A stretch of DNA of 55,262 nucleotides from Patescibacteria group bacterium (GTDB lineage: Bacteria > Patescibacteriota > Minisyncoccia > Minisyncoccales > UBA5738), in the NCBI GenBank assembly GCA_022710775.1, contig JAKLGH010000009.1:1-55262 (forward strand), read 5' to 3'. The position numbers and the translations under genes are program-made. Shown here piece by piece: positions 1 through 55,262 of this stretch (positions are counted from its first letter, which is position 1; every line of letters starts with the position of its first letter). A model generated the notes under the pieces. The model was given only the letters and a program-made list of their open reading frames with translations, made no database searches and had not been told where the DNA came from.

Positions 1-1
1 T

Positions 2-73
2 AATTTGGAGCATTGCGCTCTTAACGGACTCACTCCCAATGAGGCGTTGAGAGTGCAAAATGTGTTTGCCTAA
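2..73 (+). CDS. Transposase C-terminal fragment (IS481/IS3-like integrase), cut by window start
   Basis: The first 24 codons run open from the window edge to a TAA at 71-73. The peptide ends LNGLTPNEALRVQNVFA, which resembles the 'L.GLTP.EAL' tail of DDE integrase-type transposases of the IS481/IS3/IS30 kind. Only the last 23 residues are visible, so the family is a guess and the catalytic DDE residues lie outside. A plus-strand transposase start also lies at the other window edge (55173), so the window may be bounded by copies of one element. Confidence 0.45.
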   Translation, partial: NLEHCALNGLTPNEALRVQNVFA

Positions 74-84
74 AACATAAGGAT

Positions 85-113
85 TCCGGGAGCGGCTTAT
101 GGCCGGAATAAAG
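85..113. terminator. Hairpin between transposase end and gene at 97
   Basis: ATTCCGG and CCGGAAT pair around a 15-nt loop and overlap the stop codon of the minus-strand gene ending at 97. There is no clear T-run, so terminator function is only possible. Confidence 0.3.
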
Positions 114-2745
114 AATGATTCTCGGCACGAGACGCAAGCGACCTTTTCTGCATCAATATCCCGACTAAAAGGATTGGCATTACCGCCGCGGCCGTTAACG
201 CCGCAAGGACGGTCTTTGGTCCTTTGCTGCAATCGCCATCGGCGCCATCGGCGCAATCGGGATCGCAAAAACCGTCATTTATTGATTCGCAATATCCGTC
301 CTTGGCGCCGGAAGAACAATCTTTTTCGCAATTTCCGCCATTTTCACCCCTCTCGCAAACCAAATTCCCGCAAAAACTCTCAAGATCGGCTATCGGAACG
401 CTGAATAAGAGCTTTCCGTCCGGATCATAAATATCAACCATTGCCGCTTCGGACCGATAAGGAAGGTTAGCGCGGTAATCTTTAGCCTCATTAAAACAAG
501 TTGTCGTCTCCCCGCTAACCATGCTTAAATCAGCCGCTCCGTCAGAACATTGCCGCCAAGGAAAGTTCAAACCGTAAGTACCCAGAACCTCCCCATTCGA
601 GCCAATCAATCTCGCGAGATAAACCGGACCCGCCGGGAACGGATCCGGTATAGCAAATCCAGTTGATATGGCGTTCAAAAACATCTCCCCGCCGTAAAAA
701 TTAAAATCTAAAACCAACGCTTTGCTCTCACCGTCGTTTTTCAAAAAGCCATTCCGGCCAGCGGAAACTCCTTTTGAACCGCTAATTTCTACGTTAACGG
801 ATGAAAAATTACCGTAACTGTCGGTCGCGACGATCTCAACCAGCGTATTTTCCAGATTTTTTCCGTCTTTAAGCCATTTTGCGGAATAGGATCCGTCTAA
901 GGCGGTTCGGCCGCCTTTTTCTCCGCTGTCGCCAAGATAGACAACGGCAAAAACTCCGCCCTCGCCGTCGATTATTCTCGCCTTCACCTCGCTAATGGCG
1001 CTATTGTCAAAAACAGCCGCTTCAATCTTGAGAAAACCGGCTTCAATCTTAGCCGACGGCGATGCGACAACAGGCGGTTCTAAATCCGAAATGCTCCCGG
1101 ATTTTTCTGTCAGAACGCGAAAGTTTATTTGCGACGACACCTGATTCTCGTTTCCGGCACGATCCCGGCATTTGACGTAATATTTATAAACCCCGTCGAA
1201 AACCGGGACGGATTCTTGCAAATGATGCGTACCTCCAGTCTCGGCAAAAGCCTGGCACATCTCCGAAAATGAATGGTCGATTGCGCATAACTTGCAAAAC
1301 GAATCTTCGTCGGTATCGCAGGAAAGCGTCGCCAACGAACCCGAAACCTGGCCCTTCGGCCTTAAATTATAGATTGCCGGCGGCTCATTTTCTTTGTCAT
1401 CGGCTCCTGTCTTTACAGCCATCGTTTTTTCCCGCTGTTGCCCTAAATCATCATCGGTTTGGTCAATAATCGCGTCTCTTTCCTCTTTTAATCCGATTCC
1501 GATTCTTACGCAATTTAGATCGGTGCAAAGATCGCACACGCCTTCGCTGCAATTGATTGTGTAAGAATCTCCTGTTTTTGTGTTTTCGATTTTTTTGTGG
1601 CTGGCAGCCGTCAGAATATCGGGAACGCAAGAGACGGTTTTGTTTCCCAATTCACCGGCCTCGCTTTCAAAAAATAGACCGCCGCGGCCGCAGCTGCCCT
1701 CTTGGCACCCCCCCCAAACACCGTTATATGACTTTGCGCCGGCGGAAATTTTATCAGCTTCGCAGAACCGGTCGCGGCACGACGAACTTTGTTCATAAGC
1801 CAAAATCGCCCCGGACAACGAACATTCACCGTTAAAACAGTTGACGCATCGGCCGTCAACGCAATTTTTCAAAAAAAACCGTCCTTCTCCTTTCCATTTG
1901 CCAGCCTTCACCGAATTGCAACCCGATCTATCGCAGCTCACGCAAGTACCGTATGCGCAGGTTTCAAGATAAGCAAAGGAGCGGAGTTCTCCGTTTAATT
2001 TTTTTTCGTAACAGCCGCTTTTTGAACAATAAACACAAAGGCCTCCGGCGCAGTTTTTAATGATGTTTTTTTCTTCCGCCAACCCAGAGACTTCCTCTTC
2101 TGGAATATTTTTTTTGTCTATGGCTCCGATTTTAAACCTGATATCGACAAGACCGTAAGCGGCGCGCCGGTCTACGGATAAATTATCGCCGAAAGGTTCA
2201 TAAAGAGTCTGCCAAACCCCTTCCTTAATCTCAATATCGTGGGAGAAAACCGGAAAAAGGTCTTTTTCCGCAAGATACCGGTAATACATCGTTCCTGCGT
2301 CGATCTCGGCAACGACATAGTAATCATTTCCTTGCCTTAAGGATACGGAGGGAATCGGAACGCACGACCACATTTCCTTGCTCGCAACCGGCGCGGCCAC
2401 CAATAAATTAAACGCGCCGTCATAGAGGCTAACCGTTCTATTTCCCGAAAAATAACCGCAAAGATCGGTAACAAGACCGTCTTTTTTGGGAGAAAATTTA
2501 TAACCGGCATAAACCTGGGACAGAGTCCGGCCTCCCAACTTTCCGGTTTCCGCTGCCTGCCAGATGGAAAAACTGGCGTTGGCGGAAAAAAAGCTTCTTT
2601 GGGAAAAGCTAAAACCGCTGTTTTGTCCGGCCGCAGCCAAAGCTTTGGAATGCGAACCGGACAAGCCTAAACTTAAAAGAAAAACTGTTATCCCCGCCAG
2701 GCAGAGAAGAATCCGGCACGAACCTTTGTTGTTTTTTATGAACAT
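97..2745 (-). CDS. Large exported Cys-rich surface protein with Ig-like and jelly-roll domains
   Basis: An 882-aa secreted protein with a signal peptide (hydrophobic stretch around residues 12-36). A jelly-roll-like region follows (about 75-210) that aligns by eye with a segment of the 1842-aa neighbour at 3729 (shared 'GLVTDLCGYF/GSITELCGFF', 'VSLYD', 'YGLVDIRFK/FGLVDIKFN'); it resembles DUF4082-type domains. Next come Cys-rich repeats of the type C.GGLCVYCSKSGC (about 230-410). An Ig-like repeat of the neighbour's type follows (about 455-545, with TLSCDTDED and YYVKCRDRAGN), then a second beta-rich domain. The C-terminus has a Cys cluster (CGNLVCERGENGGNCEKDC), a transmembrane helix and a short basic tail, so the protein is probably membrane-anchored with the bulk outside. 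No LPXTG motif is seen. It is last in a minus-strand run with 2902 and 3729. Function is probably adhesion or surface structure (inference). Confidence 0.85.
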   Translation of the reverse strand: MFIKNNKGSCRILLCLAGITVFLLSLGLSGSHSKALAAAGQNSGFSFSQRSFFSANASFSIWQAAETGKLGGRTLSQVYAGYKFSPKKDGLVTDLCGYFSGNRTVSLYDGAFNLLVAAPVASKEMWSCVPIPSVSLRQGNDYYVVAEIDAGTMYYRYLAEKDLFPVFSHDIEIKEGVWQTLYEPFGDNLSVDRRAAYGLVDIRFKIGAIDKKNIPEEEVSGLAEEKNIIKNCAGGLCVYCSKSGCYEKKLNGELRSFAYLETCAYGTCVSCDRSGCNSVKAGKWKGEGRFFLKNCVDGRCVNCFNGECSLSGAILAYEQSSSCRDRFCEADKISAGAKSYNGVWGGCQEGSCGRGGLFFESEAGELGNKTVSCVPDILTAASHKKIENTKTGDSYTINCSEGVCDLCTDLNCVRIGIGLKEERDAIIDQTDDDLGQQREKTMAVKTGADDKENEPPAIYNLRPKGQVSGSLATLSCDTDEDSFCKLCAIDHSFSEMCQAFAETGGTHHLQESVPVFDGVYKYYVKCRDRAGNENQVSSQINFRVLTEKSGSISDLEPPVVASPSAKIEAGFLKIEAAVFDNSAISEVKARIIDGEGGVFAVVYLGDSGEKGGRTALDGSYSAKWLKDGKNLENTLVEIVATDSYGNFSSVNVEISGSKGVSAGRNGFLKNDGESKALVLDFNFYGGEMFLNAISTGFAIPDPFPAGPVYLARLIGSNGEVLGTYGLNFPWRQCSDGAADLSMVSGETTTCFNEAKDYRANLPYRSEAAMVDIYDPDGKLLFSVPIADLESFCGNLVCERGENGGNCEKDCSSGAKDGYCESINDGFCDPDCADGADGDCSKGPKTVLAALTAAAVMPILLVGILMQKRSLASRAENHSLFRP

Positions 2746-2901
2746 GGTATCGCTAATCCTGGTTATTCTGCCTGTCTTTTCTTTTATTAATCATATGCTC
2801 AATCCTGGTTCTAATCAGCCATACAGTCGGAATTGCATGCTTCGCAATTCTTTCTACGGTATTTTCCAGTAATTATAAATCTCCTGGGCGCTAACGGCTC
2901 T

Positions 2902-3714
2902 CTACATTCCCTGGCCCTCTTGAGAGGCCTGAGCGCCTCCCTTCTTTTTTTGCCATATGAAATAACCGATACCTGCAAGCAGGAGAACCGCCGCTATGAC
3001 GATTAAGTAATTATAGTTTGCGGCGGCGGAACAATCGGGATCAGCGGATTTGGCGCAATCGGGATCGCACGTACCGTCTTTGACCCGATCGCATACTCCG
3101 TCTTTAACTCCGGACCGGCAATCGCTGGGGCAAGTCCCGGCATTCTCGTTTTCCTCGCATACGTTATCGCCGCACAGCTTCGCGAAATCGGAAATGTCGG
3201 CCGATAAAACCATTTTATCGTTGGCATCGTATATATTGATCTGGCTGCCTGTGTCGTAATAAGGCAGTTGAAAGGAAAATTGGCCGGATTCGTTTTCCTT
3301 GCATCCTCCCTCCTCGGACTTTCCGAAGGAATCAGAACATTGGATTTTCGGATTGCTGAATTTGAACGTGTCGAGAATCTCATCGCCAACCGATACAATC
3401 TCGCAACGGAATCCGGTTTCCGGCTCGTATCCGCGATCGGGCGCCTTCGCATTCAGCAAGGAGACTTCGGAAACTGTATAATCGCTATTTTTATAATCAA
3501 CCGACAGCAGATAACTTTTTTCCTGGCCCGATGCCAAGAATTTTCCGCCCGAATCCTCAGTCGGCGATCCAACCTCGAAAGCCGCGAAAACGCTTCCCGT
3601 ACCCGTAATTGCGCCGGCGGCCAGAACAGCCGCCAAAAACAACAGGCTAAAACAGGCCTTAAGCTTTTTGACGCTTTTGTCCGCGGTTTTGTCTTTGATA
3701 ATTTGAATAAGCAT
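2902..3714 (-). CDS. Membrane-anchored exported protein sharing the Cys-cluster C-terminus
   Basis: A 270-aa protein with an N-terminal signal or anchor helix (about residues 20-45), a beta-rich ectodomain, then a Cys-rich segment (LCGDNVCEENENAGTCPSDC and CDPDCAKSADPDC). A C-terminal transmembrane helix and a KKK tail follow. The C-terminal third is clearly related to the end of the 882-aa protein at 97, so the two are paralogues in their anchoring module. The CxxxxCE and CDPDC spacings resemble short Ca-binding or EGF-like Cys modules seen in secreted proteins of candidate phyla. It begins only 14 bp after the stop of the giant gene at 3729 and has no good Shine-Dalgarno sequence, which fits co-transcription. 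Exact function is unknown. Confidence 0.8.
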   Translation of the reverse strand: MLIQIIKDKTADKSVKKLKACFSLLFLAAVLAAGAITGTGSVFAAFEVGSPTEDSGGKFLASGQEKSYLLSVDYKNSDYTVSEVSLLNAKAPDRGYEPETGFRCEIVSVGDEILDTFKFSNPKIQCSDSFGKSEEGGCKENESGQFSFQLPYYDTGSQINIYDANDKMVLSADISDFAKLCGDNVCEENENAGTCPSDCRSGVKDGVCDRVKDGTCDPDCAKSADPDCSAAANYNYLIVIAAVLLLAGIGYFIWQKKKGGAQASQEGQGM

Positions 3715-3728
3715 GTATTTTGTTAAAG

Positions 3729-6700
3729 TTATTTGTAACTGCTTAAAGTGCTTTTAATGCTTTTCAAACAAACGGGGCAAAAAGGCGTACCCTCTTTGGG
3801 AACATTCATTATACAATTATCGGCTGGCCGGTAATATTTGGAACAGGTACACCCCGCCAGACATTTTGTGCCGGAAACTCCGCTCCATTTTTGACATGTT
3901 GAGCTGGTATCGCAGTTCGGTCCCGATATGGTTCTTTGGCACGTCCCTGGATAAGTATATTCGTCGTCAAATCCGAAAAATGCGTGGCCGGTCTCGTGGA
4001 TCGTTACAAAAGCATCAGTAGATTGGTTGACAAAGCAAAGCTTATTACCCAAGCCGGAACAACCTCCGTCTTGAGCCGATTTCATAAATCCTACCACTAA
4101 ATCGGTGCTGCAAGCCGAGGCGTATTGCCTGAATGACGAACCGTAAGAATCAATGTTTTGGCAGGTGCTTGAACCGCAAGTGATACCGCTCTTTTTAATG
4201 TAATGGAAATTGAATTTTTCAGCCTCTTCAGTTGCGGAAAATTTGGCAATATGCTTTTTGATATCGGCAACCAAAGACGTAAAATCGCTTCCGTAGCCGC
4301 AGGGCACGAAAGTTACGTCTACCTTGTCATCAGAGGAACCGTTCTTCGTAATCGTTTGGCATTCGTCATTTTCGTCATCATCGTCGCCTCCGGTTTCCTC
4401 AAGAGTTAACGTGGCTCCATTGTTTTTATTGGTCGTATTGCCGTATTCGTCAACGGCCGCGATATCAATGTAATATTTTCCGGAGCTCCTGCCTGTCGAA
4501 ATCCATTTCCTTCCGTAAACCTTATCTCCCAAACTTCCGTCGCTGTGGCTGCCGTCATCGTACAGCGTAAGGGTCGCGACCGTCGTCCCGTCAGGCTGCT
4601 GGATCTTAGCCTTTACGCTTTTAATACCGTTGCCGTCTGTGGCTTTCGCGGTAATTACGAAGCTATCGCCTATTTCTCCCGATGTCGGATTTACTTTAAT
4701 ATCCGAAACCGAGGGAGGGGTAGTATCGCTGGAACCGGCGTCCACGGTAAATTCGATCGTTGTTGATTTAGTGTTGACATTTCCGGCCTTATCCCTGCAA
4801 CGGACATAATATACGTAGTCTTCATCGTTAAGCGGACCGATTTCGGCCGAATGGGTTTTCTCTCCCGTTATATCAAAAGACTCGCATAAAGACGTATAAG
4901 AAGAATCTGTCGAACAATATTTGCAAGTTGCGTTTTCGTTGGTTTCTACCGAAATAGTCGCCTCATTTTCCTCAATCGTGCCGGTTGGTTTGGCGTTGCT
5001 GATCACAGGGGCAACCGTATCGCCTCCGCCTCCGCCCTTGATAGTAAACTTGATCTTTGTGGAACTGGTGTTTTTATTCCCGGCTTGATCTTTGCAGCGG
5101 ACATAGCGGATGAAATTTCCGTCAGGCAGCGGGCCGATTGTCTTCGTATGCGTTAAACCGCCCGTCTTGCTGAACGCGTGCTTCATGGAAGAATAGCTCA
5201 CTCCGGCATGTTCAAAACGGCAAGTTGCGTTTTCGCTGGTTGTCACCGAAAGCGTCGGTTTGCTGTTGGAAATGGTTCCCGACGGCTGGGGATCGGTAAT
5301 GGTCGGAGGGGTGGTATCGGAGATTTGGGCCTTAATGCCGATCCCGCTGTTGAATTTAATATCTACCAAACCAAACAGCAAGTAAGTATATCTTTTTAGG
5401 CCGGGCCCGAAATCTTTATTATTTGTCTGGCGCACCCCGGCTGTTACTTTTACGTCGTTTACGGTCCTGGGAAGCAAAGCCGGATCGCAGCACTGGTATT
5501 TAAAGTTAACCGAAGCGCGGCTGACATCGGCTATAACATAATACACCTTATCTTTAGTCACAGATACCGGAGAAATAACCGAACAGCTCCAGTTATTCCA
5601 GCTTTTTACCGCAGTCGCGGCCAATCGGTTGAACGATTCGTCATATAAGCTGATGGTCTGCGTCCGGTTGGTAAAAAATCCGCAAAGCTCGGTAATCGAC
5701 CCGTCCTTTTGGGGTACAAATTCATATCCGGCGTGCCAGTTAACCCATGGGAAAGAACCAAAGGTTCCGGCATCGTCATTCTGCCAAACGTAATTTCCCT
5801 CGGAAATCACAATCTCTTCCTGGCTATCGGTATCATCGTCGGAATCGTCATCCGAATCGTTGAAATCGCTGGTGCTGTCGATCTTGAAAACGATCTTGGC
5901 CGACGATGAGTTTTTGTTGCCCGCCGCATCCTTGCACCGGACATAGATCGTATAATTGCCGTCGCCCAAAGCCATAAATTGAGAAGTGTGGTAAGTACCG
6001 CCGGTTTCGTCGAAATCCGACGCCATTGCATCGTAATCGTTGTCCTGGGTATCAAATTTGCAAGTGGCATTCTCTTTTGCCGTATCGACGGAAATCTCAA
6101 TATCATTGGAACTTAGCGTGCCGGATGGCTTTGGATTGGTGATTTCGGGCGGGGTTTTATCGGAACCGCCAAGACTCACCTTAAAAGAAATTTCTTTCGA
6201 TTTGGTATTTTTATTCCCGGAATCGTCTTTACAGCGGACATAAACATTATAATCTCCATCCGCTAAAGGCATAACTTTAGTCGAATGCGTTTTGGCATTA
6301 GTCTTGGAGAACGTCATTCTCATCGAGTCATAATCTCTGTCGAAAAGATCAAGCTTGCAAGTCGCTGTTTCATCGGTTTCGACCGAAACGGTTAAAGGTG
6401 AAGCGGTTACCGTGCCGGTCGGCTTGGCATTGCTGACCACGGGAGGCGTTGAATCGTCATCATCGTTGTCATCGTTGTCGTCGTCAGTAGCATCGTTGTC
6501 GTCGTTGTCATCATCGGTGGCATCGTCGTCGTCAGTGGCTGAATCGTCATCGGTACCGAAATCATCATCAACCCAATCGTCATCAGTATCGTCATCAGTA
6601 TCGTCATCGGTTGAGTCGTCATCAGTTGAGTCGTCGTTATCGTCATCAGTGGCATCATCGTCGGTTGAGTCGTCGTCGGTGTCATCATCAGACCCGCCGG

Positions 6701-9257
6701 TATTGTAAGTAATCGTAAAAACGGCTGATTTAGAGCTGGTCATTCCGGTTTCCAAATCCCAGCAACGGACATAAACCAAGCTGTCTCCGGGATCAAATTG
6801 AACCAAATGAACCGTATGAGTTGTCCCGCCGGTATTGGAAAAATCCCAGGGCATCGAATCGTAATCCTGGTCTTGGTCGGATAAACGGCAAACCGCATCA
6901 TGGTTGGTTGTAATGGTAAAATCGGTTTCATCTACGGTAATATCGCTGGTCGGTTCAACCAGTGTCATAGTGAGCCCGTCTACAGTAGTGTCATCGTCGT
7001 CAGTATCATCGTCGGATCCGCCCGTATCATAAGTAACCGTGAAGACGGCGGATTTTGACATAACAGTATTTGTCTCCTCATCCCAGCAACGGACATAAAC
7101 CAAGCTGTCTCCGGGGTCGAATTCGATTAAATGGACTGTATGGGTAAGCCCGTCGCTCGTGGAAAAATCCCAGGGCATCGAAGCGTAATCCTGGTCTTGG
7201 TCGGATAACCGGCAGGTCGCTTCATGGTTGGTTGAAACAATAAAATCAGTTTCATTGATGGTAATGTCGCTGGTTGGCTCAACAAGGGTGATCGTAAGGC
7301 CGTCAACAACAATAACATCGTCGTCATCATCGTCGTTGTCGTCGTCGTTGTCATCGTCGGTAGCATCGTTGTCATCGTTGTCGTCGCCGGTGCTGTCGTT
7401 GTCATCGTTGTCGTCGTCGGTAGCATCGTTGTCATCGTTGTCGTCGTTGTCGTCGCCGGAATCAGTATCAATAGTAAATTCTATTTTTTCCGATTTGGTA
7501 TTTTTATTCCCGGCATCATCCTTGCAACGGACATAAATGGTATAAGCTCCATCGCTTAGGGATGAAGTAAAAGTATATTGATGGTCTTCGCCTCCGGTCT
7601 GCGTAAAGGTATCGGTCATGTTGTCGTAGCTCTTATCGGCGAAACTGAAACGGCATGTAGCATTCTCGTCGGTATTGGCCGTGATCGTGGGGGTATTGTC
7701 CGATATTGTTCCGGAAGGTTCCAGATTTGAGATTACCGGAGGCGTCGTATCATCATCGTCATCATCATCGTCGTCTCCACTTCCATCGCTATCGTAAACA
7801 AAAACTATCTTTCCCTGGTTTGAATCATCGTTGGCATTTCCGGACAAATCTTTGCACTTTACGTAATAAGTAAACGTACCGTCGTCGTATCCAGTCAAGT
7901 CGATCGTCGCGGTATGGTGGCGGCTGTCCGTCGTGCCCATTACGGTTTCCATATCTTCATAGGCTACGCCGTTGTTCCGGTCGATATGGCAAGTCGCGGC
8001 TTCATCCGTTTCCACGGAAAGCGTCACGCTTTCCCAATCGATGGTTCCGGAAGGTTCCGGATTGGTTATCTCGGGCGCTAGCTTATCCCCAGCAGCATCA
8101 ACAACCGTAAACTTAATAAGCGCCGATGTGGTATTTTTAACGCAATTAACGCCCTTGCACCGGACGTAAAAAGTATGCTCTCCGATCGTCATTTTACCCA
8201 GCTCGTCGGAATGGAATTTCTTTCCCGTGTTGCTAAACGTGTTAGGCATCGAATCAAAAGCCTGGTCAGTGGTGCTGTATTTGCAAATCGCGTTAATATT
8301 AGTCATTGCCGAAATGGTGATTTCGGCATCAGACGACACTTTAAAATCGACTTCAGGCTTAACGTTGGAAATAACCGGAGCGGCGGCATGGGCATCGCAT
8401 GTTCCCGTATCGGCGTTGCAAATTCCCCCGGTACAGCAATCTTGCTTTTGAAAGTAAGAACACACTGATCCGTTCGGAAGTAATTCTTTTAATATATGTT
8501 TCAGTTTCGGCTCGGCGGTATCCGCTTCGCATTTGAAATGGGGATAGGCCGTATTGCCTTCGCAATAAACTCCATCTTCGCCGCAACGCTGCAAATTGGC
8601 TTCGTAATAGCAATATTCCGTATCGTATTTGCAAACCGCGCCGGTTACGCCATTGATAGTCGGACAGCACAAACATTCTGCGCTTACGCAGGAACAATTG
8701 GCATTATCCATTTTGCAATCCGTATCAGCCGTACATTTGCCCGCGGTATCGCTTTCGCAGGTCGAATCAACGCCTATCCGTTCGGTAAAACCGCAATCCG
8801 AAGGCGTGCAAGTCCGGGTTTGTTTGCGGTATCCCTTAGTACAAGAAGTACCGTCGCAACAAGTGCCGTTGGTCCAAGCCGTGCATTTGCAATCATCTCC
8901 GCCCGAGCAAACCCCTTCTTTGCAGGTCTGGCCCGAACCGCAAGATATGGCCGCTGACCATTCCAAACAACCGTCCTTATCCGAGTCAACACATTGGCGG
9001 CGGGCTCCGGTCCCGCTTGTATTCGTACACTGCCATAACCCGCTGGTTGAGCATTCGTTTACGCAGTTAACGCATTTACCGCCCGTGCAGATCTGGCCGG
9101 AGGCACACTCCGAATCTTTGTTGCAGGCGTAAACAGAATGGCCGCTTAACATGCCGGGTCTATCCGGCAGATCGGCTATGAGAAAACCGGAAACCAAAAT
9201 CAAAAATCCGATCGCAAACTTTAAAAACGCCGGACATTTTTCCAGAAATTTTTTCAT
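3729..9257 (-). CDS. Giant multidomain surface protein with C-terminal M64-type metallopeptidase
   Basis: 1842 aa. A signal peptide (about residues 14-45) is followed by Cys-rich EGF-like or whey-acidic-like segments (to about 290). Nine Ig-like repeats of about 85 aa follow, each with paired cysteines (ATC.. and YVRCKD.AGN). Asp-rich linkers of DDDNDD/TDDD type separate several repeats. A jelly-roll segment shared with the 882-aa protein lies in the middle, followed by a tenth, different Ig-like domain. The last ~240 residues resemble peptidase family M64: the motif HETGHAFFGFDDEY starts at about residue 1754, where the two His residues and the downstream Asp/Glu would bind zinc and catalyse, and many cysteines surround it. 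The Ig repeats probably hold the protease away from the cell and the acidic linkers may bind calcium (inference). It is first in a three-gene run. This could be an adhesin-protease acting on a host or neighbouring cell. Confidence 0.88.
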   Translation of the reverse strand: MKKFLEKCPAFLKFAIGFLILVSGFLIADLPDRPGMLSGHSVYACNKDSECASGQICTGGKCVNCVNECSTSGLWQCTNTSGTGARRQCVDSDKDGCLEWSAAISCGSGQTCKEGVCSGGDDCKCTAWTNGTCCDGTSCTKGYRKQTRTCTPSDCGFTERIGVDSTCESDTAGKCTADTDCKMDNANCSCVSAECLCCPTINGVTGAVCKYDTEYCYYEANLQRCGEDGVYCEGNTAYPHFKCEADTAEPKLKHILKELLPNGSVCSYFQKQDCCTGGICNADTGTCDAHAAAPVISNVKPEVDFKVSSDAEITISAMTNINAICKYSTTDQAFDSMPNTFSNTGKKFHSDELGKMTIGEHTFYVRCKGVNCVKNTTSALIKFTVVDAAGDKLAPEITNPEPSGTIDWESVTLSVETDEAATCHIDRNNGVAYEDMETVMGTTDSRHHTATIDLTGYDDGTFTYYVKCKDLSGNANDDSNQGKIVFVYDSDGSGDDDDDDDDDTTPPVISNLEPSGTISDNTPTITANTDENATCRFSFADKSYDNMTDTFTQTGGEDHQYTFTSSLSDGAYTIYVRCKDDAGNKNTKSEKIEFTIDTDSGDDNDDNDDNDATDDDNDDNDSTGDDNDDNDATDDDNDDDNDDDDDDVIVVDGLTITLVEPTSDITINETDFIVSTNHEATCRLSDQDQDYASMPWDFSTSDGLTHTVHLIEFDPGDSLVYVRCWDEETNTVMSKSAVFTVTYDTGGSDDDTDDDDTTVDGLTMTLVEPTSDITVDETDFTITTNHDAVCRLSDQDQDYDSMPWDFSNTGGTTHTVHLVQFDPGDSLVYVRCWDLETGMTSSKSAVFTITYNTGGSDDDTDDDSTDDDATDDDNDDSTDDDSTDDDTDDDTDDDWVDDDFGTDDDSATDDDDATDDDNDDNDATDDDNDDNDDDDSTPPVVSNAKPTGTVTASPLTVSVETDETATCKLDLFDRDYDSMRMTFSKTNAKTHSTKVMPLADGDYNVYVRCKDDSGNKNTKSKEISFKVSLGGSDKTPPEITNPKPSGTLSSNDIEISVDTAKENATCKFDTQDNDYDAMASDFDETGGTYHTSQFMALGDGNYTIYVRCKDAAGNKNSSSAKIVFKIDSTSDFNDSDDDSDDDTDSQEEIVISEGNYVWQNDDAGTFGSFPWVNWHAGYEFVPQKDGSITELCGFFTNRTQTISLYDESFNRLAATAVKSWNNWSCSVISPVSVTKDKVYYVIADVSRASVNFKYQCCDPALLPRTVNDVKVTAGVRQTNNKDFGPGLKRYTYLLFGLVDIKFNSGIGIKAQISDTTPPTITDPQPSGTISNSKPTLSVTTSENATCRFEHAGVSYSSMKHAFSKTGGLTHTKTIGPLPDGNFIRYVRCKDQAGNKNTSSTKIKFTIKGGGGGDTVAPVISNAKPTGTIEENEATISVETNENATCKYCSTDSSYTSLCESFDITGEKTHSAEIGPLNDEDYVYYVRCRDKAGNVNTKSTTIEFTVDAGSSDTTPPSVSDIKVNPTSGEIGDSFVITAKATDGNGIKSVKAKIQQPDGTTVATLTLYDDGSHSDGSLGDKVYGRKWISTGRSSGKYYIDIAAVDEYGNTTNKNNGATLTLEETGGDDDDENDECQTITKNGSSDDKVDVTFVPCGYGSDFTSLVADIKKHIAKFSATEEAEKFNFHYIKKSGITCGSSTCQNIDSYGSSFRQYASACSTDLVVGFMKSAQDGGCSGLGNKLCFVNQSTDAFVTIHETGHAFFGFDDEYTYPGTCQRTISGPNCDTSSTCQKWSGVSGTKCLAGCTCSKYYRPADNCIMNVPKEGTPFCPVCLKSIKSTLSSYK
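6448..6700. repeat. Asp-rich trinucleotide repeat tract (linker 2)
   Basis: Runs of tcatcg/tcgtcg/ttgtcg triplets encode Asp, Asn, Thr and Ser on the minus strand. They form the long acidic linker between two Ig-like repeats of the 1842-aa protein. Triplet repeats of this kind change length easily by slippage while keeping frame. Plus-strand translation gives a Ser/Val-rich frame that is only a shadow. Confidence 0.8.
7310..7460. repeat. Asp-rich trinucleotide repeat tract (linker 1)
   Basis: A second tcgtcg/ttgtca triplet tract within the giant surface gene. It encodes DDNDDNDATDDDN-type residues between Ig-like repeats. A shorter tract encoding DDDDDDDDD lies at about 7750-7785. Confidence 0.8.
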
Positions 9258-9317
9258 AAACTTTATTTTAGAAAATTTTCACTTAAATATTAAATAAAAA
9301 AGTATGACCTTCTGAAT

Positions 9318-9346
9318 ATTTTCCCAAGAGTATCGGCTTCTGTCAA
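9318..9346 (-). promoter_or_regulatory. Probable promoter of the surface-protein run
   Basis: Reading the minus strand, TTGACA (9341-9346) is followed 17 nt later by GAAAAT (9318-9323). The start codon of the 1842-aa gene is at 9257. The -10 is imperfect; an AT-rich stretch nearer the gene could also serve. Confidence 0.45.
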
Positions 9347-9379
9347 TGTGAATAACTTACCGATCTCATGGCGTCGGGT

Positions 9380-9413
9380 AAAAGAAAAGGCGGCTATTTC
9401 CGCCTTTTCTTTT
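9380..9413. terminator. Bidirectional terminator hairpin
   Basis: A 14-bp stem (AAAAGAAAAGGCGG with CCGCCTTTTCTTTT) and 6-nt loop, flanked by T-rich sequence on either strand. It lies just after the stop of the gene at 9445 and before the surface-gene promoter. Confidence 0.8.
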
Positions 9414-9444
9414 TTTTGATTCCTTTACGAATATTTTGAATTTT

Positions 9445-10461
9445 TCAATTCTTCTTTAAAACCGCCTTCCCCGATTCATAAACTTTTTCGTTCTCCGGCG
9501 CCTGCCTTCCCTGGAGCTTGGCCAACCTGACAACTTCCCCGTTGTAGTAATCTATCTCACCGATGTCTTTAGGTTTATCATTCCTTTTGGAACCTACGAT
9601 ACTCGCAACTTGCGACCTGAAAAGCGACCACATCGGCAAAGGCAAAACCGATACCGCCCACGCCATAGTTCCGATAGGATAAGGATAATTGGAAAAATTC
9701 AGGAATTTCCCACCGGCATTTTTAACGGCCGCCGCGTATTCGCGCAGAACATTGATCTCTTGCGCGAAGATCTCCCGATCCCTAAAGCCATCCTTAACCG
9801 ACTTGCCCTTCACGGCCGAAGCCATGCCTATCAAATTCATGAACAGCTTGGTATATTCCATATTCCTCGTATCTTTAGGCGCCACTTCCTCCACTTCCAT
9901 TTCAGTCTTAAGAAAAATTTCCCTAAGGTCGGACGCGTCCTCGCCGCCGCTATGAACTCCGTAAGCCAGCTTGATCGGAAGCGAATAAATAATATTGAAT
10001 GTCCCATCATCGGACACATCCGCGGCAATCGGGTTAAAAAGGCTCAATCTGATTATTTTAACTTTCGCGGCTTCCGATTCCAGCACATGTCCCAAGGCTT
10101 CGCGGGCTTCGTTGGCGGCCGATAATCCGTTTTGGGATAAAACCAGCACCGGTATTTTCTGGGCAAATCTGAAATTCCGGTAATAATATTTCACTGTTTC
10201 CCCAACGGGATTTTTGGTCGCCAAAAAAATGAAATCCGGAGCAATGTCGGCTGCCACTTTTTCAAACTCCCAAGACCTTACGGTATTAACGGAGTATTTT
10301 AAGATTTCTCCGTTTTTTTTGATTACGATCTTTTTTTCTTCTATTTGATCAATCTCGCGGTCGAGGCCAACGCCAAAGACGCGGCACGCTTTTTTTAATT
10401 CTTCGGAAAACATGGCTCCGGTCCGGCCGCCGGCGCCCACTATCAATACGGTCTTGTTCAT
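9445..10461 (-). CDS. Ketopantoate reductase-like NAD(P)-dependent oxidoreductase (ApbA/PanE family)
   Basis: 338 aa. The N-terminus has a Rossmann fold beta-alpha-beta with the nucleotide loop VGAGGRTGAMF; the usual motif is GAGAxG, so this variant is slightly unusual. A second fingerprint, FIFLATKNPVGETV, is where PanE-family enzymes have 'VKAyd', and VLSQNGLSA matches the family's 'QNG' motif. The C-terminal half is helical, as in 6-phosphogluconate-dehydrogenase-like C-terminal domains. Known family members reduce ketopantoate to pantoate with NADPH in the cytoplasm (pantothenate/CoA route), but many ApbA/PanE homologues have other 2-oxoacid substrates, so the substrate is open. It lies 52 bp after the CapA-like gene on the same strand, possibly co-transcribed. 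A CoaD-like gene elsewhere in the window (15545) also points to the CoA pathway, but the link is loose. Confidence 0.75.
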   Translation of the reverse strand: MNKTVLIVGAGGRTGAMFSEELKKACRVFGVGLDREIDQIEEKKIVIKKNGEILKYSVNTVRSWEFEKVAADIAPDFIFLATKNPVGETVKYYYRNFRFAQKIPVLVLSQNGLSAANEAREALGHVLESEAAKVKIIRLSLFNPIAADVSDDGTFNIIYSLPIKLAYGVHSGGEDASDLREIFLKTEMEVEEVAPKDTRNMEYTKLFMNLIGMASAVKGKSVKDGFRDREIFAQEINVLREYAAAVKNAGGKFLNFSNYPYPIGTMAWAVSVLPLPMWSLFRSQVASIVGSKRNDKPKDIGEIDYYNGEVVRLAKLQGRQAPENEKVYESGKAVLKKN

Positions 10462-10513
10462 TTGATAATTATTATTGGCTCTGATTAATAGTTTAATGCG
10501 TCCTTATAAAAAT

Positions 10514-11665
10514 TCAATCGGCCTTCGAGTCCTGGCCTATGATCTCTGGCTGGTACCGGCTGTTAATTTTTGCTTTTTTTAAAACAACGTCCGAGATTTT
10601 TCCGTTCTCGGTTTTTACCTCCAAAACGCCGCCTTCCATTGTTTCTTGGGAAAAATTCTGATCGAAAACAAAATTACCCAGCGAATAAACGATCCATCCT
10701 CTCTTGTTGCTTGCTTTTTCTTCTTTTTCCCCTGTTTGACCGAATTTAAAAACATTTTCCTTTTTAATAGTTCCGGCTAATGCGCCTTGTTTTGAATCAG
10801 CCTCATACTCTTCCAAGGGTTGGATAACGTGCGGATGGTGTCCTATCACCAGATCCGCCCCCTTATCTATAGCGGCACGCGCCCATTCTATCTGCCTGTC
10901 ATTTGCCGCCGGCTCGTATTCCGCGCCGAAATGGAAAGAAACGATCACGAGATCTGCTCCCTCTTTCCTGGCTGTTTGGATGCCGTTTTCCAGATCCGCG
11001 GCCGTAAGCCTGGCCAGTCCCGACGTTTGCTCTCCCGCCAGCCAGGCCGGAACGTCGAAATCGGCGTATCCGAGAAACGCTATTTTGTTTCCTTTCACAT
11101 CGAGATATTTTGGCGCGCCCGCCTCCGCGGCGTTCATCCCCGCTCCCACGCAAAGGATATTGGCGTTTTTCATTCTAACCAGCGTGTCTTCCAAAGCCGC
11201 GCGGGTGTAATCCAGCATGTGGTTATTGGCGCAAGACATCACATTGAACCCGGCATATTTCAATCCGTCAATGGCGCGCGGATCAGCTTCAAACGAATAA
11301 ATACTTCCGGCCTTATATCCCTGATCGGATACCGGACCCTCAAGATTGCCAAATACGACATCCGCCTTAAGTTCTTCGGCTACCAGTAAAAAAGGAAAAT
11401 TATAGCTGCCGTTCCCGTATTTATTGACCATATATTCCACGCCGCGGTCCAGCATCACATCGCCCACGAAATTCATAATAAGCGGTTCCTTGACCGGCTT
11501 GGGTTTATACCCTACCGCTTTGGTCACATCGGCCACGCTGATCTTTAACGTTTGCCGGCCGATCAGCATACCGGCTACAATCGCTACCCCAACGATAAAA
11601 AGCACGATGAACACCGTGGTTAAAGCAAACCGGATCAAATCGGAAATATCGTTCTTCGCCACCAT
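10514..11665 (-). CDS. CapA-family metallophosphatase-like membrane protein
   Basis: 383 aa. An N-terminal transmembrane helix (about residues 13-36) anchors a CapA/PgsA-type domain with calcineurin-like fold signatures. These are FVGDVMLDRGVEYM, VFGNLEGPVSD, CANNHMLDY, IVSFHFGAEY, DLVIGHHPHVIQPLE and VYSLGNFVFDQ. The Asp, Asn and His residues in these blocks would bind the metal ions. Homologues are named for poly-gamma-glutamate capsule synthesis in Bacillus, but most CapA-family proteins stand alone and have an untested role in cell-surface polymer metabolism. No capB/capC-like genes lie nearby, so poly-gamma-glutamate synthesis is not supported. The domain should face outside the membrane. 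It probably shares a transcript with the PanE-like gene downstream. Confidence 0.85.
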   Translation of the reverse strand: MVAKNDISDLIRFALTTVFIVLFIVGVAIVAGMLIGRQTLKISVADVTKAVGYKPKPVKEPLIMNFVGDVMLDRGVEYMVNKYGNGSYNFPFLLVAEELKADVVFGNLEGPVSDQGYKAGSIYSFEADPRAIDGLKYAGFNVMSCANNHMLDYTRAALEDTLVRMKNANILCVGAGMNAAEAGAPKYLDVKGNKIAFLGYADFDVPAWLAGEQTSGLARLTAADLENGIQTARKEGADLVIVSFHFGAEYEPAANDRQIEWARAAIDKGADLVIGHHPHVIQPLEEYEADSKQGALAGTIKKENVFKFGQTGEKEEKASNKRGWIVYSLGNFVFDQNFSQETMEGGVLEVKTENGKISDVVLKKAKINSRYQPEIIGQDSKAD

Positions 11666-11721
11666 AATACCCTAGTTTAAGTTATTAATCTTAACTGAAA
11701 ACCAGGTTTTGGGCAATAAAC

Positions 11722-11820
11722 TACCGCGGGGCAGAGCCCCGTGGTATTCCTTCCTCCGCGCTTCGCTTCGCTTTGTTCCGCGCCGGCATTCATCGCCGGG
11801 GATAAAGCCCCGGGGTATTT
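11722..11820. repeat. Two GC-rich palindromic repeat copies
   Basis: The stretch has 'CGGGGCagaGCCCCG' with ggtattc after it, then 'CGGGGataaaGCCCCGGGGTAT'. Related copies lie at 13849-13884 and 42722-42757 and share the tail GGGGTATTCTGCCAG. They look like dispersed REP-type elements. Nothing coding is visible in 11675-12020. Confidence 0.6.
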
Positions 11821-11831
11821 CCCAATAAAAG

Positions 11832-11849
11832 AAGCGCGTTAACGCGCTT
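11832..11849. terminator. Perfect palindrome terminator
   Basis: AAGCGCGTT/AACGCGCTT, an 18-bp perfect palindrome with T-rich flanks on both sides. It lies after the small minus-strand ORF ending at 12024. Confidence 0.6.
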
Positions 11850-12023
11850 TATTATTTTGAGCCATTGGCAAATTCGAAGAGCAAAAAACTTGCGGCAGCC
11901 TTTGCGAAAAGCGGTAAGTTAGCGCAAACAACGTTAGTTACCGGATAAGCATCACGCAAAGAAAGAAAGATCCTTGATGCCGATAAAGCATCATTTCCGG
12001 CTTAAACCGCCTGGCATAAAAGA

Positions 12024-12176
12024 TCAAACGTTTAACATCATTGCCTCCATTAACGTGGTGATGGCTCCCCAGCGCAGGCAAATAGCCATTTTTTTATTGG
12101 CATACCGGCAAAACGGCGCCAGAACCAAGCAATTAGAAACAAAAAGAATAGCCAGCTTCGCTAAACCATATTCCAT
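12024..12176 (-). CDS. Small hydrophobic ORF (50 aa), unknown
   Basis: A short ORF starting MEYGLAKLAILFVSNCLVLA. The start codon is preceded at 9 nt by AAAAGGAG, one of the better Shine-Dalgarno sequences in the region. Upstream, TTGACT (12231-12236) and TAGATT with a 16-nt spacer make a plausible promoter. The N-terminal half is hydrophobic and could be one membrane helix; the rest has Arg, Lys and Met. A terminator palindrome follows at 11832. No homologue is recognised. It could be a small membrane protein or a chance ORF; the promoter, ribosome site and terminator argue for a real gene. Confidence 0.4.
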   Translation of the reverse strand: MEYGLAKLAILFVSNCLVLAPFCRYANKKMAICLRWGAITTLMEAMMLNV

Positions 12177-12322
12177 TATTTCCCGCTCCTTTTGAAATTA
12201 CTAATTTGAATCTAAGCCAATTCATCGAAAAGTCAAGATTAATATCTCAACTATCCGCTTATCCATGCGAATAAAAAAATAGGCGTGTTCTGCTTTATTA
12301 AAAACTTAATCCTGGCGATCTT

Positions 12323-12347
12323 CTTGTTGAGGTCAAACCTCAACAAG
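12323..12347. repeat. GTTGAGGT palindrome, copy 1
   Basis: Arms CTTGTTGAGGT and ACCTCAACAAG (11 bp) around CAA. The same core occurs at 12922 and 13807. This copy lies about 85 bp upstream of the promoter-like sequence of the 50-aa ORF. Confidence 0.75.
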
Positions 12348-12403
12348 CGAAAATCCCGTTATAATAAAAAAGAAGAAAAAATAATGAAAATAGCTTTTGT
12401 AAC

Positions 12404-12517
12404 TTAAAACCCGCTTGCGCGGGAGTGAAAGTCAAAGGGGGGTTGAAAGCTGGGGCGGAGTAGTTGTTCATTGGCTAGAATACCTAGCCTCGAAAATAGC
12501 ATTTCCCCAGCTTTCCT
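12404..12517 (-). ncRNA. Candidate small RNA with 6S-like architecture
   Basis: A self-contained minus-strand transcription unit of about 110 nt with no ORF. The promoter is consensus (12524-12552). The predicted RNA starts with a strand that pairs as an 11-bp closing stem (GAAAGCTGGGG with CCCCAGCTTTC, 12445-12455 and 12505-12515). Inside are two unpaired sides of about 15 and 17 nt, then an apical stem-loop GGCTAG/CTAGCC (12473-12489). A C-rich 3' tail leads to a terminator hairpin CCCGC/GCGGG and TTTT (12406-12423). A closing stem, large central bubble and apical stem is the layout of 6S RNA, which traps RNA polymerase by mimicking an open promoter; this RNA is shorter than the usual 180-200 nt. 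The identity is inference; it could be an unrelated sRNA. Confidence 0.6.
12406..12423 (-). terminator. Terminator of the small RNA
   Basis: CCCGC-gcaa-GCGGG stem followed by TTTTAAG on the minus strand. Confidence 0.75.
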
Positions 12518-12523
12518 GAATTA

Positions 12524-12552
12524 ATTATAGCATGATACCAAAGATTTGTCAA
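12524..12552 (-). promoter_or_regulatory. Consensus promoter of the small RNA
   Basis: TTGACA (12547-12552), a 17-nt spacer and TATAAT (12524-12529) on the minus strand. This is a perfect sigma-70-type match, expected to start transcription near 12517. Confidence 0.8.
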
Positions 12553-12629
12553 GAGCATCTTTGGTAACTGCCACCGGCAAGCTTAAAAGAAAACCGCTGA
12601 TCAAGTTTCAGCGGCCCAAACCAATTTTT

Positions 12630-12869
12630 TTAAGCCCGGGCAAACCACCCGCTAATCAAAACAACGTCCGTGTTTCCGTTATTGATGGTGATTTGCTGAT
12701 AGCCATCAACAATCTCTGCTTTGTTTACCTGGTATTTTTTCCCGGGCTCCAAACCCTCATGGGCCTTAAAATCTTCGTGGTCCGCGCTATCAAGGCAAGG
12801 ATGAAGAACAACTTCCGCCCCGATCTCAAACCGTACGTCCCGGTCAAGAGCAAATTTATCGTCTCTCAT
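12630..12869 (-). CDS. Small hypothetical protein, probably translated leaderless
   Basis: 79 aa, acidic and beta-rich by look, with no signal peptide, no cysteine pair and no recognised domain. The region around HEGLEPGKKYQVNKAEIVDG, followed by QQITINNGN, suggests a small beta-barrel of the kind seen in DUF-type single-domain proteins. The start is fixed by a consensus promoter whose -10 ends only 6 nt before the ATG, so transcription should begin at or next to the A of the ATG and there is no room for a ribosome site. A copy of the GTTGAGGT palindrome lies 17 bp upstream of the -35. Function unknown. Confidence 0.7.
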   Translation of the reverse strand: MRDDKFALDRDVRFEIGAEVVLHPCLDSADHEDFKAHEGLEPGKKYQVNKAEIVDGYQQITINNGNTDVVLISGWFARA

Positions 12870-12875
12870 GTCTAT

Positions 12876-12904
12876 ATTATATAATTTAATTTCATAAATG
12901 TCAA
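12876..12904 (-). promoter_or_regulatory. Consensus promoter placed for leaderless translation
   Basis: TTGACA (12899-12904), 17 nt, TATAAT (12876-12881), then ATAGAC and the ATG at 12869. The usual start point about 7 nt after the -10 coincides with the start codon. Confidence 0.8.
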
Positions 12905-12921
12905 ATAAAATAACACCTCCA

Positions 12922-12946
12922 ACTTGTTGAGGTCAAACCTCAACAA
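12922..12946. repeat. GTTGAGGT palindrome, copy 2
   Basis: Core arms TTGTTGAGGT and ACCTCAACAA around CAA, directly upstream of the -35 of the 79-aa gene. Confidence 0.75.
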
Positions 12947-12967
12947 AACCAAAAGCCCAAAATAAAA

Positions 12968-12987
12968 CCAGGCTTTTTTGAGCCTGG
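12968..12987 (-). terminator. Terminator after gene at 12990
   Basis: CCAGGCT/AGCCTGG stem followed on the minus strand by TTTTATTTT. Confidence 0.8.
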
Positions 12988-12989
12988 CA

Positions 12990-13724
12990 TTAACCCCTTT
13001 TTAATTCCCAGTCATCGGTAACCAGCCAGCCTTGGTCAATAATTCCCTGATAAACGGTAAAATCGATATAACCGTAATAAGGATTGTAGAAACTCCGGCT
13101 GGTGAATTCCGTCCAATTTTCTGATGGCGGCAATACGTCAACGAGAAAATAATACTGTTCGGATTCCATCGTTCCGGCATTATTCAATCGGACGCCCAGC
13201 CACAGATAAGAAGTCACGTTCGACTTATACCTAACTTTCGCCGCGTACTTCCCGTTCTTATCCAAGTCTCTAGCGGTATTTATCCATCCGGCAACCGCCA
13301 TTGAGCGCGTATACGCCGACTCCAGCTTTGTTGTTCTCCTTACCAAGTCCGTAAGCGTCGAAAGGTTATTAATTTCTTCTCCATGCGGATACAGATTTAA
13401 TCCTTGATACCGGGTTCCATTGGTTATCTCAACCCTTAGCGCGTATTGACCGTCCCAGCTTTCATTAACCGGCTTAATAACCGCGCTTCCTGGTTTTGGA
13501 TCAGCGATTCGCCAACCATTGCCAAACATCTCGTAACTGCCGGAAAAATTTTCGGGATTGCGCTCATACAGCCGCAAACGTTCTTGTTCCGGCGTACAGC
13601 TATAGTATTTAAGGCCCAATGTTTCCGCGGACGGATCAATAACCAAATTTGGACTAAAAAAAATCAATGAAAATGAACAAAAAACGACTAACGCGCCAAA
13701 CACAATCCAAAATTTTCTACCCAT
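12990..13724 (-). CDS. Exported carbohydrate-binding-like protein (paralogue of 14194)
   Basis: 244 aa. A hydrophobic N-terminus (residues 5-27) acts as signal or anchor. The mature part begins NLVIDPSAE and contains NGWRIADPKPG, SWDGQYALRVE and ENWTEFTSRSF, and ends LVTDDWELKRG. This pattern ('N..f...W', 'G.ya.rv', 'W..~ysp.f', final 'D~W.l') is typical of beta-sandwich carbohydrate-binding modules (CBM_4_9-like), which bind glycans outside the cell. The neighbour at 14194 has the same layout and ending (TLTTDAWDFRR), so the two are ancient paralogues. A good promoter (13764-13792) and a GAGGGAGG ribosome site precede the ATG. No enzyme domain is attached, so a sugar-binding or matrix role is inferred. 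Confidence 0.7.
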   Translation of the reverse strand: MGRKFWIVFGALVVFCSFSLIFFSPNLVIDPSAETLGLKYYSCTPEQERLRLYERNPENFSGSYEMFGNGWRIADPKPGSAVIKPVNESWDGQYALRVEITNGTRYQGLNLYPHGEEINNLSTLTDLVRRTTKLESAYTRSMAVAGWINTARDLDKNGKYAAKVRYKSNVTSYLWLGVRLNNAGTMESEQYYFLVDVLPPSENWTEFTSRSFYNPYYGYIDFTVYQGIIDQGWLVTDDWELKRG

Positions 13725-13763
13725 CGTTTATCAGCCTCCCTCAACCACCAAAAACTGTTGATA

Positions 13764-13792
13764 ACTATAAAAGAAATGTATAATTTAGTCAA
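13764..13792 (-). promoter_or_regulatory. Promoter of gene at 12990
   Basis: TTGACT (13787-13792), a 17-nt spacer and TATAGT (13764-13769) on the minus strand. A palindrome copy lies 14 bp upstream. Confidence 0.7.
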
Positions 13793-13806
13793 CTATTTCG
13801 GTTCTT

Positions 13807-13837
13807 AAATCTGTTGAGGTCAAACCTCAACAGATTT
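13807..13837. repeat. GTTGAGGT palindrome, copy 3
   Basis: Arms of 14 bp (AAATCTGTTGAGGT and ACCTCAACAGATTT) around CAA. The outer arm bases differ from copies 1 and 2 but still pair, so pairing is kept while sequence drifts. Confidence 0.75.
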
Positions 13838-13848
13838 GCTTTAATAAA

Positions 13849-13884
13849 ATGCCGTGCGGCAAAGCCGGCGGGGTATTCTGCCAG
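13849..13884. repeat. GC-rich palindromic repeat ending GGGGTATTCTGCCAG
   Basis: Same family as 42722-42757 and 11722-11820. The stem GCCG..CGGC is partly degenerate here. Confidence 0.5.
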
Positions 13885-13929
13885 ACTAATAAAAGGCGGA
13901 GAGCTTATCCCCTCCGCTTATCGCGCCCG

Positions 13930-14080
13930 CCGGCCGCGGCCGGCCAATTCTCCCAATGTTCCGATATATTTTCTCTCGTATCGCGCTCCGTTGATAACGG
14001 CGTCTTTGGGCCCCAAATTGATTTTTGTGCCCTCGTTTAAGCCAAAGCCGGATATTCTTCGGTTGCATCATAACGTCCCG
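13930..14080 (-). pseudogene. Possible decayed coding fragment
   Basis: In the 450-bp gap between the two paralogues, one minus-strand frame reads NEGTKINLGPKDAVINGARY followed by ERKYIGTLGELAGRGR and a stop. It has normal protein composition but no start codon; an in-frame TGA lies just upstream. Other frames hold short plausible pieces before it. This could be the remnant of a gene broken by frameshifts, or chance. No family is recognised. Confidence 0.2.
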
Positions 14081-14173
14081 TCCGCGCGCCGGCTCGCCTA
14101 AATTGACAGCTTGTTTTCTGCGACACAAACACATCCGGGTATTGCAGGGTTTCCTCTTTATCAAGCAAAAAGA

Positions 14174-14194
14174 AAACCGAGCGTATCTCGGTTT
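14174..14194 (-). terminator. Terminator after gene at 14194
   Basis: AAACCGAG/CTCGGTTT stem followed on the minus strand by TCTTTTTG. It overlaps the stop codon region. Confidence 0.75.
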
Positions 14195-14772
14195 CATAAC
14201 CGGCGAAAATCCCATGCGTCGGTAGTCAGGGTTCCTTTTGATCTGATTACCTGGCGCACGCTTACGCAGTTCTCGATTCCCAGAAAAACCGGGGAAACAT
14301 AAAGCGTCCAGTTAGCCGCCGGCGGCACAATACCTAGCAAATAGCTAGTTTCTTCATATTGCCGGGTTGAATCGTTTGGCCGCCTGGCTACTGCGTACAA
14401 AGCCGATTCCACATCAGCCTTGTAATACAAGCGCATGCAATACAATTCGCCTGTATTCAGATAGAAGTTGCGGGTTTTAGCTTCCCACCCCGGCAGCCCT
14501 GAACTGTCGGTCCAATTTGTTTTAAGGGTTTGATTCAACCGCACCGACGCAGCGGTTCTCCCCTCATAGCTGTCATTGACAACTTTGCATTCCCCATCGC
14601 CGGTTTTACTGACCGGATACCATCCCGAAGGGTATGGCCCTTGGTCCAAAGAATAAACGACGAATCCGGGATTATCTATCTGGTTGCCATAGGCAGCGTC
14701 GTGAATGGCAAGAATACCTCCTGCGAAAATGGTTCCAACAACTAGAACTATTCCAAACAGTTCATTACCCAT
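14194..14772 (-). CDS. Exported carbohydrate-binding-like protein (paralogue of 12990)
   Basis: 192 aa with an N-terminal hydrophobic helix (about residues 5-25). The ectodomain begins NPGFVVYSLDQGPYPSGWYP, followed by SYEGRTAASVRL, then a central strand region, AANWTLYVSPVF and the ending LTTDAWDFRRL. It shares the beta-sandwich carbohydrate-binding pattern with the 244-aa gene downstream. One cysteine pair may form a disulphide. A consensus promoter (14797-14825) and the ribosome site AGGTGG support the start. No catalytic domain is present. It probably displays a sugar-binding fold on the outer face of the membrane (inference). Confidence 0.7.
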   Translation of the reverse strand: MGNELFGIVLVVGTIFAGGILAIHDAAYGNQIDNPGFVVYSLDQGPYPSGWYPVSKTGDGECKVVNDSYEGRTAASVRLNQTLKTNWTDSSGLPGWEAKTRNFYLNTGELYCMRLYYKADVESALYAVARRPNDSTRQYEETSYLLGIVPPAANWTLYVSPVFLGIENCVSVRQVIRSKGTLTTDAWDFRRL

Positions 14773-14796
14773 TTAACCACCTGCTGAATTTTAATT

Positions 14797-14825
14797 ATTA
14801 TATACAATTATTAATTACTTGTCAA
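14797..14825 (-). promoter_or_regulatory. Consensus promoter of gene at 14194
   Basis: TTGACA (14820-14825), a 17-nt spacer and TATAAT (14797-14802) on the minus strand. Confidence 0.8.
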
Positions 14826-14834
14826 GTAAAAAAT

Positions 14835-14906
14835 AAAAGCCGGCGGAACACTGCCATCAGCGAAATAATAATTCCAAGTCCCTAACGTCAGTTTCCAGCC
14901 GGCTTT
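14835..14906 (-). terminator. Long 72-nt hairpin with T-tail
   Basis: AAAGCCGGC at one end pairs with GCCGGCTTT at the other. Inner pairing GGAA/TTCC and ACTG/CAGT is interrupted by single bulges, and a T-rich run follows on the minus strand. It lies after the small exported ORF ending at 14945. The size is large for a simple terminator, so part may be a regulatory or independent RNA. Confidence 0.5.
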
Positions 14907-14944
14907 ACTGATTATATAGGCCGAATCCGGGTCGGCCGTGCAAA

Positions 14945-15145
14945 CTAAAACCGACGCTTGATCCGATTTATTTTTTTATGGATCAAAACCTGGACCAAAA
15001 GATCCTTGTGTCCGGGCAATTCATAAACGCCCTCCGCTTGGGGCGCCAAAGCTGTTTCTTCGTTTTTGGCCGCAACCGGAACAAACGAAGCAACAAACAA
15101 AGCTAACGCCGCAAATAAAAATAACCGGTATTTTTTTGTTAATAT
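14945..15145 (-). CDS. Small exported protein without a standard start codon
   Basis: The frame reads KKYRLFLFAALALFVASFVP, then VAAKNEETALAPQAEGVYEL and ends HKKINRIKRRF. This is a textbook signal peptide with a cleavage site after VAA, then a short mature peptide of about 40 aa. No ATG, GTG or TTG is found between the upstream stop (TAA) and the KK; only ATA or TTA codons are available near 15140-15145. Either a rare start codon is used, a base is missing in the A7 or T6 homopolymers just upstream, or the gene is dead. The 72-nt hairpin downstream looks like its terminator. Function unknown. Confidence 0.4.
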   Translation of the reverse strand: MLTKKYRLFLFAALALFVASFVPVAAKNEETALAPQAEGVYELPGHKDLLVQVLIHKKINRIKRRF

Positions 15146-15273
15146 TTTTGTTTTTTAAAAAACTGCTTGCGTATTTGGATTATAAGAACAAATCCTTACA
15201 ATGTTGAATATGTCGCAATCTGGCATCTTTGTGCGGGTCACTCATCGCCAAATGAGCGAGCCTCGCTCAAACG

Positions 15274-15296
15274 AAAAACGCCTTTCGGCGTTTTTT
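15274..15296. terminator. Bidirectional terminator after tRNA-Gly
   Basis: AAAAACGCC/GGCGTTTTTT with loop TTTC. Pairing extends further (CGCTCAAAC with GTTTGAGCG) into the tRNA 3' end, so a long alternative stem is possible. Confidence 0.7.
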
Positions 15297-15301
15297 GTTT
15301 G

Positions 15302-15373
15302 AGCGGGCGAAGGGAGTCGAACCCTCTTCTTAACCTTGGCAAGGTCACATAATAACCATTATACGACGCCCGC
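15302..15373 (-). tRNA. tRNA-Gly (GCC)
   Basis: A 72-nt cloverleaf on the minus strand. Acceptor GCGGGCG/CGCCCGC, anticodon loop TTGCCAA with anticodon GCC, T-arm GAGGGTTCGACTCCCTT. The discriminator is U, as expected for glycine. CCA is not encoded. Confidence 0.93.
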
Positions 15374-15544
15374 AATCCCGCGAAGCGGGAAACCTAAAGC
15401 TTTAATGTTCGAATATTCAAAATAAAGCTTCAAACAAATCCATTTAACCGCAAATCCGCCTTTGAGTCAAGAAATCCGGCATAATGCCTTGTAAAAACTA
15501 AATCCTTATGTTATGGTTCTGCCAGTTATTTCCCAAAGGAGTTG

Positions 15545-16694
15545 ATGAAAAATACACCACACGGGGCCTATTGAAACCATAATCAGCGGCGGCGCTTTCG
15601 GCCTGCCCACCAAAGGACATGAAGATATGTGGCGTAAAGCCGCCCGCTCGGCCGAAAAGCTGGTAATAGTGATCGCGAACAATCCCGGAAAGAGACCGAT
15701 TTTTTCGAACCGGGAACTCGTTGGAATGATCAAAACGATCGTTGCCGACATCCCCAACGCCGAGGTCCGGGTCGTGAAAAACAAATACCTGGTCCGCTAC
15801 GCCCAAGAGATCGGCGCCACCCATGTTTTCCGCGGCCTTCGCGACTACAAAGATCTTTCCGAAGAACAGGTGGCCCGAAGCGTAAACAAGGTTATCGCTC
15901 CCAATATCGACGCCGATTACTTCATCCCCGATGCCGATAAATTCCAGATAAGCTCCAGTATGGTATTGAGCCTTGTCGGATTTGAAGGCTGGGAAGAGCT
16001 TGTCGCCAATTACGTGCATCCGGCAGTCCTGGCCAAGCTTATTGACTGGCATTACGTCCGCCAGCATTGGCGCCAATTTTGGAATGCCGTCAACGCCCAG
16101 GATGATGAGACCGTGATGTGGAACAACATTGCCTCGCGTTACGGCCAAGACCACCGGGCTTACCACAGCTTGCTCTTCCATATCGCGCTGGCCCTTCGAG
16201 AGTTCGACCAGGTCAAACATCTGGTTGACGATCCGCTGGCCGTGGAAATGGCGCTTTGGTACCATGACATCGAATATGACCCGGCGCGTTCCGACAACGA
16301 AGCGCGAAGCGCCGACTTCGCTTGCGCCGCCGCCCGGAAAATGGGGCTCGATGACTATTTCGGCGAAAAGGTCGCTAACTTTATCGAAAACGCTAATTAC
16401 GCCGGCTCCCGTTTGACGTTCGCGGACAAAGACACTCAAATTCTCTACAATATCGACTATGCGATCTTGGGCGCGCAACCCCCCGTTTACCGGCGGTACG
16501 CCGGCGGCATCCGGGAGGAGTTCAGCCATGTTTCCGATGCCGCTTTTGCCGAGGGACGCACGCATGTTTTGCGCGAAATCCTCGGTCGCGGCAAGAAAGA
16601 CAAAATTTTCACCCTGAACCATTTTGGCTACCGCCTGGAAGCCCAAGCCAGAACCAACATCCAAGCCGAAATAGAAAGCCTTAAAGACTTTTAA
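15545..16694 (+). CDS. CoaD-like adenylyltransferase fused to an HD phosphohydrolase domain (frameshifted near start)
   Basis: The N-terminal part matches phosphopantetheine adenylyltransferase (CoaD): GGAFGLPTKGHEDM carries the T/HxGH nucleotide-binding motif, and VIVIANNPGKRPIFSNRE, VFRGLRDYKDL and QISSSMVLSL follow in order. From about residue 185 the protein resembles predicted metal-dependent HD phosphohydrolases (DHRAYHSLLFHI, ALWYHDIEYDPARSDNEARS), whose His/Asp residues bind metal. CoaD transfers AMP to phosphopantetheine, the fourth step of CoA synthesis; the fused HD domain may hydrolyse a related nucleotide or ester (inference). The true start is ATG 15545 with AAAGGAG upstream, but that frame meets TGA after nine codons. 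Removing one G from GGGG (15563-15566) restores MKNTPHGPIETIISGGAFGL. An uninterrupted frame from ATG 15627 lacks the nucleotide-binding motif. Sequencing error, real mutation and recoding are all possible. A terminator follows. Confidence 0.8.
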
Positions 16695-16719
16695 ACCGCG
16701 AGTTAAACCGCGGTTTTTT
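16694..16719 (+). terminator. Terminator after the CoaD-HD gene
   Basis: AACCGCG/CGCGGTT stem with TTTTC after it on the plus strand, touching the stop codon. Confidence 0.75.
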
Positions 16720-16737
16720 CATATCTAAAAAAAGAAA

Positions 16738-16758
16738 AATGGCAAACTGGTTGCCATT
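16738..16758 (-). terminator. Terminator after gene at 16763
   Basis: AATGGCAA/TTGCCATT stem followed on the minus strand by TTTCTTTTTTT. Confidence 0.75.
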
Positions 16759-16762
16759 ATGC

Positions 16763-17272
16763 CTACTGCAAAAATTTTTGCTTAACGCTCTCGGGAACGC
16801 GCGAAATGATCATGATCGTAAACGCATCCCCGAAAGGATTCCCGCCCTTAGTATAATAGACGGCAACGTCCCCGATCTTGAAAGCCTCATAGAGATCGTC
16901 AAGGAACGTTTTGCCCTCCCCCCTCATCGCAATCGCAAAATCCTCATTGCTCCAGGCCGCTCTAATCTCTCTTCCCGTTCCCAGCTCAAGATAATACTTC
17001 CCGACCGTATAAATCCCTTCCTGATCTCCGATAAACTCGTCGAGCAGGAGTATCCGCCACTCGCCGTAATCTCCAAGAGCGATTACGCGATCCGGAATTC
17101 TTCCAACACGGAACTGTTCAATACCCGGCAGATCTTCCGCGGAAGAAACTCTTAAAATCTGATTAATTCTCTGTATTCCGACTTCGTGCTCCCTGTAGCC
17201 GTTTGGCGGCAAGCGCACGCCGTAAGGCACGCCGTTGTCCGTCAAAACCAACGGATTGTTTGCCAATTTCAT
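16763..17272 (-). CDS. Hypothetical cytoplasmic protein (169 aa)
   Basis: No signal peptide or membrane helix and no cysteine. Mixed alpha/beta composition with segments GVPYGVRLPPNGYREHEVG, RVIALGDYGEWRILLLDEF and KIGDVAVYYTKGGNPFGDAF. I do not recognise a family. It is transcribed alone from a strong promoter (17337-17364) through a long leader and ends at its own terminator, so it is a single-gene unit. The gene diverges from the structured plus-strand unit that begins at 17474. The leader (17273-17330) has the hairpin AGGGTTTTAAAACCCT, which could affect expression. Confidence 0.65.
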   Translation of the reverse strand: MKLANNPLVLTDNGVPYGVRLPPNGYREHEVGIQRINQILRVSSAEDLPGIEQFRVGRIPDRVIALGDYGEWRILLLDEFIGDQEGIYTVGKYYLELGTGREIRAAWSNEDFAIAMRGEGKTFLDDLYEAFKIGDVAVYYTKGGNPFGDAFTIMIISRVPESVKQKFLQ

Positions 17273-17336
17273 CTTTCAATCTCCAGACCTTTTTTTCGCT
17301 TTTCAAAGGGTTTTAAAACCCTGTTATAACTGATTA

Positions 17337-17364
17337 ATTATATACAATACAACTAAAATGTCAA
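17337..17364 (-). promoter_or_regulatory. Promoter of gene at 16763
   Basis: TTGACA (17359-17364), a 16-nt spacer and TATAAT (17337-17342) on the minus strand. Confidence 0.75.
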
Positions 17365-17473
17365 GGAAAACTTTGGCAAAAACACCGGTCAAGCGTTGTC
17401 CCAGAAGCGAAAAACCCGGTTTTTAGCCTTATTTTTGGCCGCTTGCGCTAACCGGCCAACCCCCTCTTGCCTA

Positions 17474-17502
17474 TTGACAAATTATGTCATATATGCTATA
17501 AT
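17474..17502 (+). promoter_or_regulatory. Consensus promoter of the three-gene structured unit
   Basis: TTGACA (17474-17479), a 17-nt spacer and TATAAT (17497-17502). Transcription should begin near 17509, over 500 nt before the first start codon at 18041. Confidence 0.85.
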
Positions 17503-17508
17503 TATAAT

Positions 17509-17850
17509 ATCCGAAGATAGGAAAGCACCTGAAAATAACAATTATAATACTTTCTTTAGAGGAGAGAGTACCACCCCCAAAGGCCGAAAGCCCCAGGGAA
17601 CGGATCGCCAAACAATGACTATTCAAGGCGGCCGGGAAACTCACCATCTAAAGGAGGAGTACCGGCCGCCTTTAAAGATATATGGAGGAAACCTGGGAGA
17701 ATGATGGAGAGGAGAGAGTGGAAGCGAGGCACTGTCCTTCAGGGTTAACCTAAGGATGGTCCAACAAAACGCTTCTCGGGAACGGTGAGGAAAATTTATC
17801 AACAATTGTCCAATACCCTAACCCACACTCATCCCCATCATCCTCCCAAG
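17509..17850 (+). ncRNA. Long structured leader RNA, unrecognised family
   Basis: About 340 nt with no ORF and many complementary segments. An 11-bp perfect stem AAGGCGGCCGG/CCGGCCGCCTT lies at 17625-17672, enclosed by CCCAGG/CCTGGG (17592-17697). A second domain is closed by ATGATGG/CCATCAT plus GGGAG/CTCCC (about 17695-17850) and contains ACTGTCCTT/AAGGATGGT and GAAGCG/CGCTTC. The hairpin-loop segment CTCACC (17640-17645) can pair with GGTGAG (about 17784-17790), a possible pseudoknot. GAGGAGAGAGT and GGGAACGG each occur twice, which suggests an internal duplication. It is not RNase P, tmRNA, SRP or a riboswitch class I can match. It is either an independent RNA or a very large 5' regulatory region of the downstream genes. 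Confidence 0.55.
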
Positions 17851-17937
17851 TCAAAATAGCAATAAGCAGGGAGTTAATGAGTTTATGAGTTGATGAGACG
17901 AGCAATGCTTCAAAAACGCGTCTTTTGAGCGGCGACT

Positions 17938-17969
17938 TGAACGGCAGAAATGCTTTTCAAATCGCCGCT
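17938..17969 (+). promoter_or_regulatory. Hairpin before gene 1 of the structured unit
   Basis: AGCGGCGA and TCGCCGCT pair (8 bp), extended by TTGAA/TTCAA. It is followed by the segment AGCAGAAAAATTTAACAATT, which recurs in nearly the same form after each copy of the 129-bp module. Confidence 0.6.
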
Positions 17970-18040
17970 AACAAAAGCAAGTGAGCCCAAAGCAGAAAAA
18001 TTTAACAATTCAAAATACTAGGAAAGGAGGACTGAGAAAA

Positions 18041-18487
18041 ATGGAAATTATTGGAGAAGCTAGGTTGGATAGACTTCAAGCAATATTCGCAGCCATGGGC
18101 GGAAACCCATTTGAATATTATCCTGCGGATATGATAGCAACCATTCCGGGGATTAAATGGAAGCAAGGCATCATGCAAGGAGTCGACTTTAACAAGCTAA
18201 CCGAGGGTCAACGTTATCTCATGGAGGAGATATGCGTCCTAAGGCGAGCGGTATCCGAAGCCAAGAATCACATAAACCAAGCAAGAAACCATTTGACCGG
18301 AAACTACGACCGAACAGCAGTTGAGGCCTTTGAGGAAAGAAAAAACTTCGAGCCCCCATGTTTCGAGTATGGTAGCGGATCTGGAAACTATGTTAGCAAT
18401 TTAGTTTCCAGAAATGGAATACTGTACTTCGTTGCGCGGCTTCCAAACTATCGGGAGCAGTTAATCCCGATAGCAGTAAACGCGTAA
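18041..18487 (+). CDS. Unknown protein 1 of the structured unit (148 aa)
   Basis: The start is set by AAAGGAGG ten nt before the ATG. The protein begins MEIIGEARLDRLQAIFAAMG and is soluble. A helical middle (KLTEGQRYLMEEICVLRRAV, then SEAKNHINQARNHL) is probably a coiled or helical hairpin, and the C-terminal beta part reads NLVSRNGILYFVARLPNYRE. No signal peptide, no metal-binding Cys/His cluster, no known domain. It is the first gene of a three-gene plus-strand unit with long structured non-coding stretches between genes. The initiation context GACTGAGAAAAATG is repeated before gene 2 (GATTGAGAAAAATG), which suggests a shared translation signal. Function unknown. Confidence 0.7.
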   Translation: MEIIGEARLDRLQAIFAAMGGNPFEYYPADMIATIPGIKWKQGIMQGVDFNKLTEGQRYLMEEICVLRRAVSEAKNHINQARNHLTGNYDRTAVEAFEERKNFEPPCFEYGSGSGNYVSNLVSRNGILYFVARLPNYREQLIPIAVNA

Positions 18488-18500
18488 AGAAGTATTTGTA

Positions 18501-18629
18501 GTATGAGGAAGGAGGGCCTTTAATCCCCTCCAAGCGGCAACGGAAGAGGCCGCATAATAAATAAACTCTTCCTTTCACTTGAGGCTGTGATCGTAAGATC
18601 GTAGCCTCAAGCAGAAAAGTTTAACAATT
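18501..18629 (+). repeat. 129-bp structured module, copy A
   Basis: Aligned with 19267-19395 it differs at about 8 positions (about 94% identity). It contains GGAGG/CCTCC, GGAAGAG/CTCTTCC and a 12-bp hairpin GAGGCTGTGATC/GATCGTAGCCTC closed by GTAA, with two G-U pairs. In copy B the loop becomes GTTT and the outer pairs change while pairing is mostly kept. It ends with AAGCAGAAAAGTTTAACAATT-type sequence. Confidence 0.85.
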
Positions 18630-18648
18630 AAATAATGAAAGTGGGCGT

Positions 18649-18703
18649 CGGTTCGGGAGGCAGTCCTTAAATTAATAATAAATCGAAGGACTCCCCCGAA
18701 CCG
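18649..18703 (+). promoter_or_regulatory. Large hairpin before gene 2
   Basis: CGGTTCGGG pairs with CCCGAACCG and the inner AGTCCTT with AAGGACT, leaving a 17-nt A/T-rich loop. It lies 48 nt before the ATG at 18751. There is no T-run after it, so control of RNA stability or translation is more likely than termination. Confidence 0.6.
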
Positions 18704-18750
18704 CCGCTCAAAGAATAACGCGGCTTTAATCTTTAAGAGGATTGAGAAAA

Positions 18751-19272
18751 ATGAGAACTATGCCACCATGCCCGGAAACCCCAGCCAGGGGTAACGTATC
18801 GAACGGAAAGAAAACCGAATCTCCCGTCGTTGACGGGGTAATGATAAGAACCACCCACCGCGTTGCGGTTCGGGTGACCTGGCCAGGCGGTGCCTGGGCC
18901 AACTTTATGGAGGATGGAACCTTTTTTTCTAGATCCACCTCCGTTAGCAACGAAGACGTCGCTGAAGCTAGAAGGATCCTCCCCAATATGGAGGAAGTAG
19001 CCACCCAGCGCCGAGCCTTCCGCACCCTCCTTCGGGAGGAAGCGGAGCAAGTCTTAACGGATAGCCGGATTCATTACCCAGGCCGGGGCCATTCCAAGAA
19101 TATCGGAGGCTGCAGAAGAAGCCTCTGGGCTTCAATGGCCGAAGAGCTAAGAGCTCTCGGTTACCAGACAGTAGAAGTCTGGGAACCCTGGTGCCAGCAG
19201 CGTGGGTGTGATACCCACAACTGGTGCCTCTGGCCCCCGGTACCCTACCGGGAAGAAGCTTATATAGCATGA
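18751..19272 (+). CDS. Unknown protein 2 of the structured unit (173 aa)
   Basis: ATG 18751 is preceded by AAGAGG. The protein is basic and soluble. A beta-rich part reads GVMIRTTHRVAVRVTWPGG; a helical part contains DVAEARRILPNMEEVA and TQRRAFRTLLREEAEQVL. The C-terminal half has GRGHSKNIGGCRRSLWASMA, then VEVWEPWCQQRGCDTHNWCL, with four or five Cys and two His that might bind a metal. No family is recognised. It follows copy A of the 129-bp module and is followed at once by copy B. The G+C content is higher than that of neighbouring genes, so horizontal origin is possible. Confidence 0.65.
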   Translation: MRTMPPCPETPARGNVSNGKKTESPVVDGVMIRTTHRVAVRVTWPGGAWANFMEDGTFFSRSTSVSNEDVAEARRILPNMEEVATQRRAFRTLLREEAEQVLTDSRIHYPGRGHSKNIGGCRRSLWASMAEELRALGYQTVEVWEPWCQQRGCDTHNWCLWPPVPYREEAYIA

Positions 19273-19395
19273 AGATGGAGAGCCTTTAATCCCCTCCAAG
19301 CGGCAACGGAAGAGGCCGCATAATAAATAAACTCTTCCTTTCACTTGGGGCTGTGATCGTTTGATCGTAGCCTGAAGCAGAAAAGTTTAACAATT
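19267..19395 (+). repeat. 129-bp structured module, copy B
   Basis: Direct repeat of 18501-18629. It begins within the last codons of gene 2 and ends in AAGTTTAACAATTTAATG. The hairpin GGGCTGTGATC/GATCGTAGCCT is kept with compensating or wobble changes. Confidence 0.85.
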
Positions 19396-19438
19396 TAATG
19401 TTGCGGCGCTAAGCCGCCAACCAGTCCGATGAACTTCA

Positions 19439-19762
19439 GATCGGGGAATAGCGTGAGAAATTGCCTGCCGCAAGGCAAGGCACCGTCCCCGATCCGCGCT
19501 GCGGTTAAGGAACAAAAATCTCTCTCCTCTAAGCGCTGATTCTCGGTTTGATATTTATCAAGGAGCTTGCTCCCAACTGGTTTGCGGCTTGGCGCCAGCA
19601 AATTAAAAAAGCATCGCCCAAAACAACAATTTAACCATTCGCACATTCGCGCGAATGTGCGAATGGTTGAAAAAGGAAAGTTCTTTTGACAATTGAAATT
19701 TTTTGCCAGGTTTTGGCGCAGGGGTTTTGGCTTTATTTGGCCGAAAGTCCTGCGCCGAAACC
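19439..19762 (+). promoter_or_regulatory. Hairpin-rich 420-nt intergenic region before gene 3
   Basis: Three strong inverted repeats lie between copy B and gene 3. GATCGGGGA/TCCCCGATC (19439-19494) encloses a small TTGCCT/AGGCAA stem. A perfect 36-bp palindrome lies at 19633-19668, with arms from AACCATTCGCACATTCGC. GGTTTTGGCGCAGG pairs with CCTGCGCCGAAACC (about 19711-19762, one or two G-U pairs). No ORF with a ribosome site is seen here. Confidence 0.6.
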
Positions 19763-19812
19763 CGGCACCGGCTGTAATGCCGAAAAATTGACATAGTAAG
19801 GAGATGCAAGAG

Positions 19813-20790
19813 ATGGATGGGATGAATAGCGAAGCAATTTTCGCCGACAGCAGAGACTTGGCCGCCTACGCGGTCCGCGTTGCACGCGTACCGGGCATCG
19901 GCCTGGTAATGCGGTGCGATAACGCCATCGGATATCTTCCGGAACTGATGGAAAAGAAAATTGAACCCCCTCTTATCATTTCAAGCCGGGGAAACAACAA
20001 TAGATTAACCGGGTTTGTAAAGATTGAGGGAGGCAGGTCCCACCTTGAACATGTGGTGGGTATCAAAGGTTTCCCGTTCCAAACCAAGCTTAATGCCTTC
20101 CGGGCCTTGCCAACACCCATGCAGGTGGTTATTGTGCCTGCAGACACCCGGATGGAAAAAATCCAAACGGATGCCAGAACCGCCCGCGCCGCTTTCAGGG
20201 CGATTGAAGCCAGAAGCGACGTTCAAAAAGAGTCAGTGATCATTGCCGCGGGCAATGATATGCTGGTCCAGGGCTGGGAAATTCTTTTGTCCGCCGATAA
20301 TTCGGACATGCCGTATTTCCCAGAGGAACCCCGAAAAGAACTTTTCTCGGCAGAAAATATGGTTAACGCGGCGCTCCGCCAGCACGCAAAGCGCCTGGAC
20401 GAAAATCCGATCGGAGGCGATGGCCAGCAGTTTATGCTGCTAAATAAAATTCTCGCCGACGAAGCTGTCGGGGATAACAGCTGGCGGGATAAGCTCTTAC
20501 CCGCCTACACCAGGAGGTTGGCCGGAAAAGATGCCGAAGCTATTGTTTCCCGGCTGGCACAAAGGATGCGCGAGGACGGCTGGTCGCTGACAATCGACAT
20601 GGCCGACAACACGCTTCCCTTGAAAGCTATTGCGCCGGACGGGGAAATTGTAACTTCTGGTCTACGCCTGGGAAGTGTCAAGGACCGGACATATTGGAAA
20701 GAGCTTTTAGTCGAGCTTTGCGACGGACTTGGCTTTGAAGCTCAGAAAAAGCTGCTTTGCCAATTCGAACCGCAAAAGGCATTGGCTTAA
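19813..20790 (+). CDS. Unknown protein 3 of the structured unit (325 aa)
   Basis: The start at 19813 is favoured over ATG 19804 because AAGGAG (19798-19803) is 9 nt upstream. The protein begins MDGMNSEAIFADSRDLAAYA and is soluble with mixed alpha/beta composition: VVIVPADTRMEKIQTDARTA, QKESVIIAAGNDMLVQGWEI and KDAEAIVSRLAQRMREDGWS. The VIIAAGND and VVIVPADTR strands followed by helices would suit a Rossmann-like or TIM-like fold, but no catalytic motif stands out. No signal peptide. It closes the unit; a terminator follows at 20804. Function unknown. Confidence 0.7.
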   Translation: MDGMNSEAIFADSRDLAAYAVRVARVPGIGLVMRCDNAIGYLPELMEKKIEPPLIISSRGNNNRLTGFVKIEGGRSHLEHVVGIKGFPFQTKLNAFRALPTPMQVVIVPADTRMEKIQTDARTARAAFRAIEARSDVQKESVIIAAGNDMLVQGWEILLSADNSDMPYFPEEPRKELFSAENMVNAALRQHAKRLDENPIGGDGQQFMLLNKILADEAVGDNSWRDKLLPAYTRRLAGKDAEAIVSRLAQRMREDGWSLTIDMADNTLPLKAIAPDGEIVTSGLRLGSVKDRTYWKELLVELCDGLGFEAQKKLLCQFEPQKALA

Positions 20791-20803
20791 AGCGACGCTA
20801 TAA

Positions 20804-20830
20804 CAGGGAATGATCTTCCCTGGTTTATTT
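20804..20830 (+). terminator. Terminator of the structured unit
   Basis: CAGGGAA-tgatc-TTCCCTG followed by GTTTATTTT on the plus strand. Confidence 0.75.
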
Positions 20831-20895
20831 TCTTCTCCCTGCTCCGAAGGAATAAATAATTTAAAAGCTCTGCGGTGCGTAATTTAATGGAGGTG

Positions 20896-21207
20896 TCCCT
20901 GTACTAGATTTTGGACTCAACCCTTCAACGCGTAAAAATAATCTTTTAATCTGCGCTTAAGCAATCTTTTTCCTTGAGTAGTTTTAAAAAAGTGTTCTCT
21001 ACGCTTGGCATCAGTTTCGATTAAACAAGCCTCATAATATATTACGACCCAAGGCCGACTTATCTTGGTTGAAGGGTTGATTCCATTATTATGTTCTTTC
21101 AGTCTATTTTGTAAATCGTTTGTATAACCAAAATACAAAGCACTGTCCTTTTTGCTTTGCAATACATAAGTATAGAACATAATAATGGTCCAAAATTCAG
21201 TACAGGG
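20896..21207. mobile_element. GIY-YIG cassette with terminal inverted repeats
   Basis: CCCTGTACT-AG-ATTTTGGAC (20897-20916) is repeated inverted at 21187-21206 as CCCTGTACT-GA-ATTTTGGAC: 18 of 20 positions match. The repeats tightly frame one GIY-YIG gene. The right repeat abuts a 20-bp copy of the tRNA-Phe 3' end. This looks like a small mobile cassette, though no transposase is present, so it may be moved in trans or by the nuclease itself (inference). Confidence 0.55.
20917..21180 (-). CDS. GIY-YIG nuclease-like protein (UPF0213 type)
   Basis: 87 aa, the usual size of single-domain GIY-YIG proteins. The fold signatures are in order: FYTYVLQSK (GIY strand), ALYFGYTNDLQNRLKEHNNG (YIG strand, with the catalytic Arg in NRLKEHN), then KISRPWVVIYYEA with the conserved Glu region, and KRREHFFKTTQGKRLL. 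Members cleave DNA or are found as small stand-alone nucleases of unknown role; they are very common in candidate-phyla genomes. The gene fills a cassette bounded by inverted repeats and lies beside tRNA-Phe. The stop codon lies next to the left repeat. Confidence 0.85.
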   Translation of the reverse strand: MFYTYVLQSKKDSALYFGYTNDLQNRLKEHNNGINPSTKISRPWVVIYYEACLIETDAKRREHFFKTTQGKRLLKRRLKDYFYALKG

Positions 21208-21227
21208 TGCCGAGGTCCGGAATCGAA
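21208..21227. repeat. 20-bp duplicate of the tRNA-Phe 3' end (att-like)
   Basis: Identical to 21308-21327, the first 20 plus-strand bases of the tRNA gene (its 3' end). The copies are exactly 100 bp apart. tRNA 3'-end duplications are the usual trace of integrase-type insertion, but here they flank only 80 bp without a gene. Confidence 0.6.
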
Positions 21228-21307
21228 TGGTTCGGCAAGCTCACCATTTCTTTGAACAACAATATTCTTAATATTACTGCTCGCACTGAGAAGCGAAGCG
21301 ACGAATG

Positions 21308-21380
21308 TGCCGAGGTCCGGAATCGAACCGGAATCTGATGATTTTCAGTCATCCGCCGTGACCGACTTGGCTACCTCGGC
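21308..21380 (-). tRNA. tRNA-Phe (GAA)
   Basis: A 73-nt cloverleaf on the minus strand. Acceptor GCCGAGG/CCTCGGC with discriminator A, D-arm GCC/GGC, anticodon stem GATGA/TCATC with loop CTGAAAA (anticodon GAA), T-arm TCCGGTTCGATTCCGGA. CCA is not encoded. Confidence 0.92.
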
Positions 21381-21433
21381 AAACGCTATCCAAACACATC
21401 ATTTATAACAAAAATCCTAACCTTTGTGAAGCC

Positions 21434-21850
21434 CTACGGCCGGTCCGCGCGCGGTCGCAATTTTCCTTCGATAAAATTTTTAAAAGTCAAAAACAAGGGT
21501 TTGGGCAGATCCTCCATGCCAAACAGCTCGATTTCGGTAAACTCGCGGTCGCTTTCTTTAAGCTTCCCGGAAAGCCACAAGCCCTGGAGCCATATCGTAA
21601 TGTAGTGCTTGCCTTCCTTTTCAAAAAAATCCTCGGTAAATCCCAGCACTTTCAAATTTCCAACTTCTATGCCGGCTTCTTCTTTTACTTCCCGCCGCCC
21701 GGCTTCTACGGCGGTTTCGCCAAAATCAATATGCCCGCCCGGCGGCGCCCAAGTGCCTTCCCCGTGGGAACCGGTTCTTTTGATCAAAACCACTTTTCCA
21801 TCCTTATCGCAAACCAACACCCCCACTCCGACTTTAACTTTTTTTCCCAT
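21434..21850 (-). CDS. Nudix hydrolase (MutT-like)
   Basis: 138 aa. The nudix box is complete: G(x5)E(x7)REVxEEAGI within GGHIDFGETAVEAGRREVKE, where the Glu residues bind the metal. The N-terminus VGVGVLVCDKDGKVVLIKR and the preceding TWAPPGG are usual for the MutT/ADP-sugar type. The enzyme hydrolyses a nucleoside diphosphate linked to X; which substrate cannot be told from sequence. The start lies 3 bp after the tgt stop on the same strand, so the two genes share a transcript and are probably translationally coupled. Confidence 0.9.
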   Translation of the reverse strand: MGKKVKVGVGVLVCDKDGKVVLIKRTGSHGEGTWAPPGGHIDFGETAVEAGRREVKEEAGIEVGNLKVLGFTEDFFEKEGKHYITIWLQGLWLSGKLKESDREFTEIELFGMEDLPKPLFLTFKNFIEGKLRPRADRP

Positions 21851-21853
21851 ATG

Positions 21854-23119
21854 TTAATTATTCAGCCATTTTTGCTTTAGCGCAAGAAACCTTCCCTTCT
21901 TGATGCTTTCCCTGATTTTCCCCATCAGATCCAGCATAAAGTGCAGATTATGGATCGTGGCCAAGCGGTAATAGGAAAGCTCATTGGCATGGTAAAGATG
22001 GCGCAGGTAAGCGCGCGAATGATTCTGGCAGGTAAAACAAGCGCAATGCGGGTCAACCGGATGTTTGTCTTCCCGTAACTTAGCCGACGCGATATGAAGC
22101 CTGAACTTATTTTTTACCCGTCCACCCGATTCCGGATAAAGAAACAAGCTCCCCCGCCGGGCGTTGCGCGTGGGGCTCACGCAGTCAAAAGTATCTATGC
22201 CGCGCTCAACACTCTCAAAAATATCGTCAACCTCGCCGATCCCCAAAAGATGGCGGGGCCTGTCCTGAGCTTGCCGAAGGGCCGCTTCATCCAATTTCGG
22301 CACAACCCATTCTAAAATTTCGTGCATATCGCGTTTGCAATTGCCCAGTGATCCGCCGATGGCTATGCCGTCGAACGGAAGAGATGCTATAAACTTCGCG
22401 CTTTCATCGCGAAGGTCGCGAAACCACCCTCCCTGGATTATCCCATAAAGCGCTTGTTTTTTATTATGGTATTTGAGAGATAACTTGGCCCACTCATGGG
22501 TCCGTCGCATGGCCGTAGCCGTGTAATCCTTATCCGACAAGGGTGATGTGCATTCGTCAAACGCCATAATGATATCCGAATCAAGATTTGATTGGATTTT
22601 CATCGAAGCCTTGGCGTCCATAAATTGCCACGATCCGTCATAAACCGATTTGAATTTTATCCCTTCATCGCTTATCCTCGTGAAATTTTCCTTCTTTGCG
22701 CCATCGTCAACACCTAACTTTTCCAGAAACCGGGACTCTGTTTTTTTTGAAGAGCTTTCTTCTGGGAAAAAATTTCCTATCTTGCCAATATTATGCTCGC
22801 GCGCCAAACCCAGGGAAAAAGCCTGAAAACCGCCCGAATCGGAAAACAGCGGTTTTTCAAAATTCATGAACTTGTGCATTCCACCCAGTTTTTTCACAAT
22901 CTTATCCCCGGGCTTCAAATGCAAATGATAAGTATTGACCAAGGCACATTGCGCTCCCAAATCAGCCAAGTCATCGCGATTTAAAGCGCGAACGGAACCT
23001 AAGGTCGCGACCGGCACAAAATAAGGGGTTTCTATTTTCCCCCGCCGGGTTTTGATAACGCCGGCTCTGGCTTTGGTTATTTTATCTTTTTTAAGAATTT
23101 TAAAATTAAAATTTTCCAT
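21854..23119 (-). CDS. tgt: Queuine/preQ1 tRNA-ribosyltransferase
   Basis: About 421 aa from ATG 23119; an upstream TTG would add five residues. The TIM-barrel family motifs are present: FSDSGGFQ with a catalytic Asp, IQGGWFRDLR, AIGGSLG, and RGIDTFDCVSPTRNARRG with the nucleophilic Asp. The zinc site CACFTCQNHSRAYLRHLYHANE is split as C-x-C-x2-C and His. Tgt exchanges guanine 34 of tRNAs with GUN anticodons for a queuosine precursor. Two additions are unusual: about 40 extra residues after FSLG (roughly 110-150), and an in-frame peptide LRQAQDRP encoded by a dispersed palindromic repeat (22259-22281). No other queuosine genes are visible in the window. The nudix gene follows in the same transcript. 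Confidence 0.95.
   Translation of the reverse strand: MENFNFKILKKDKITKARAGVIKTRRGKIETPYFVPVATLGSVRALNRDDLADLGAQCALVNTYHLHLKPGDKIVKKLGGMHKFMNFEKPLFSDSGGFQAFSLGLAREHNIGKIGNFFPEESSSKKTESRFLEKLGVDDGAKKENFTRISDEGIKFKSVYDGSWQFMDAKASMKIQSNLDSDIIMAFDECTSPLSDKDYTATAMRRTHEWAKLSLKYHNKKQALYGIIQGGWFRDLRDESAKFIASLPFDGIAIGGSLGNCKRDMHEILEWVVPKLDEAALRQAQDRPRHLLGIGEVDDIFESVERGIDTFDCVSPTRNARRGSLFLYPESGGRVKNKFRLHIASAKLREDKHPVDPHCACFTCQNHSRAYLRHLYHANELSYYRLATIHNLHFMLDLMGKIRESIKKGRFLALKQKWLNN
22259..22281. repeat. Dispersed palindromic repeat inserted in frame in tgt
   Basis: CCTGTCCTGAGCTTGCCGAA followed by GGG, close to a sequence widely found as an intergenic repeat in bacterial genomes. The related TTCGGCAAGCTCACC lies at 21231-21245. 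In tgt it encodes RQAQDRP in a loop before PRHLLGIGE. Confidence 0.6.
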
Positions 23120-23164
23120 TTTTATTTTTTGCAAGAAAAAAGCAACAGTTGATCTGCTGCTCGT

Positions 23165-23881
23165 CTAACCAATATCTATAAACGCCTTATTATGATCGAC
23201 GTTGTCTCTGAGCCATTGGCGCTGCTGATCCGTAACCGGATCGGTTCCCGACCAGACGGTCAAAGTCCAGCCGTCCTTTTCGATCAGCCGCTGCAATTGC
23301 GGCCAGGATTCTTCCATTAGGCTTAGCCTTACCGGAAAAGTAACGTTATCCAGCCAGCGGCAAACGCTGATCATTTCATCCACATTTTCCTTAGTATACG
23401 GCATGCCCTCCGCCGTAGTCCAGCCCGGAGAAACAATAGTGTTCGGATGATACCTTAAATAGGTCTGGCAAATCACCAAAAAAGCTTCCGGATGGAATCT
23501 GGCCGGTTCCGCGCCATTGCCCCGCAAAATATCGGCGTTCAATATTACCGGAGTCTTAAATTTATATTTTTCCAGCAATCCAAGTGAAGACCAAAGGATC
23601 TCGGGAAGCTTAAAATCCAGCTTGATCCCAATAAAAGCCTTTTTCATAGTCTTTTTCCCCCTCACCCACCAAAAAAAAGCATTGAGCGTCAAATCGCTGT
23701 CGGTGTTGGGCGGGTGGGCGCAGACAAGCTCGGCTTTGCGGTTAATCATCACATCGGTTTCGATAAAATGAACTGTTCCTTCAAGCGCCTTAATCAATGC
23801 CTCTTCGCTGTTCGTTCCATGAGACCAGGATAGGGAACCCGGACTTTCTACTCCAAAATCTTCTGCCCATTTGCCGATCAT
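23165..23881 (-). CDS. FAM151/menorin-like protein (DUF2181, GDPD-like fold)
   Basis: 238 aa with the series WSHGTNSEEALIKAL, FIETDVMI, CAHPPNTDSDLTLNAFFWW, IGIKLDFK, PVILNADILRG, IVSPGWTT, VTFPVRLS and GWTLTVWSG. The order and residues agree with the FAM151 (menorin) domain, a TIM-barrel related to glycerophosphodiester phosphodiesterases; animal members act in development and neurons. The family's enzymatic activity is not settled. No signal peptide is seen, so a cytoplasmic role is likely here. It is placed between tgt and a second nudix gene, same strand. The identification is by motif memory and fairly secure; the role in bacteria is unknown. Confidence 0.75.
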   Translation of the reverse strand: MIGKWAEDFGVESPGSLSWSHGTNSEEALIKALEGTVHFIETDVMINRKAELVCAHPPNTDSDLTLNAFFWWVRGKKTMKKAFIGIKLDFKLPEILWSSLGLLEKYKFKTPVILNADILRGNGAEPARFHPEAFLVICQTYLRYHPNTIVSPGWTTAEGMPYTKENVDEMISVCRWLDNVTFPVRLSLMEESWPQLQRLIEKDGWTLTVWSGTDPVTDQQRQWLRDNVDHNKAFIDIG

Positions 23882-23935
23882 AATTGTAATAATAACTATT
23901 ATCTTTCAAAAGTCAAATAGACTTTCAAAAGTAAG

Positions 23936-23955
23936 GCCTGCTTTTACAAGCAGGC
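23936..23955 (-). terminator. Terminator after the nudix gene at 23965
   Basis: GCCTGCTT/AAGCAGGC stem, followed on the minus strand by TTACTTTT. The 11-bp direct repeat CTTTCAAAAGT lies twice just beyond (23903-23932). Confidence 0.6.
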
Positions 23956-23964
23956 TCATACGGG

Positions 23965-24393
23965 CTAACCATAGATAAAGCGCGCAATTGCGCCGATTTC
24001 TAAATGCTTCGGAAAAATATCCTTTCTCATCTTAAGGCCTTCCCGTGAATATACCCCAACTTCCTCGCCTTCATCTCCGGTATGTTTTAACGCGGGTAAT
24101 TCTGGAAGCTTTATCCCGAAAACATAGAAGTCATGTGTTCCCCGATCCTGCCTTGCCAGCAAAATCAGTTTCTCCGGGTCTATTAAAGCCCCGGTTTCTT
24201 CTTCCATTTCCCGCGCGGCACATTCTTCCGGAGTTTCATCCCCGTCGCGTTTCCCGCCTGGATATTTAAGAAAAGGCATCCGGTTTGGTCTTCTTTCCCG
24301 AACCATCGGAATGCCTTCAGGGGTCACTAATACCAGGATCACGGCAAAATCCCGATAATTGGGTTTTGCCGATAAAGGCGCTAATATTTGCAT
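23965..24393 (-). CDS. Nudix hydrolase
   Basis: 142 aa. The nudix box is GGKRDGDETPEECAAREMEE followed by ETG, close to the consensus Gx5Ex7REUxEExGU. Upstream VTPEGIPMVRERRPNRMPFLKYPGG is typical of ADP-ribose-pyrophosphatase-like members. Substrate unknown. It has a promoter (24424-24451) and the ribosome site GGAGGG, and ends at a terminator, so it is probably transcribed alone. It is only distantly related to the nudix gene at 21434. Confidence 0.88.
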   Translation of the reverse strand: MQILAPLSAKPNYRDFAVILVLVTPEGIPMVRERRPNRMPFLKYPGGKRDGDETPEECAAREMEEETGALIDPEKLILLARQDRGTHDFYVFGIKLPELPALKHTGDEGEEVGVYSREGLKMRKDIFPKHLEIGAIARFIYG

Positions 24394-24423
24394 TATCTAC
24401 CCTCCAAATTGTCGCTGGTCATT

Positions 24424-24451
24424 ATTATACTATAATTATCTTATTTGTCAA
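24424..24451 (-). promoter_or_regulatory. Promoter of nudix gene at 23965
   Basis: TTGACA (24446-24451), a 16-nt spacer and TATAAT (24424-24429) on the minus strand. Confidence 0.75.
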
Positions 24452-24492
24452 ATAATTTTAGGTAATCCTATGATCTGCGTCACCATATACAA

Positions 24493-24516
24493 AAGCCGCC
24501 TTTTAAAAGGCGGCTT
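24493..24516 (-). terminator. Terminator after gene at 24531
   Basis: Perfect palindrome AAGCCGCCTTTT/AAAAGGCGGCTT followed by TTTGTA on the minus strand. Confidence 0.8.
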
Positions 24517-24530
24517 GTCATCAAGATTGA

Positions 24531-25718
24531 TTATTTCACGCCGACAAAGATGTTTTCGTTCAAATACTTCCGGGTATACGGACCAAAGAAACCGGTCGGC
24601 GCGGTTAGCCCCAGCGGATATAAAATGCTTTCTTTGTACCGTTCCTGGAATCTCATCACCGCCGCCTTGGTGGCTGGGCCGAAATAGCTGGTAACGCTCG
24701 CTTCCGATTGCCAGAAACCTTCATTGATCAACAGCTGCTGCAATATTTTTACGTCCTCGCTTCTCATCCCCACTTTCAGATTGCTGGAAAGCAGCTGCGG
24801 GAAAAGCGTCAAATCTTTGTTTATCTGGCTTAATTTACCGTACATCTGGAATCTCCGAACCGATACGTCCCCGGTGAATAGTTCAGTTAAGGGTTCGTAA
24901 ACTTCTTTGACTTCGCTTCGTGCCAATGGAATCTCAAACCCATTATCGGTTACCGAATAATCGTGGCTTCCTTGCCAAATCGAAGACGGCAATTTCATGT
25001 TTTTTGGATAAGCCAAGAAAAGGTTGATTCGCGTCTGACTTTCGGCAATCTCTGACACGCCGCTCACCAGCATGGGAAAATAAAAATACTGCGTTGGAAA
25101 ACGGTAAACCAGCGGCTTGATGGAATTTTTTTCTTCGTCCAAGGTAGCTACGTCAAACGCAAAATAGTTGATCCCGCGTTTCAAATAGCTTTTTAAGCCG
25201 TTTTTGAATTCCTCGGAAATTTGTTTCTTTTCCAGATTTTTTCCCGCGGCGAAACCGTCGATCCAATTGGAAAATTCTTCGGGATTGTTGACCTTAACCA
25301 CAGTCACGTCGTGGGCGCCTATCACTTTCTGAAAAACAACCTCAACGCTCGGGGTATTGGCAGCTTTTGTGCCACTGCCCATTCCAGCATCCGCCTCCCC
25401 CCAAGTAGGCAATTTGCTGTTTAAAACCTTTACCATCCTGTCAAAAATTTCGGTATCCCCTTCCTTTATGTCGGATGGATTCGACGGCAAAGGAACGGTT
25501 TTCAAAAGCGTAACCTCTCCGCTTTCGGCCGGTTTGCTCCAATTGGTCGACAATATTAAAATCTCCTCGGTTCCGTTCCAAGCCACAATCGCGTTTTGAT
25601 CCGTCTGGCTCACGTAAATATGGGGCGGCCAGTGGTGCATCCCCCCGTTGGCGCCGGCAGACAACGGTGTAATCAAAATTCCAATCAAAATCAACAGCAA
25701 ATTAATGATTTTTTTCAT
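24531..25718 (-). CDS. Exported DUF2330-like protein with peptidoglycan-binding domain
   Basis: 395 aa. The signal peptide is MKKIINLLLILIGILITPLS with cleavage after AGA. The main part (about 25-290) resembles DUF2330: AIVAWNGTEEILILSTNW, HDVTVVKVNNPEEFSNWIDG, GINYFAFDV and KPLVYRFPTQYFYFPMLVSG. These are the oxidoreductase-free exported proteins with a repeated beta pattern and unknown function. The C-terminal ~80 residues form a PG_binding_1 domain: LKVGMRSEDVKILQQLLINE, then GYFGPATKAAVMRFQ-type repeats (SYFGPATKAAVMRFQERY and TGFFGPYTRKYLNE). It should bind the cell wall noncovalently. The 615-aa protein at 48393 ends in the same kind of domain. Confidence 0.75.
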   Translation of the reverse strand: MKKIINLLLILIGILITPLSAGANGGMHHWPPHIYVSQTDQNAIVAWNGTEEILILSTNWSKPAESGEVTLLKTVPLPSNPSDIKEGDTEIFDRMVKVLNSKLPTWGEADAGMGSGTKAANTPSVEVVFQKVIGAHDVTVVKVNNPEEFSNWIDGFAAGKNLEKKQISEEFKNGLKSYLKRGINYFAFDVATLDEEKNSIKPLVYRFPTQYFYFPMLVSGVSEIAESQTRINLFLAYPKNMKLPSSIWQGSHDYSVTDNGFEIPLARSEVKEVYEPLTELFTGDVSVRRFQMYGKLSQINKDLTLFPQLLSSNLKVGMRSEDVKILQQLLINEGFWQSEASVTSYFGPATKAAVMRFQERYKESILYPLGLTAPTGFFGPYTRKYLNENIFVGVK

Positions 25719-25767
25719 ATTTTTTAATTTTTTTCATTTTACCACGCCAGCGGCTTTTTAAAAAGAA

Positions 25768-25788
25768 AAGCCATGTTTTGCATGGCTT
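25768..25788 (-). terminator. Terminator after gene at 25923
   Basis: AAGCCATG/CATGGCTT stem followed on the minus strand by TTCTTTTTA. It is 130 bp past the stop; the 25789-25922 stretch shows nothing else clear. Confidence 0.6.
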
Positions 25789-25922
25789 ATTTTCCGCAGC
25801 ACGGACATCCGCTAGCTGTTTCGCTCCCGCGCTTCGCGCGGAAAATATTAATCTGATCAAGAAAAATAAAAGGTCCCGCGTTGTGATGTTTCCACCGTTG
25901 GGATCCTGATAGGCGATCAAAC

Positions 25923-26342
25923 CTATTTCGTCGCCAGCCTGATTTCCGTTGGCAGGCGTAACTTACTCAATCTTCCAAGCCCGTAATCAACTTCTATTTT
26001 ATCGCCAACTTTGAGGCTATCAAAGAATTTCTTCTCAACCGTAGGAGAAACTTCTTCGCCATCGATTTTAAAGTTAAGCTGATAGGATTCGGGGTAGTGC
26101 CGGCGGACAGGGACCTTGCCAACCAGGATGAACTTGGAATGGGCAGGGATAATCTGTTTCGCCTCAACCACCGTAATCGTCGTCTTGGTGGAAACAATTC
26201 CAGCATGGTCCACAAGATTTAATCCCAGCAATACCACCAATACAACCACAATAAGTATTAGCAACACTAAGATTGCCCCTAGACATCTTTCCCAAAACGA
26301 GGAATTAGGAGAAAAAATGTCGTCAAGAAGATCCCTAATCAT
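25923..26342 (-). CDS. Single-pass membrane protein of unknown function (139 aa)
   Basis: A short cytoplasmic N-terminus is followed by one strongly hydrophobic helix (about residues 19-43, GAILVLLILIVVVLVVLLGL) and an external beta-rich domain of about 90 aa (IIPAHSKFILVGKVPVRRHY, VGDKIEVDYGLGRLSKLRLP). The domain looks like a small OB-like or DUF3592-like barrel, but no family is certain. The start has AAAAAGGAG and a perfect promoter. The promoter's -35 directly touches the end of the IS200 element, so its expression may depend on that insertion. Confidence 0.7.
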   Translation of the reverse strand: MIRDLLDDIFSPNSSFWERCLGAILVLLILIVVVLVVLLGLNLVDHAGIVSTKTTITVVEAKQIIPAHSKFILVGKVPVRRHYPESYQLNFKIDGEEVSPTVEKKFFDSLKVGDKIEVDYGLGRLSKLRLPTEIRLATK

Positions 26343-26368
26343 GACAAAACTCCTTTTTCTAAATGCTA

Positions 26369-26397
26369 ATTATAAGTTATTTAAGTGTTATTGTCAA
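26369..26397 (-). promoter_or_regulatory. Consensus promoter at the IS200 edge
   Basis: TTGACA (26392-26397), a 17-nt spacer and TATAAT (26369-26374) on the minus strand. The IS200 terminal hairpin begins 4 bp upstream. Confidence 0.8.
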
Positions 26398-26970
26398 CAA
26401 CCCCGGCCTGAAGGCCGGGGCTTGTTAGAGGTTCTCTTGGTTCCTTTGATTTTTGAGGTACTCTCGCATGGCTTTCTCATTGAGGCGCCCCACAGATTCA
26501 ACAAAATAGCCATCCTGCCAGAAACTGTCGCCCCACAAAAATTCCTGCAATTCGGGAAACTCCTTGCGCAGCACCTTCGAAGAGCCGCCCTTGAAAAAAT
26601 TCACTGCTTTCGCTGGAGTTACGTTAGCCGGAAGTTGGATCAGCATGTGCAAGTGGTCAGGCATAGCTTCAACATCATGGACAAACCAACGATTCGTTTC
26701 CGCACACTGGAATAAGAGCTCCCGGAGGCGCAATGCAAGCTTCCCCTGCAATATCCGGTTCCGATACTTTGGCGCGCAAACAATGTGATACGTAAGCCGA
26801 TGGAAGGAGTGGGCGCCTTTCCAAAAAAATATCTTTTCGATTTTCATTCACTCATTTTACCCTCAAAAATCAAAGGAACCAAGATAAAGGCACCCTCCAT
26901 CCCGCTCTGTTCGGCGGGATTCCGGGGCGGGCCTTTTCCCCGGCCTGAAGGCCGGGGCTTGCGGCCCGGT
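26398..26970 (-). mobile_element. IS200-type insertion sequence
   Basis: One tnpA gene flanked by identical terminal hairpins CCCCGGCC-tgaa-GGCCGGGG (26401-26420 and 26939-26958), each followed on the plus strand by CTTG. Subterminal hairpins at both ends without inverted repeats across the element are the mark of the IS200/IS605 family, moved as single strands. There is no tnpB. Exact ends are approximate. A degenerate outlying copy of the end sequence (CCGGGGTTTGCGGCCCG) lies at 43611-43627. Confidence 0.8.
26425..26847 (-). CDS. tnpA: IS200/IS605-family Y1 transposase TnpA
   Basis: 140 aa, the usual IS200 size. The HUH motif is H65-L-H67 in AMPDHLHMLIQL, and the nucleophile Tyr130 lies in REYLKNQ with the conserved Gln four residues on. 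FHRLTYHIVCAPKYRNRIL at the start and FFKGGSSKVLRKEFP are characteristic. It nicks and joins single-stranded DNA at hairpin ends, with insertion next to a 4-5 nt target. All key residues are intact, so the element may be active. The downstream terminal hairpin probably also terminates its transcript. Confidence 0.95.
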   Translation of the reverse strand: MKIEKIFFWKGAHSFHRLTYHIVCAPKYRNRILQGKLALRLRELLFQCAETNRWFVHDVEAMPDHLHMLIQLPANVTPAKAVNFFKGGSSKVLRKEFPELQEFLWGDSFWQDGYFVESVGRLNEKAMREYLKNQRNQENL

Positions 26971-27061
26971 TAAGTCAAGTTTTTAAATCCGCGCGATTTT
27001 GAATTCACGCAAACTAAACTCAAATTCTATTGCGAGTTTGTTGTGAGTTTAATTCGCTGAT

Positions 27062-27137
27062 TGGTGGACCCGCGGGGATTTGAACCCCGAACCTCTTCAA
27101 TGCCATTGAAGCGCGCTGCCAATTGTGCTACGGGCCC
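27062..27137 (-). tRNA. tRNA-Ala (GGC), CCA encoded
   Basis: A 76-nt cloverleaf on the minus strand. Acceptor GGGCCCG/CGGGTCC contains the G3-U70 pair that identifies alanine; anticodon stem CTTCA/TGAAG with loop ATGGCAT (anticodon GGC); T-arm CGGGGTTCAAATCCCCG; ACCA is encoded. The 5' ten bases overlap the stop codon region of the gene at 27128. Confidence 0.93.
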
Positions 27138-27805
27138 TTAAATATAATTTTGGGCAGTTCCAGCAACTCGTGGAAAATATCGGCGGAAAAATAATCAATT
27201 TTGCAAACTCCCTTGTAATCCGCTTTTTTTGTCGGCTTGGCGATTGTCCGCCGGTCGATCAAAGGTTTATAAAATCTTTTTAAAGGGATTAACGTTATCC
27301 GCGACCAATATTTTTCTAAAGATTCCGTATCTTGATCCGCTCGACACTGAACCGTGCAACGGAATTTACTCTCGTCTATATTATAAGCAAATCTTAAAAG
27401 ATACAAGAACAAACTTATTGTGAACGCGTCGGAATTGCCAAAAGCCAACGAACCGCGCTTGGGATTTTTGAATCCTTCCCCAAGATACAGCATGGCAAGC
27501 GCGGTTTTTGCCATATCTTTGTCGCTGATAACCCCAGCAAGGCGGGAATTATATTTTCTTATCGCCTTGATCTTTTCCCGCTTTTTTTCTTCTATGGCCT
27601 CTCGGGCAGACTCTCTTGCTTTTTGCAACGTAAACAAATTATATTCCCTGATTTTTCTTTGATAACCTGCCGGCAAGGGAATGCCGCGGCACCACTCCGA
27701 AAGCGTGCTTTTTGGAATTTTTACCTTAAGTTTCTCGCTTATCTGGGCGTAAGTATTGCCTGATTTTCTAAGCCTTATCGCCCGCTCTTTCAATTCTTTA
27801 AGCAT
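27128..27805 (-). CDS. HTH protein with homing-endonuclease-like C-terminal part, overlapping tRNA-Ala
   Basis: 225 aa. The N-terminal ~55 residues are a helix-turn-helix of the form AIRLRKSGNTYAQISEKLKV then PKSTLSEWCRGIPLP, as in resolvase/MerR-like DNA-binding starts. A charged helix follows (EAIEEKKREKIKAIRKYN). The C-terminal part has ALAMLYLGEGFKNPKRGSLA, FGNSDAFTISLFLYLLRF and YWSRITLIPLKRFYKP, which resembles the LAGLIDADG-like half domains (Y.GEG.K, sNSD.., W...TGi....F) seen in a common candidate-phyla family. Function is not established. The last codons and stop (GGC CCG TAG) are the first bases of tRNA-Ala. The start is leaderless: TTGCAC-17-TACGAT, then 6 nt to the ATG. Confidence 0.75.
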   Translation of the reverse strand: MLKELKERAIRLRKSGNTYAQISEKLKVKIPKSTLSEWCRGIPLPAGYQRKIREYNLFTLQKARESAREAIEEKKREKIKAIRKYNSRLAGVISDKDMAKTALAMLYLGEGFKNPKRGSLAFGNSDAFTISLFLYLLRFAYNIDESKFRCTVQCRADQDTESLEKYWSRITLIPLKRFYKPLIDRRTIAKPTKKADYKGVCKIDYFSADIFHELLELPKIIFKGP

Positions 27806-27811
27806 AACAAT

Positions 27812-27840
27812 ATCGTACCATAGATTTTATCAATGTGCAA
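27812..27840 (-). promoter_or_regulatory. Promoter for leaderless HTH gene
   Basis: TTGCAC (27835-27840), a 17-nt spacer and TACGAT (27812-27817), with ATG at 27805, the same spacing as at 12869. Confidence 0.6.
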
Positions 27841-27913
27841 AAACTTCGCTATCATTATTACACTAAATGATCGAATGCCGTTATGATAATCTATTTTAAA
27901 AAATTTGTCGAGA

Positions 27914-28375
27914 TTATTCCAATCCGTTCTTCTTCTTAATATCCTCGGCCAGTTTTTTCAGTTCCGCTAAATCGGCTTGCGGTCCAAGTTGAGTGGAAAT
28001 ATAACCTTCATAATTTTCAAAGAATACGCGATCCTTAGGCCACATCTCGTGGAATTTTTCCTCCAAACCGTATAACGGATAAAGCTTCAAATGGGCGTGG
28101 TTAACGCCCATGCCTTCCATCACCAGCGCGACCCGAATAACTCCTAACCCTTTTTCCAATATTTTTGAAACTTTTTTGGCCGCCGAAAAAAATTCCGCGT
28201 AAATATCCCCTTCCATGTCAAAAGCATAGGAATCGTAATGGGCTTTCGGCATAACTAAAGCCATCCCCTTGGTATTGGGGCTGACATCGAGAATTGCCAG
28301 GAATTTATCGTCTTCCCAAATCCTGGCCGCGGGTATTTCTCCTTTTACGATTTTACAAAATACGCAATTATCCAT
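27914..28375 (-). CDS. HIT-family nucleotide hydrolase-like protein
   Basis: 153 aa. It begins DNCVFCKIVKGEIPAARIWE with a CxxC-less but typical HIT start, then FLAILDVSPNTKGMALVMPK and the active-site region VNHAHLKLYPLYG. HIT proteins use H-x-H-x-H-x-x, where the middle His attacks the alpha phosphate; here the first two His are kept and the third is Lys. Substrates of the family are dinucleoside polyphosphates or AMP conjugates. Whether the Lys variant is active is unknown; it may be a subgroup feature. It stands alone between the HTH gene and tRNA-Arg. Confidence 0.85.
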   Translation of the reverse strand: MDNCVFCKIVKGEIPAARIWEDDKFLAILDVSPNTKGMALVMPKAHYDSYAFDMEGDIYAEFFSAAKKVSKILEKGLGVIRVALVMEGMGVNHAHLKLYPLYGLEEKFHEMWPKDRVFFENYEGYISTQLGPQADLAELKKLAEDIKKKNGLE

Positions 28376-28503
28376 GATATAAATGAATTTGTATTTTAAA
28401 TCAACTGTTTGTATTTAGGAAATTTTTGCAAAAAATAATCTATTCCTTTTTAAAACTGCAAAACGCCAATTACCAAGTACTGTAAATTTTGTACGAAAAT
28501 TTG

Positions 28504-28575
28504 TGCCCCCGCCAGGAATCGAACCTGGATCTAGAGCTTAGGAGTCTCTCGTTCTGTCCATTGAACTATGGGGGC
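28504..28575 (-). tRNA. tRNA-Arg (CCT)
   Basis: A 72-nt cloverleaf on the minus strand. Acceptor GCCCCCA/CGGGGGC (last pair A-C), anticodon loop CTCCTAA with anticodon CCT, T-arm CCAGGTTCGATTCCTGG, discriminator A. The first anticodon-stem pair next to the loop is a mismatch (A-G). CCA is not encoded. Confidence 0.88.
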
Positions 28576-28672
28576 AAAGAATATCAATTGGTTTTTTAGC
28601 AAATAAGCAGTGAACTAAATTCAAAATTGGCGCGCATTAAGCGCGACAAGGGAATTTTAGCAAAAAATTCGC

Positions 28673-28701
28673 TTGTTGGCAACATAATTAGGTGTTAAAA
28701 T
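28673..28701 (+). promoter_or_regulatory. Promoter of the HtrA-like gene
   Basis: TTGTTG (28673-28678), a 17-nt spacer and TAAAAT (28696-28701). Confidence 0.6.
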
Positions 28702-28713
28702 GGACGCAGATTA

Positions 28714-28749
28714 CAGGAGGATAAACAGGAGCCTGGCCTAGGCCAGGCT
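28714..28749 (+). promoter_or_regulatory. Ribosome site separated from the start by a palindrome
   Basis: AGGAGG (28715-28720) is 39 nt before the ATG at 28759, too far for normal use. A perfect 20-bp palindrome built on AGCCTGGCC (28730-28749) lies between. If folded, it brings the two to about 19 nt. The segment may regulate translation, or CAGGAG (28726-28731) inside the stem edge may be the used site. Confidence 0.45.
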
Positions 28750-28758
28750 TAAAATATC

Positions 28759-29793
28759 ATGCCAAAAACAACACCGCAATCCCCGTTCGTAAGAGTAGCA
28801 AAAAAAGTCTGCCCGGCCGTTATCACCATTGTCGTGTCGAAAGACTTGTCTAAGGTGGAAGGATTTTATTTCGTGCCCATGGGAGACCAGCAGATGGTCA
28901 TGCCAAAAGTAAACAATCAAAAAGGCAAAACCAAGGTTGGAGGCGGCTCCGGCTTCATTATCTCTTCGGACGGGTACATATTCACTTGCAGCCACGTGGT
29001 AGATGATCCTGACGCAAGTTATACCGTGATAGTCGACCCAAAACACAAATATGAAGCTAAAGTCCTGGCCAAGGATCCTCTGGTTGACGTAGCTATTTTA
29101 AAGATAGATGGCAAAAACTTTCCCTGTTTAGACATGGGAGATTCCGACGATATCGAGCTTGGAGAACAAGTCTTGGCTGTCGGCAATCCCCTGGGTGAAT
29201 TCGAAGATACCTTATCCGCCGGAATCGTTTCGGGGCTAAGCCGGAAAATTACGGCCTACGGAGGAACCGCCATGCGCGAAACAAGCCTCCGCGGCCTTAT
29301 TCAGACCGACGCGGCAATCAATCCCGGCAATTCGGGCGGGCCGCTGGTAAATATGGAAGGAGAAGCAATCGGAATCAACACAGCCATGGTCATGGGAGCT
29401 CAAAATCTCGGATTTGCCATACCGGTCAGCTATGGAAGAAAGATACTCGAAGAAGTTATGGCTTTCGGAAAAATTAAGCGCCCGTTTCTTGGAGTACGCT
29501 ACGTCGTTTTAAATGCCGAAATTTCTACGGCCAACAAACTGCCGATAGATTACGGCGCTTTAGTTGTTCGTGAAACTTTTGGCGAACCGGCAGTAATCAA
29601 AGGGACGGCGGCTGATAAAGCCGGATTGCAAGAGTATGATATTATTCTGGAATTCGGAGACCAAAAGATCTGCCACGAAAAACTGCTCACCGACGTCCTG
29701 CAAGAATGCAAGATCGGTGAAGACGTGCCGATGAAGGTTTTACGGGACGGGAAAGAAATAAAATTATCGGTCAGGCTTCAAGAACGCAAATAA
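28759..29793 (+). CDS. HtrA/DegP-like serine protease with PDZ domain
   Basis: 344 aa. The trypsin-like triad is visible: His79 in FTCSHVVDD, Asp110 in DPLVDVAILK, and Ser192 in NPGNSGGPLVN. The oxyanion and substrate strands LGEQVLAVGNPLGEFEDTLS and LGFAIPVSYGRKILEE are typical of S1C proteases. A PDZ domain (about 235-340: FLGVRYVVLNAE, GTAADKAGLQEYDIILEFGD) binds C-termini of substrates. No signal peptide or N-terminal membrane helix is seen, unlike most HtrA proteins, so it may work in the cytoplasm or leave by another route. The gene is the only plus-strand gene of the area, with its own promoter and terminator. Confidence 0.92.
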   Translation: MPKTTPQSPFVRVAKKVCPAVITIVVSKDLSKVEGFYFVPMGDQQMVMPKVNNQKGKTKVGGGSGFIISSDGYIFTCSHVVDDPDASYTVIVDPKHKYEAKVLAKDPLVDVAILKIDGKNFPCLDMGDSDDIELGEQVLAVGNPLGEFEDTLSAGIVSGLSRKITAYGGTAMRETSLRGLIQTDAAINPGNSGGPLVNMEGEAIGINTAMVMGAQNLGFAIPVSYGRKILEEVMAFGKIKRPFLGVRYVVLNAEISTANKLPIDYGALVVRETFGEPAVIKGTAADKAGLQEYDIILEFGDQKICHEKLLTDVLQECKIGEDVPMKVLRDGKEIKLSVRLQERK

Positions 29794-29817
29794 ACTAACG
29801 AAAATTAAGAATATTTT

Positions 29818-29842
29818 CCCCGCCCTAATGGCGGGGTTTTTG
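29818..29842 (+). terminator. Terminator of the HtrA-like gene
   Basis: CCCCGCC/GGCGGGG stem with TTTTT. Confidence 0.85.
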
Positions 29843-29857
29843 ATTGAACCAAGAAAA

Positions 29858-29879
29858 AAGCTCATTTTCCGATGAGCTT
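29858..29879 (-). terminator. Terminator of gene at 29878
   Basis: AAGCTCAT/ATGAGCTT stem followed by TTTTTCTT on the minus strand, overlapping the stop codon. Confidence 0.75.
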
Positions 29880-30165
29880 AACGCGAACCGCGCTTTTCAT
29901 GTTTTAACAATAGCCCGGCCATATCTCCTTCAATCTCAAGCAAATCAAGCGCCGGATCATTGCCTTCGGGCAGCATCATTGCTTCAGCGTTAAGTCCGGG
30001 CGCCAATTCCTGGAAGAAGGCGGCGAACACAAAGGGATATTCTTCTTTAAATTCCACCGGCTCTTCGACCCTGATGGTTATGCCCAGAATTTCTCCTTTA
30101 ATAACCGCCAACGGATAAACCCGGGGCATGGCTTTATTTCTCCTTTTTTCAACGAATAGTGCCAT
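29878..30165 (-). CDS. Small hypothetical protein (95 aa)
   Basis: Soluble, acidic C-terminal half, no cysteine and no signal peptide. A first strand-rich part (PRVYPLAVIKGEILGITIRV) is followed by an alpha-rich acidic tail (LPEGNDPALDLLEIEGDMAG). The start is supported by the strong ribosome site AAGGAGG 5 nt before ATG 30165, and the stop by an overlapping terminator. No family is recognised. The upstream 160 bp contain an 8-bp inverted repeat GCCTAAAT/ATTTAGGC (30233-30279) and a TTGACA but no well-placed -10. Confidence 0.65.
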   Translation of the reverse strand: MALFVEKRRNKAMPRVYPLAVIKGEILGITIRVEEPVEFKEEYPFVFAAFFQELAPGLNAEAMMLPEGNDPALDLLEIEGDMAGLLLKHEKRGSR

Positions 30166-30326
30166 ACAAACCTCCTTATTTCAATGATCTGACTATTACT
30201 TTGAATATTTTAAAAACTTTGTCAAACATAATGCCTAAATTAATAACGGCACTACGCCTGTTTTATTCGTCATTTAGGCAAAAGACAGCAAAATTAAAAA
30301 CTTGGCTTGGCTGGATTTTCCGATCA

Positions 30327-30644
30327 TTAGACTTTATCTTTGTCCAGCAATAAAGCTTTACCCGCAGCTTCTTCTTCCAAGGTTACCCCATTAACGTCAT
30401 AATGGACATTTTGGCGGAATACTTTGTTCCCTGCTTTCTTCCACTTAATTACGAATTTGTTCACTAAACGCTCTACCTCCTCTTGGGGCCAAGTTTCAAG
30501 CATCACTTTTCGGCGTACCCACTCATGGGATGCAGCCCACAATATTCTTGTTTTCCATTCCTTGTTATCGGAAATAAAATAAATTCGGCCCCAATAAAAA
30601 CCGGTTTTTGATTCAAACTTAAATTTCTCTTTAATGATTTTCAT
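30327..30644 (-). CDS. Hypothetical protein (105 aa)
   Basis: The start MKIIKEKFKFESKTGFYWGR at 30644 is preferred because the longer frame to 30671 would begin inside the pheT terminator. Soluble, Trp- and Lys-rich (YWGRIYFISDNKEWKTRILW, then ASHEWVRRKVMLETWPQEEV), with an acidic C-terminus. No recognised domain. It lies downstream of pheT on the same strand but beyond its terminator. Confidence 0.6.
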   Translation of the reverse strand: MKIIKEKFKFESKTGFYWGRIYFISDNKEWKTRILWAASHEWVRRKVMLETWPQEEVERLVNKFVIKWKKAGNKVFRQNVHYDVNGVTLEEEAAGKALLLDKDKV

Positions 30645-30665
30645 ATTATTGCTCTTTGCACAAAA

Positions 30666-30689
30666 AAACACTTCGGCACGGAAGTGTTT
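30666..30689 (-). terminator. Terminator of pheST
   Basis: AAACACTTC/GAAGTGTTT stem followed by TTTTG on the minus strand. Confidence 0.8.
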
Positions 30690-30710
30690 TATAAGTTTTT
30701 GGAAAATGAA

Positions 30711-32729
30711 TTACGATTTTTTCGATTGTAGATCATTTAAAATCACGGCATTTATCTTTTTGGCGTCGGGATCGCTTAATCCGGTATAGGTTATCCTGAT
30801 CGTGTGCTTCACGATATCATTTTCAAAAAATTTGTCTACAATGTCTAAACTCCAAAAGTTGGTTTTTGGAATTCCATTCTTTATTTTTTCTATTACGTCC
30901 TCGATCTTCTCGCTTTTCTGAGTCTGGACATTCATATCCAAAACTACCAGCTTCTCGATAAGTTCAACGACGGGATTTGTCGCATCGGCCTTAATTTTTT
31001 CCAGCACATCAATGTTAAGCTCGGCAAAATAAGCGTTTTTCTTTTCTTGGAAGCCAATATCTTTGCTAAACGCCTCCCGCTTCAATTTATAGAAAATACC
31101 GCAAGCTTTACCGGCTACGATTATTTCCCAACAGGAATCAGGGTTGCCCGTTTCGGGCACGATTTTGGGCGCGCCGTACCGGATATCGCTATAACCAAGC
31201 ATCCGAATCATACTCTCGATGTTGTTTTTAAAGCCGGTTATCGTTTTTTCCTTAGAAAAAGACAGAACTCCAAAGCTTTCCCGTTCCAGGAATTTCCCGT
31301 CTCTTTTTCCGAATATCTTTCCGCTTTCAAAAATGTCGATCCAGGAAATATTCTTTTTTTTGAATTCCTGCGCCTGTTTGACCAGCCCTATGACCAGCGA
31401 CTGGCGCAATTCAGGATATAATTCGTTCACCGCGTTCTCGGCCAGGATCGTTTCCCATCCCTGGTAATTAGCTTTGGCATTCTCGTTTCTTTCGCAAAGA
31501 GGCAAAGATAAAATTTCGTCGAATCCGTTATGATGAAGGATGCTCTTCATTTTCTGGACCAGCTTGATATGGCAGGGCGTAATGTCTTTTGTAGCTTTGA
31601 ATACCGGAGTCTCATCCGCCGGTATCCTTTGGTATCCGTGGATCCTCACCGCTTCCTCGATCAAGTCCTCCGGCAGGGATATATCAGTCCGGAAACTCGG
31701 AACAAGAACCGCATACGAATTTTTACTCTTTTGTTTAACCGTAAAACCAAGATTTTTCAGAATCCTGGCCGATATGGCCGGCTTAATATCGATTCCGGAA
31801 AACACGCTAACCATTTCGGCATTGAAATTAATAATATTTTTTTTCGGTTTAACCGGATAATGCTCAAAAGTATCCGACACGATCTTTCCTTTGGCGTATT
31901 TCAGAATCAACGAAATTAACTGACAGAAAGCGGCGGCGGATTCTTCCGGATCCAAATCTTTTTCCAGACGGGAGCTTGCTTCAGTCACAATCCTGGTGTC
32001 GCGGGAATTCTTTCTAATAACCGCTCCGTTATAAACAGCCATTTCGACAAAAAGATTGCTGGTTGTTGAGCTGATCTCGGCTTCCTTTCCGCCGACTATC
32101 CCGGCCAGAGCCAGTATCTTTTCTCCATCTTTAATAACTACGCCGTCGTTTTTCTCCAATACGACCGCGGATCCGTCGAGCGTGGTAATCCTTTCCCCGG
32201 CTTTTGCCCTAGTCCATGATATTTTTCCGGCAACCTTATCCAAATCCAAAAGATGGGAAGGATATCCCGTAACAATCATTACGTAATTGGAAAGATCAAC
32301 CAGTAAATTTTTACTGTTTAATCCGTAAATACTCAAAAATTCTTTTAGCCAAACCGGCGATTCGGTATTTTTGACTCCGCTCATCTTAACAGCCAAAACG
32401 CGTTTTACGTCGTTTGTTCCAGCCGATATTGCCACCTTCAGGCTCTCCTTCCCTTTTATCTTGGTTATTTTGGTTATTGCAAACTTCGGCAAAACCAATT
32501 TTAATCCGTAATAGGCGGCAATTTCTCGGGCAATGCCGTAAACGGAGAAGCAATCGGCGCGGTTTTGGCGCACCTCAAAGCTCAATAGCCAATCTTTTTT
32601 TTCCTTATACTTTATCTCCTCGAAACCGTCCAGCATCAAACCAGCCATTGTCAAAACTTCGCCTATTTCACGGGGCTTGGCTTTCAATCCCGGTACGAGT
32701 TTTTTTATTTCGCTATAAATTACCTTCAT
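30711..32729 (-). CDS. pheT: Phenylalanyl-tRNA synthetase beta subunit, short form
   Basis: 672 aa against about 800 for the usual subunit. It begins MKVIYSEIKKLVPGL and goes from MAGLMLDGFEEIKY straight into FEVRQNRADCFSVYGIAREI, so the EMAP/OB tRNA-binding domain normally inserted there is missing. The B3/B4 editing region is present, as is the C-terminal FDX-ACB domain (VVLDMNVQTQKSEKIEDVIE), which binds the tRNA anticodon stem. The start codon overlaps the pheS end by 17 bp, so the subunits are translationally coupled. With PheS it forms the (alpha-beta)2 enzyme that charges tRNA-Phe; that tRNA gene is at 21308. Loss of the tRNA-binding domain is common in reduced genomes. Confidence 0.95.
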   Translation of the reverse strand: MKVIYSEIKKLVPGLKAKPREIGEVLTMAGLMLDGFEEIKYKEKKDWLLSFEVRQNRADCFSVYGIAREIAAYYGLKLVLPKFAITKITKIKGKESLKVAISAGTNDVKRVLAVKMSGVKNTESPVWLKEFLSIYGLNSKNLLVDLSNYVMIVTGYPSHLLDLDKVAGKISWTRAKAGERITTLDGSAVVLEKNDGVVIKDGEKILALAGIVGGKEAEISSTTSNLFVEMAVYNGAVIRKNSRDTRIVTEASSRLEKDLDPEESAAAFCQLISLILKYAKGKIVSDTFEHYPVKPKKNIINFNAEMVSVFSGIDIKPAISARILKNLGFTVKQKSKNSYAVLVPSFRTDISLPEDLIEEAVRIHGYQRIPADETPVFKATKDITPCHIKLVQKMKSILHHNGFDEILSLPLCERNENAKANYQGWETILAENAVNELYPELRQSLVIGLVKQAQEFKKKNISWIDIFESGKIFGKRDGKFLERESFGVLSFSKEKTITGFKNNIESMIRMLGYSDIRYGAPKIVPETGNPDSCWEIIVAGKACGIFYKLKREAFSKDIGFQEKKNAYFAELNIDVLEKIKADATNPVVELIEKLVVLDMNVQTQKSEKIEDVIEKIKNGIPKTNFWSLDIVDKFFENDIVKHTIRITYTGLSDPDAKKINAVILNDLQSKKS

Positions 32730-33738
32730 TTTCGTGGTATTTATATCCCAAATTGCCGCCAAGCAGCGTCCGGATATCAGTAATATTATACTTGGCCATC
32801 ACCCAGCGGTCCAAACCCAGGCCAAAGGCGAATCCCATCCATTTAGCGGTATCGATTCCGGCCATTTTCATAACGTTGGGATGAATGATTCCGGCTCCGC
32901 CCATTTCGATCCAGCCCACCCCCTTGCACAGAGGACATCCCTTTCCCTTGCATTGGAAACATTGCATATCCGGCCCCACTCCGGGCTCCACCTCCGGATA
33001 ATATTTGTTGCGATAACGGACGTTCACGTTAAAACCGTACATTTTTTTGAAAACCAGGTTCAAGGTAGAAAAAAGATCCTTTAAACTCACCCGCTCCAAA
33101 ACAACAACTCCTTGATAATGGTGAAAGATAAAATGGTTGCTCTTGTTTGCTTTTTCGTTCCGGTAAACGCGGCCCGGAGTTACAACTTTGAACGGAGGTT
33201 TATAATTGGCCAAGGTCCGGGATTCGACCGAAGACATCTGCGTCCGAAGCATAATGTTTGGCTCTTTAAGATAAATCGTATCCTGCATGCCGCGCGCCGG
33301 ATGATCGCTTGGGACGTTTAAGCGCTGAAAACAAAATTCGTCGGTTTCTATTTCCGGACCGTCAACGATACTGTACCCCATGGAAAGAAATATTTTGTTC
33401 ATCTCGTTGATCGTTTCCGTGATGGGATGTAAATGCCCGATCTTGGGCGGGTTGATTTCCAATTCCTCAACATCGTCTTGGAGCGAACTTTTCCTGCTGT
33501 CTTCGATAAAGCCTTTTTCAAGTTCCTTTACCCGGATTTCGCATTCGTTAGCGAACCGGTTGATTTCCTGGCCAGCCTTCCGCTTTTCATCATCGTCCAA
33601 ATTTTTCAACTCGGAAAACAAGCCGCGGATAGCGCCCTTCTTCCCGAGATACTTATGCGAAAAATCCCTCAACTCTTGAGGGGTTTTTACGTCTGCCAGT
33701 TCTTTTTCAACCGCCAATTTCAACTCGTTGTAATCCAT
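32713..33738 (-). CDS. pheS: Phenylalanyl-tRNA synthetase alpha subunit
   Basis: 341 aa, normal length. The N-terminal coiled coil (KYLGKKGAIRGLFSELKNLD) is followed by the class II catalytic core. Motif 2 is RVYRNEKANKSNHFIFHHYQ with the ATP-binding Arg, and motif 3 is FGLGLDRWVMAKYNITDIRTLL. PHHxxF-type recognition residues are seen at HLHPITETINEMNKIFLSMG. A small metal-binding-like insert with paired cysteines (CFQCKGKGCPLCKGVGW) replaces the usual short loop, as in several bacterial lineages. The promoter has TACAAT at about 33770. It makes Phe-AMP and transfers Phe to tRNA-Phe with PheT. Confidence 0.96.
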   Translation of the reverse strand: MDYNELKLAVEKELADVKTPQELRDFSHKYLGKKGAIRGLFSELKNLDDDEKRKAGQEINRFANECEIRVKELEKGFIEDSRKSSLQDDVEELEINPPKIGHLHPITETINEMNKIFLSMGYSIVDGPEIETDEFCFQRLNVPSDHPARGMQDTIYLKEPNIMLRTQMSSVESRTLANYKPPFKVVTPGRVYRNEKANKSNHFIFHHYQGVVVLERVSLKDLFSTLNLVFKKMYGFNVNVRYRNKYYPEVEPGVGPDMQCFQCKGKGCPLCKGVGWIEMGGAGIIHPNVMKMAGIDTAKWMGFAFGLGLDRWVMAKYNITDIRTLLGGNLGYKYHENEGNL

Positions 33739-33795
33739 ATCCGCATACTGATTTCACAAGCTCATTGTACCCGATTTTGATCAAAAGTAAATGTT

Positions 33796-34455
33796 TTAAC
33801 CAATAAGATCTTTTATCTCGAGCAAAGAATCAATTTTTTTCCAGGCCACCTTTTCCATTTTTTCGGCATAGGGACGCATGGCAATACCGTGTTTTGTGGC
33901 TATGAATGCTTCGTAATCATTTTCGCTGTCTCCGACAAAAATCATTTTATCCGCGGGAACGGAAAATTTTTTCGATAGTTCTTCGATCCGCTTTAATTTT
34001 GCTTTTCCCTGGCTTTTACCGTATTTGATCTTTGACAGATTCCCCTGATTGTCGAATTCCAGCGACGCGTGCCCAAAGAAACCGTCGGCTCCGGCCTTTT
34101 GCGCGATGATGCCGACGTAAAGATCTATGCCGCCGGAAATCAGATAAATCAGATATCCCCTTTCTTTGAGATAACTTATCAAATCGTTTGCCTCACGTTT
34201 CAAATAAACCCTCCGGAAAATAGCCTCAATGTGCTCCTTGCTCGCCTTACCGCTTTGCCGGAACAATTCTTCAACAATACTTACACCCTTATTGAAAGAT
34301 ATTGTGCCGTTCTCCGTCCGTTGGTAAATTTCGGTTATTTTTTCAACCGAACATCCCAGGTTCAGCGTCAAAAATACCCATGACGATTTGTTCTCCACCA
34401 AAGTGCCGTCAACATCGAAACAGATGATTTTTGTCTTGTTATCAATTTTAAACAT
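33796..34455 (-). CDS. HAD-family phosphatase (phosphoserine phosphatase-like)
   Basis: 219 aa. HAD motif I is CFDVDGTLVENKSS with the nucleophilic Asp and the acid Asp two residues on. Motif II is LIYLISGGI, motif III uses Lys in YGKSQGKAKLKRI, and motif IV is FVGDSENDYEAF. The SGG and the GDSxND motifs suggest the SerB/PSP-like subclass I with a helical C1 cap (about 35-90). Substrate is unknown; a serine-biosynthesis role is not supported by neighbours. It follows pheS divergently spaced by about 60 bp, same strand. Confidence 0.85.
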   Translation of the reverse strand: MFKIDNKTKIICFDVDGTLVENKSSWVFLTLNLGCSVEKITEIYQRTENGTISFNKGVSIVEELFRQSGKASKEHIEAIFRRVYLKREANDLISYLKERGYLIYLISGGIDLYVGIIAQKAGADGFFGHASLEFDNQGNLSKIKYGKSQGKAKLKRIEELSKKFSVPADKMIFVGDSENDYEAFIATKHGIAMRPYAEKMEKVAWKKIDSLLEIKDLIG

Positions 34456-34510
34456 TCGATTATTTTATCAAACAAACTGCAGGCTGGCTACCAACCGCGT
34501 CCCAACCAAT

Positions 34511-34531
34511 AAAAAACCGGCTAAGAGCCGG
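34511..34531 (-). terminator. Terminator after gene at 34521
   Basis: CCGGCT/AGCCGG stem followed on the minus strand by TTTTTT; it overlaps the stop codon. Confidence 0.75.
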
Positions 34532-35057
34532 ATCCGTGCATCTGTTCATAAGCGCGTCTTATGCGGTCCATATCGATTTCGGGAACAGTTTCGGCAATCT
34601 TTAAACCGGCTTCCAAGCCGTCAAGCCGAACTACTAAAATCGTTTCTATCTCGAGAAATATTCTTGCCGACAAGCAATGCGCCTTCAGATAAGCCGCGAG
34701 CGCTTCCGCGATCATCAAAGGATCTTCGGTCTTGATCTGCCGCTCCAGTTCTCCAAGCGAGCAAAAATACATTGCGTCAATCTTTCTGGTCTCCCTTGCG
34801 TCCCGCAAGGCCTGCATCAAGATCAGCAGATCCTTCAAACCGATCCTTTGCGACAACAAGCGGTCAAATAACTCGTAAAAAGACAGCAGATGCTGGTTTG
34901 GCCGGCTGAATGCCATACAGATCAAACCGTAGTTTGACATAGTTTTTAACCGTGACCGGATAAAAAATGCGTTCAGCAATATCCTTTCCTGGCGGAAACA
35001 CCTTGGCCTAGGCAGCAAACCGATCGTTTCTTCGATATACTCATCGCTTTCTTCCAT
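34521..35057 (-). CDS. Hypothetical helical protein (178 aa)
   Basis: The start MEESDEYIEETIGLLPRPRC at 35057 follows AAAGGTG, whereas the longer frame to 35120 begins in a sequence resembling the structured RNA region. Soluble and almost wholly alpha-helical (LSFYELFDRLLSQRIGLKDL, then KTEDPLMIAEALAAYLKAHC). No recognised domain. The candidate structured RNA at 35135-35395 lies directly upstream on the same strand and may be its leader. Confidence 0.6.
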   Translation of the reverse strand: MEESDEYIEETIGLLPRPRCFRQERILLNAFFIRSRLKTMSNYGLICMAFSRPNQHLLSFYELFDRLLSQRIGLKDLLILMQALRDARETRKIDAMYFCSLGELERQIKTEDPLMIAEALAAYLKAHCLSARIFLEIETILVVRLDGLEAGLKIAETVPEIDMDRIRRAYEQMHGSGS

Positions 35058-35134
35058 TTGATCACCTTTAAACGTGCTAAAAACAATAGTAAACGGTTTA
35101 TATTTTGATTGCAACCACAAAAAAATCTATTTGA

Positions 35135-35395
35135 AAAGAATGACACGTCCTCCCCGTGTTCCGGTTGCTCCTCCACCCGGGGTTTCATTAGGTCATCAAT
35201 GAGAACCCAACGTTAGCTTTTTTTGTCATCCGCAAAAAATTCTCGACATCCGAAGTATTTCTGATTTAAGAAGTGGTTTCTCATTAAAACAACTTACCAC
35301 GGCGATTACTCCTTGTTCAGAAAGGTGTCATTCATTCCCGCCTTCCAGCGGCCATATTACCTTCATGACTCCGCTTTTAGGCTGGGCTTTCTAGC
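35135..35395 (-). ncRNA. Candidate structured RNA, unrecognised
   Basis: A 9-bp closing stem joins GAATGACAC to GTGTCATTC (35325-35333 and 35138-35146), nearly 190 nt apart. Inside are GTGGT/ACCAC (about 35272-35299), GGGTTTCATT-type pairing with AATGAGAACCC (35180-35208) and CCCCG/CGGGG (35152-35182). A TCTTTTC run follows the closing stem. No ORF with a start fits the stretch, although one frame reads KAQPKSGVMKVIWPLEGGNE then a stop and another long readable segment, so a decayed transposon end (for example a tnpB 3' end with its guide RNA) is another reading. Confidence 0.4.
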
Positions 35396-35403
35396 TAAAG
35401 AAA

Positions 35404-35423
35404 AATCGCGGTTTCTCGCGATT
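35404..35423 (-). terminator. Terminator after gene at 35422
   Basis: AATCGCG/CGCGATT stem followed on the minus strand by TTTCTTT. Confidence 0.75.
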
Positions 35424-35742
35424 ATTTAATTAGTTTTGTGTCTAACGGAAATATCCGGTAGGAACTAGATTCTATTGGATTTTTAACAATGAGCGCTTGG
35501 AAATACGGTCCAAGAACGTGAGGCAAATCATGCCACGAAAAACATTTGGCTACCGCTTTTTCCTCGAATTTTTCTTTGGCAATGAATATTTCTGCTTCTT
35601 CTTGGGTTAAAAACGCGTTGGCCATACCGGATACGTTTGTCCAAGTTGCTCCATCCGATTCATCCCTGATCAGCCAAAAATGGTCGGGATGGGAAAAATC
35701 GATTTCCGCTTTTACCGATGCCCCATTGATAAAGATCTCCAT
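35422..35742 (-). CDS. Hypothetical protein (106 aa)
   Basis: Starts MEIFINGASVKAEIDFSHPD after the ribosome-site-like GAAGGTAG. Soluble; a beta-rich first part (FWLIRDESDGATWTNVSGMA) and a mixed end. No recognised domain. It has its own promoter (35790-35817) and an overlapping terminator, so it is a single-gene unit. Confidence 0.65.
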   Translation of the reverse strand: MEIFINGASVKAEIDFSHPDHFWLIRDESDGATWTNVSGMANAFLTQEEAEIFIAKEKFEEKAVAKCFSWHDLPHVLGPYFQALIVKNPIESSSYRIFPLDTKLIK

Positions 35743-35789
35743 CTTACTACCTTCATATTGCCAAGCCTTGTTGGCAAATACTGGCTATA

Positions 35790-35817
35790 GTTATATATTA
35801 TTGCGACATAATGTCAA
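35790..35817 (-). promoter_or_regulatory. Promoter of gene at 35422
   Basis: TTGACA (35812-35817), a 16-nt spacer and TATAAC (35790-35795) on the minus strand. Confidence 0.65.
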
Positions 35818-35881
35818 CGTAAAGCGCGAAGACAAAACGTAATAGAAAAAAGCTTGGATTATTCCAAGCTCATGCAATATT

Positions 35882-36145
35882 TTATTGAAAAATCAGGCAA
35901 TCCTCCTGTTCCTTCTGGTTGCTTTCAAACTTTACTATCCAGCCATGTTGTTGATCTCCGTAAAGTTCCATGATCTGCTGGATAACATTTCTGTTCCACT
36001 TTAATTCCGTTAAAGATATGGAAACAGACTTACCCGGGGAGTATTGTTCCGCCAATGTTAAATCAATAAAATCCTCCAGATATTCCAGCATCTTTTTTTC
36101 TTCCGTCGTTATTCTTTTCAGAAGATCGGGTTTTTTTACTGCCAT
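35882..36145 (-). CDS. Hypothetical protein (87 aa) coupled to the 430-aa gene
   Basis: Starts MAVKKPDLLKRITTEEKKML; helical N-terminal half, acidic (MLEYLEDFIDLTLAEQYSPG), then a beta-rich end. No recognised domain. Its start lies 10 bp inside the end of the 430-aa gene (stop at 36136), and GGTGGAGCAGGAATG in the overlap supplies a ribosome site. The overlap means the two proteins are made together and may form a complex (inference). Confidence 0.7.
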   Translation of the reverse strand: MAVKKPDLLKRITTEEKKMLEYLEDFIDLTLAEQYSPGKSVSISLTELKWNRNVIQQIMELYGDQQHGWIVKFESNQKEQEDCLIFQ

Positions 36146-37428
36146 TCCTGCTCCACCTCCAACAGTGTTTTTATCAGATACGGATCGTTTGCCAGTTGGC
36201 TTTCCCTGATCAAGCGTTGGCTATAATCGATTTCTGAACGGCAAAATTGTACATAGCAATACTGACTTTCCGGTCCGTCGTCGCCCGAAACATTCTTAGG
36301 CTCTCCGACCAAGTAGTAGCTGTTTGCCTGCGGCGGTGCTAAAATCCTTAAACTCCTCGCATTGTACTTGTAGAATCCGTAGTATCCCAAAATCTCGCTG
36401 GTAAATCTGACAGGCTGGCCCAAACATTTAAAACTGCTAATGGGAAATTCCGGCTCGTAAGTATCCATCCCGTCGCCTTTCTTGGCGCATTGGGTAAACC
36501 AAACGCCTTTATCCAGTTTCATCATCGGATGAAAACCGGATTTTGGCGGCTCTTTGACTGTTCTCAACAAAGCCCGCCAATGGCGTTCTATCAATTTAAA
36601 CGTATCGCCAATACCCGGATGAATATACTTTACTTGAGATATTCCGTTCCGCACGCCGGCTAACCGGACGCCATCCGACCATTCATGGCAATTGATATCG
36701 CAAACCAGGCTGGAGAAGTTGTTTCCAAAAAAACTGGTCTCCGTCAACCCGCCAATCGCCAGCAGATGCGCGATTGCCATACCTTCCTTGGGCACATAAT
36801 CAGCATATCCGCAATTGTCGGCATCGCCCATGACAATGATTTGCGGGTCAATGATTGTTTCATGTCCTTTGGTTTTATGCCAGTCCATGGCAAATGATTC
36901 GTGCCGTTCGATGTAGTCATCATAATGGCGGCCCAAACGGGCTCTCAGCAAAGGCTCCCATAACGCTTCTTTTGAGTTTAGACCCTGCAGAAATGGATAT
37001 TTATACCACCTTAATATTTCTTCAAGGTCAACAATCTCAACCTTGCCGTATTTTCCCGATTCCAAATCGCGGAATTGCTGTTCCGTGATCCGGCCGCCGC
37101 GATGATCCCTGGCTTTGTCGTTATACTCAAAGCTGTAAGCTTTAAGTATTCCGTCCAGGGTGGACATCGGACCGATTCCGTGAGCCACTATCAAAATACG
37201 GTTGCCGCTTTGATCATATCCCATATACTCGGAGCTCAACGTGGTGAAATATCTCTCCCACGCGAACGTTCCAGGATAAGATGCCAATCGGGCTTCAACT
37301 ATATCCGGTAGTGTAGCAATCCTTCCTTTCTTGCCCATAAAGGCTGGAGATCTGGCCTGTTGCCAAGCCGCCACCAAACCTTTTGGATTATAGAAAGCCA
37401 TCGCTTTCTGTTTGTCTATTTCGCTCAT
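36136..37428 (-). CDS. Conserved-looking protein of unknown function (430 aa)
   Basis: Soluble, aromatic-rich. Segments with clear structure are RILIVAHGIGPMSTLDGILK (strand-loop-helix after a possible small-molecule loop), IIDPQIIVMGDADNCGYADY, HLLAIGGLTETSFFGNNFSS, then LVCDINCHEWSDGVRLAGVR, and QPVRFTSEILGYYGFYKYNA. Many His, Asp, Cys and Glu residues would suit a metal enzyme, but no known signature is met. I do not recognise the family. A good promoter lies 83 bp before the start. It overlaps an 87-aa gene downstream. Confidence 0.65.
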   Translation of the reverse strand: MSEIDKQKAMAFYNPKGLVAAWQQARSPAFMGKKGRIATLPDIVEARLASYPGTFAWERYFTTLSSEYMGYDQSGNRILIVAHGIGPMSTLDGILKAYSFEYNDKARDHRGGRITEQQFRDLESGKYGKVEIVDLEEILRWYKYPFLQGLNSKEALWEPLLRARLGRHYDDYIERHESFAMDWHKTKGHETIIDPQIIVMGDADNCGYADYVPKEGMAIAHLLAIGGLTETSFFGNNFSSLVCDINCHEWSDGVRLAGVRNGISQVKYIHPGIGDTFKLIERHWRALLRTVKEPPKSGFHPMMKLDKGVWFTQCAKKGDGMDTYEPEFPISSFKCLGQPVRFTSEILGYYGFYKYNARSLRILAPPQANSYYLVGEPKNVSGDDGPESQYCYVQFCRSEIDYSQRLIRESQLANDPYLIKTLLEVEQEWQ

Positions 37429-37510
37429 TTTATATTCCTCTTTCCTTGTTTTAAGGTTTTAGAGTCTTTTTAAGGTGCTGTTGCCGATCTTTTAATTACG
37501 GCAAGTCTTT

Positions 37511-37539
37511 ATTATAACAACTTGTTTCAATAAAGTCAA
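37511..37539 (-). promoter_or_regulatory. Promoter of the 430-aa/87-aa pair
   Basis: TTGACT (37534-37539), a 17-nt spacer and TATAAT (37511-37516) on the minus strand, giving an untranslated leader of about 75 nt. Confidence 0.75.
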
Positions 37540-37580
37540 TCAGAAACTTTATCAGTCTCAATGAGCAGTTGCCCGAATAG

Positions 37581-37601
37581 AAAACCGCTCTTAAGCGGCT
37601 T
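37581..37601 (-). terminator. Terminator of the P-type ATPase gene
   Basis: CCGCT/AGCGG stem followed on the minus strand by TTTTC. Confidence 0.7.
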
Positions 37602-37627
37602 TAAGCCTCGGCCAATTTGAAAACCGG

Positions 37628-39997
37628 TTAAGCGGGCTTGTTTTTAAACCAGCTTAACGCAAATCGGTGTTGCAGAAAACCGGCCGCAAAAATTATGCCC
37701 GAGGTAACGGCTGTTTGAACTAAAGTCGGAGGAACCAATTCGAAGAAACCCGATAAAGGCTTGGCGTAGATCGTGGCGGATAAAACCCCCAGAACCGCTA
37801 ACCCAAGTACGGCAAGTATAGATGCCTGCTTCCTGTTCGGTATGGTGTCGTAGTTAAAAGCCGCCAGCACGAAAAACCAATAACCCAGCGCAGTAAGCGC
37901 GATAACGATCAAAGAATTTGAATCGGAATGTTTAAGAACGCCCGGGACCAAAAGAAAAACCAAAGCGGCGGCCACAGCCATAATAATTCCGTTGATCGTG
38001 GAAAACGGCAGGATTTTTTTTGTGAAAGATATCTTGCGGTTGGAATCCTCCCCGATGGAGAGAAAGATAGTCCAATAGATCATTGGCAGCCAAACTGTGA
38101 AATAATTAATGATTGTGGTATTGCTCGGAGACAGAGGATAAGAATAGCCAAGAAAGGCCATTATCAAGAAAAGCACTATGCCCATCACAACCTTGCTGAA
38201 AAAAACGCTCGCGATAAGACCAATATTGGTAATGATCGCTTCCGCCAAATGAACCCCCTTGGGCAAGGCAACAAAACTATTATCGACCAGAACAACTTGG
38301 GCGATGTTCCTGGTCGCACCGGCCCCGTCGAACATGGCAATACCAAGATCGGCTTTTTTGATAGCTAGAGCGTCGTTCGCTCCATCGCCAACCATCGCGG
38401 TAAACCCTGATTTTTTCAGCAGATTGATGATCTTCTCCTTCTGCGCGGGCTTGATGCGGGCAAACAAATGGAAAGCTGGCACCCTTTCTTCGTATTGCAC
38501 ATCATCCCAAAATTCCATTTCCGGCCCTGTTATCACCATATCGGTATATTTGATCCCGGCTTGTTCCGCAACAGCTTTCACGGTTTGGGGGTTATCCCCG
38601 GAAATTACCCTTATCAATGCGCCCCTCTTTTGGAAAAAATCGATGATTTTCGCCGTTCCCCGCCTTAAACGATCCGAAAGAACAAACAAAGCAAGGGGCC
38701 TAAGAACCGCTATTCCCGACGAAGCCTCGGAAGGCTTGCTAACATCTTCGGTCAAAAGCACCAAACGTTTCGCTTTCGGCGAATAAAAATTAATCTGTTC
38801 GTAGAGCCAGCGTCTTTCGTTATCATCCCGGATAAATTCCATTAGTATATCTGGAGCGCCCATTACAACTTTCAAGTATTTTTCCCCGACCCTTAACGTA
38901 GCGCCGCCGTATTTCCTTTCAGAAGAAAACGGCACCGCATCGATAACCGCTCCGTTAAACGGGGAATTAACCTTTTCCTGTATCGCCTTGGCAATGCCCG
39001 AGGTATCGTTGTTGGCATCGATATATCCTACAGCGATTTGCTCAACAACGGAATGTTCGTTATCTCCGTAAAGAATAATTTCTTCCATTACCGGACGGTT
39101 TATTGTAAGCGTACCGGTTTTATCGATGCAAAGATTCTTAATCCGGCCAAGTTTTTCTGAAGCGTTGATCTCTTGCATCAAAATTCGTTCTTTCGACAAT
39201 TTAATCGCTCCGTACGCAAAAAGCATCGTGGTAAAAAGAATAAGGCCTTGAGGAACCAAGGTTCCGGTAAGAGCACCGATATCTTTAATCATGGAAACAA
39301 ACAACTCGTTCACAGTCAAACCATGGCCGATAACATAGACAACAATCACCAAAAGAACATAAGACATGTACTTAACGAAAGAATTCAAAGCTTTTTGGAT
39401 CGGACTGGGGTTCGGATCGTATTTTTTTATTTTTTCGGTCATCAAACAGACATAGCTGTCCCGCGGCCGGTTTTTAACGGCCAGCAAGGCATTGCCCGCC
39501 ATTGCTACGCTTCCAGCCAAAACACTGTCTCCTTTGCTTTTTCTGATGTAATTAGACTCTCCCGTGATCAAAGCTTCGTTCACTTCCAAATTTCCGCTCT
39601 CGATCAATTCCCCGTCCGCTGGTATCTGATCTCCAAGCCCGATCTTCAAAATATCGTTTTTGGCTATCTGATCAAGGGTTATCTGCTCTTCTCTTCCGTC
39701 TTTTCTTACGCGTACGACCCTTGGAGCCAAAAGGATCCTCAATTTTTCCAAAGCAATCTTGGCCCGGAGGTCCTGTATGATTCCGATAATAAGATTTAAA
39801 AATATTATTCCGCCCAAAAACAACGATTCGTGCACTTCGCCGAAAATTAGCAATAAAAGAGAAACAATCAGAAAAATACCGTTGACGAGATTAACGGTAT
39901 TCTGAATCAAAACATCTTTGAGGTTTTTACGGATAACCGAAAAAGGCGAAATATCTTCTTTAACCGGCTGTTTTTTTGCAGTTTTTTTCTTTGGCAT
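37628..39997 (-). CDS. Cation-transporting P-type ATPase (CtpE-like)
   Basis: 789 aa. The phosphorylated Asp is D292 in CIDKTGTLT; the actuator motif is ITGES (144-148). The nucleotide domain has KVVMGAPDILMEF, and the hinge GDGANDALAIKKADLGIAM binds magnesium. In membrane helix 4 the family's PEGL becomes VPQGL (248-252), as in the CtpE group of bacterial P-type ATPases, for which calcium uptake has been described; the ion here is not proven. There are about eight to ten hydrophobic segments, four of them at the C-terminal end. The start is preceded by poly-Lys, and no partner gene is adjacent. Confidence 0.92.
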   Translation of the reverse strand: MPKKKTAKKQPVKEDISPFSVIRKNLKDVLIQNTVNLVNGIFLIVSLLLLIFGEVHESLFLGGIIFLNLIIGIIQDLRAKIALEKLRILLAPRVVRVRKDGREEQITLDQIAKNDILKIGLGDQIPADGELIESGNLEVNEALITGESNYIRKSKGDSVLAGSVAMAGNALLAVKNRPRDSYVCLMTEKIKKYDPNPSPIQKALNSFVKYMSYVLLVIVVYVIGHGLTVNELFVSMIKDIGALTGTLVPQGLILFTTMLFAYGAIKLSKERILMQEINASEKLGRIKNLCIDKTGTLTINRPVMEEIILYGDNEHSVVEQIAVGYIDANNDTSGIAKAIQEKVNSPFNGAVIDAVPFSSERKYGGATLRVGEKYLKVVMGAPDILMEFIRDDNERRWLYEQINFYSPKAKRLVLLTEDVSKPSEASSGIAVLRPLALFVLSDRLRRGTAKIIDFFQKRGALIRVISGDNPQTVKAVAEQAGIKYTDMVITGPEMEFWDDVQYEERVPAFHLFARIKPAQKEKIINLLKKSGFTAMVGDGANDALAIKKADLGIAMFDGAGATRNIAQVVLVDNSFVALPKGVHLAEAIITNIGLIASVFFSKVVMGIVLFLIMAFLGYSYPLSPSNTTIINYFTVWLPMIYWTIFLSIGEDSNRKISFTKKILPFSTINGIIMAVAAALVFLLVPGVLKHSDSNSLIVIALTALGYWFFVLAAFNYDTIPNRKQASILAVLGLAVLGVLSATIYAKPLSGFFELVPPTLVQTAVTSGIIFAAGFLQHRFALSWFKNKPA

Positions 39998-40117
39998 ACC
40001 AACGCGAATCCATCAACAAAACCATTGTCGACGGCAATGTTTGATTATATCAAAAAAAAACCGGCTTTACGATTTACCGGTTTTTTATGCCGCAAAAACT
40101 GGCTCCCGCATAAAAAA

Positions 40118-40137
40118 AGCGCGTCTTTCGCGCTCTA
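40118..40137 (-). terminator. Terminator of the DUF1385-like gene
   Basis: AGCGCG/CGCGCT stem followed on the minus strand by TTTTTTT. A second hairpin with T-run, CCGG/CCGG, lies at 40047-40086. Confidence 0.75.
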
Positions 40138-40176
40138 AAAACTCACAATAGTCTATATGGCCAAATCTGTCGCGGC

Positions 40177-40965
40177 TTAATCCGCTGGCAGGGATTCATG
40201 CGCCTCTATCAATCCAAGCACCGCCTGGCGGGCGGTTTCCAGCTCGATCTCACCGGGAACAGAAGTAGTCACGTGCCTTTGCAGTAAATAAGCCAGCTGC
40301 GACGTGATCGGAAGCTTGTCTAATCCTTTATGAGCATCGATTTGCAAAACCGCCTCCATCAGCAGCAGCTGTAACGCTATCGGAAAAAACGAAGCCAGAG
40401 GCAAAAAATCCATAACCGGAAACTTAAAAAATAAATCGGGCACCAGTTGGGCGATCATGAATCCTATGGCGATTCGGCCGCCGCAATGGGGATCGATCCT
40501 GTTTTGCGCCTTTATTGTTTCAATGTCGATTTTTCCGGCTGATACGTAGGCCGCGATAGCCATGTGCTCGGCTCCGTGCCACCGGCCAATCGATCGCTTA
40601 ATGACAACGCCGATTAGCGCTAACGAAGTAACGTCTAGAATCCAGAAATTCTCGACTACCGTTGCCGTGCCTCCCGGAACCGCCAACCCCAGAATCTCGA
40701 TAACGCTAAGAATGGCGCCGAATAGCAGCAAAAAGAAAAAAAGATCCTTTATGCCGAAATTCGAAACCAGAAATAAAAACAATTTTAATGTTTTTGGTAT
40801 GGGATATTTTCGCGGCCCAAGGACATATTTGGTTAATCCAGGCAGTTTTTTGACGCGACAAACGATTTTTTTGTCGGGGCCACAAATCGCGGTCGACGTG
40901 AAACGATCCGAAACCACGCTGATGCTGCGCGGCAGCGATTTTCCTCCGATTATCCTAACGGCCAT
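40177..40965 (-). CDS. DUF1385-family membrane protein (YqhQ-like)
   Basis: 262 aa. At least three transmembrane segments (about 70-95, 105-130, 170-215). The family signature is RWHGAEHMAIAAYVSAGKID followed by NRIDPHCGGRIAIGF: the 'HGAEH' with Glu/His and the 'HpRCG' block suggest a metal-dependent intramembrane enzyme, but the biochemical function of DUF1385 is not known. Length is slightly below the usual ~300. It stands alone with its own terminator downstream of the P-type ATPase. Confidence 0.75.
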   Translation of the reverse strand: MAVRIIGGKSLPRSISVVSDRFTSTAICGPDKKIVCRVKKLPGLTKYVLGPRKYPIPKTLKLFLFLVSNFGIKDLFFFLLLFGAILSVIEILGLAVPGGTATVVENFWILDVTSLALIGVVIKRSIGRWHGAEHMAIAAYVSAGKIDIETIKAQNRIDPHCGGRIAIGFMIAQLVPDLFFKFPVMDFLPLASFFPIALQLLLMEAVLQIDAHKGLDKLPITSQLAYLLQRHVTTSVPGEIELETARQAVLGLIEAHESLPAD

Positions 40966-41043
40966 AACAATCCACCTTCAATTCTTAAAGATCTTGATTG
41001 ATCAAAAAATAATAACATTAAAATAGCTGCATGTCAAAGAGAA

Positions 41044-41066
41044 AACCGCTGGTTGGCGGTTTTTTC
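41044..41066 (-). terminator. Terminator of the cupin gene
   Basis: AACCGC/GCGGTT stem followed on the minus strand by TTCTCTTT; T-rich on the other side too. Confidence 0.7.
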
Positions 41067-41088
41067 TTTTCTTTGGCTTTAAATCTAA

Positions 41089-41487
41089 TTATTCCGTTGT
41101 TTTGCCGTCGAATTCCGGACCGTCAGCCATCGCTTCTTCTTTGGTCGCTCTCATAACCCCGTCTTGGTGGTGCGCCGGCGAATAAATGGTGTAAAGTTTC
41201 AGATCCTCGCTTCCGGAAACATTCACAACATTGTGCTCCGCTCCTGCGGGAACCACGATCGCGGATCCGTCTTTAACTTCGTATTCGTTGCCGTCGATTA
41301 CCACTTTTCCAACGCCCTTTTCAAAACGGAAAAACTGGTCATTTTCATTATGTATTTCCATGCCAATTTCTTCTCCCGGCTTCAAACTCATCAAAACCAG
41401 CTGGCTGTATTTTGACGTATAAAGCACTTTGCGAAAATTATTATTGGCTAATGTTTCTTTTTCGATATCTATGTTAAATCCTTTCAT
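41089..41487 (-). CDS. Cupin-domain protein
   Basis: 132 aa, single cupin barrel. Motif 1 is GEEIGMEIHNENDQFFRFEKG, where His, Asn/Glu and Gln would hold a metal, with HxN in place of the usual HxH; motif 2 is VVPAGAEHNVVN with the last metal His. YSQLVLMSLKPGEEIG and the tail LYTIYSPAHHQDGVM match a common mannose-6-phosphate-isomerase-like cupin group of unknown substrate. It begins about 30 bp after the mscL stop on the same strand, so the two may share a transcript. Confidence 0.88.
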   Translation of the reverse strand: MKGFNIDIEKETLANNNFRKVLYTSKYSQLVLMSLKPGEEIGMEIHNENDQFFRFEKGVGKVVIDGNEYEVKDGSAIVVPAGAEHNVVNVSGSEDLKLYTIYSPAHHQDGVMRATKEEAMADGPEFDGKTTE

Positions 41488-41520
41488 GTTTTTAATTTAT
41501 TATTTCAACTTATTAAAATT

Positions 41521-41823
41521 TTAATCTTTCTTTCTGTCGAGCTTATCCAAGCCGATTAGCTTGACCCCGTAATAAACTACGAGAGCAATAACCAAAAAAT
41601 CGACAATAACGCTTAAAAGATCTCCATATAGGATCTGCGCCGAACCAACGTTAATTGAGGCGGCTCTTAATCCTTGAGCTGAACCAAGAGCCAACCCAAG
41701 GAACGGATTAATAACATCAGTAACAAGCGCCGACACTACCTTTGAAACTGCTCCGCCAAGAATAAAACCGACAGCTAAACCAACAACCCCTTGCTCGCGG
41801 ATAAAATCAATAAATCCTTTCAT
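41521..41823 (-). CDS. mscL: Large-conductance mechanosensitive channel, short form
   Basis: 100 aa against about 130-150 in most bacteria. It begins KGFIDFIREQGVVGLAVGFI, the N-terminal amphipathic helix and TM1; TM2 is SVIVDFLVIALVVYYGVKLI. The pore-lining Gly/Ala repeats AVGFILGGAVSKVV are kept. The cytoplasmic C-terminal helix is nearly absent (ends DKLDRKKD), and the periplasmic loop is short. MscL opens under membrane tension and lets solutes out on osmotic downshift. It lies upstream of the cupin gene on the same strand. Confidence 0.92.
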   Translation of the reverse strand: MKGFIDFIREQGVVGLAVGFILGGAVSKVVSALVTDVINPFLGLALGSAQGLRAASINVGSAQILYGDLLSVIVDFLVIALVVYYGVKLIGLDKLDRKKD

Positions 41824-41948
41824 ATTTTTTATGTTTATGATTTATTGAAATATAATTTATTGAAATACGACCTTATCAATATAATTATAACAAAAAAACG
41901 GCCAGCTTAAAATTCATCTCCGGCGCTCCTTTATGAAACAGTTTGTCC

Positions 41949-42539
41949 TTACCCGACCAAATTGGCCAGTTTTTTCATATCAAATACTCCGCTTTCCGCT
42001 TCAACAGCCAGGAAACCGTACTTTTCAACTTCTTTCTTTAACCAATCGTTAAAAGCCAAAACCCATTCTACTTCTTTTTCTTTCACCTCATCGGAATATT
42101 CTTGTGATTTTGCCCATAATCCGCGTTTATAAATAACCTCTCTGATTTTTTCTTTATCCGGGTTGAATAAAAAAACCGGTTTAATTCCCTTATAATCCTT
42201 AAAATCCCTAGCGACTAATTCCGGCAGAATCGCTACCCCCTCAACAATAAACGAATCCCAGTCATAATCGGTATTAATCCAAGCTTTAGCTCCCTTCCAA
42301 ACATCGTAGCTTTCTTTATTTTGGTCTTCCATAACCTGCAACGGCGAATGTGTCGCCAAGTAGTCCTCGGGTTTTTTATCCAAAAAATAAAAAAGGCTGG
42401 GATATTCCTTGGGACTGGCGATCTCTCTCATGAATTCCCGGATACTGTCGGTGGAAAACCAAGGAATCCCAAATTCTTTTGAAAGAGCACTGGCCGCGAA
42501 ACTTTTGCCGACACAGGGTGCTCCTCCGATCAAAATCAC
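41949..42539 (-). CDS. P-loop kinase-like protein (2-phosphoglycerate kinase type)
   Basis: 196 aa. Walker A is GGAPCVGKS at the N-terminus, followed by FSTDSIREFMREI, a lid region, and a strand-loop FIVEGVAILPELVARDFKDY that resembles 2-phosphoglycerate kinase-like and zeta-toxin-like P-loop kinases. Substrate unknown. The frame begins with GTG at 42539. An ATG 11 nt upstream is out of frame by one base in an A8 run (42540-42547); one extra A would give MKKKVILIGGAPCVGKS, a more usual start. So the gene may really start at 42550 with a sequencing or natural frameshift, or use GTG. It stands alone between mscL and the palindrome cluster. Confidence 0.7.
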   Translation of the reverse strand: MILIGGAPCVGKSFAASALSKEFGIPWFSTDSIREFMREIASPKEYPSLFYFLDKKPEDYLATHSPLQVMEDQNKESYDVWKGAKAWINTDYDWDSFIVEGVAILPELVARDFKDYKGIKPVFLFNPDKEKIREVIYKRGLWAKSQEYSDEVKEKEVEWVLAFNDWLKKEVEKYGFLAVEAESGVFDMKKLANLVG

Positions 42540-42721
42540 TTTTTTTTCATATTTTTCTGCTTAAAAATAGTTGGGCGGCGCTAATTAATAACCGGTTTAT
42601 GCTTAAAATCCATTCCGCCGGACAAAGCAAACTATCCATGCCAATTAATTGGCATAATATTGGTTATTAAACGGAGATATCTATAAGAAACCATCCGGCC
42701 TATCCGAAACGTTTTTATAAC

Positions 42722-42757
42722 CTACCCCGGGGTAAAGCCCCGGGGTATTCTGCCAGT
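42722..42757. repeat. GC-rich palindromic repeat
   Basis: TACCCCGGGG-taaa-GCCCCGGGGTA followed by TTCTGCCAG. Same family as copies at 11.7 and 13.85 kb. It lies in a 358-bp stretch without genes. Confidence 0.65.
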
Positions 42758-42789
42758 TAAATCGAATTTATATTTTCCGTTGGTATTTC

Positions 42790-42848
42790 GCCTCCCGGGG
42801 TTCGAGCCCCCGGGCGGAGTCCAGAGGAAGCTTCCTCTGGACTCCGCC
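42790..42848. repeat. Palindrome cluster including a 36-bp perfect inverted repeat
   Basis: CTCCCGGGG-ttcgag-CCCCCGGG (42792-42813) runs straight into a 36-bp perfect palindrome (42813-42848) with arms GGCGGAGTCCAGAGGAAG and centre AAGCTT. The first palindrome with GGGGTTCGAGCCCC looks like a tRNA T-arm, and GGCGGAGTCCA like an acceptor 3' end, but no other tRNA parts are present. Confidence 0.75.
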
Positions 42849-42907
42849 TTAATTTGTTTCCAGGACTTGCCCCGGGGTCTACAAATTAATAAAAAAATTA
42901 AAAAAGA

Positions 42908-43477
42908 TTAAAAAACCGGATCACCTTCTTTGGGAAATACCGGGACTTCTCCATTGATTTTCTCATATACGCCTTCCGCGTCGACCGACTGGCCGAATCC
43001 GCAGGCAAGGCCTCGGGAACTGGAACCGCCAACCGCTTTAATAACTGCTTTATTGGCATCGAAAATAATCTCAAATTTGCAATTCCCAAATTCGTTGTTT
43101 TCATAAATAGCGCTGTTTCCGCTAATGGCTGCTTTTCCCGAATAAATCTTCCCCGAGTTAAAATCCGGAGCGGAACCGCTCAAAGAAAGCGCCAAATCTA
43201 TCTCTTCTGCCGATACTTGTTTTACCAAAAGCTTGCCGCCCGCTTTGCCTTGAGCTCCGTTTTCTCCCCAATTGAACGAATATGTTCCCGTAAATTGAAC
43301 ATTCTTGGCTGTTTTGATGCTGGGTGCTTTTCTGTAAATGATAGTGTCGGCGTAATCCATTCCTTCTTGAGCCATAATATCGTTAACATATATTACGGAA
43401 ATACCGCCGACCGCGCCGGCAATAAGCGCTATAATGATAACATAAAACCAATTTGTTTTTCCTTTTTTAATAAACAT
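42908..43477 (-). CDS. Membrane-anchored protein with an exported beta-rich domain (189 aa)
   Basis: ATG 43477 (MFIKKGKTNWFYVIIIALIA) is favoured by AAGGA 8 nt upstream over a frame starting at 43510. One N-terminal helix (about 10-35) anchors a beta-rich domain with VQFTGTYSFNWGENGAQGKA, LLVKQVSAEEIDLALSLSGS and NCKFEIIFDANKAVIKAVGG. One pair of cysteines (NCKF, GLACGF) may form a disulphide. No known family. It lies upstream of the sortase region. Confidence 0.7.
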   Translation of the reverse strand: MFIKKGKTNWFYVIIIALIAGAVGGISVIYVNDIMAQEGMDYADTIIYRKAPSIKTAKNVQFTGTYSFNWGENGAQGKAGGKLLVKQVSAEEIDLALSLSGSAPDFNSGKIYSGKAAISGNSAIYENNEFGNCKFEIIFDANKAVIKAVGGSSSRGLACGFGQSVDAEGVYEKINGEVPVFPKEGDPVF

Positions 43478-43510
43478 AATTGAATCCTTAGCTTGTTGAT
43501 TATCAGGCAA

Positions 43511-43717
43511 TCGACAAACTAGAGCTTAAATAATTATTATTAATTATAACAAGCTTATTGTTTCAAAACAATTTTTCTTAAAAAAATAAACCAACCTAAG
43601 CCCTCAAACCGGGGTTTGCGGCCCGTTAGACGCCAGAATTTTTAAAAATCCCGTTTTCGGTTAACATCCGTCTGATCTAATGTTCTGCTATTGCAAATAA
43701 TGAAATTTACCGACTGG
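43511..43717. other. Non-coding gap before the sortase gene
   Basis: Holds a degenerate IS200-end-like stretch (CCGGGGTTTGCGGCCCG) and AT-rich sequence. No promoter with consensus boxes or ORF with a ribosome site is seen. Confidence 0.4.
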
Positions 43718-44659
43718 TCAATTATGGACGAATGCGGCCTGGACTACGATTCTTTGCCTGTCTTTGCCCGGCGGCCAGCAGGACATTAATACTAAAGTAT
43801 TTCCTTTGGGATTTTTTTCAACGATGCTGCCGCCTCTCTCGATGATCTGGGTATCCAGCACCCTGTAATAATACTTGGAACCATTGTGATCAACGTCAAC
43901 CATGTCGCCGGGTGCCAGTAAATTTAGTTTTGAAAAAGCGTGATCGTATTTGATGTTCGGCCAGCCGGCCGGAGCGCTATGGCCCAATATGACCGTTAAG
44001 CCGGTTTCCCCGAATGCCGCCGACCCGGGATACAGAACTACCCCATGATCAAGCAAATCGTGCAAGGTTTTCAAATCTGTTGAAGCGGTCTTGATTATAG
44101 GCGCTTTTGAACCGATTTTTCTGATTATAACCGTATTTTTATCTTCGGACTTGGCGCTTCCAAGCTTTTCTTTAGTTTCTAACGTTTCTGCGTCCTCTGA
44201 TCCGCTCTCTTCATTGTTTGCGGTCTTTTCCGATTGCTTATCCGAGTCTCCGCCATCTTCACTGTTGCCGATATCGCTGTCGCTTTCGTCATCGGATTTT
44301 GTTTCAACGTGATTATTATTGCCTTCCCCCTCTTGCTCTTCATCATCATTAATTTTTAATTCGCCCTGCTCTTTCTGATTTTCCGCTTTTTCGTTTGCCT
44401 CTTCCAAGTCTTCATCTTTTTGCATTTCGTCTTTTGCTTCCTGCTTATCAACCGGCGGCATATCGTCGGAAATCGTAGCCGTATCTTTCGTTTTATCGCC
44501 ATAAGATAAAAAATTCCGCACCTTTTCGTAATTTGCCGCAGAATAAACCGCAAAAAAAAGAATTCCCGCTAAAATTAGAACAACCAGTTTTACCGGTAAG
44601 GGAGAGGCGCTGTTCTTATTTTTCTTTCGGTATACGACAATATTTTGGGAATCGTCCAT
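43718..44659 (-). CDS. Sortase with long acidic stalk
   Basis: 313 aa. One N-terminal transmembrane helix (about 22-44), then about 120 residues of Glu/Asp/Lys/Asn/Ser-rich low-complexity stalk (about 55-175), then the sortase domain. Catalytic residues are His227 (VILGHSAP), Cys294 (LVLMSCWPP) and Arg302 (GKDRQRIVV). Sortases cut a C-terminal sorting signal and join the protein to the wall or to other pilins. The class is not certain; the LMSCWPPGKDRQR block resembles class D/E-like sortases. It lies next to the Cys-rich surface protein at 44720 (60 bp apart, same strand), a possible substrate, although no LPXTG motif is visible there or in the other surface proteins. Confidence 0.9.
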   Translation of the reverse strand: MDDSQNIVVYRKKNKNSASPLPVKLVVLILAGILFFAVYSAANYEKVRNFLSYGDKTKDTATISDDMPPVDKQEAKDEMQKDEDLEEANEKAENQKEQGELKINDDEEQEGEGNNNHVETKSDDESDSDIGNSEDGGDSDKQSEKTANNEESGSEDAETLETKEKLGSAKSEDKNTVIIRKIGSKAPIIKTASTDLKTLHDLLDHGVVLYPGSAAFGETGLTVILGHSAPAGWPNIKYDHAFSKLNLLAPGDMVDVDHNGSKYYYRVLDTQIIERGGSIVEKNPKGNTLVLMSCWPPGKDRQRIVVQAAFVHN

Positions 44660-44719
44660 ATTTGCTTTACGTAATCTGGATTAGAATTGATAAAACTTAA
44701 AAGAAATAAATCAGCCCGC

Positions 44720-46906
44720 TTAAAATATCATTTTTTTGATCTTCATAAAAAATTCACTGATTGCTCCGGTGCTGACATAGCTCGCCCTTTCGATAATTCC
44801 CAATACTTTCGGTTGGATCGTGTTGGTAAAGATGCAGGTTACTGTTTCTCCGGACGATACGGAAAAAGTCGCGGTCCGGCTGTTTATATTCCCAATGCTG
44901 TCGCCGTCGCTGCAAACGATATTAGTCAAGTTCCAGCCGTCTTTAGCGATTTCATTAACGGCGTATTTGCCCGGCCTGACGGTAGCCGTAATCGTTCCAT
45001 TATTGGTTGAGATCCGGCCGTTTGGCATGCCCGAGAAAACAAAAGTATCGGTTCCGCCAACCATTGTTTTCTTCACGATCAAAGTGGCTTTTTGGCTCAC
45101 CGTATTGCAAGCGTCCATTCCGGCGTCGCAGCCGTAATCTCCGCAATTTTGAGCCATTTCTTGCATGTTTTTACAGGAATCAAACCAATATAAGTTATTG
45201 TCCTGGCACTGTTTTTTTTCGTGATTGTAGCATCCGCACTTTCCATCGACGCAAACTTTATCTGCGGAACATTTTACCGCGCCGCCCCATTCGGTGCAGG
45301 CATCTCCGTCGTAATTGCCGCAAGTTTCAACTTCATCGTCGAAACAACGCTTAGTTCCGTAAGCACAATGGTTAACGCATGTTTCTACGCATTCCCCGTC
45401 GTCGCATCTTTTATCATTATTATCGCAGTTTTCCTGGTTGACCCAATCCGTAATTGAATAACATTGTTGGTTGGAACAACCTCTCTTGATCCTTTTCTGC
45501 TGGATCCAATTCCCCGAACAACGATAATTATCGTACATTTTTTCTTCTCCGCAATCCTCTGCCAGCTCCTGCCGGTTATTGCATGAATCATACCAATAAA
45601 GATCGCTGCCATTGCATCGCTTGGCAGCATGATCTATGCAGCCGCATTCCCCCGCTCCTACGCAAGACCGTCCGGACGCGCAGTTCTGGGCATTCCCCCA
45701 TTCGGCGCAGGAATCTCCGTCGTAATTGCCGCAAGTTTCAACCTTGCCGTTTGCGCAGCGCCTTATGCCAGTAATGCATTGATCTGCACAATTAATTACG
45801 CATTGGCCGCCGTCGCATTTTTTATTATCTTCAACACAATTATGTTCGCTAACCCATTCCGCGGTTTCGTAACACTGCTGGTTAAAACATCCGCGGCTGA
45901 TCTTTTCGTGCTGAATAAAATCTCCGGAACAACGCTTGTCTTGGTTTTCTTGATTTTCTCCGCAGTCCTCTGCCAGCTCCTGCGGGTTATTGCATGAATC
46001 GTGCCAGTATAAATCGTTTCCGACGCATTCTTTTTTTGCGTGGCTGCTGCATCCGCAGATGCCGTCTCCGCTGCAAATCTTGCCGGCTTGGCAATCTTGG
46101 GCATCCCCCCATTCGGTACAGGAATCTCCGTCGTAATTGCCGCAAGTTTCAACCTTGCCGTTTGCGCAGCGCTTGGCACCGGATGCACATTCGTCGGAAC
46201 AGATTATTACGCATTGGCCGCCGTCGCATTTTTTATTATCCAACGAACAATCATATTCCTTTATCCATTCGGTGTTTTCATAGCATTGCTGATCAGAACA
46301 ACCGCGATTTATCCTTTCCCGCTGGGTCCAGTTCTCAAAACAGCTGTAATTGTCCGACCATTGTCCGTCTTGGCAATCTTGGGCTATTCCTTGCAAGTTA
46401 TCGCAAGAATCGTACCAATACAAGTCATTTCCGTTGCATTTTTTAATGGCTTGATCGGTACATTTACATTCGCCGTTGCCTGTGCAAACCTGGCCGCCGT
46501 TGCAATCGGCCGCGCCGCCCCATTCGGCGCAGGAATCTCCGTCGTAATTGCCGCAAGTTTCAACCTTGCCGTTTGCGCAGCGCTTGGCACCGGATGCACA
46601 TTCGTCGGAACAAATTAACGTACATTGGCCTTTCCCCGAACATTCATAACCAACCGGGCAGCTGGTTGCTCCGCCCCATTCAGAGCAATCATCGCAGTCA
46701 TAATTATTACAAGTTTCAACCTTGCCGTTGCGACAGCGCTTGGAACCCCAAGTGCATTCATCGGTACAACAGCAGCAGCAACCTCCGTAACAAGAAGGAT
46801 AGCCATATTCTGCTTCCGCTTTCTCAGTCCGAACAGACCCCCCGATCATTATAACCGAAGCTCCCAAAGCAATAATAAAGGCAAAAATAATAATCGGTTT
46901 ATTCAT
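44720..46906 (-). CDS. Cys-rich tandem-repeat surface protein with prealbumin-like C-terminal domain
   Basis: 728 aa. A signal or anchor helix (about 5-25) is followed by about four repeats of 135-140 aa, each built as CSDECASGAKRCANGKVETC, GNYDGDSCAEWGGA, a CKCTDQAIKKCNGNDLYWYD part and a CDGGQCV end. About 18 cysteines per repeat should form many disulphides. The C-terminal ~120 residues (TLIVKKTMVGGTDTFVFSGM, VRPGKYAVNEIAKDGWNL, then TVTCIFTNT) resemble prealbumin-like/SpaA-type domains that often end surface proteins. No LPXTG is seen; the last residues are hydrophobic and basic (AISEFFMKIKKMIF). It may be a substrate of the sortase 60 bp downstream through an unusual signal (inference). 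Confidence 0.85.
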   Translation of the reverse strand: MNKPIIIFAFIIALGASVIMIGGSVRTEKAEAEYGYPSCYGGCCCCCTDECTWGSKRCRNGKVETCNNYDCDDCSEWGGATSCPVGYECSGKGQCTLICSDECASGAKRCANGKVETCGNYDGDSCAEWGGAADCNGGQVCTGNGECKCTDQAIKKCNGNDLYWYDSCDNLQGIAQDCQDGQWSDNYSCFENWTQRERINRGCSDQQCYENTEWIKEYDCSLDNKKCDGGQCVIICSDECASGAKRCANGKVETCGNYDGDSCTEWGDAQDCQAGKICSGDGICGCSSHAKKECVGNDLYWHDSCNNPQELAEDCGENQENQDKRCSGDFIQHEKISRGCFNQQCYETAEWVSEHNCVEDNKKCDGGQCVINCADQCITGIRRCANGKVETCGNYDGDSCAEWGNAQNCASGRSCVGAGECGCIDHAAKRCNGSDLYWYDSCNNRQELAEDCGEEKMYDNYRCSGNWIQQKRIKRGCSNQQCYSITDWVNQENCDNNDKRCDDGECVETCVNHCAYGTKRCFDDEVETCGNYDGDACTEWGGAVKCSADKVCVDGKCGCYNHEKKQCQDNNLYWFDSCKNMQEMAQNCGDYGCDAGMDACNTVSQKATLIVKKTMVGGTDTFVFSGMPNGRISTNNGTITATVRPGKYAVNEIAKDGWNLTNIVCSDGDSIGNINSRTATFSVSSGETVTCIFTNTIQPKVLGIIERASYVSTGAISEFFMKIKKMIF
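46120..46612. repeat. Internal repeat: 82 bp identical within the Cys-rich gene
   Basis: 46120-46201 and 46531-46612 are identical over 82 bp at a spacing of 411 bp (137 codons, one repeat unit). Surrounding parts of the units are less alike, which suggests a recent gene-conversion or duplication event. Confidence 0.8.
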
Positions 46907-47032
46907 TTTTTCTTTTTCCGTAAAGCTAGCCTGTTTTTTCCGTTTCCTTTAATTGCGGCTCTTAATATATATTACTAAAAAAAGCCTCAAGGTCGACGCT
47001 TGGCCATGCCTATTCGTCAAAAATTATTCAAT

Positions 47033-48265
47033 TTATTTATGTAATTTTAAAAGCTTGTGGTTCTTGATCGAATAAATGTAAAAGAAAAGCGACGGCACTA
47101 ACATCAAACCCGCGGCTACGATTCCTGCTTTTATGGCTATGGCGCTGGCGATAACGCCAAGAATCGGCCCGCCAACAACTTGGCCAACGGCATTGGCCTG
47201 GCTGCACATGGAAAATACCGTAGCCCTGACATCCGAATCAACGTTTTGGTTCACCCACGCGCTATAAAGCGGCTCTCTTATTTCCCTGAACGCCGCCGCG
47301 AACCAATATAACGACACTGCCGCCAAAAAACCGTTGGAAAAACCAAAACAAACAACAAAAACCGCAAGCAGGGCGTTTACTACAAATAACGCTTTGACCG
47401 TCGAACGATGGTCAAAAACATCGGTTCTCTTTCTAAAAATCTCGGTTATGGCTGCCGCCAATATCGCCGCAACCATGCTGATAACGCCGAACCAGACAAC
47501 CGGTTTAATGTTGCCAATCAGCGGAAATGAAAAATTTCCAATCATAAAAGGAGTCCATAATCGGTCAAATCCTTCGCTGAATGAGCCAAACAAGGCGCCG
47601 GTAATAATTATAAGCAGGAGCACGCTGTTGCCCCTCACAAGGCCGACGCTTTTTATAAAAACATTTTTCATTGACTGGAATGTTTCGCGTTTTTGAACCG
47701 GCGTAGGGACAAAATTGCGTTCTGACACAAATAACGCGATAAAAACCGCTTGCATCGCGTAAAAGAATCCGCCGGCAACGATCGGAACCCTGATATCGAT
47801 ATTTGCCAAGGCCATGCTTATCGCAATCCCGGCAAACGTCCCAATTTGAGCTGCTTGCTGCCCTTTAATAAACGCCGCACCGGCGTTTTTTTCCCCTATC
47901 TCGTCAGCGATCCACGCCTCGCGCGCGCCGCTGATGAATGTATAGCCGATACCCCAAATAACTTGCGCCAAAAGAACCGCTGAAAAAACCGGAATCAATC
48001 CTTCAACCATAAATCCGGCCCCAACCAATAGAACGCCAATCAATACCGATAGTTTCCGGCTGTAAAGATCGGCCACAATGCCGGTAGGCACTTCAAATAC
48101 AAATGAAACGAATTCCAAAAGCGTACCCACCAAAACAAGCTGCAAGGGATTTAAGCCGACTACCGTCGCTTGATAAACCAAATTGACGGTTACAACAACC
48201 GCAAAAAATAAAGCTGAAAAAAACCTTAAACCAAGATACGCTTTGAAAGCTGGGATTTTTGGCAT
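47033..48265 (-). CDS. Major facilitator superfamily transporter
   Basis: 410 aa with about 12 hydrophobic helices. The loop motif FEVPTGIVADLYSRKLSVLIG is the MFS motif A (G..aDr.gRk.....). AREAWIADEIGEKNAGAAFI and the C-terminal SLYWFAAAFREIREPLYSAW are typical of drug-efflux-like or unknown-substrate MFS proteins. The substrate cannot be deduced. A related transporter lies at 53467. It stands between the surface protein and the Big2 protein. Confidence 0.88.
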   Translation of the reverse strand: MPKIPAFKAYLGLRFFSALFFAVVVTVNLVYQATVVGLNPLQLVLVGTLLEFVSFVFEVPTGIVADLYSRKLSVLIGVLLVGAGFMVEGLIPVFSAVLLAQVIWGIGYTFISGAREAWIADEIGEKNAGAAFIKGQQAAQIGTFAGIAISMALANIDIRVPIVAGGFFYAMQAVFIALFVSERNFVPTPVQKRETFQSMKNVFIKSVGLVRGNSVLLLIIITGALFGSFSEGFDRLWTPFMIGNFSFPLIGNIKPVVWFGVISMVAAILAAAITEIFRKRTDVFDHRSTVKALFVVNALLAVFVVCFGFSNGFLAAVSLYWFAAAFREIREPLYSAWVNQNVDSDVRATVFSMCSQANAVGQVVGGPILGVIASAIAIKAGIVAAGLMLVPSLFFYIYSIKNHKLLKLHK

Positions 48266-48327
48266 TTTTTAAGTATATTCCTTTATTGCGCCGATTCAAA
48301 ACATTTAGGAGAAAACCGAATAAACGA

Positions 48328-48353
48328 AAAACCACGGCGATACCGTGGGTTTT
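48328..48353 (-). terminator. Terminator after the Big2 gene
   Basis: CCACGG/CCGTGG stem followed on the minus strand by TTTTTCG. Confidence 0.75.
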
Positions 48354-48392
48354 CCGCCAATGATCCAACCATTCCCGCAACGGATGAATTAT

Positions 48393-50240
48393 TTACATCC
48401 CGTTCATCTTTGCCCGCGTAATCGGACCAACGATCCCGTAGCCCGATTCGCCCGGATTGGCGATACCGTATTTAATTTGGAATTTTTGCACTGCTGCCAG
48501 GGTAAGCGGACCGAAATATCCGGTAATTTTTGCTTCAGGATAGACCGTTTGGTCTTGCGCCAAAATCGTTTGAATGGTTCTAACCTCCTCGCCGCTCGTT
48601 CCTAACGACCATGTTCGGGTTATTTTGCCTGTTCCGCCCTGAACAAAGGCCATTGCTGCCGGAGGCACCGGTTTTCCTTGCGCGATCATCGTTCTAACCG
48701 TCATCCTGATCTGGTCAATTAACGAATCCAGAAGCGACTGTAAATGCGCGATCAGCGCCGGATCATTTTCGGCAGACCCGCCGGATGAACCGGCAACCAA
48801 TGAACCGGAACTATGGCCGTTGCCGCTGCCGCCGGAAGCCGATACGGTCAATACGGCATCGGATTCATCGGAAACATTGCCGGCCGCGTCGATAACATAT
48901 AGCCGATAGGAACCGGAGGCAGTAGGGGCATCAATTGAAGTCGCGGTTCCTCCGGCAGTGGTCATATTCGAACCGGCAACAAACGAGGTTGTGCCGAACG
49001 GAGCAAACCAGATAGCGCCTCCCTCCTCGTTCGCGCTAACCACGCCAACCGAACTTCCGCCCCGCTTGCTCATACTGGTAGGAAAAACTTCATCTTGATT
49101 GTCAGGCGCAATATTATCGATCTCGTATGTCGTAAAGTGATTAACATCCACGGTAAACATATGGCATTCTTCCTCTCCCACTCCGCAAGCTCCTACATAA
49201 GTGCCCTGGACCGGCGCGAGATCCGATATGTCTAAAAGGTTTCCCTCATCGTCAAAAGCAATCAATTTTTCGCTAACTTGTTCAGAAGTCGCGCTATCGC
49301 TGAATCCAAGCTCATCCAATCCGTAAAATTTTATTGTTGCGCTTGTTTCCTTGAGAGCTACCGAATCTGTCGTCCCCGTGAAATCAAGACCTATGGTGCC
49401 AATGGATGCGGCTTCCAGTTTTGTTCCCAAGGCTTGCAAAAAATCAGTCGTATCATCATCCGACAAGTCCAGCGCCGAATTAAATGTTATGCGCCCCATT
49501 TTTTCTCCGTCCAGCCATTTTTCAAAATACAAACCGGAGAAGCTGGTATAATTAAAGCTGGTAACCGTATCCAAATTGGAAACGATGTCTTCTTCCTCTA
49601 ATTCTTCAGAAATGGAATCGAACATTATGCCTATCGGATCGTCTACCGTGATTTCCAGGCTGCCCCTTGCGACAATCCTTCCCGTCGCTGTTTCTTCCAC
49701 AAAATAACTGATCGTCGTGGTTCCTTCTTCGACTGGCGTAATTACCCCGGTTGTTACATCTATCGTCGCGACATCCGTATCGCTGGATAACCAGGAGATC
49801 GTTGATGTGCCAAATTCCGCTTCCGTATAATCAGTGGGCACTACATCCCCTCTGCCGATCAGCGCCTCCCCGATCAAAGGGTCATCCGTTATTGGCGCCG
49901 CGTAAACAGTGACAGATGTTCCGTTAACTTTTCCGCTATCAGAAGCCGTATACGCGATGGTTACCGTTCCTGCGGCTATTGCTTCCACGATCCCGGTATC
50001 CGATCCTACGGTTGCGATATCGGTGTCGCTCGAAGTCCAATTGCGCGCTCCTTCTTCGGTTGTTGTCGCTGTCGCCGTAGTTGTTTCGTTTAACTGCAAT
50101 ACGTTATCAGGAACGTCCAAGCCGGTTACTGGGTCTCCGTTCCACGGTATTGCTCCAGCCTGATTGGAAACAAAAAAACCGCAAAACGCGAAAAACAACG
50201 CGACTGGCAATCCAAAACTTTTTTTGAAAAATATTTTCAT
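48393..50240 (-). CDS. Exported Big2-repeat protein with peptidoglycan-binding domain
   Basis: 615 aa. A signal peptide ends at NQAGA (about 30). Two Big2-like Ig repeats follow (about 40-200), with WTSSDTDIATVGSDTGIVEA and WLSSDTDVATIDVTTGVITP. Next are beta-rich domains, one with a Cys pair (YVGACGVGEEECHMFTVDVN), another Ig-like one (APFGTTSFVAGSNMTTAGGT), and a Gly/Ser linker. At the C-terminus a PG_binding_1 domain (LGTSGEEVRTIQTILAQDQT, TGYFGPLTLAAVQKFQIKYG) should bind the wall. It probably displays the Ig repeats on the surface. The promoter region carries a tandem 16-bp repeat. Confidence 0.85.
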   Translation of the reverse strand: MKIFFKKSFGLPVALFFAFCGFFVSNQAGAIPWNGDPVTGLDVPDNVLQLNETTTATATTTEEGARNWTSSDTDIATVGSDTGIVEAIAAGTVTIAYTASDSGKVNGTSVTVYAAPITDDPLIGEALIGRGDVVPTDYTEAEFGTSTISWLSSDTDVATIDVTTGVITPVEEGTTTISYFVEETATGRIVARGSLEITVDDPIGIMFDSISEELEEEDIVSNLDTVTSFNYTSFSGLYFEKWLDGEKMGRITFNSALDLSDDDTTDFLQALGTKLEAASIGTIGLDFTGTTDSVALKETSATIKFYGLDELGFSDSATSEQVSEKLIAFDDEGNLLDISDLAPVQGTYVGACGVGEEECHMFTVDVNHFTTYEIDNIAPDNQDEVFPTSMSKRGGSSVGVVSANEEGGAIWFAPFGTTSFVAGSNMTTAGGTATSIDAPTASGSYRLYVIDAAGNVSDESDAVLTVSASGGSGNGHSSGSLVAGSSGGSAENDPALIAHLQSLLDSLIDQIRMTVRTMIAQGKPVPPAAMAFVQGGTGKITRTWSLGTSGEEVRTIQTILAQDQTVYPEAKITGYFGPLTLAAVQKFQIKYGIANPGESGYGIVGPITRAKMNGM

Positions 50241-50279
50241 TTTTTTATTAGTAACTAAATTAAATAATTTAATATTACT

Positions 50280-50321
50280 ATTATAGTTTTAATTACGGAT
50301 TAATTTAATTATGGATTAATT
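50280..50321 (-). promoter_or_regulatory. Promoter with tandem 16-bp repeats over the -35
   Basis: TATAAT (50280-50285, minus strand) with TAATTACGGATTAATT (50290-50305) and TAATTATGGATTAATT (50306-50321) head to tail, one mismatch. The -35 would fall at their junction (TTAAAT). Two adjacent copies over a weak -35 suggest a regulator binding site (inference). Confidence 0.45.
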
Positions 50322-50401
50322 GTCATAATCTTACAAATACCGCGTTTTCTTCCGATTTTCTAAAAAATTATCAATCATATATTTTCCGTCGGATAAAAAA
50401 A

Positions 50402-50425
50402 CGGGAGCTGGATTCAGCTCTCGTT
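50402..50425 (-). terminator. Terminator after gene at 50414
   Basis: GAGCTG/CAGCTC stem extended by CGA, followed on the minus strand by TTTTTTA; overlaps the stop region. Confidence 0.7.
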
Positions 50426-51163
50426 GTCAAAAAAAGCGTATTCGTAAGCAGCTTCAGGATCGTTGGCGATAATCCACGCCCATTCTATCAAATCTTTGGC
50501 GCGCGAAGAATCGGCTTGGACGTTCACAATAACCGTGATCCCAAGAGCATTCGCAGTTTCCGACATTTGTCTTACTTCTTCGTTGCTGTATTCCTTGCCG
50601 TAAACGGCGACAAACTTTGCTCCGACATCTTTTGCGGCTTCGACCGGATCTCTGTTATTAGCTTTCAGGCCGCCGGCCAACAATCCCTTATCCGCGGATA
50701 AAAGATTTTTGATATTCTGCTCCGCGTTAGGTAGCGTGTATCCGGACTCTGCTTTTATTTTTTCAAGAATACCTCCGGCGCTTTCCGGCGAATATGCTTT
50801 CAGAAATTCCTCGTTTTCAGAAAATATTCCAAAATTAAAGCTTCCGCCTCTCATGTACCAAACAGCTTCCATGGCCAATTCCAGAAATTTATCCCGGACT
50901 TTTTCTTTAGAATAAGGATGAAAGGGATAAACCGCCACAAACGGATGGTCATGCTTCTTGGCTAATCCTTCGATAAACCCTAAGGAATGATACTCTCCGC
51001 CTTTCTTTGGTTTTCCGACCAGCAAACGATGGGCATAATTATAAAATAACCAAATAAATATCCCGCCATAGTAAAGACCCTGATTGAGCGCGTCCGCGGA
51101 ATAATCCGGATAATCCTTAGCCCCTTTTTGGCCGTGCAATCCCAGTATTCTATTTTTGCTCAT
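50414..51163 (-). CDS. Hypothetical protein (249 aa), possible TIM-barrel-like
   Basis: Soluble, mixed alpha/beta with alternating strands and helices: RILGLHGQKGAKDYPDYSAD, HDHPFVAVYPFHPYSKEKVR, AAKDVGAKFVAVYGKEYSNE and ALGITVIVNVQADSSRAKDL. The order of strands would suit a TIM-barrel, but no active-site signature is met and no family is recognised. GGAGG precedes the ATG. Single-gene unit with overlapping terminator. Confidence 0.6.
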   Translation of the reverse strand: MSKNRILGLHGQKGAKDYPDYSADALNQGLYYGGIFIWLFYNYAHRLLVGKPKKGGEYHSLGFIEGLAKKHDHPFVAVYPFHPYSKEKVRDKFLELAMEAVWYMRGGSFNFGIFSENEEFLKAYSPESAGGILEKIKAESGYTLPNAEQNIKNLLSADKGLLAGGLKANNRDPVEAAKDVGAKFVAVYGKEYSNEEVRQMSETANALGITVIVNVQADSSRAKDLIEWAWIIANDPEAAYEYAFFDNES

Positions 51164-51272
51164 ACTAACCTCCTGAATTATTAAGAACTAGCCTGCATCA
51201 TAATAAGCTTTTAATAAATAGTCAAATAAAAACCCATGAGCGGGTTTTGATCTTTATACGCTGTTTTTCTTG

Positions 51273-51458
51273 TTATAATTCAAAAGCCTTATCTCTTTTG
51301 GTTTTTTTGGCTTTGATCATTCTTTTCATTCTATTTTCGGCCAGGTTCGCCGAATCAAGCGCGCCAATGGCGGCTAAAACAGCTTCTTTATCTTCAGCAT
51401 CGAGATTTTTTTTATCCAATAGGCTGGTTAAAACAACAATCGCTTTTTTCGGTTCCAT
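51273..51458 (-). CDS. Small helical protein (61 aa)
   Basis: Starts MEPKKAIVVLTSLLDKKNLD and ends in a Lys/Arg-rich tail (MKRMIKAKKTKRDKAFEL). The N-terminal part is one amphipathic helical hairpin. No recognised domain. It lies 21 bp after the rsgA stop on the same strand and may be in its transcript. Confidence 0.55.
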   Translation of the reverse strand: MEPKKAIVVLTSLLDKKNLDAEDKEAVLAAIGALDSANLAENRMKRMIKAKKTKRDKAFEL

Positions 51459-51479
51459 GTATATTTTACCGATATATAA

Positions 51480-52583
51480 TCAATATTTGATCTTTTTTAA
51501 TTTCTCTTTCACTCCCTTGATATATTTTCCGAACTGGCGGTCTTTTTCCCTTTTCTCAACTTTAGTCATTTCATAGTATTCCGCCTCTTTCTTCAAATTG
51601 ATGTAATTATTATATTTTCCTTCATCCAGTTTTCCTGATTTTAACGCGGCTAAAACTTCGCATCCCGGTTCCTGGATATGGGTGCAATCGCCAAATTTGC
51701 ATTTTTGAGCCAGCAAAGTTATTTCGTCGAACAAGTCTTCAATACCTGCTCCCGCGTCCGCCAACCCCACTTCCCGCATCCCGGGATTGTCTATTACAAT
51801 GCCGCCGGTTTTTAAAAAATACATTTCCCGGCTCGTGGTCGTGTGCCTTCCCCGGTCGGTACGGATATCAACACCCTTGGTCTCGATAACTTCCTTTCCG
51901 ATCAGCTTATTGATCAAGGATGATTTTCCAACACCAGACGAACCAAGAAAGCAATATGTCTTTCCTTTCTCTATATATTTGTTTAATTCGTCCAAACCCG
52001 CGCTGGTTACGGTGCTAGTCGTAATTATGTCAATATCGCCAAACCGGCTTTTAATCTGGCCTAATTTCAACTCCAGCTCTTCTTTTGAGATCAAGTCTAT
52101 TTTATTCAAGATGATCGCCGGCTTTATTCCCCCATCGCGGATGATTGAAAAATACCTCTCAAAGCGGTTTAAATTATAATCCCCGTCGATTGATTCAGTT
52201 ACAAATGCCGCATCAATATTAACCGCGATAATTTGAATTTCGCCTTTATCCCCGTTTTTTCTTTTTATCATTGTTTTCCGGGGCAATATTCCTTCGATTA
52301 CTGCCTGTCCATCACTAACCACATTGATCGCCACCCAGTCTCCTACCGCCGGATAGTCTTCCCGGGATTGCGCGCTAAACATCTGCTTTCCGGTTATTTT
52401 GGCCGAATATTCCCCGTCTGGATTCTTAACCCGGTAAACTTGCCGGTATTCAGCAGTCACCCGCGCGACTAAAAAACCCGCCAATCCCAGCCTTTGCCGG
52501 TTGGCTTCGAAAAAATCATCGTAGCCTAATTCCTCAAGCCCGATCTTTTTTATTTCACCATCGATATTTTTGCCATTTTCCAT
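51480..52583 (-). CDS. rsgA: Small ribosomal subunit biogenesis GTPase
   Basis: 367 aa from ATG 52583; a longer frame to 52784 adds an unlikely N-terminus. Order of parts: OB-fold (about 40-120: GFLVARVTAEYRQVYRV, VGDWVAINV), then the circularly permuted GTPase with G4 ILNKIDLI before G1 GSSGVGKSSLINKLIG and G3 DNPGMREV, then the zinc site CKFGDCTHIQEPGCEVLAAL with Cys-Cys-His-Cys. The enzyme binds the 30S subunit and helps its late maturation, releasing with GTP hydrolysis. Divergent from the plus-strand gene at 52787. Confidence 0.95.
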   Translation of the reverse strand: MENGKNIDGEIKKIGLEELGYDDFFEANRQRLGLAGFLVARVTAEYRQVYRVKNPDGEYSAKITGKQMFSAQSREDYPAVGDWVAINVVSDGQAVIEGILPRKTMIKRKNGDKGEIQIIAVNIDAAFVTESIDGDYNLNRFERYFSIIRDGGIKPAIILNKIDLISKEELELKLGQIKSRFGDIDIITTSTVTSAGLDELNKYIEKGKTYCFLGSSGVGKSSLINKLIGKEVIETKGVDIRTDRGRHTTTSREMYFLKTGGIVIDNPGMREVGLADAGAGIEDLFDEITLLAQKCKFGDCTHIQEPGCEVLAALKSGKLDEGKYNNYINLKKEAEYYEMTKVEKREKDRQFGKYIKGVKEKLKKIKY

Positions 52584-52728
52584 ATTCGTGAATAGGATTT
52601 TAGTTGTCTTATCAACTTCCACTAACAAAAAAACCTGTGAGCAAACATTGTTGATTTTACCAAAAATGCTTTGGTTTGCTTGGTCTATTCTACTAAAAAA
52701 CCGTTTATCGAACAAATCAAGCAATCGG

Positions 52729-52756
52729 TTGACTGTTCTGAATGTTATGCTATACC
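52729..52756 (+). promoter_or_regulatory. Promoter of gene at 52787
   Basis: TTGACT (52729-52734), a 16-nt spacer and TATACC (52751-52756). Transcription should start near 52763, which rules out the frame's first ATG at 52742. Confidence 0.65.
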
Positions 52757-52786
52757 TTTTTAAAAAGCAGTTGCGTGGTGCCAAGA

Positions 52787-53413
52787 ATGTCGGAATGGTA
52801 TTGGAAGATGCTTAAAGAAGAAGAAAGAATCGAAGAAGGCCGAAAAGAACTGGAGCGAGAGATCGCGAAAACCCGAAGGGAAGGTTGGTTCTTTGTAAAA
52901 AGCAAGATCATTGAAATCAAAGAAAGGGAAAACTATTACTGCGCCAAAGACGCGGAATTGGAAACACCATATATCCAAGTGGCAAGAATTTTTCCCCGGA
53001 CGCTGGGAGGAAAAGACGCGCTCAATTATTTGGCCGACGCCTTATGTTTTGCCAGCCCAAAAATCGGAAAATGGTATCATGAGGGCATGGGACGGCTAAG
53101 CCTAGCCATGGAATGCGGCAAAAAAAGCCAGCCACCCATTGTTTCCTGCTCTGCCGCTAATTTCTTGAAACTATACCCGCAATTCGTCGCGGCGCCATCG
53201 GCCCCGTATAAAGGCCGGATATGGGTTCTGAAATTCAAAGCCGAAAACGAACGGGCCCGCCAAGCTTTCGAAACTGCTTATTGGCGCCTGACCGGCCAAT
53301 TACCGGCTTATTTCCTTGAACACAACCACAACCCCTTTGAAGGCCTGATATCAAGCTATCAAGACAGCGAATTGGTTGTCGCTTTCCACGCGGCAAACAA
53401 AAAGGCAGCGTAA
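52787..53413 (+). CDS. Hypothetical protein (about 208 aa)
   Basis: Starts at ATG 52787 (MSEWYWKMLKEEERIEEGRK) or 52808 (MLKEEERIEEG, with TTGGAAG upstream). A basic/acidic helix (about 5-35) is followed by a soluble domain with AKDAELETPYIQVARIFPRT, PPIVSCSAANFLKLYPQFVA and RQAFETAYWRLTGQLPAYFL. No recognised domain. Single plus-strand gene, divergent from rsgA, with a T-run after the stop (53424-53432) but no clear hairpin. Confidence 0.65.
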   Translation: MSEWYWKMLKEEERIEEGRKELEREIAKTRREGWFFVKSKIIEIKERENYYCAKDAELETPYIQVARIFPRTLGGKDALNYLADALCFASPKIGKWYHEGMGRLSLAMECGKKSQPPIVSCSAANFLKLYPQFVAAPSAPYKGRIWVLKFKAENERARQAFETAYWRLTGQLPAYFLEHNHNPFEGLISSYQDSELVVAFHAANKKAA

Positions 53414-53466
53414 ACACGCTCCTTTTTTTTAATTTAACGCCGCGATTGACTATTCAAAAAACTTTT

Positions 53467-54654
53467 TTATGAAACTGCCGGCTCCTTATTGGCCAACCCA
53501 AAAAACGCGGCAAAAGCCGTAACGGCCAAGATAAAAATTAAGACCATTCCGGCATTGATCGAAACCTTTTCGGAAACGACGCTTACGGCCATTAGAAAGA
53601 CAAAATTAAAAACCAGATGCATTTGAGTTTGAACGCTTAAAGCGGTGGCGCGATGCGTCGACGGAACTATCCTGTTTATGACATTGCCGATAAAAACGCC
53701 CTGCAAGCCCAGCAGTAAAGACGACAAGACAACCGCGGCAACGATCAAGAATCGCAAGTTAACGGAAAAAAAGAAAGCCGCGGCCATAGCCATAAAAAGG
53801 TATAAAAACATTATTCCCTTCCAGCGAACCCTTTCCGCCAGCCTGGGATAAATAACGGCGCCCAAAAAACCGGCAACATTGGCAAAAAAATAAATAATCC
53901 CGAAATAAACCACGGATATCCCAGCCGCTTTCATTACCGGCTGATAATAATCAAACAGTACTCCGCAAATCCCCGCCATTACAGAAAAAATAACAACCGT
54001 GTGCCAGATAGTCTTGTGTTTAAGTATAAAACCCAGCCCTTCCCTGATATGAATCAGGGGCTTGCTCGCCCCCTTTTCGCGCCAAGGCTCTTTGAGGGAA
54101 ATGGCGGTTATAACTTCGATCGCGGTTACAATCACCGCCAGCAAAAAAACCATCCTTGGATTTGCCAAATAAATAAGAGCTCCAACCGAAGCCAAAAGCC
54201 TTCCGGCATAAAAGCTCATCACGACTTTTGATTGCTCCTTCTCGTAATTTTTTTCTTTTCCAACTGATAAAAGAGTATCGTACACAAGCGCGCTGGCTAT
54301 TCCCATAGATAACGCGTTTCCAATGCCGTTAAAGCATGATGCGATGAAAAACATCAAAAAGGAATGGCCGAAAAAGTAAATCGCGTTCTGGAGCAAATAA
54401 GCCGCGCTCATCAAAACCAGCATCAATTTTAGGGAATGCCTGTCGGCCAGAATGCTTGAGGGCAAATCAAGGAAAAAAGGCATAATAGAATACGCCCCAA
54501 GAATCAAACCTACTTGAGTCAAGCTCATGCCGTTGTCAAAAAGAAATATCACAAAAACGGACATTGGAAACCACATCCCGTCCAAAAAATTCATCAAACA
54601 TATCCTGTTTATGTTTCCCTCCAAAATTTTTTGTTCTTTTTTGTCCATATTCAT
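53467..54654 (-). CDS. Major facilitator superfamily transporter
   Basis: 395 aa from ATG 54654 (MNMDKKEQKILEGNINRICL); ATG 54648 is equally possible. About 12 membrane helices. Motif A is DLPSSILADRHSLKLMLVLM. Segments ALVYDTLLSVGKEKNYEKEQ and GLQGVFIGNVINRIVPSTHR match the 'DAL...L' and 'N...P...R' signatures of tetracycline-type and unknown MFS proteins. The substrate is unknown. Same superfamily as the gene at 47033, with only distant likeness. Confidence 0.85.
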   Translation of the reverse strand: MNMDKKEQKILEGNINRICLMNFLDGMWFPMSVFVIFLFDNGMSLTQVGLILGAYSIMPFFLDLPSSILADRHSLKLMLVLMSAAYLLQNAIYFFGHSFLMFFIASCFNGIGNALSMGIASALVYDTLLSVGKEKNYEKEQSKVVMSFYAGRLLASVGALIYLANPRMVFLLAVIVTAIEVITAISLKEPWREKGASKPLIHIREGLGFILKHKTIWHTVVIFSVMAGICGVLFDYYQPVMKAAGISVVYFGIIYFFANVAGFLGAVIYPRLAERVRWKGIMFLYLFMAMAAAFFFSVNLRFLIVAAVVLSSLLLGLQGVFIGNVINRIVPSTHRATALSVQTQMHLVFNFVFLMAVSVVSEKVSINAGMVLIFILAVTAFAAFFGLANKEPAVS

Positions 54655-54750
54655 CCGATATTCAAACTTATTCGGAAAAAAAACAACCATCATGGAAACG
54701 AGCAAATTTTGATTCGTTCCGCGATGGTTGGATAAAATAATTGCCTAGTC

Positions 54751-55137
54751 CTATTTAATGTTAGCGCCGTTGGTATCTATGAAAGTTCCTTTGCCAGCTT
54801 TTTTTGCCAGCGAAGTGATCTTTCCGCCATGAACCGTCACGCAACACGGAGCACCCCCGCCAACCTTTACGGCCAGCGGCCCGTTCATCTCCATTATGTC
54901 GAACAGAGCATCACCGTCAGAGCCAACTTCTATGGCAACGCCGGCTACTTTGCCGCATTGGAACGCCATAAATGCGTCCGTTTTCAGGGTTACATCCCCC
55001 TCGGTATCTCCGATACGGCCCCTGATAACACTGCCGTCAACGATTATCCGCGTGTGGCGCGGAACCTTGACAACAATATTAGCGCTGACAGCCCGACTGT
55101 TAATGGTCAATGCGTCGCCGGTAATGTGTACGCACAT
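54751..55137 (-). CDS. Hypothetical beta-rich protein (about 128 aa)
   Basis: Starts at ATG 55137 (MCVHITGDALTINSRAVSAN); an upstream ATG at 55197 would run through a hairpin and the adjoining transposase start, so it is less likely. Repeating strands (VKVPRHTRIIVDGSVIRGRI, GDVTLKTDAFMAFQCGKVAG, ALFDIMEMNGPLAVKVGGGA) suggest a small beta-helix or beta-sandwich. Cytoplasmic by look; no family recognised. Confidence 0.5.
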   Translation of the reverse strand: MCVHITGDALTINSRAVSANIVVKVPRHTRIIVDGSVIRGRIGDTEGDVTLKTDAFMAFQCGKVAGVAIEVGSDGDALFDIMEMNGPLAVKVGGGAPCCVTVHGGKITSLAKKAGKGTFIDTNGANIK

Positions 55138-55149
55138 TTGGCGGTTTCC

Positions 55150-55172
55150 GCGGCCAGCGTTAAGCTGGCCGC
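55150..55172. other. Perfect hairpin between the two divergent genes
   Basis: GCGGCCAGC-gttaa-GCTGGCCGC. It sits directly before the transposase start and may mark the insertion-sequence edge or act on either gene. Confidence 0.4.
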
Positions 55173-55262
55173 ATGGCAATAAGCATGGCAAAAACAATTA
55201 AAGAAGAAAGATTGCGATGGGTAGTCCCCATCGACCAGGGAAACATAAGGCTGGTTGACGCT
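55173..55262 (+). CDS. Transposase N-terminal fragment, cut by window end
   Basis: From ATG 55173 or 55185 the frame stays open to the edge: MAKTIKEERLRWVVPIDQGN, then IRLVDA. This matches the start of IS481-like or ISNCY-like transposases with an N-terminal helix-turn-helix (pattern 'ik.eRl.wv.pi......v..va'). Only 26-30 residues are visible. A plus-strand transposase end lies at the left edge (2-73), and both could belong to copies of the same element. Confidence 0.45.
   Translation, partial: MAISMAKTIKEERLRWVVPIDQGNIRLVDA

Follow-up and report, generated by a model that had tools for sequence, protein, structure and literature searches.

Organization of the locus

The window, the 55,262-nt stretch of DNA that was analysed, contains a transcription unit in which three open reading frames (ORFs) are embedded in strongly folded RNA, and this raises the question whether the RNA or the encoded proteins are its constant part. 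The first-pass annotation had proposed that the RNA itself is functional and that the proteins are its partners. All features described here lie on the forward strand unless stated otherwise. The unit starts with a sigma-70-type promoter (17474..17502; TTGACA-17-TATAAT) that has a 12/12 match and an extended -10 element, followed by a non-coding leader of 532 nt (17509-18040). The ORFs encode 148 (ORF1, 18041..18487), 173 (ORF2, 18751..19272) and 325 amino acids (ORF3, 19813..20790), each behind a purine-rich ribosome site. An intrinsic-terminator-like hairpin with a T-rich run (20804..20830) is modest, but ORF3 of the sister species G001 is likewise followed by this hairpin and T-run. The leader folds with z = -6.7 and region 19270-19800 with z = -11.6, and in both cases 0 shuffles were equally stable. 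The consensus promoter, the leader (given as 530 nt), the three ORFs with good ribosome sites, the strong structure and the terminator had all been described in the first-pass annotation and were recovered here. Its figure of over 1.4 kb of non-coding sequence in 3.3 kb was right in that the share is large and slightly too high in amount, as about 1,375 of 3,322 nt are non-coding (about 1.37 kb strongly folded).

Two further elements precede ORF3. A near-perfect palindrome (19630..19671, no strand assigned) is dispersed elsewhere in the genome, is found at the same place in G001 and is probably an inserted repeat. A stable hairpin (19705..19766) is partly conserved in G001.

The encoded proteins

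ORF1 and ORF2 are orphans, each present in this genome only among 99 genomes, and in G001 a 145-aa ORF occupies the place of both. ORF3 has an orthologue in G001 only (61% identical), and its dN/dS of about 0.14 indicates purifying selection; therefore at least one protein of the unit matters. Judged by this comparison, ORF3 is a real protein that is restricted to the genus. The expectation that the proteins belong to no recognised family held, as searches against Pfam, NCBIfam, PHROGs and PADLOC gave nothing above cut-off. Comparison of ORF3 with PDB sequences yielded no convincing match, and no homologue of ORF1 or ORF3 was found in scans of public contigs. The AlphaFold models of ORF3 (two sequences, pLDDT 34.5) and ORF2 (single sequence, pLDDT 50) did not reach the quality that a fold search needs.

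A conserved RNA domain in the leader

Folding and comparison revealed a first leader hairpin (17549..17571) that carries copy 1 of an 11-nt purine motif, AGAGGAGAGAG (17558-17568). Hairpin 2 (17622..17675; AAGGCGGCC/GGCCGCCTT) has counterparts in G001, G053, G085, G189, G104 and G117. It is followed by a multi-branched structured RNA domain, termed Domain I (17689..17853), which is matched by covariance models R1 and R3 and closed by stem P1 (17694-17711/17831-17848). Motif copy 2 (17708..17718) lies at the inner 3' end of the 5' strand of P1. Among ten sequences, two-sided compensatory changes were present in 10 of the 18 pairs of P1 (17 cells), a signal reached by 0/500 shuffles, while slid controls gave 1-3 pairs; the shuffle controls, both here and for Domain II (below), ignore the kinship of the sequences. 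Beyond the GTDB family, the inner part of Domain I gives poor alignments. The idea that Domain I is a short coding gene was rejected upon inspection by eye: a shared ATGATG is followed by differing frames and early stops, which in G001 come seven codons after the ATGATG.

The first-pass annotation had held that lack of co-conservation would speak against a functional RNA. This outcome did not arise: in a blastn comparison with the sister species, identity was 71-90% for the non-coding blocks, versus 67% for ORF3. Model R1 found Domain I in 5/5 genomes of the GTDB family, i.e. those used to build it, and outside this set it matched G085 (E 2e-14), G053 (4e-8) and G189 (2e-5) among 387 genomes. 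The rebuilt model R3 added G104 (1.5e-6) and G117 (1.3e-4), both with promoter, hairpin 1 and hairpin 2. Outside the family, Domain I thus occurs in five genomes from two other families of the same order, and the RNA family comprises ten members, five of them from one family, with G117 and G189 as weaker model matches. As the stem is palindromic, the models score the opposite strand too, and strands were therefore assigned by the promoter; closely similar promoters lie upstream of the RNA in the relatives, in some of them in tandem. Domain I with the covarying P1 and the adjacent purine motif, the defining feature of the proposed family, was found. Weak model matches (among others in G108, G086, G022, G087, G361 and G213) were not counted as members; the strongest of these with R1, G361, resembles coding sequence by eye.

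In light of these comparisons, the RNA element is not confined to the locus in the window, a point that the first-pass annotation had missed. At the gathering threshold of Rfam 15 the window yielded four tRNAs only, permissive Rfam searches of the unit and its relatives likewise gave only tRNAs above threshold, and the papers searched contained no description of the RNA.

Domain II, the duplicated module and Domain III

Behind ORF1 and ORF2 lies a duplicated module, the two copies of which (18487..18633 and 19253..19399) are 91% identical. Copy 1 contains a hairpin (18578-18611) with repeated GCAGAAAAGTTTAACAATT. The duplication had been noted before as a 129-bp module; it is real, and its length is in fact 147 nt. 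We considered an integron-like cassette or mobile array, in which the modules would be recombination sites and the ORFs swapped cassettes. The placement of the modules behind ORF1 and ORF2 would fit such an array, as would the exchange of these two genes for the 145-aa ORF of G001. Orphan ORFs, a repeated module between them and a single promoter are indeed shared with integron cassettes. However, the module was found just twice at this locus and once, in shortened form, in G001, the copies are not attC-like (by inspection only), and searches among plasmids, phages and viruses brought up no relative of ORF3. Moreover, the constant part is kept as RNA structure, and covariation together with ORF-less homologues requires selection at the RNA level. 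We consider a cassette array very improbable.

Domain II (18641..18712), supported by comparison and covariation, is a hairpin with an asymmetric internal loop (GGG..AGTCCTT / AAGGACT..CCC). It recurs in G001, G003 and G004, G000 and G001 each have it at a second locus too, and 7 of its 23 pairs show two-sided changes (0/500 shuffles). Domain III (19401..19602) is a long stem that encloses an 11-nt antimotif, CTCTCTCCTCT (19520..19530), and we propose it as the counterpart of a terminal hairpin in G003, G004, G053 and G085.

Complementarity between motif and antimotif

The antimotif is mostly unpaired in the local fold and is the perfect complement of the purine motifs. Its proposed partner is the copy in Domain I (17708-17718), which complements 19520-19530 without a mismatch, and in hairpin 1 the complementarity extends over 17556-17568 and 19520-19532. 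The best downstream complement of the motif reaches 11/11 positions in the window, G001, G003 and G053, 11 with one G-U in G004 and 10 in G085, whereas the best of 100 shuffles reached 9.5-10.5; the motif is of low complexity, and in G004 its register is open to more than one reading. A complementary antimotif of 10-11 nt is present in 6/8 loci tested (the window, G001, G002, G003, G004, G053, G085 and G189), namely in the window and five others. The longest downstream complement in G189 is only 8 nt, and G002 has lost the motif, Domain II and Domain III altogether. Compared with the window, the pairs of G003 and G004 (AGAGGAAAGAG/CTCTTTCCTCT and AGAAGAGAGAG/TTCTCTCTTCT) are altered on both sides. 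The ends of the RNA thus appear to be held together by conserved pairing between motif and antimotif. It speaks against this pairing that in the window it would have to bridge about 1.8 kb of RNA that is translated.

Several members carry 2-4 motif copies per RNA, often in hairpin loops. CsrB/RsmZ sponge RNAs display repeated GGA-containing motifs in hairpins, and a similar RNA could sequester an RNA-binding protein or, given the Shine-Dalgarno-like motif, ribosomes. While strong and sometimes tandem promoters would suit such titration, CsrA was found in 0/8 RNA-bearing genomes, although control genomes were found. Nor do many GGA hairpin loops occur in every member, as G003 and G004 have a single copy near Domain I, and pairing accounts better for the antimotif. 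A sponge is accordingly improbable. As a genome-wide signal AGAGGAGAGAG was rejected, since in most genomes its reversed control occurs at a similar frequency. Tight clusters of it were noticed only at loci positive with the covariance models.

The antimotif sits in a terminator or terminator-adjacent hairpin in G003, G004, G053 and G085, and in three of these (G003, G053, G085) Domain III is merged with or adjoins an intrinsic terminator. This could also point to a long cis-regulatory leader or attenuator chain, in which Domain I and a switch between motif and antimotif would govern either termination at Domain III or the translation of the ORFs. Other genes often begin directly downstream of the RNA (prfB in G053 and G003, the trmD region in G085), and that ORF3 is a real protein also fits this reading. 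The gene downstream, however, differs between members (prfB, tRNA genes, the trmD region, a patatin-like gene in G004, ORF3 in the window), and adjacency to prfB, which holds for G053, G003 and G002 only, was rejected as a rule. In addition, the ORFs are mutually unrelated, and two genomes of the sister genus (G003, G004) carry the RNA as a compact, free-standing gene that has its own promoter and terminator and lacks an ORF (fold z -10 and -7.9, respectively). We regard an attenuator chain as unlikely.

A structured RNA with probable passenger genes

We conclude that the unit probably belongs to a hitherto undescribed family of bacterial RNAs, which are large, structured and composed of several domains, are closed by motif and antimotif and carry passenger ORFs in the looped-out part. 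As comparison of the relatives shows, Domain I (closed, multi-branched, with motif), Domain II (bulged hairpin) and Domain III (terminal antimotif hairpin) form a conserved RNA, and on the same comparative grounds the constant part is this RNA and not the proteins, since the sister genus carries it without the genes. The earlier proposal of a functional RNA is therefore strongly supported by homologues in three families, covariation, ORF-less copies with promoter and terminator, and motif and antimotif. The proposal that the proteins are its partners did not survive: ORF1 and ORF2 are unique to this genome and replaced in the sister species, two copies in the sister genus have no ORF, the window and distant relatives have unrelated ORFs between motif and antimotif, and ORF3 lies outside the paired part.

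In the mechanism that we envisage, the RNA would be transcribed from a strong promoter of constitutive type, and motif and antimotif would pair, join the RNA ends and loop out the intervening sequence. The looped-out region would tolerate small protein-coding cassettes, each translated from its own ribosome site, that turn over rapidly between species. In the window, Domain III would no longer end the transcript, and the genus-specific ORF3 would be read through behind it. As passengers, the ORFs would benefit from the promoter and from the stability of the transcript. We put forward more tentatively that the unit belongs to a mixed coding and non-coding class, in which the kissing-closed RNA serves as a landing frame and lineage-specific genes of fast turnover arise or are swapped in its loops and are expressed from the strong promoter.

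Comparison with known RNAs

GOLLD, ROOL and OLE are large, elaborate bacterial RNAs with kissing loops that show conserved covariation (PMC12286853). GOLLD and ROOL, the function of which is unknown, are encoded in phages and prophages, often near tRNAs; their linker is disordered or poorly conserved and in GOLLD sometimes holds tRNAs (PMC12286853). The new RNA resembles these three in size, elaboration and complementary elements, its pairing being predicted from sequence, and differs from them in having protein-coding ORFs between two complementary elements. The GOLLD, ROOL and OLE covariance models in Rfam gave no match in the unit or its relatives, and in contrast to the phage-borne GOLLD and ROOL the new RNA was found without phage context. 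By analogy, the molecule most likely acts as a stable non-coding RNA, be it a scaffold, a ribonucleoprotein or an RNA-only complex. A homo-oligomeric RNA-only complex of the GOLLD, ROOL or OLE kind is possible, as the complementary motif and antimotif would allow it.

Group I and group II introns are structured RNAs that tolerate an ORF in a peripheral loop and exist in ORF-less versions. The new RNA shares both traits and, unlike introns, is a free-standing gene with its own promoter and terminator. The Rfam intron models detected no self-splicing catalytic core, and the unit contains no reverse transcriptase or endonuclease ORF.

New families of large structured RNAs seldom come to light, and several of them proved to form assemblies that had not been expected. 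The present RNA carries a long-range interaction that can be tested, and it occurs in a lineage of small-genome bacteria, where a structured RNA of 0.4-2 kb is costly to keep. The presence of orphan genes inside a conserved non-coding RNA bears on the origin and persistence of genes in reduced genomes.

Layout of the unit and its counterpart in a sister species

The layout proposed for this region in the first-pass annotation was borne out. The unit at 17474-20830 (plus strand) opens with a perfect sigma-70-type promoter (17474-17502), behind which come a 532-nt leader and three ORFs, all with ribosome sites; the modest terminator is seen again behind ORF3 in the sister species G001 of the same genus. 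About 1,375 of 3,322 nt are non-coding, in a genome represented by a nearly complete 1.16-Mb assembly, whose size and gene content suggest the Patescibacteria type. A 147-nt module is placed behind ORF1 and again behind ORF2 (91% identity between copies). Compared with dinucleotide shuffles, the folds of the leader (z = -6.7) and the ORF2-ORF3 spacer (z = -11.6) are far more stable. A regulatory leader ranks first among the rival explanations that remain. A near-perfect palindrome (19630-19671) is dispersed in the genome (contigs C32, C7 and C6) and occupies the equivalent site in G001; it is probably a small repeat element.

G001 carries the unit at the same place, flanked as in the window by tRNA-Gly, a nucleotidyltransferase-like gene, tRNA-Phe, a Nudix gene and tgt. 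The non-coding blocks of the two species share 71-90% DNA identity; for ORF3, the values are 67% (DNA) and 61% (protein), with dN of 0.26 and dS of 1.86 indicating purifying selection. ORF1 and ORF2 are absent from G001, where a distinct 145-aa ORF occupies their position. In a search of 99 relatives, ORF1 and ORF2 were confined to the window's genome and the 145-aa ORF to G001. Since the non-coding blocks are conserved while ORFs are replaced, the frame of the unit is conserved RNA, and its protein content can in part be replaced. A cassette array is the third-ranked rival. In a search of 59 relatives, no genome outside the genus had ORF3, nor were relatives of it found in phages, plasmids or viruses. 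A divergent 169-aa ORF without known family lies at 16763-17272 on the minus strand, with its own 12/12 promoter (17364-17337).

ORF-less copies and a wider family

A DNA search led to G004, and the G004 copy, used as the next query, to G003 and G002, all of the sister genus. In G003 the element is a compact gene of ~385 nt (fold z = -10.1) consisting of promoter, Domain I, Domain II hairpin and a terminal hairpin with a T-run, with no ORF between the domains. G004 has the same order (z = -7.9); G002 retains Domain I and has a different terminator. The window holds the three elements in this order, as Domains I (17689-17853), II (18641-18712) and III (19401-19602), separated by ORF1 and ORF2.

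A Domain I covariance model built from these five sequences (window, G001-G004) and run on 387 genomes added G085 (E 2e-14), G053 (4e-8) and G189 (2e-5), which belong to two other families of the order; rebuilt from eight sequences, it added G104 (1.5e-6) and G117 (1.3e-4). All five added members have the same type of promoter, a motif-bearing hairpin 1, hairpin 2 (GGCGRC/GYCGCC) and then Domain I, the order also found in the window. In a sequence-only alignment of ten members (eight in another alignment), P1, the closing stem of Domain I, showed two-sided changes in 10 of 18 pairs (17 cells), matched by 0/500 shuffles with relatedness uncorrected; slid controls gave 1-3. Six copies of Domain II had such changes in 7 of 23 pairs (0/500 shuffles, relatedness likewise uncorrected). 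These changes are distributed across several members of different genera.

Neither the unit nor its relatives matched Rfam, and the ORFs of the compared loci share no protein family except for the orthologues of the window's genome and G001. Csx3-like proteins (PF09620) occur in or adjoining two RNA loci, L080 of G189 (E 8e-30) and L175 of G117 (E 2e-5); in G117, a bpMoxR-type ATPase and a vWA-like protein lie downstream of the latter.

A same-type transcript start, TTGACAAATCTTTGGTATCATGCTATAAT, lies in the window (12560-11680, minus strand) ahead of ~880 nt that are structured (fold z = -4.3), largely non-coding and include a short ORF; the RNA models gave no confident match there. Near prfB, both species of the genus have a second locus (G000:C12:151600-155200, L036/L144, in the window's genome; G001:C42:30400-37100, L143) with Domain II hairpins behind the same kind of promoter and several more ORFs without known family, of which three are conserved in the two species.

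Proposed long-range pairing

The purine motif AGAGGAGAGAG occurs twice, in Domain I (17708-17718) and in hairpin 1 (17558-17568). Its best downstream complement, the antimotif CTCTCTCCTCT (19520-19530), lies within Domain III, where the local fold leaves it mostly unpaired. The best complement is a perfect 11 nt in the window, G001, G003 and G053; in G004 it has 11 nt with a single G-U, and in G085 it has 10 nt. For each of these loci, the best value among 100 composition shuffles was 9.5-10.5. The complement is just 8 nt in G189, and G002 has lost the motif. Both strands differ from the window in G003 (AGAGGAAAGAG/CTCTTTCCTCT) and G004 (AGAAGAGAGAG/TTCTCTCTTCT). In G003, G004, G053 and G085, the hairpin that holds the antimotif stands at or next to an intrinsic terminator, although the predicted G053 fold pulls part of the antimotif into that hairpin. 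The stretch from motif to antimotif includes ORFs in the window, G001, G053 and G085, and has none in G003 and G004. We infer that motif and antimotif kiss, which would loop out the intervening sequence; as the motif is of low complexity, the pairing is putative, and so is its being intramolecular rather than intermolecular. A sponge is the second-ranked rival; the CsrB type was ruled out, as CsrA is absent from 8/8 genomes tested.

Interpretation

Genome comparison established that RNA structure and domain order are conserved, that versions without ORFs exist, that ORFs turn over and that ORF3 is under selection. The first-pass annotation suspected the RNA of being the functional part, and this was judged right; its view of the proteins as partners of the RNA was not borne out. 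The ORFs may be passengers sitting in loops of an RNA with a scaffold-type role, its ends joined by end-to-end kissing. The closest analogues in behaviour are GOLLD, ROOL and OLE, large ornate RNAs that use kissing loops, with a GOLLD linker that can hold tRNAs (PMC12286853); however, they show no covariance match to the window RNA. Comparison lends good support to a structured bacterial RNA family that is new and combines coding and non-coding parts in an unusual arrangement; selection very probably acts at the RNA level, and the reading as a whole is likely.
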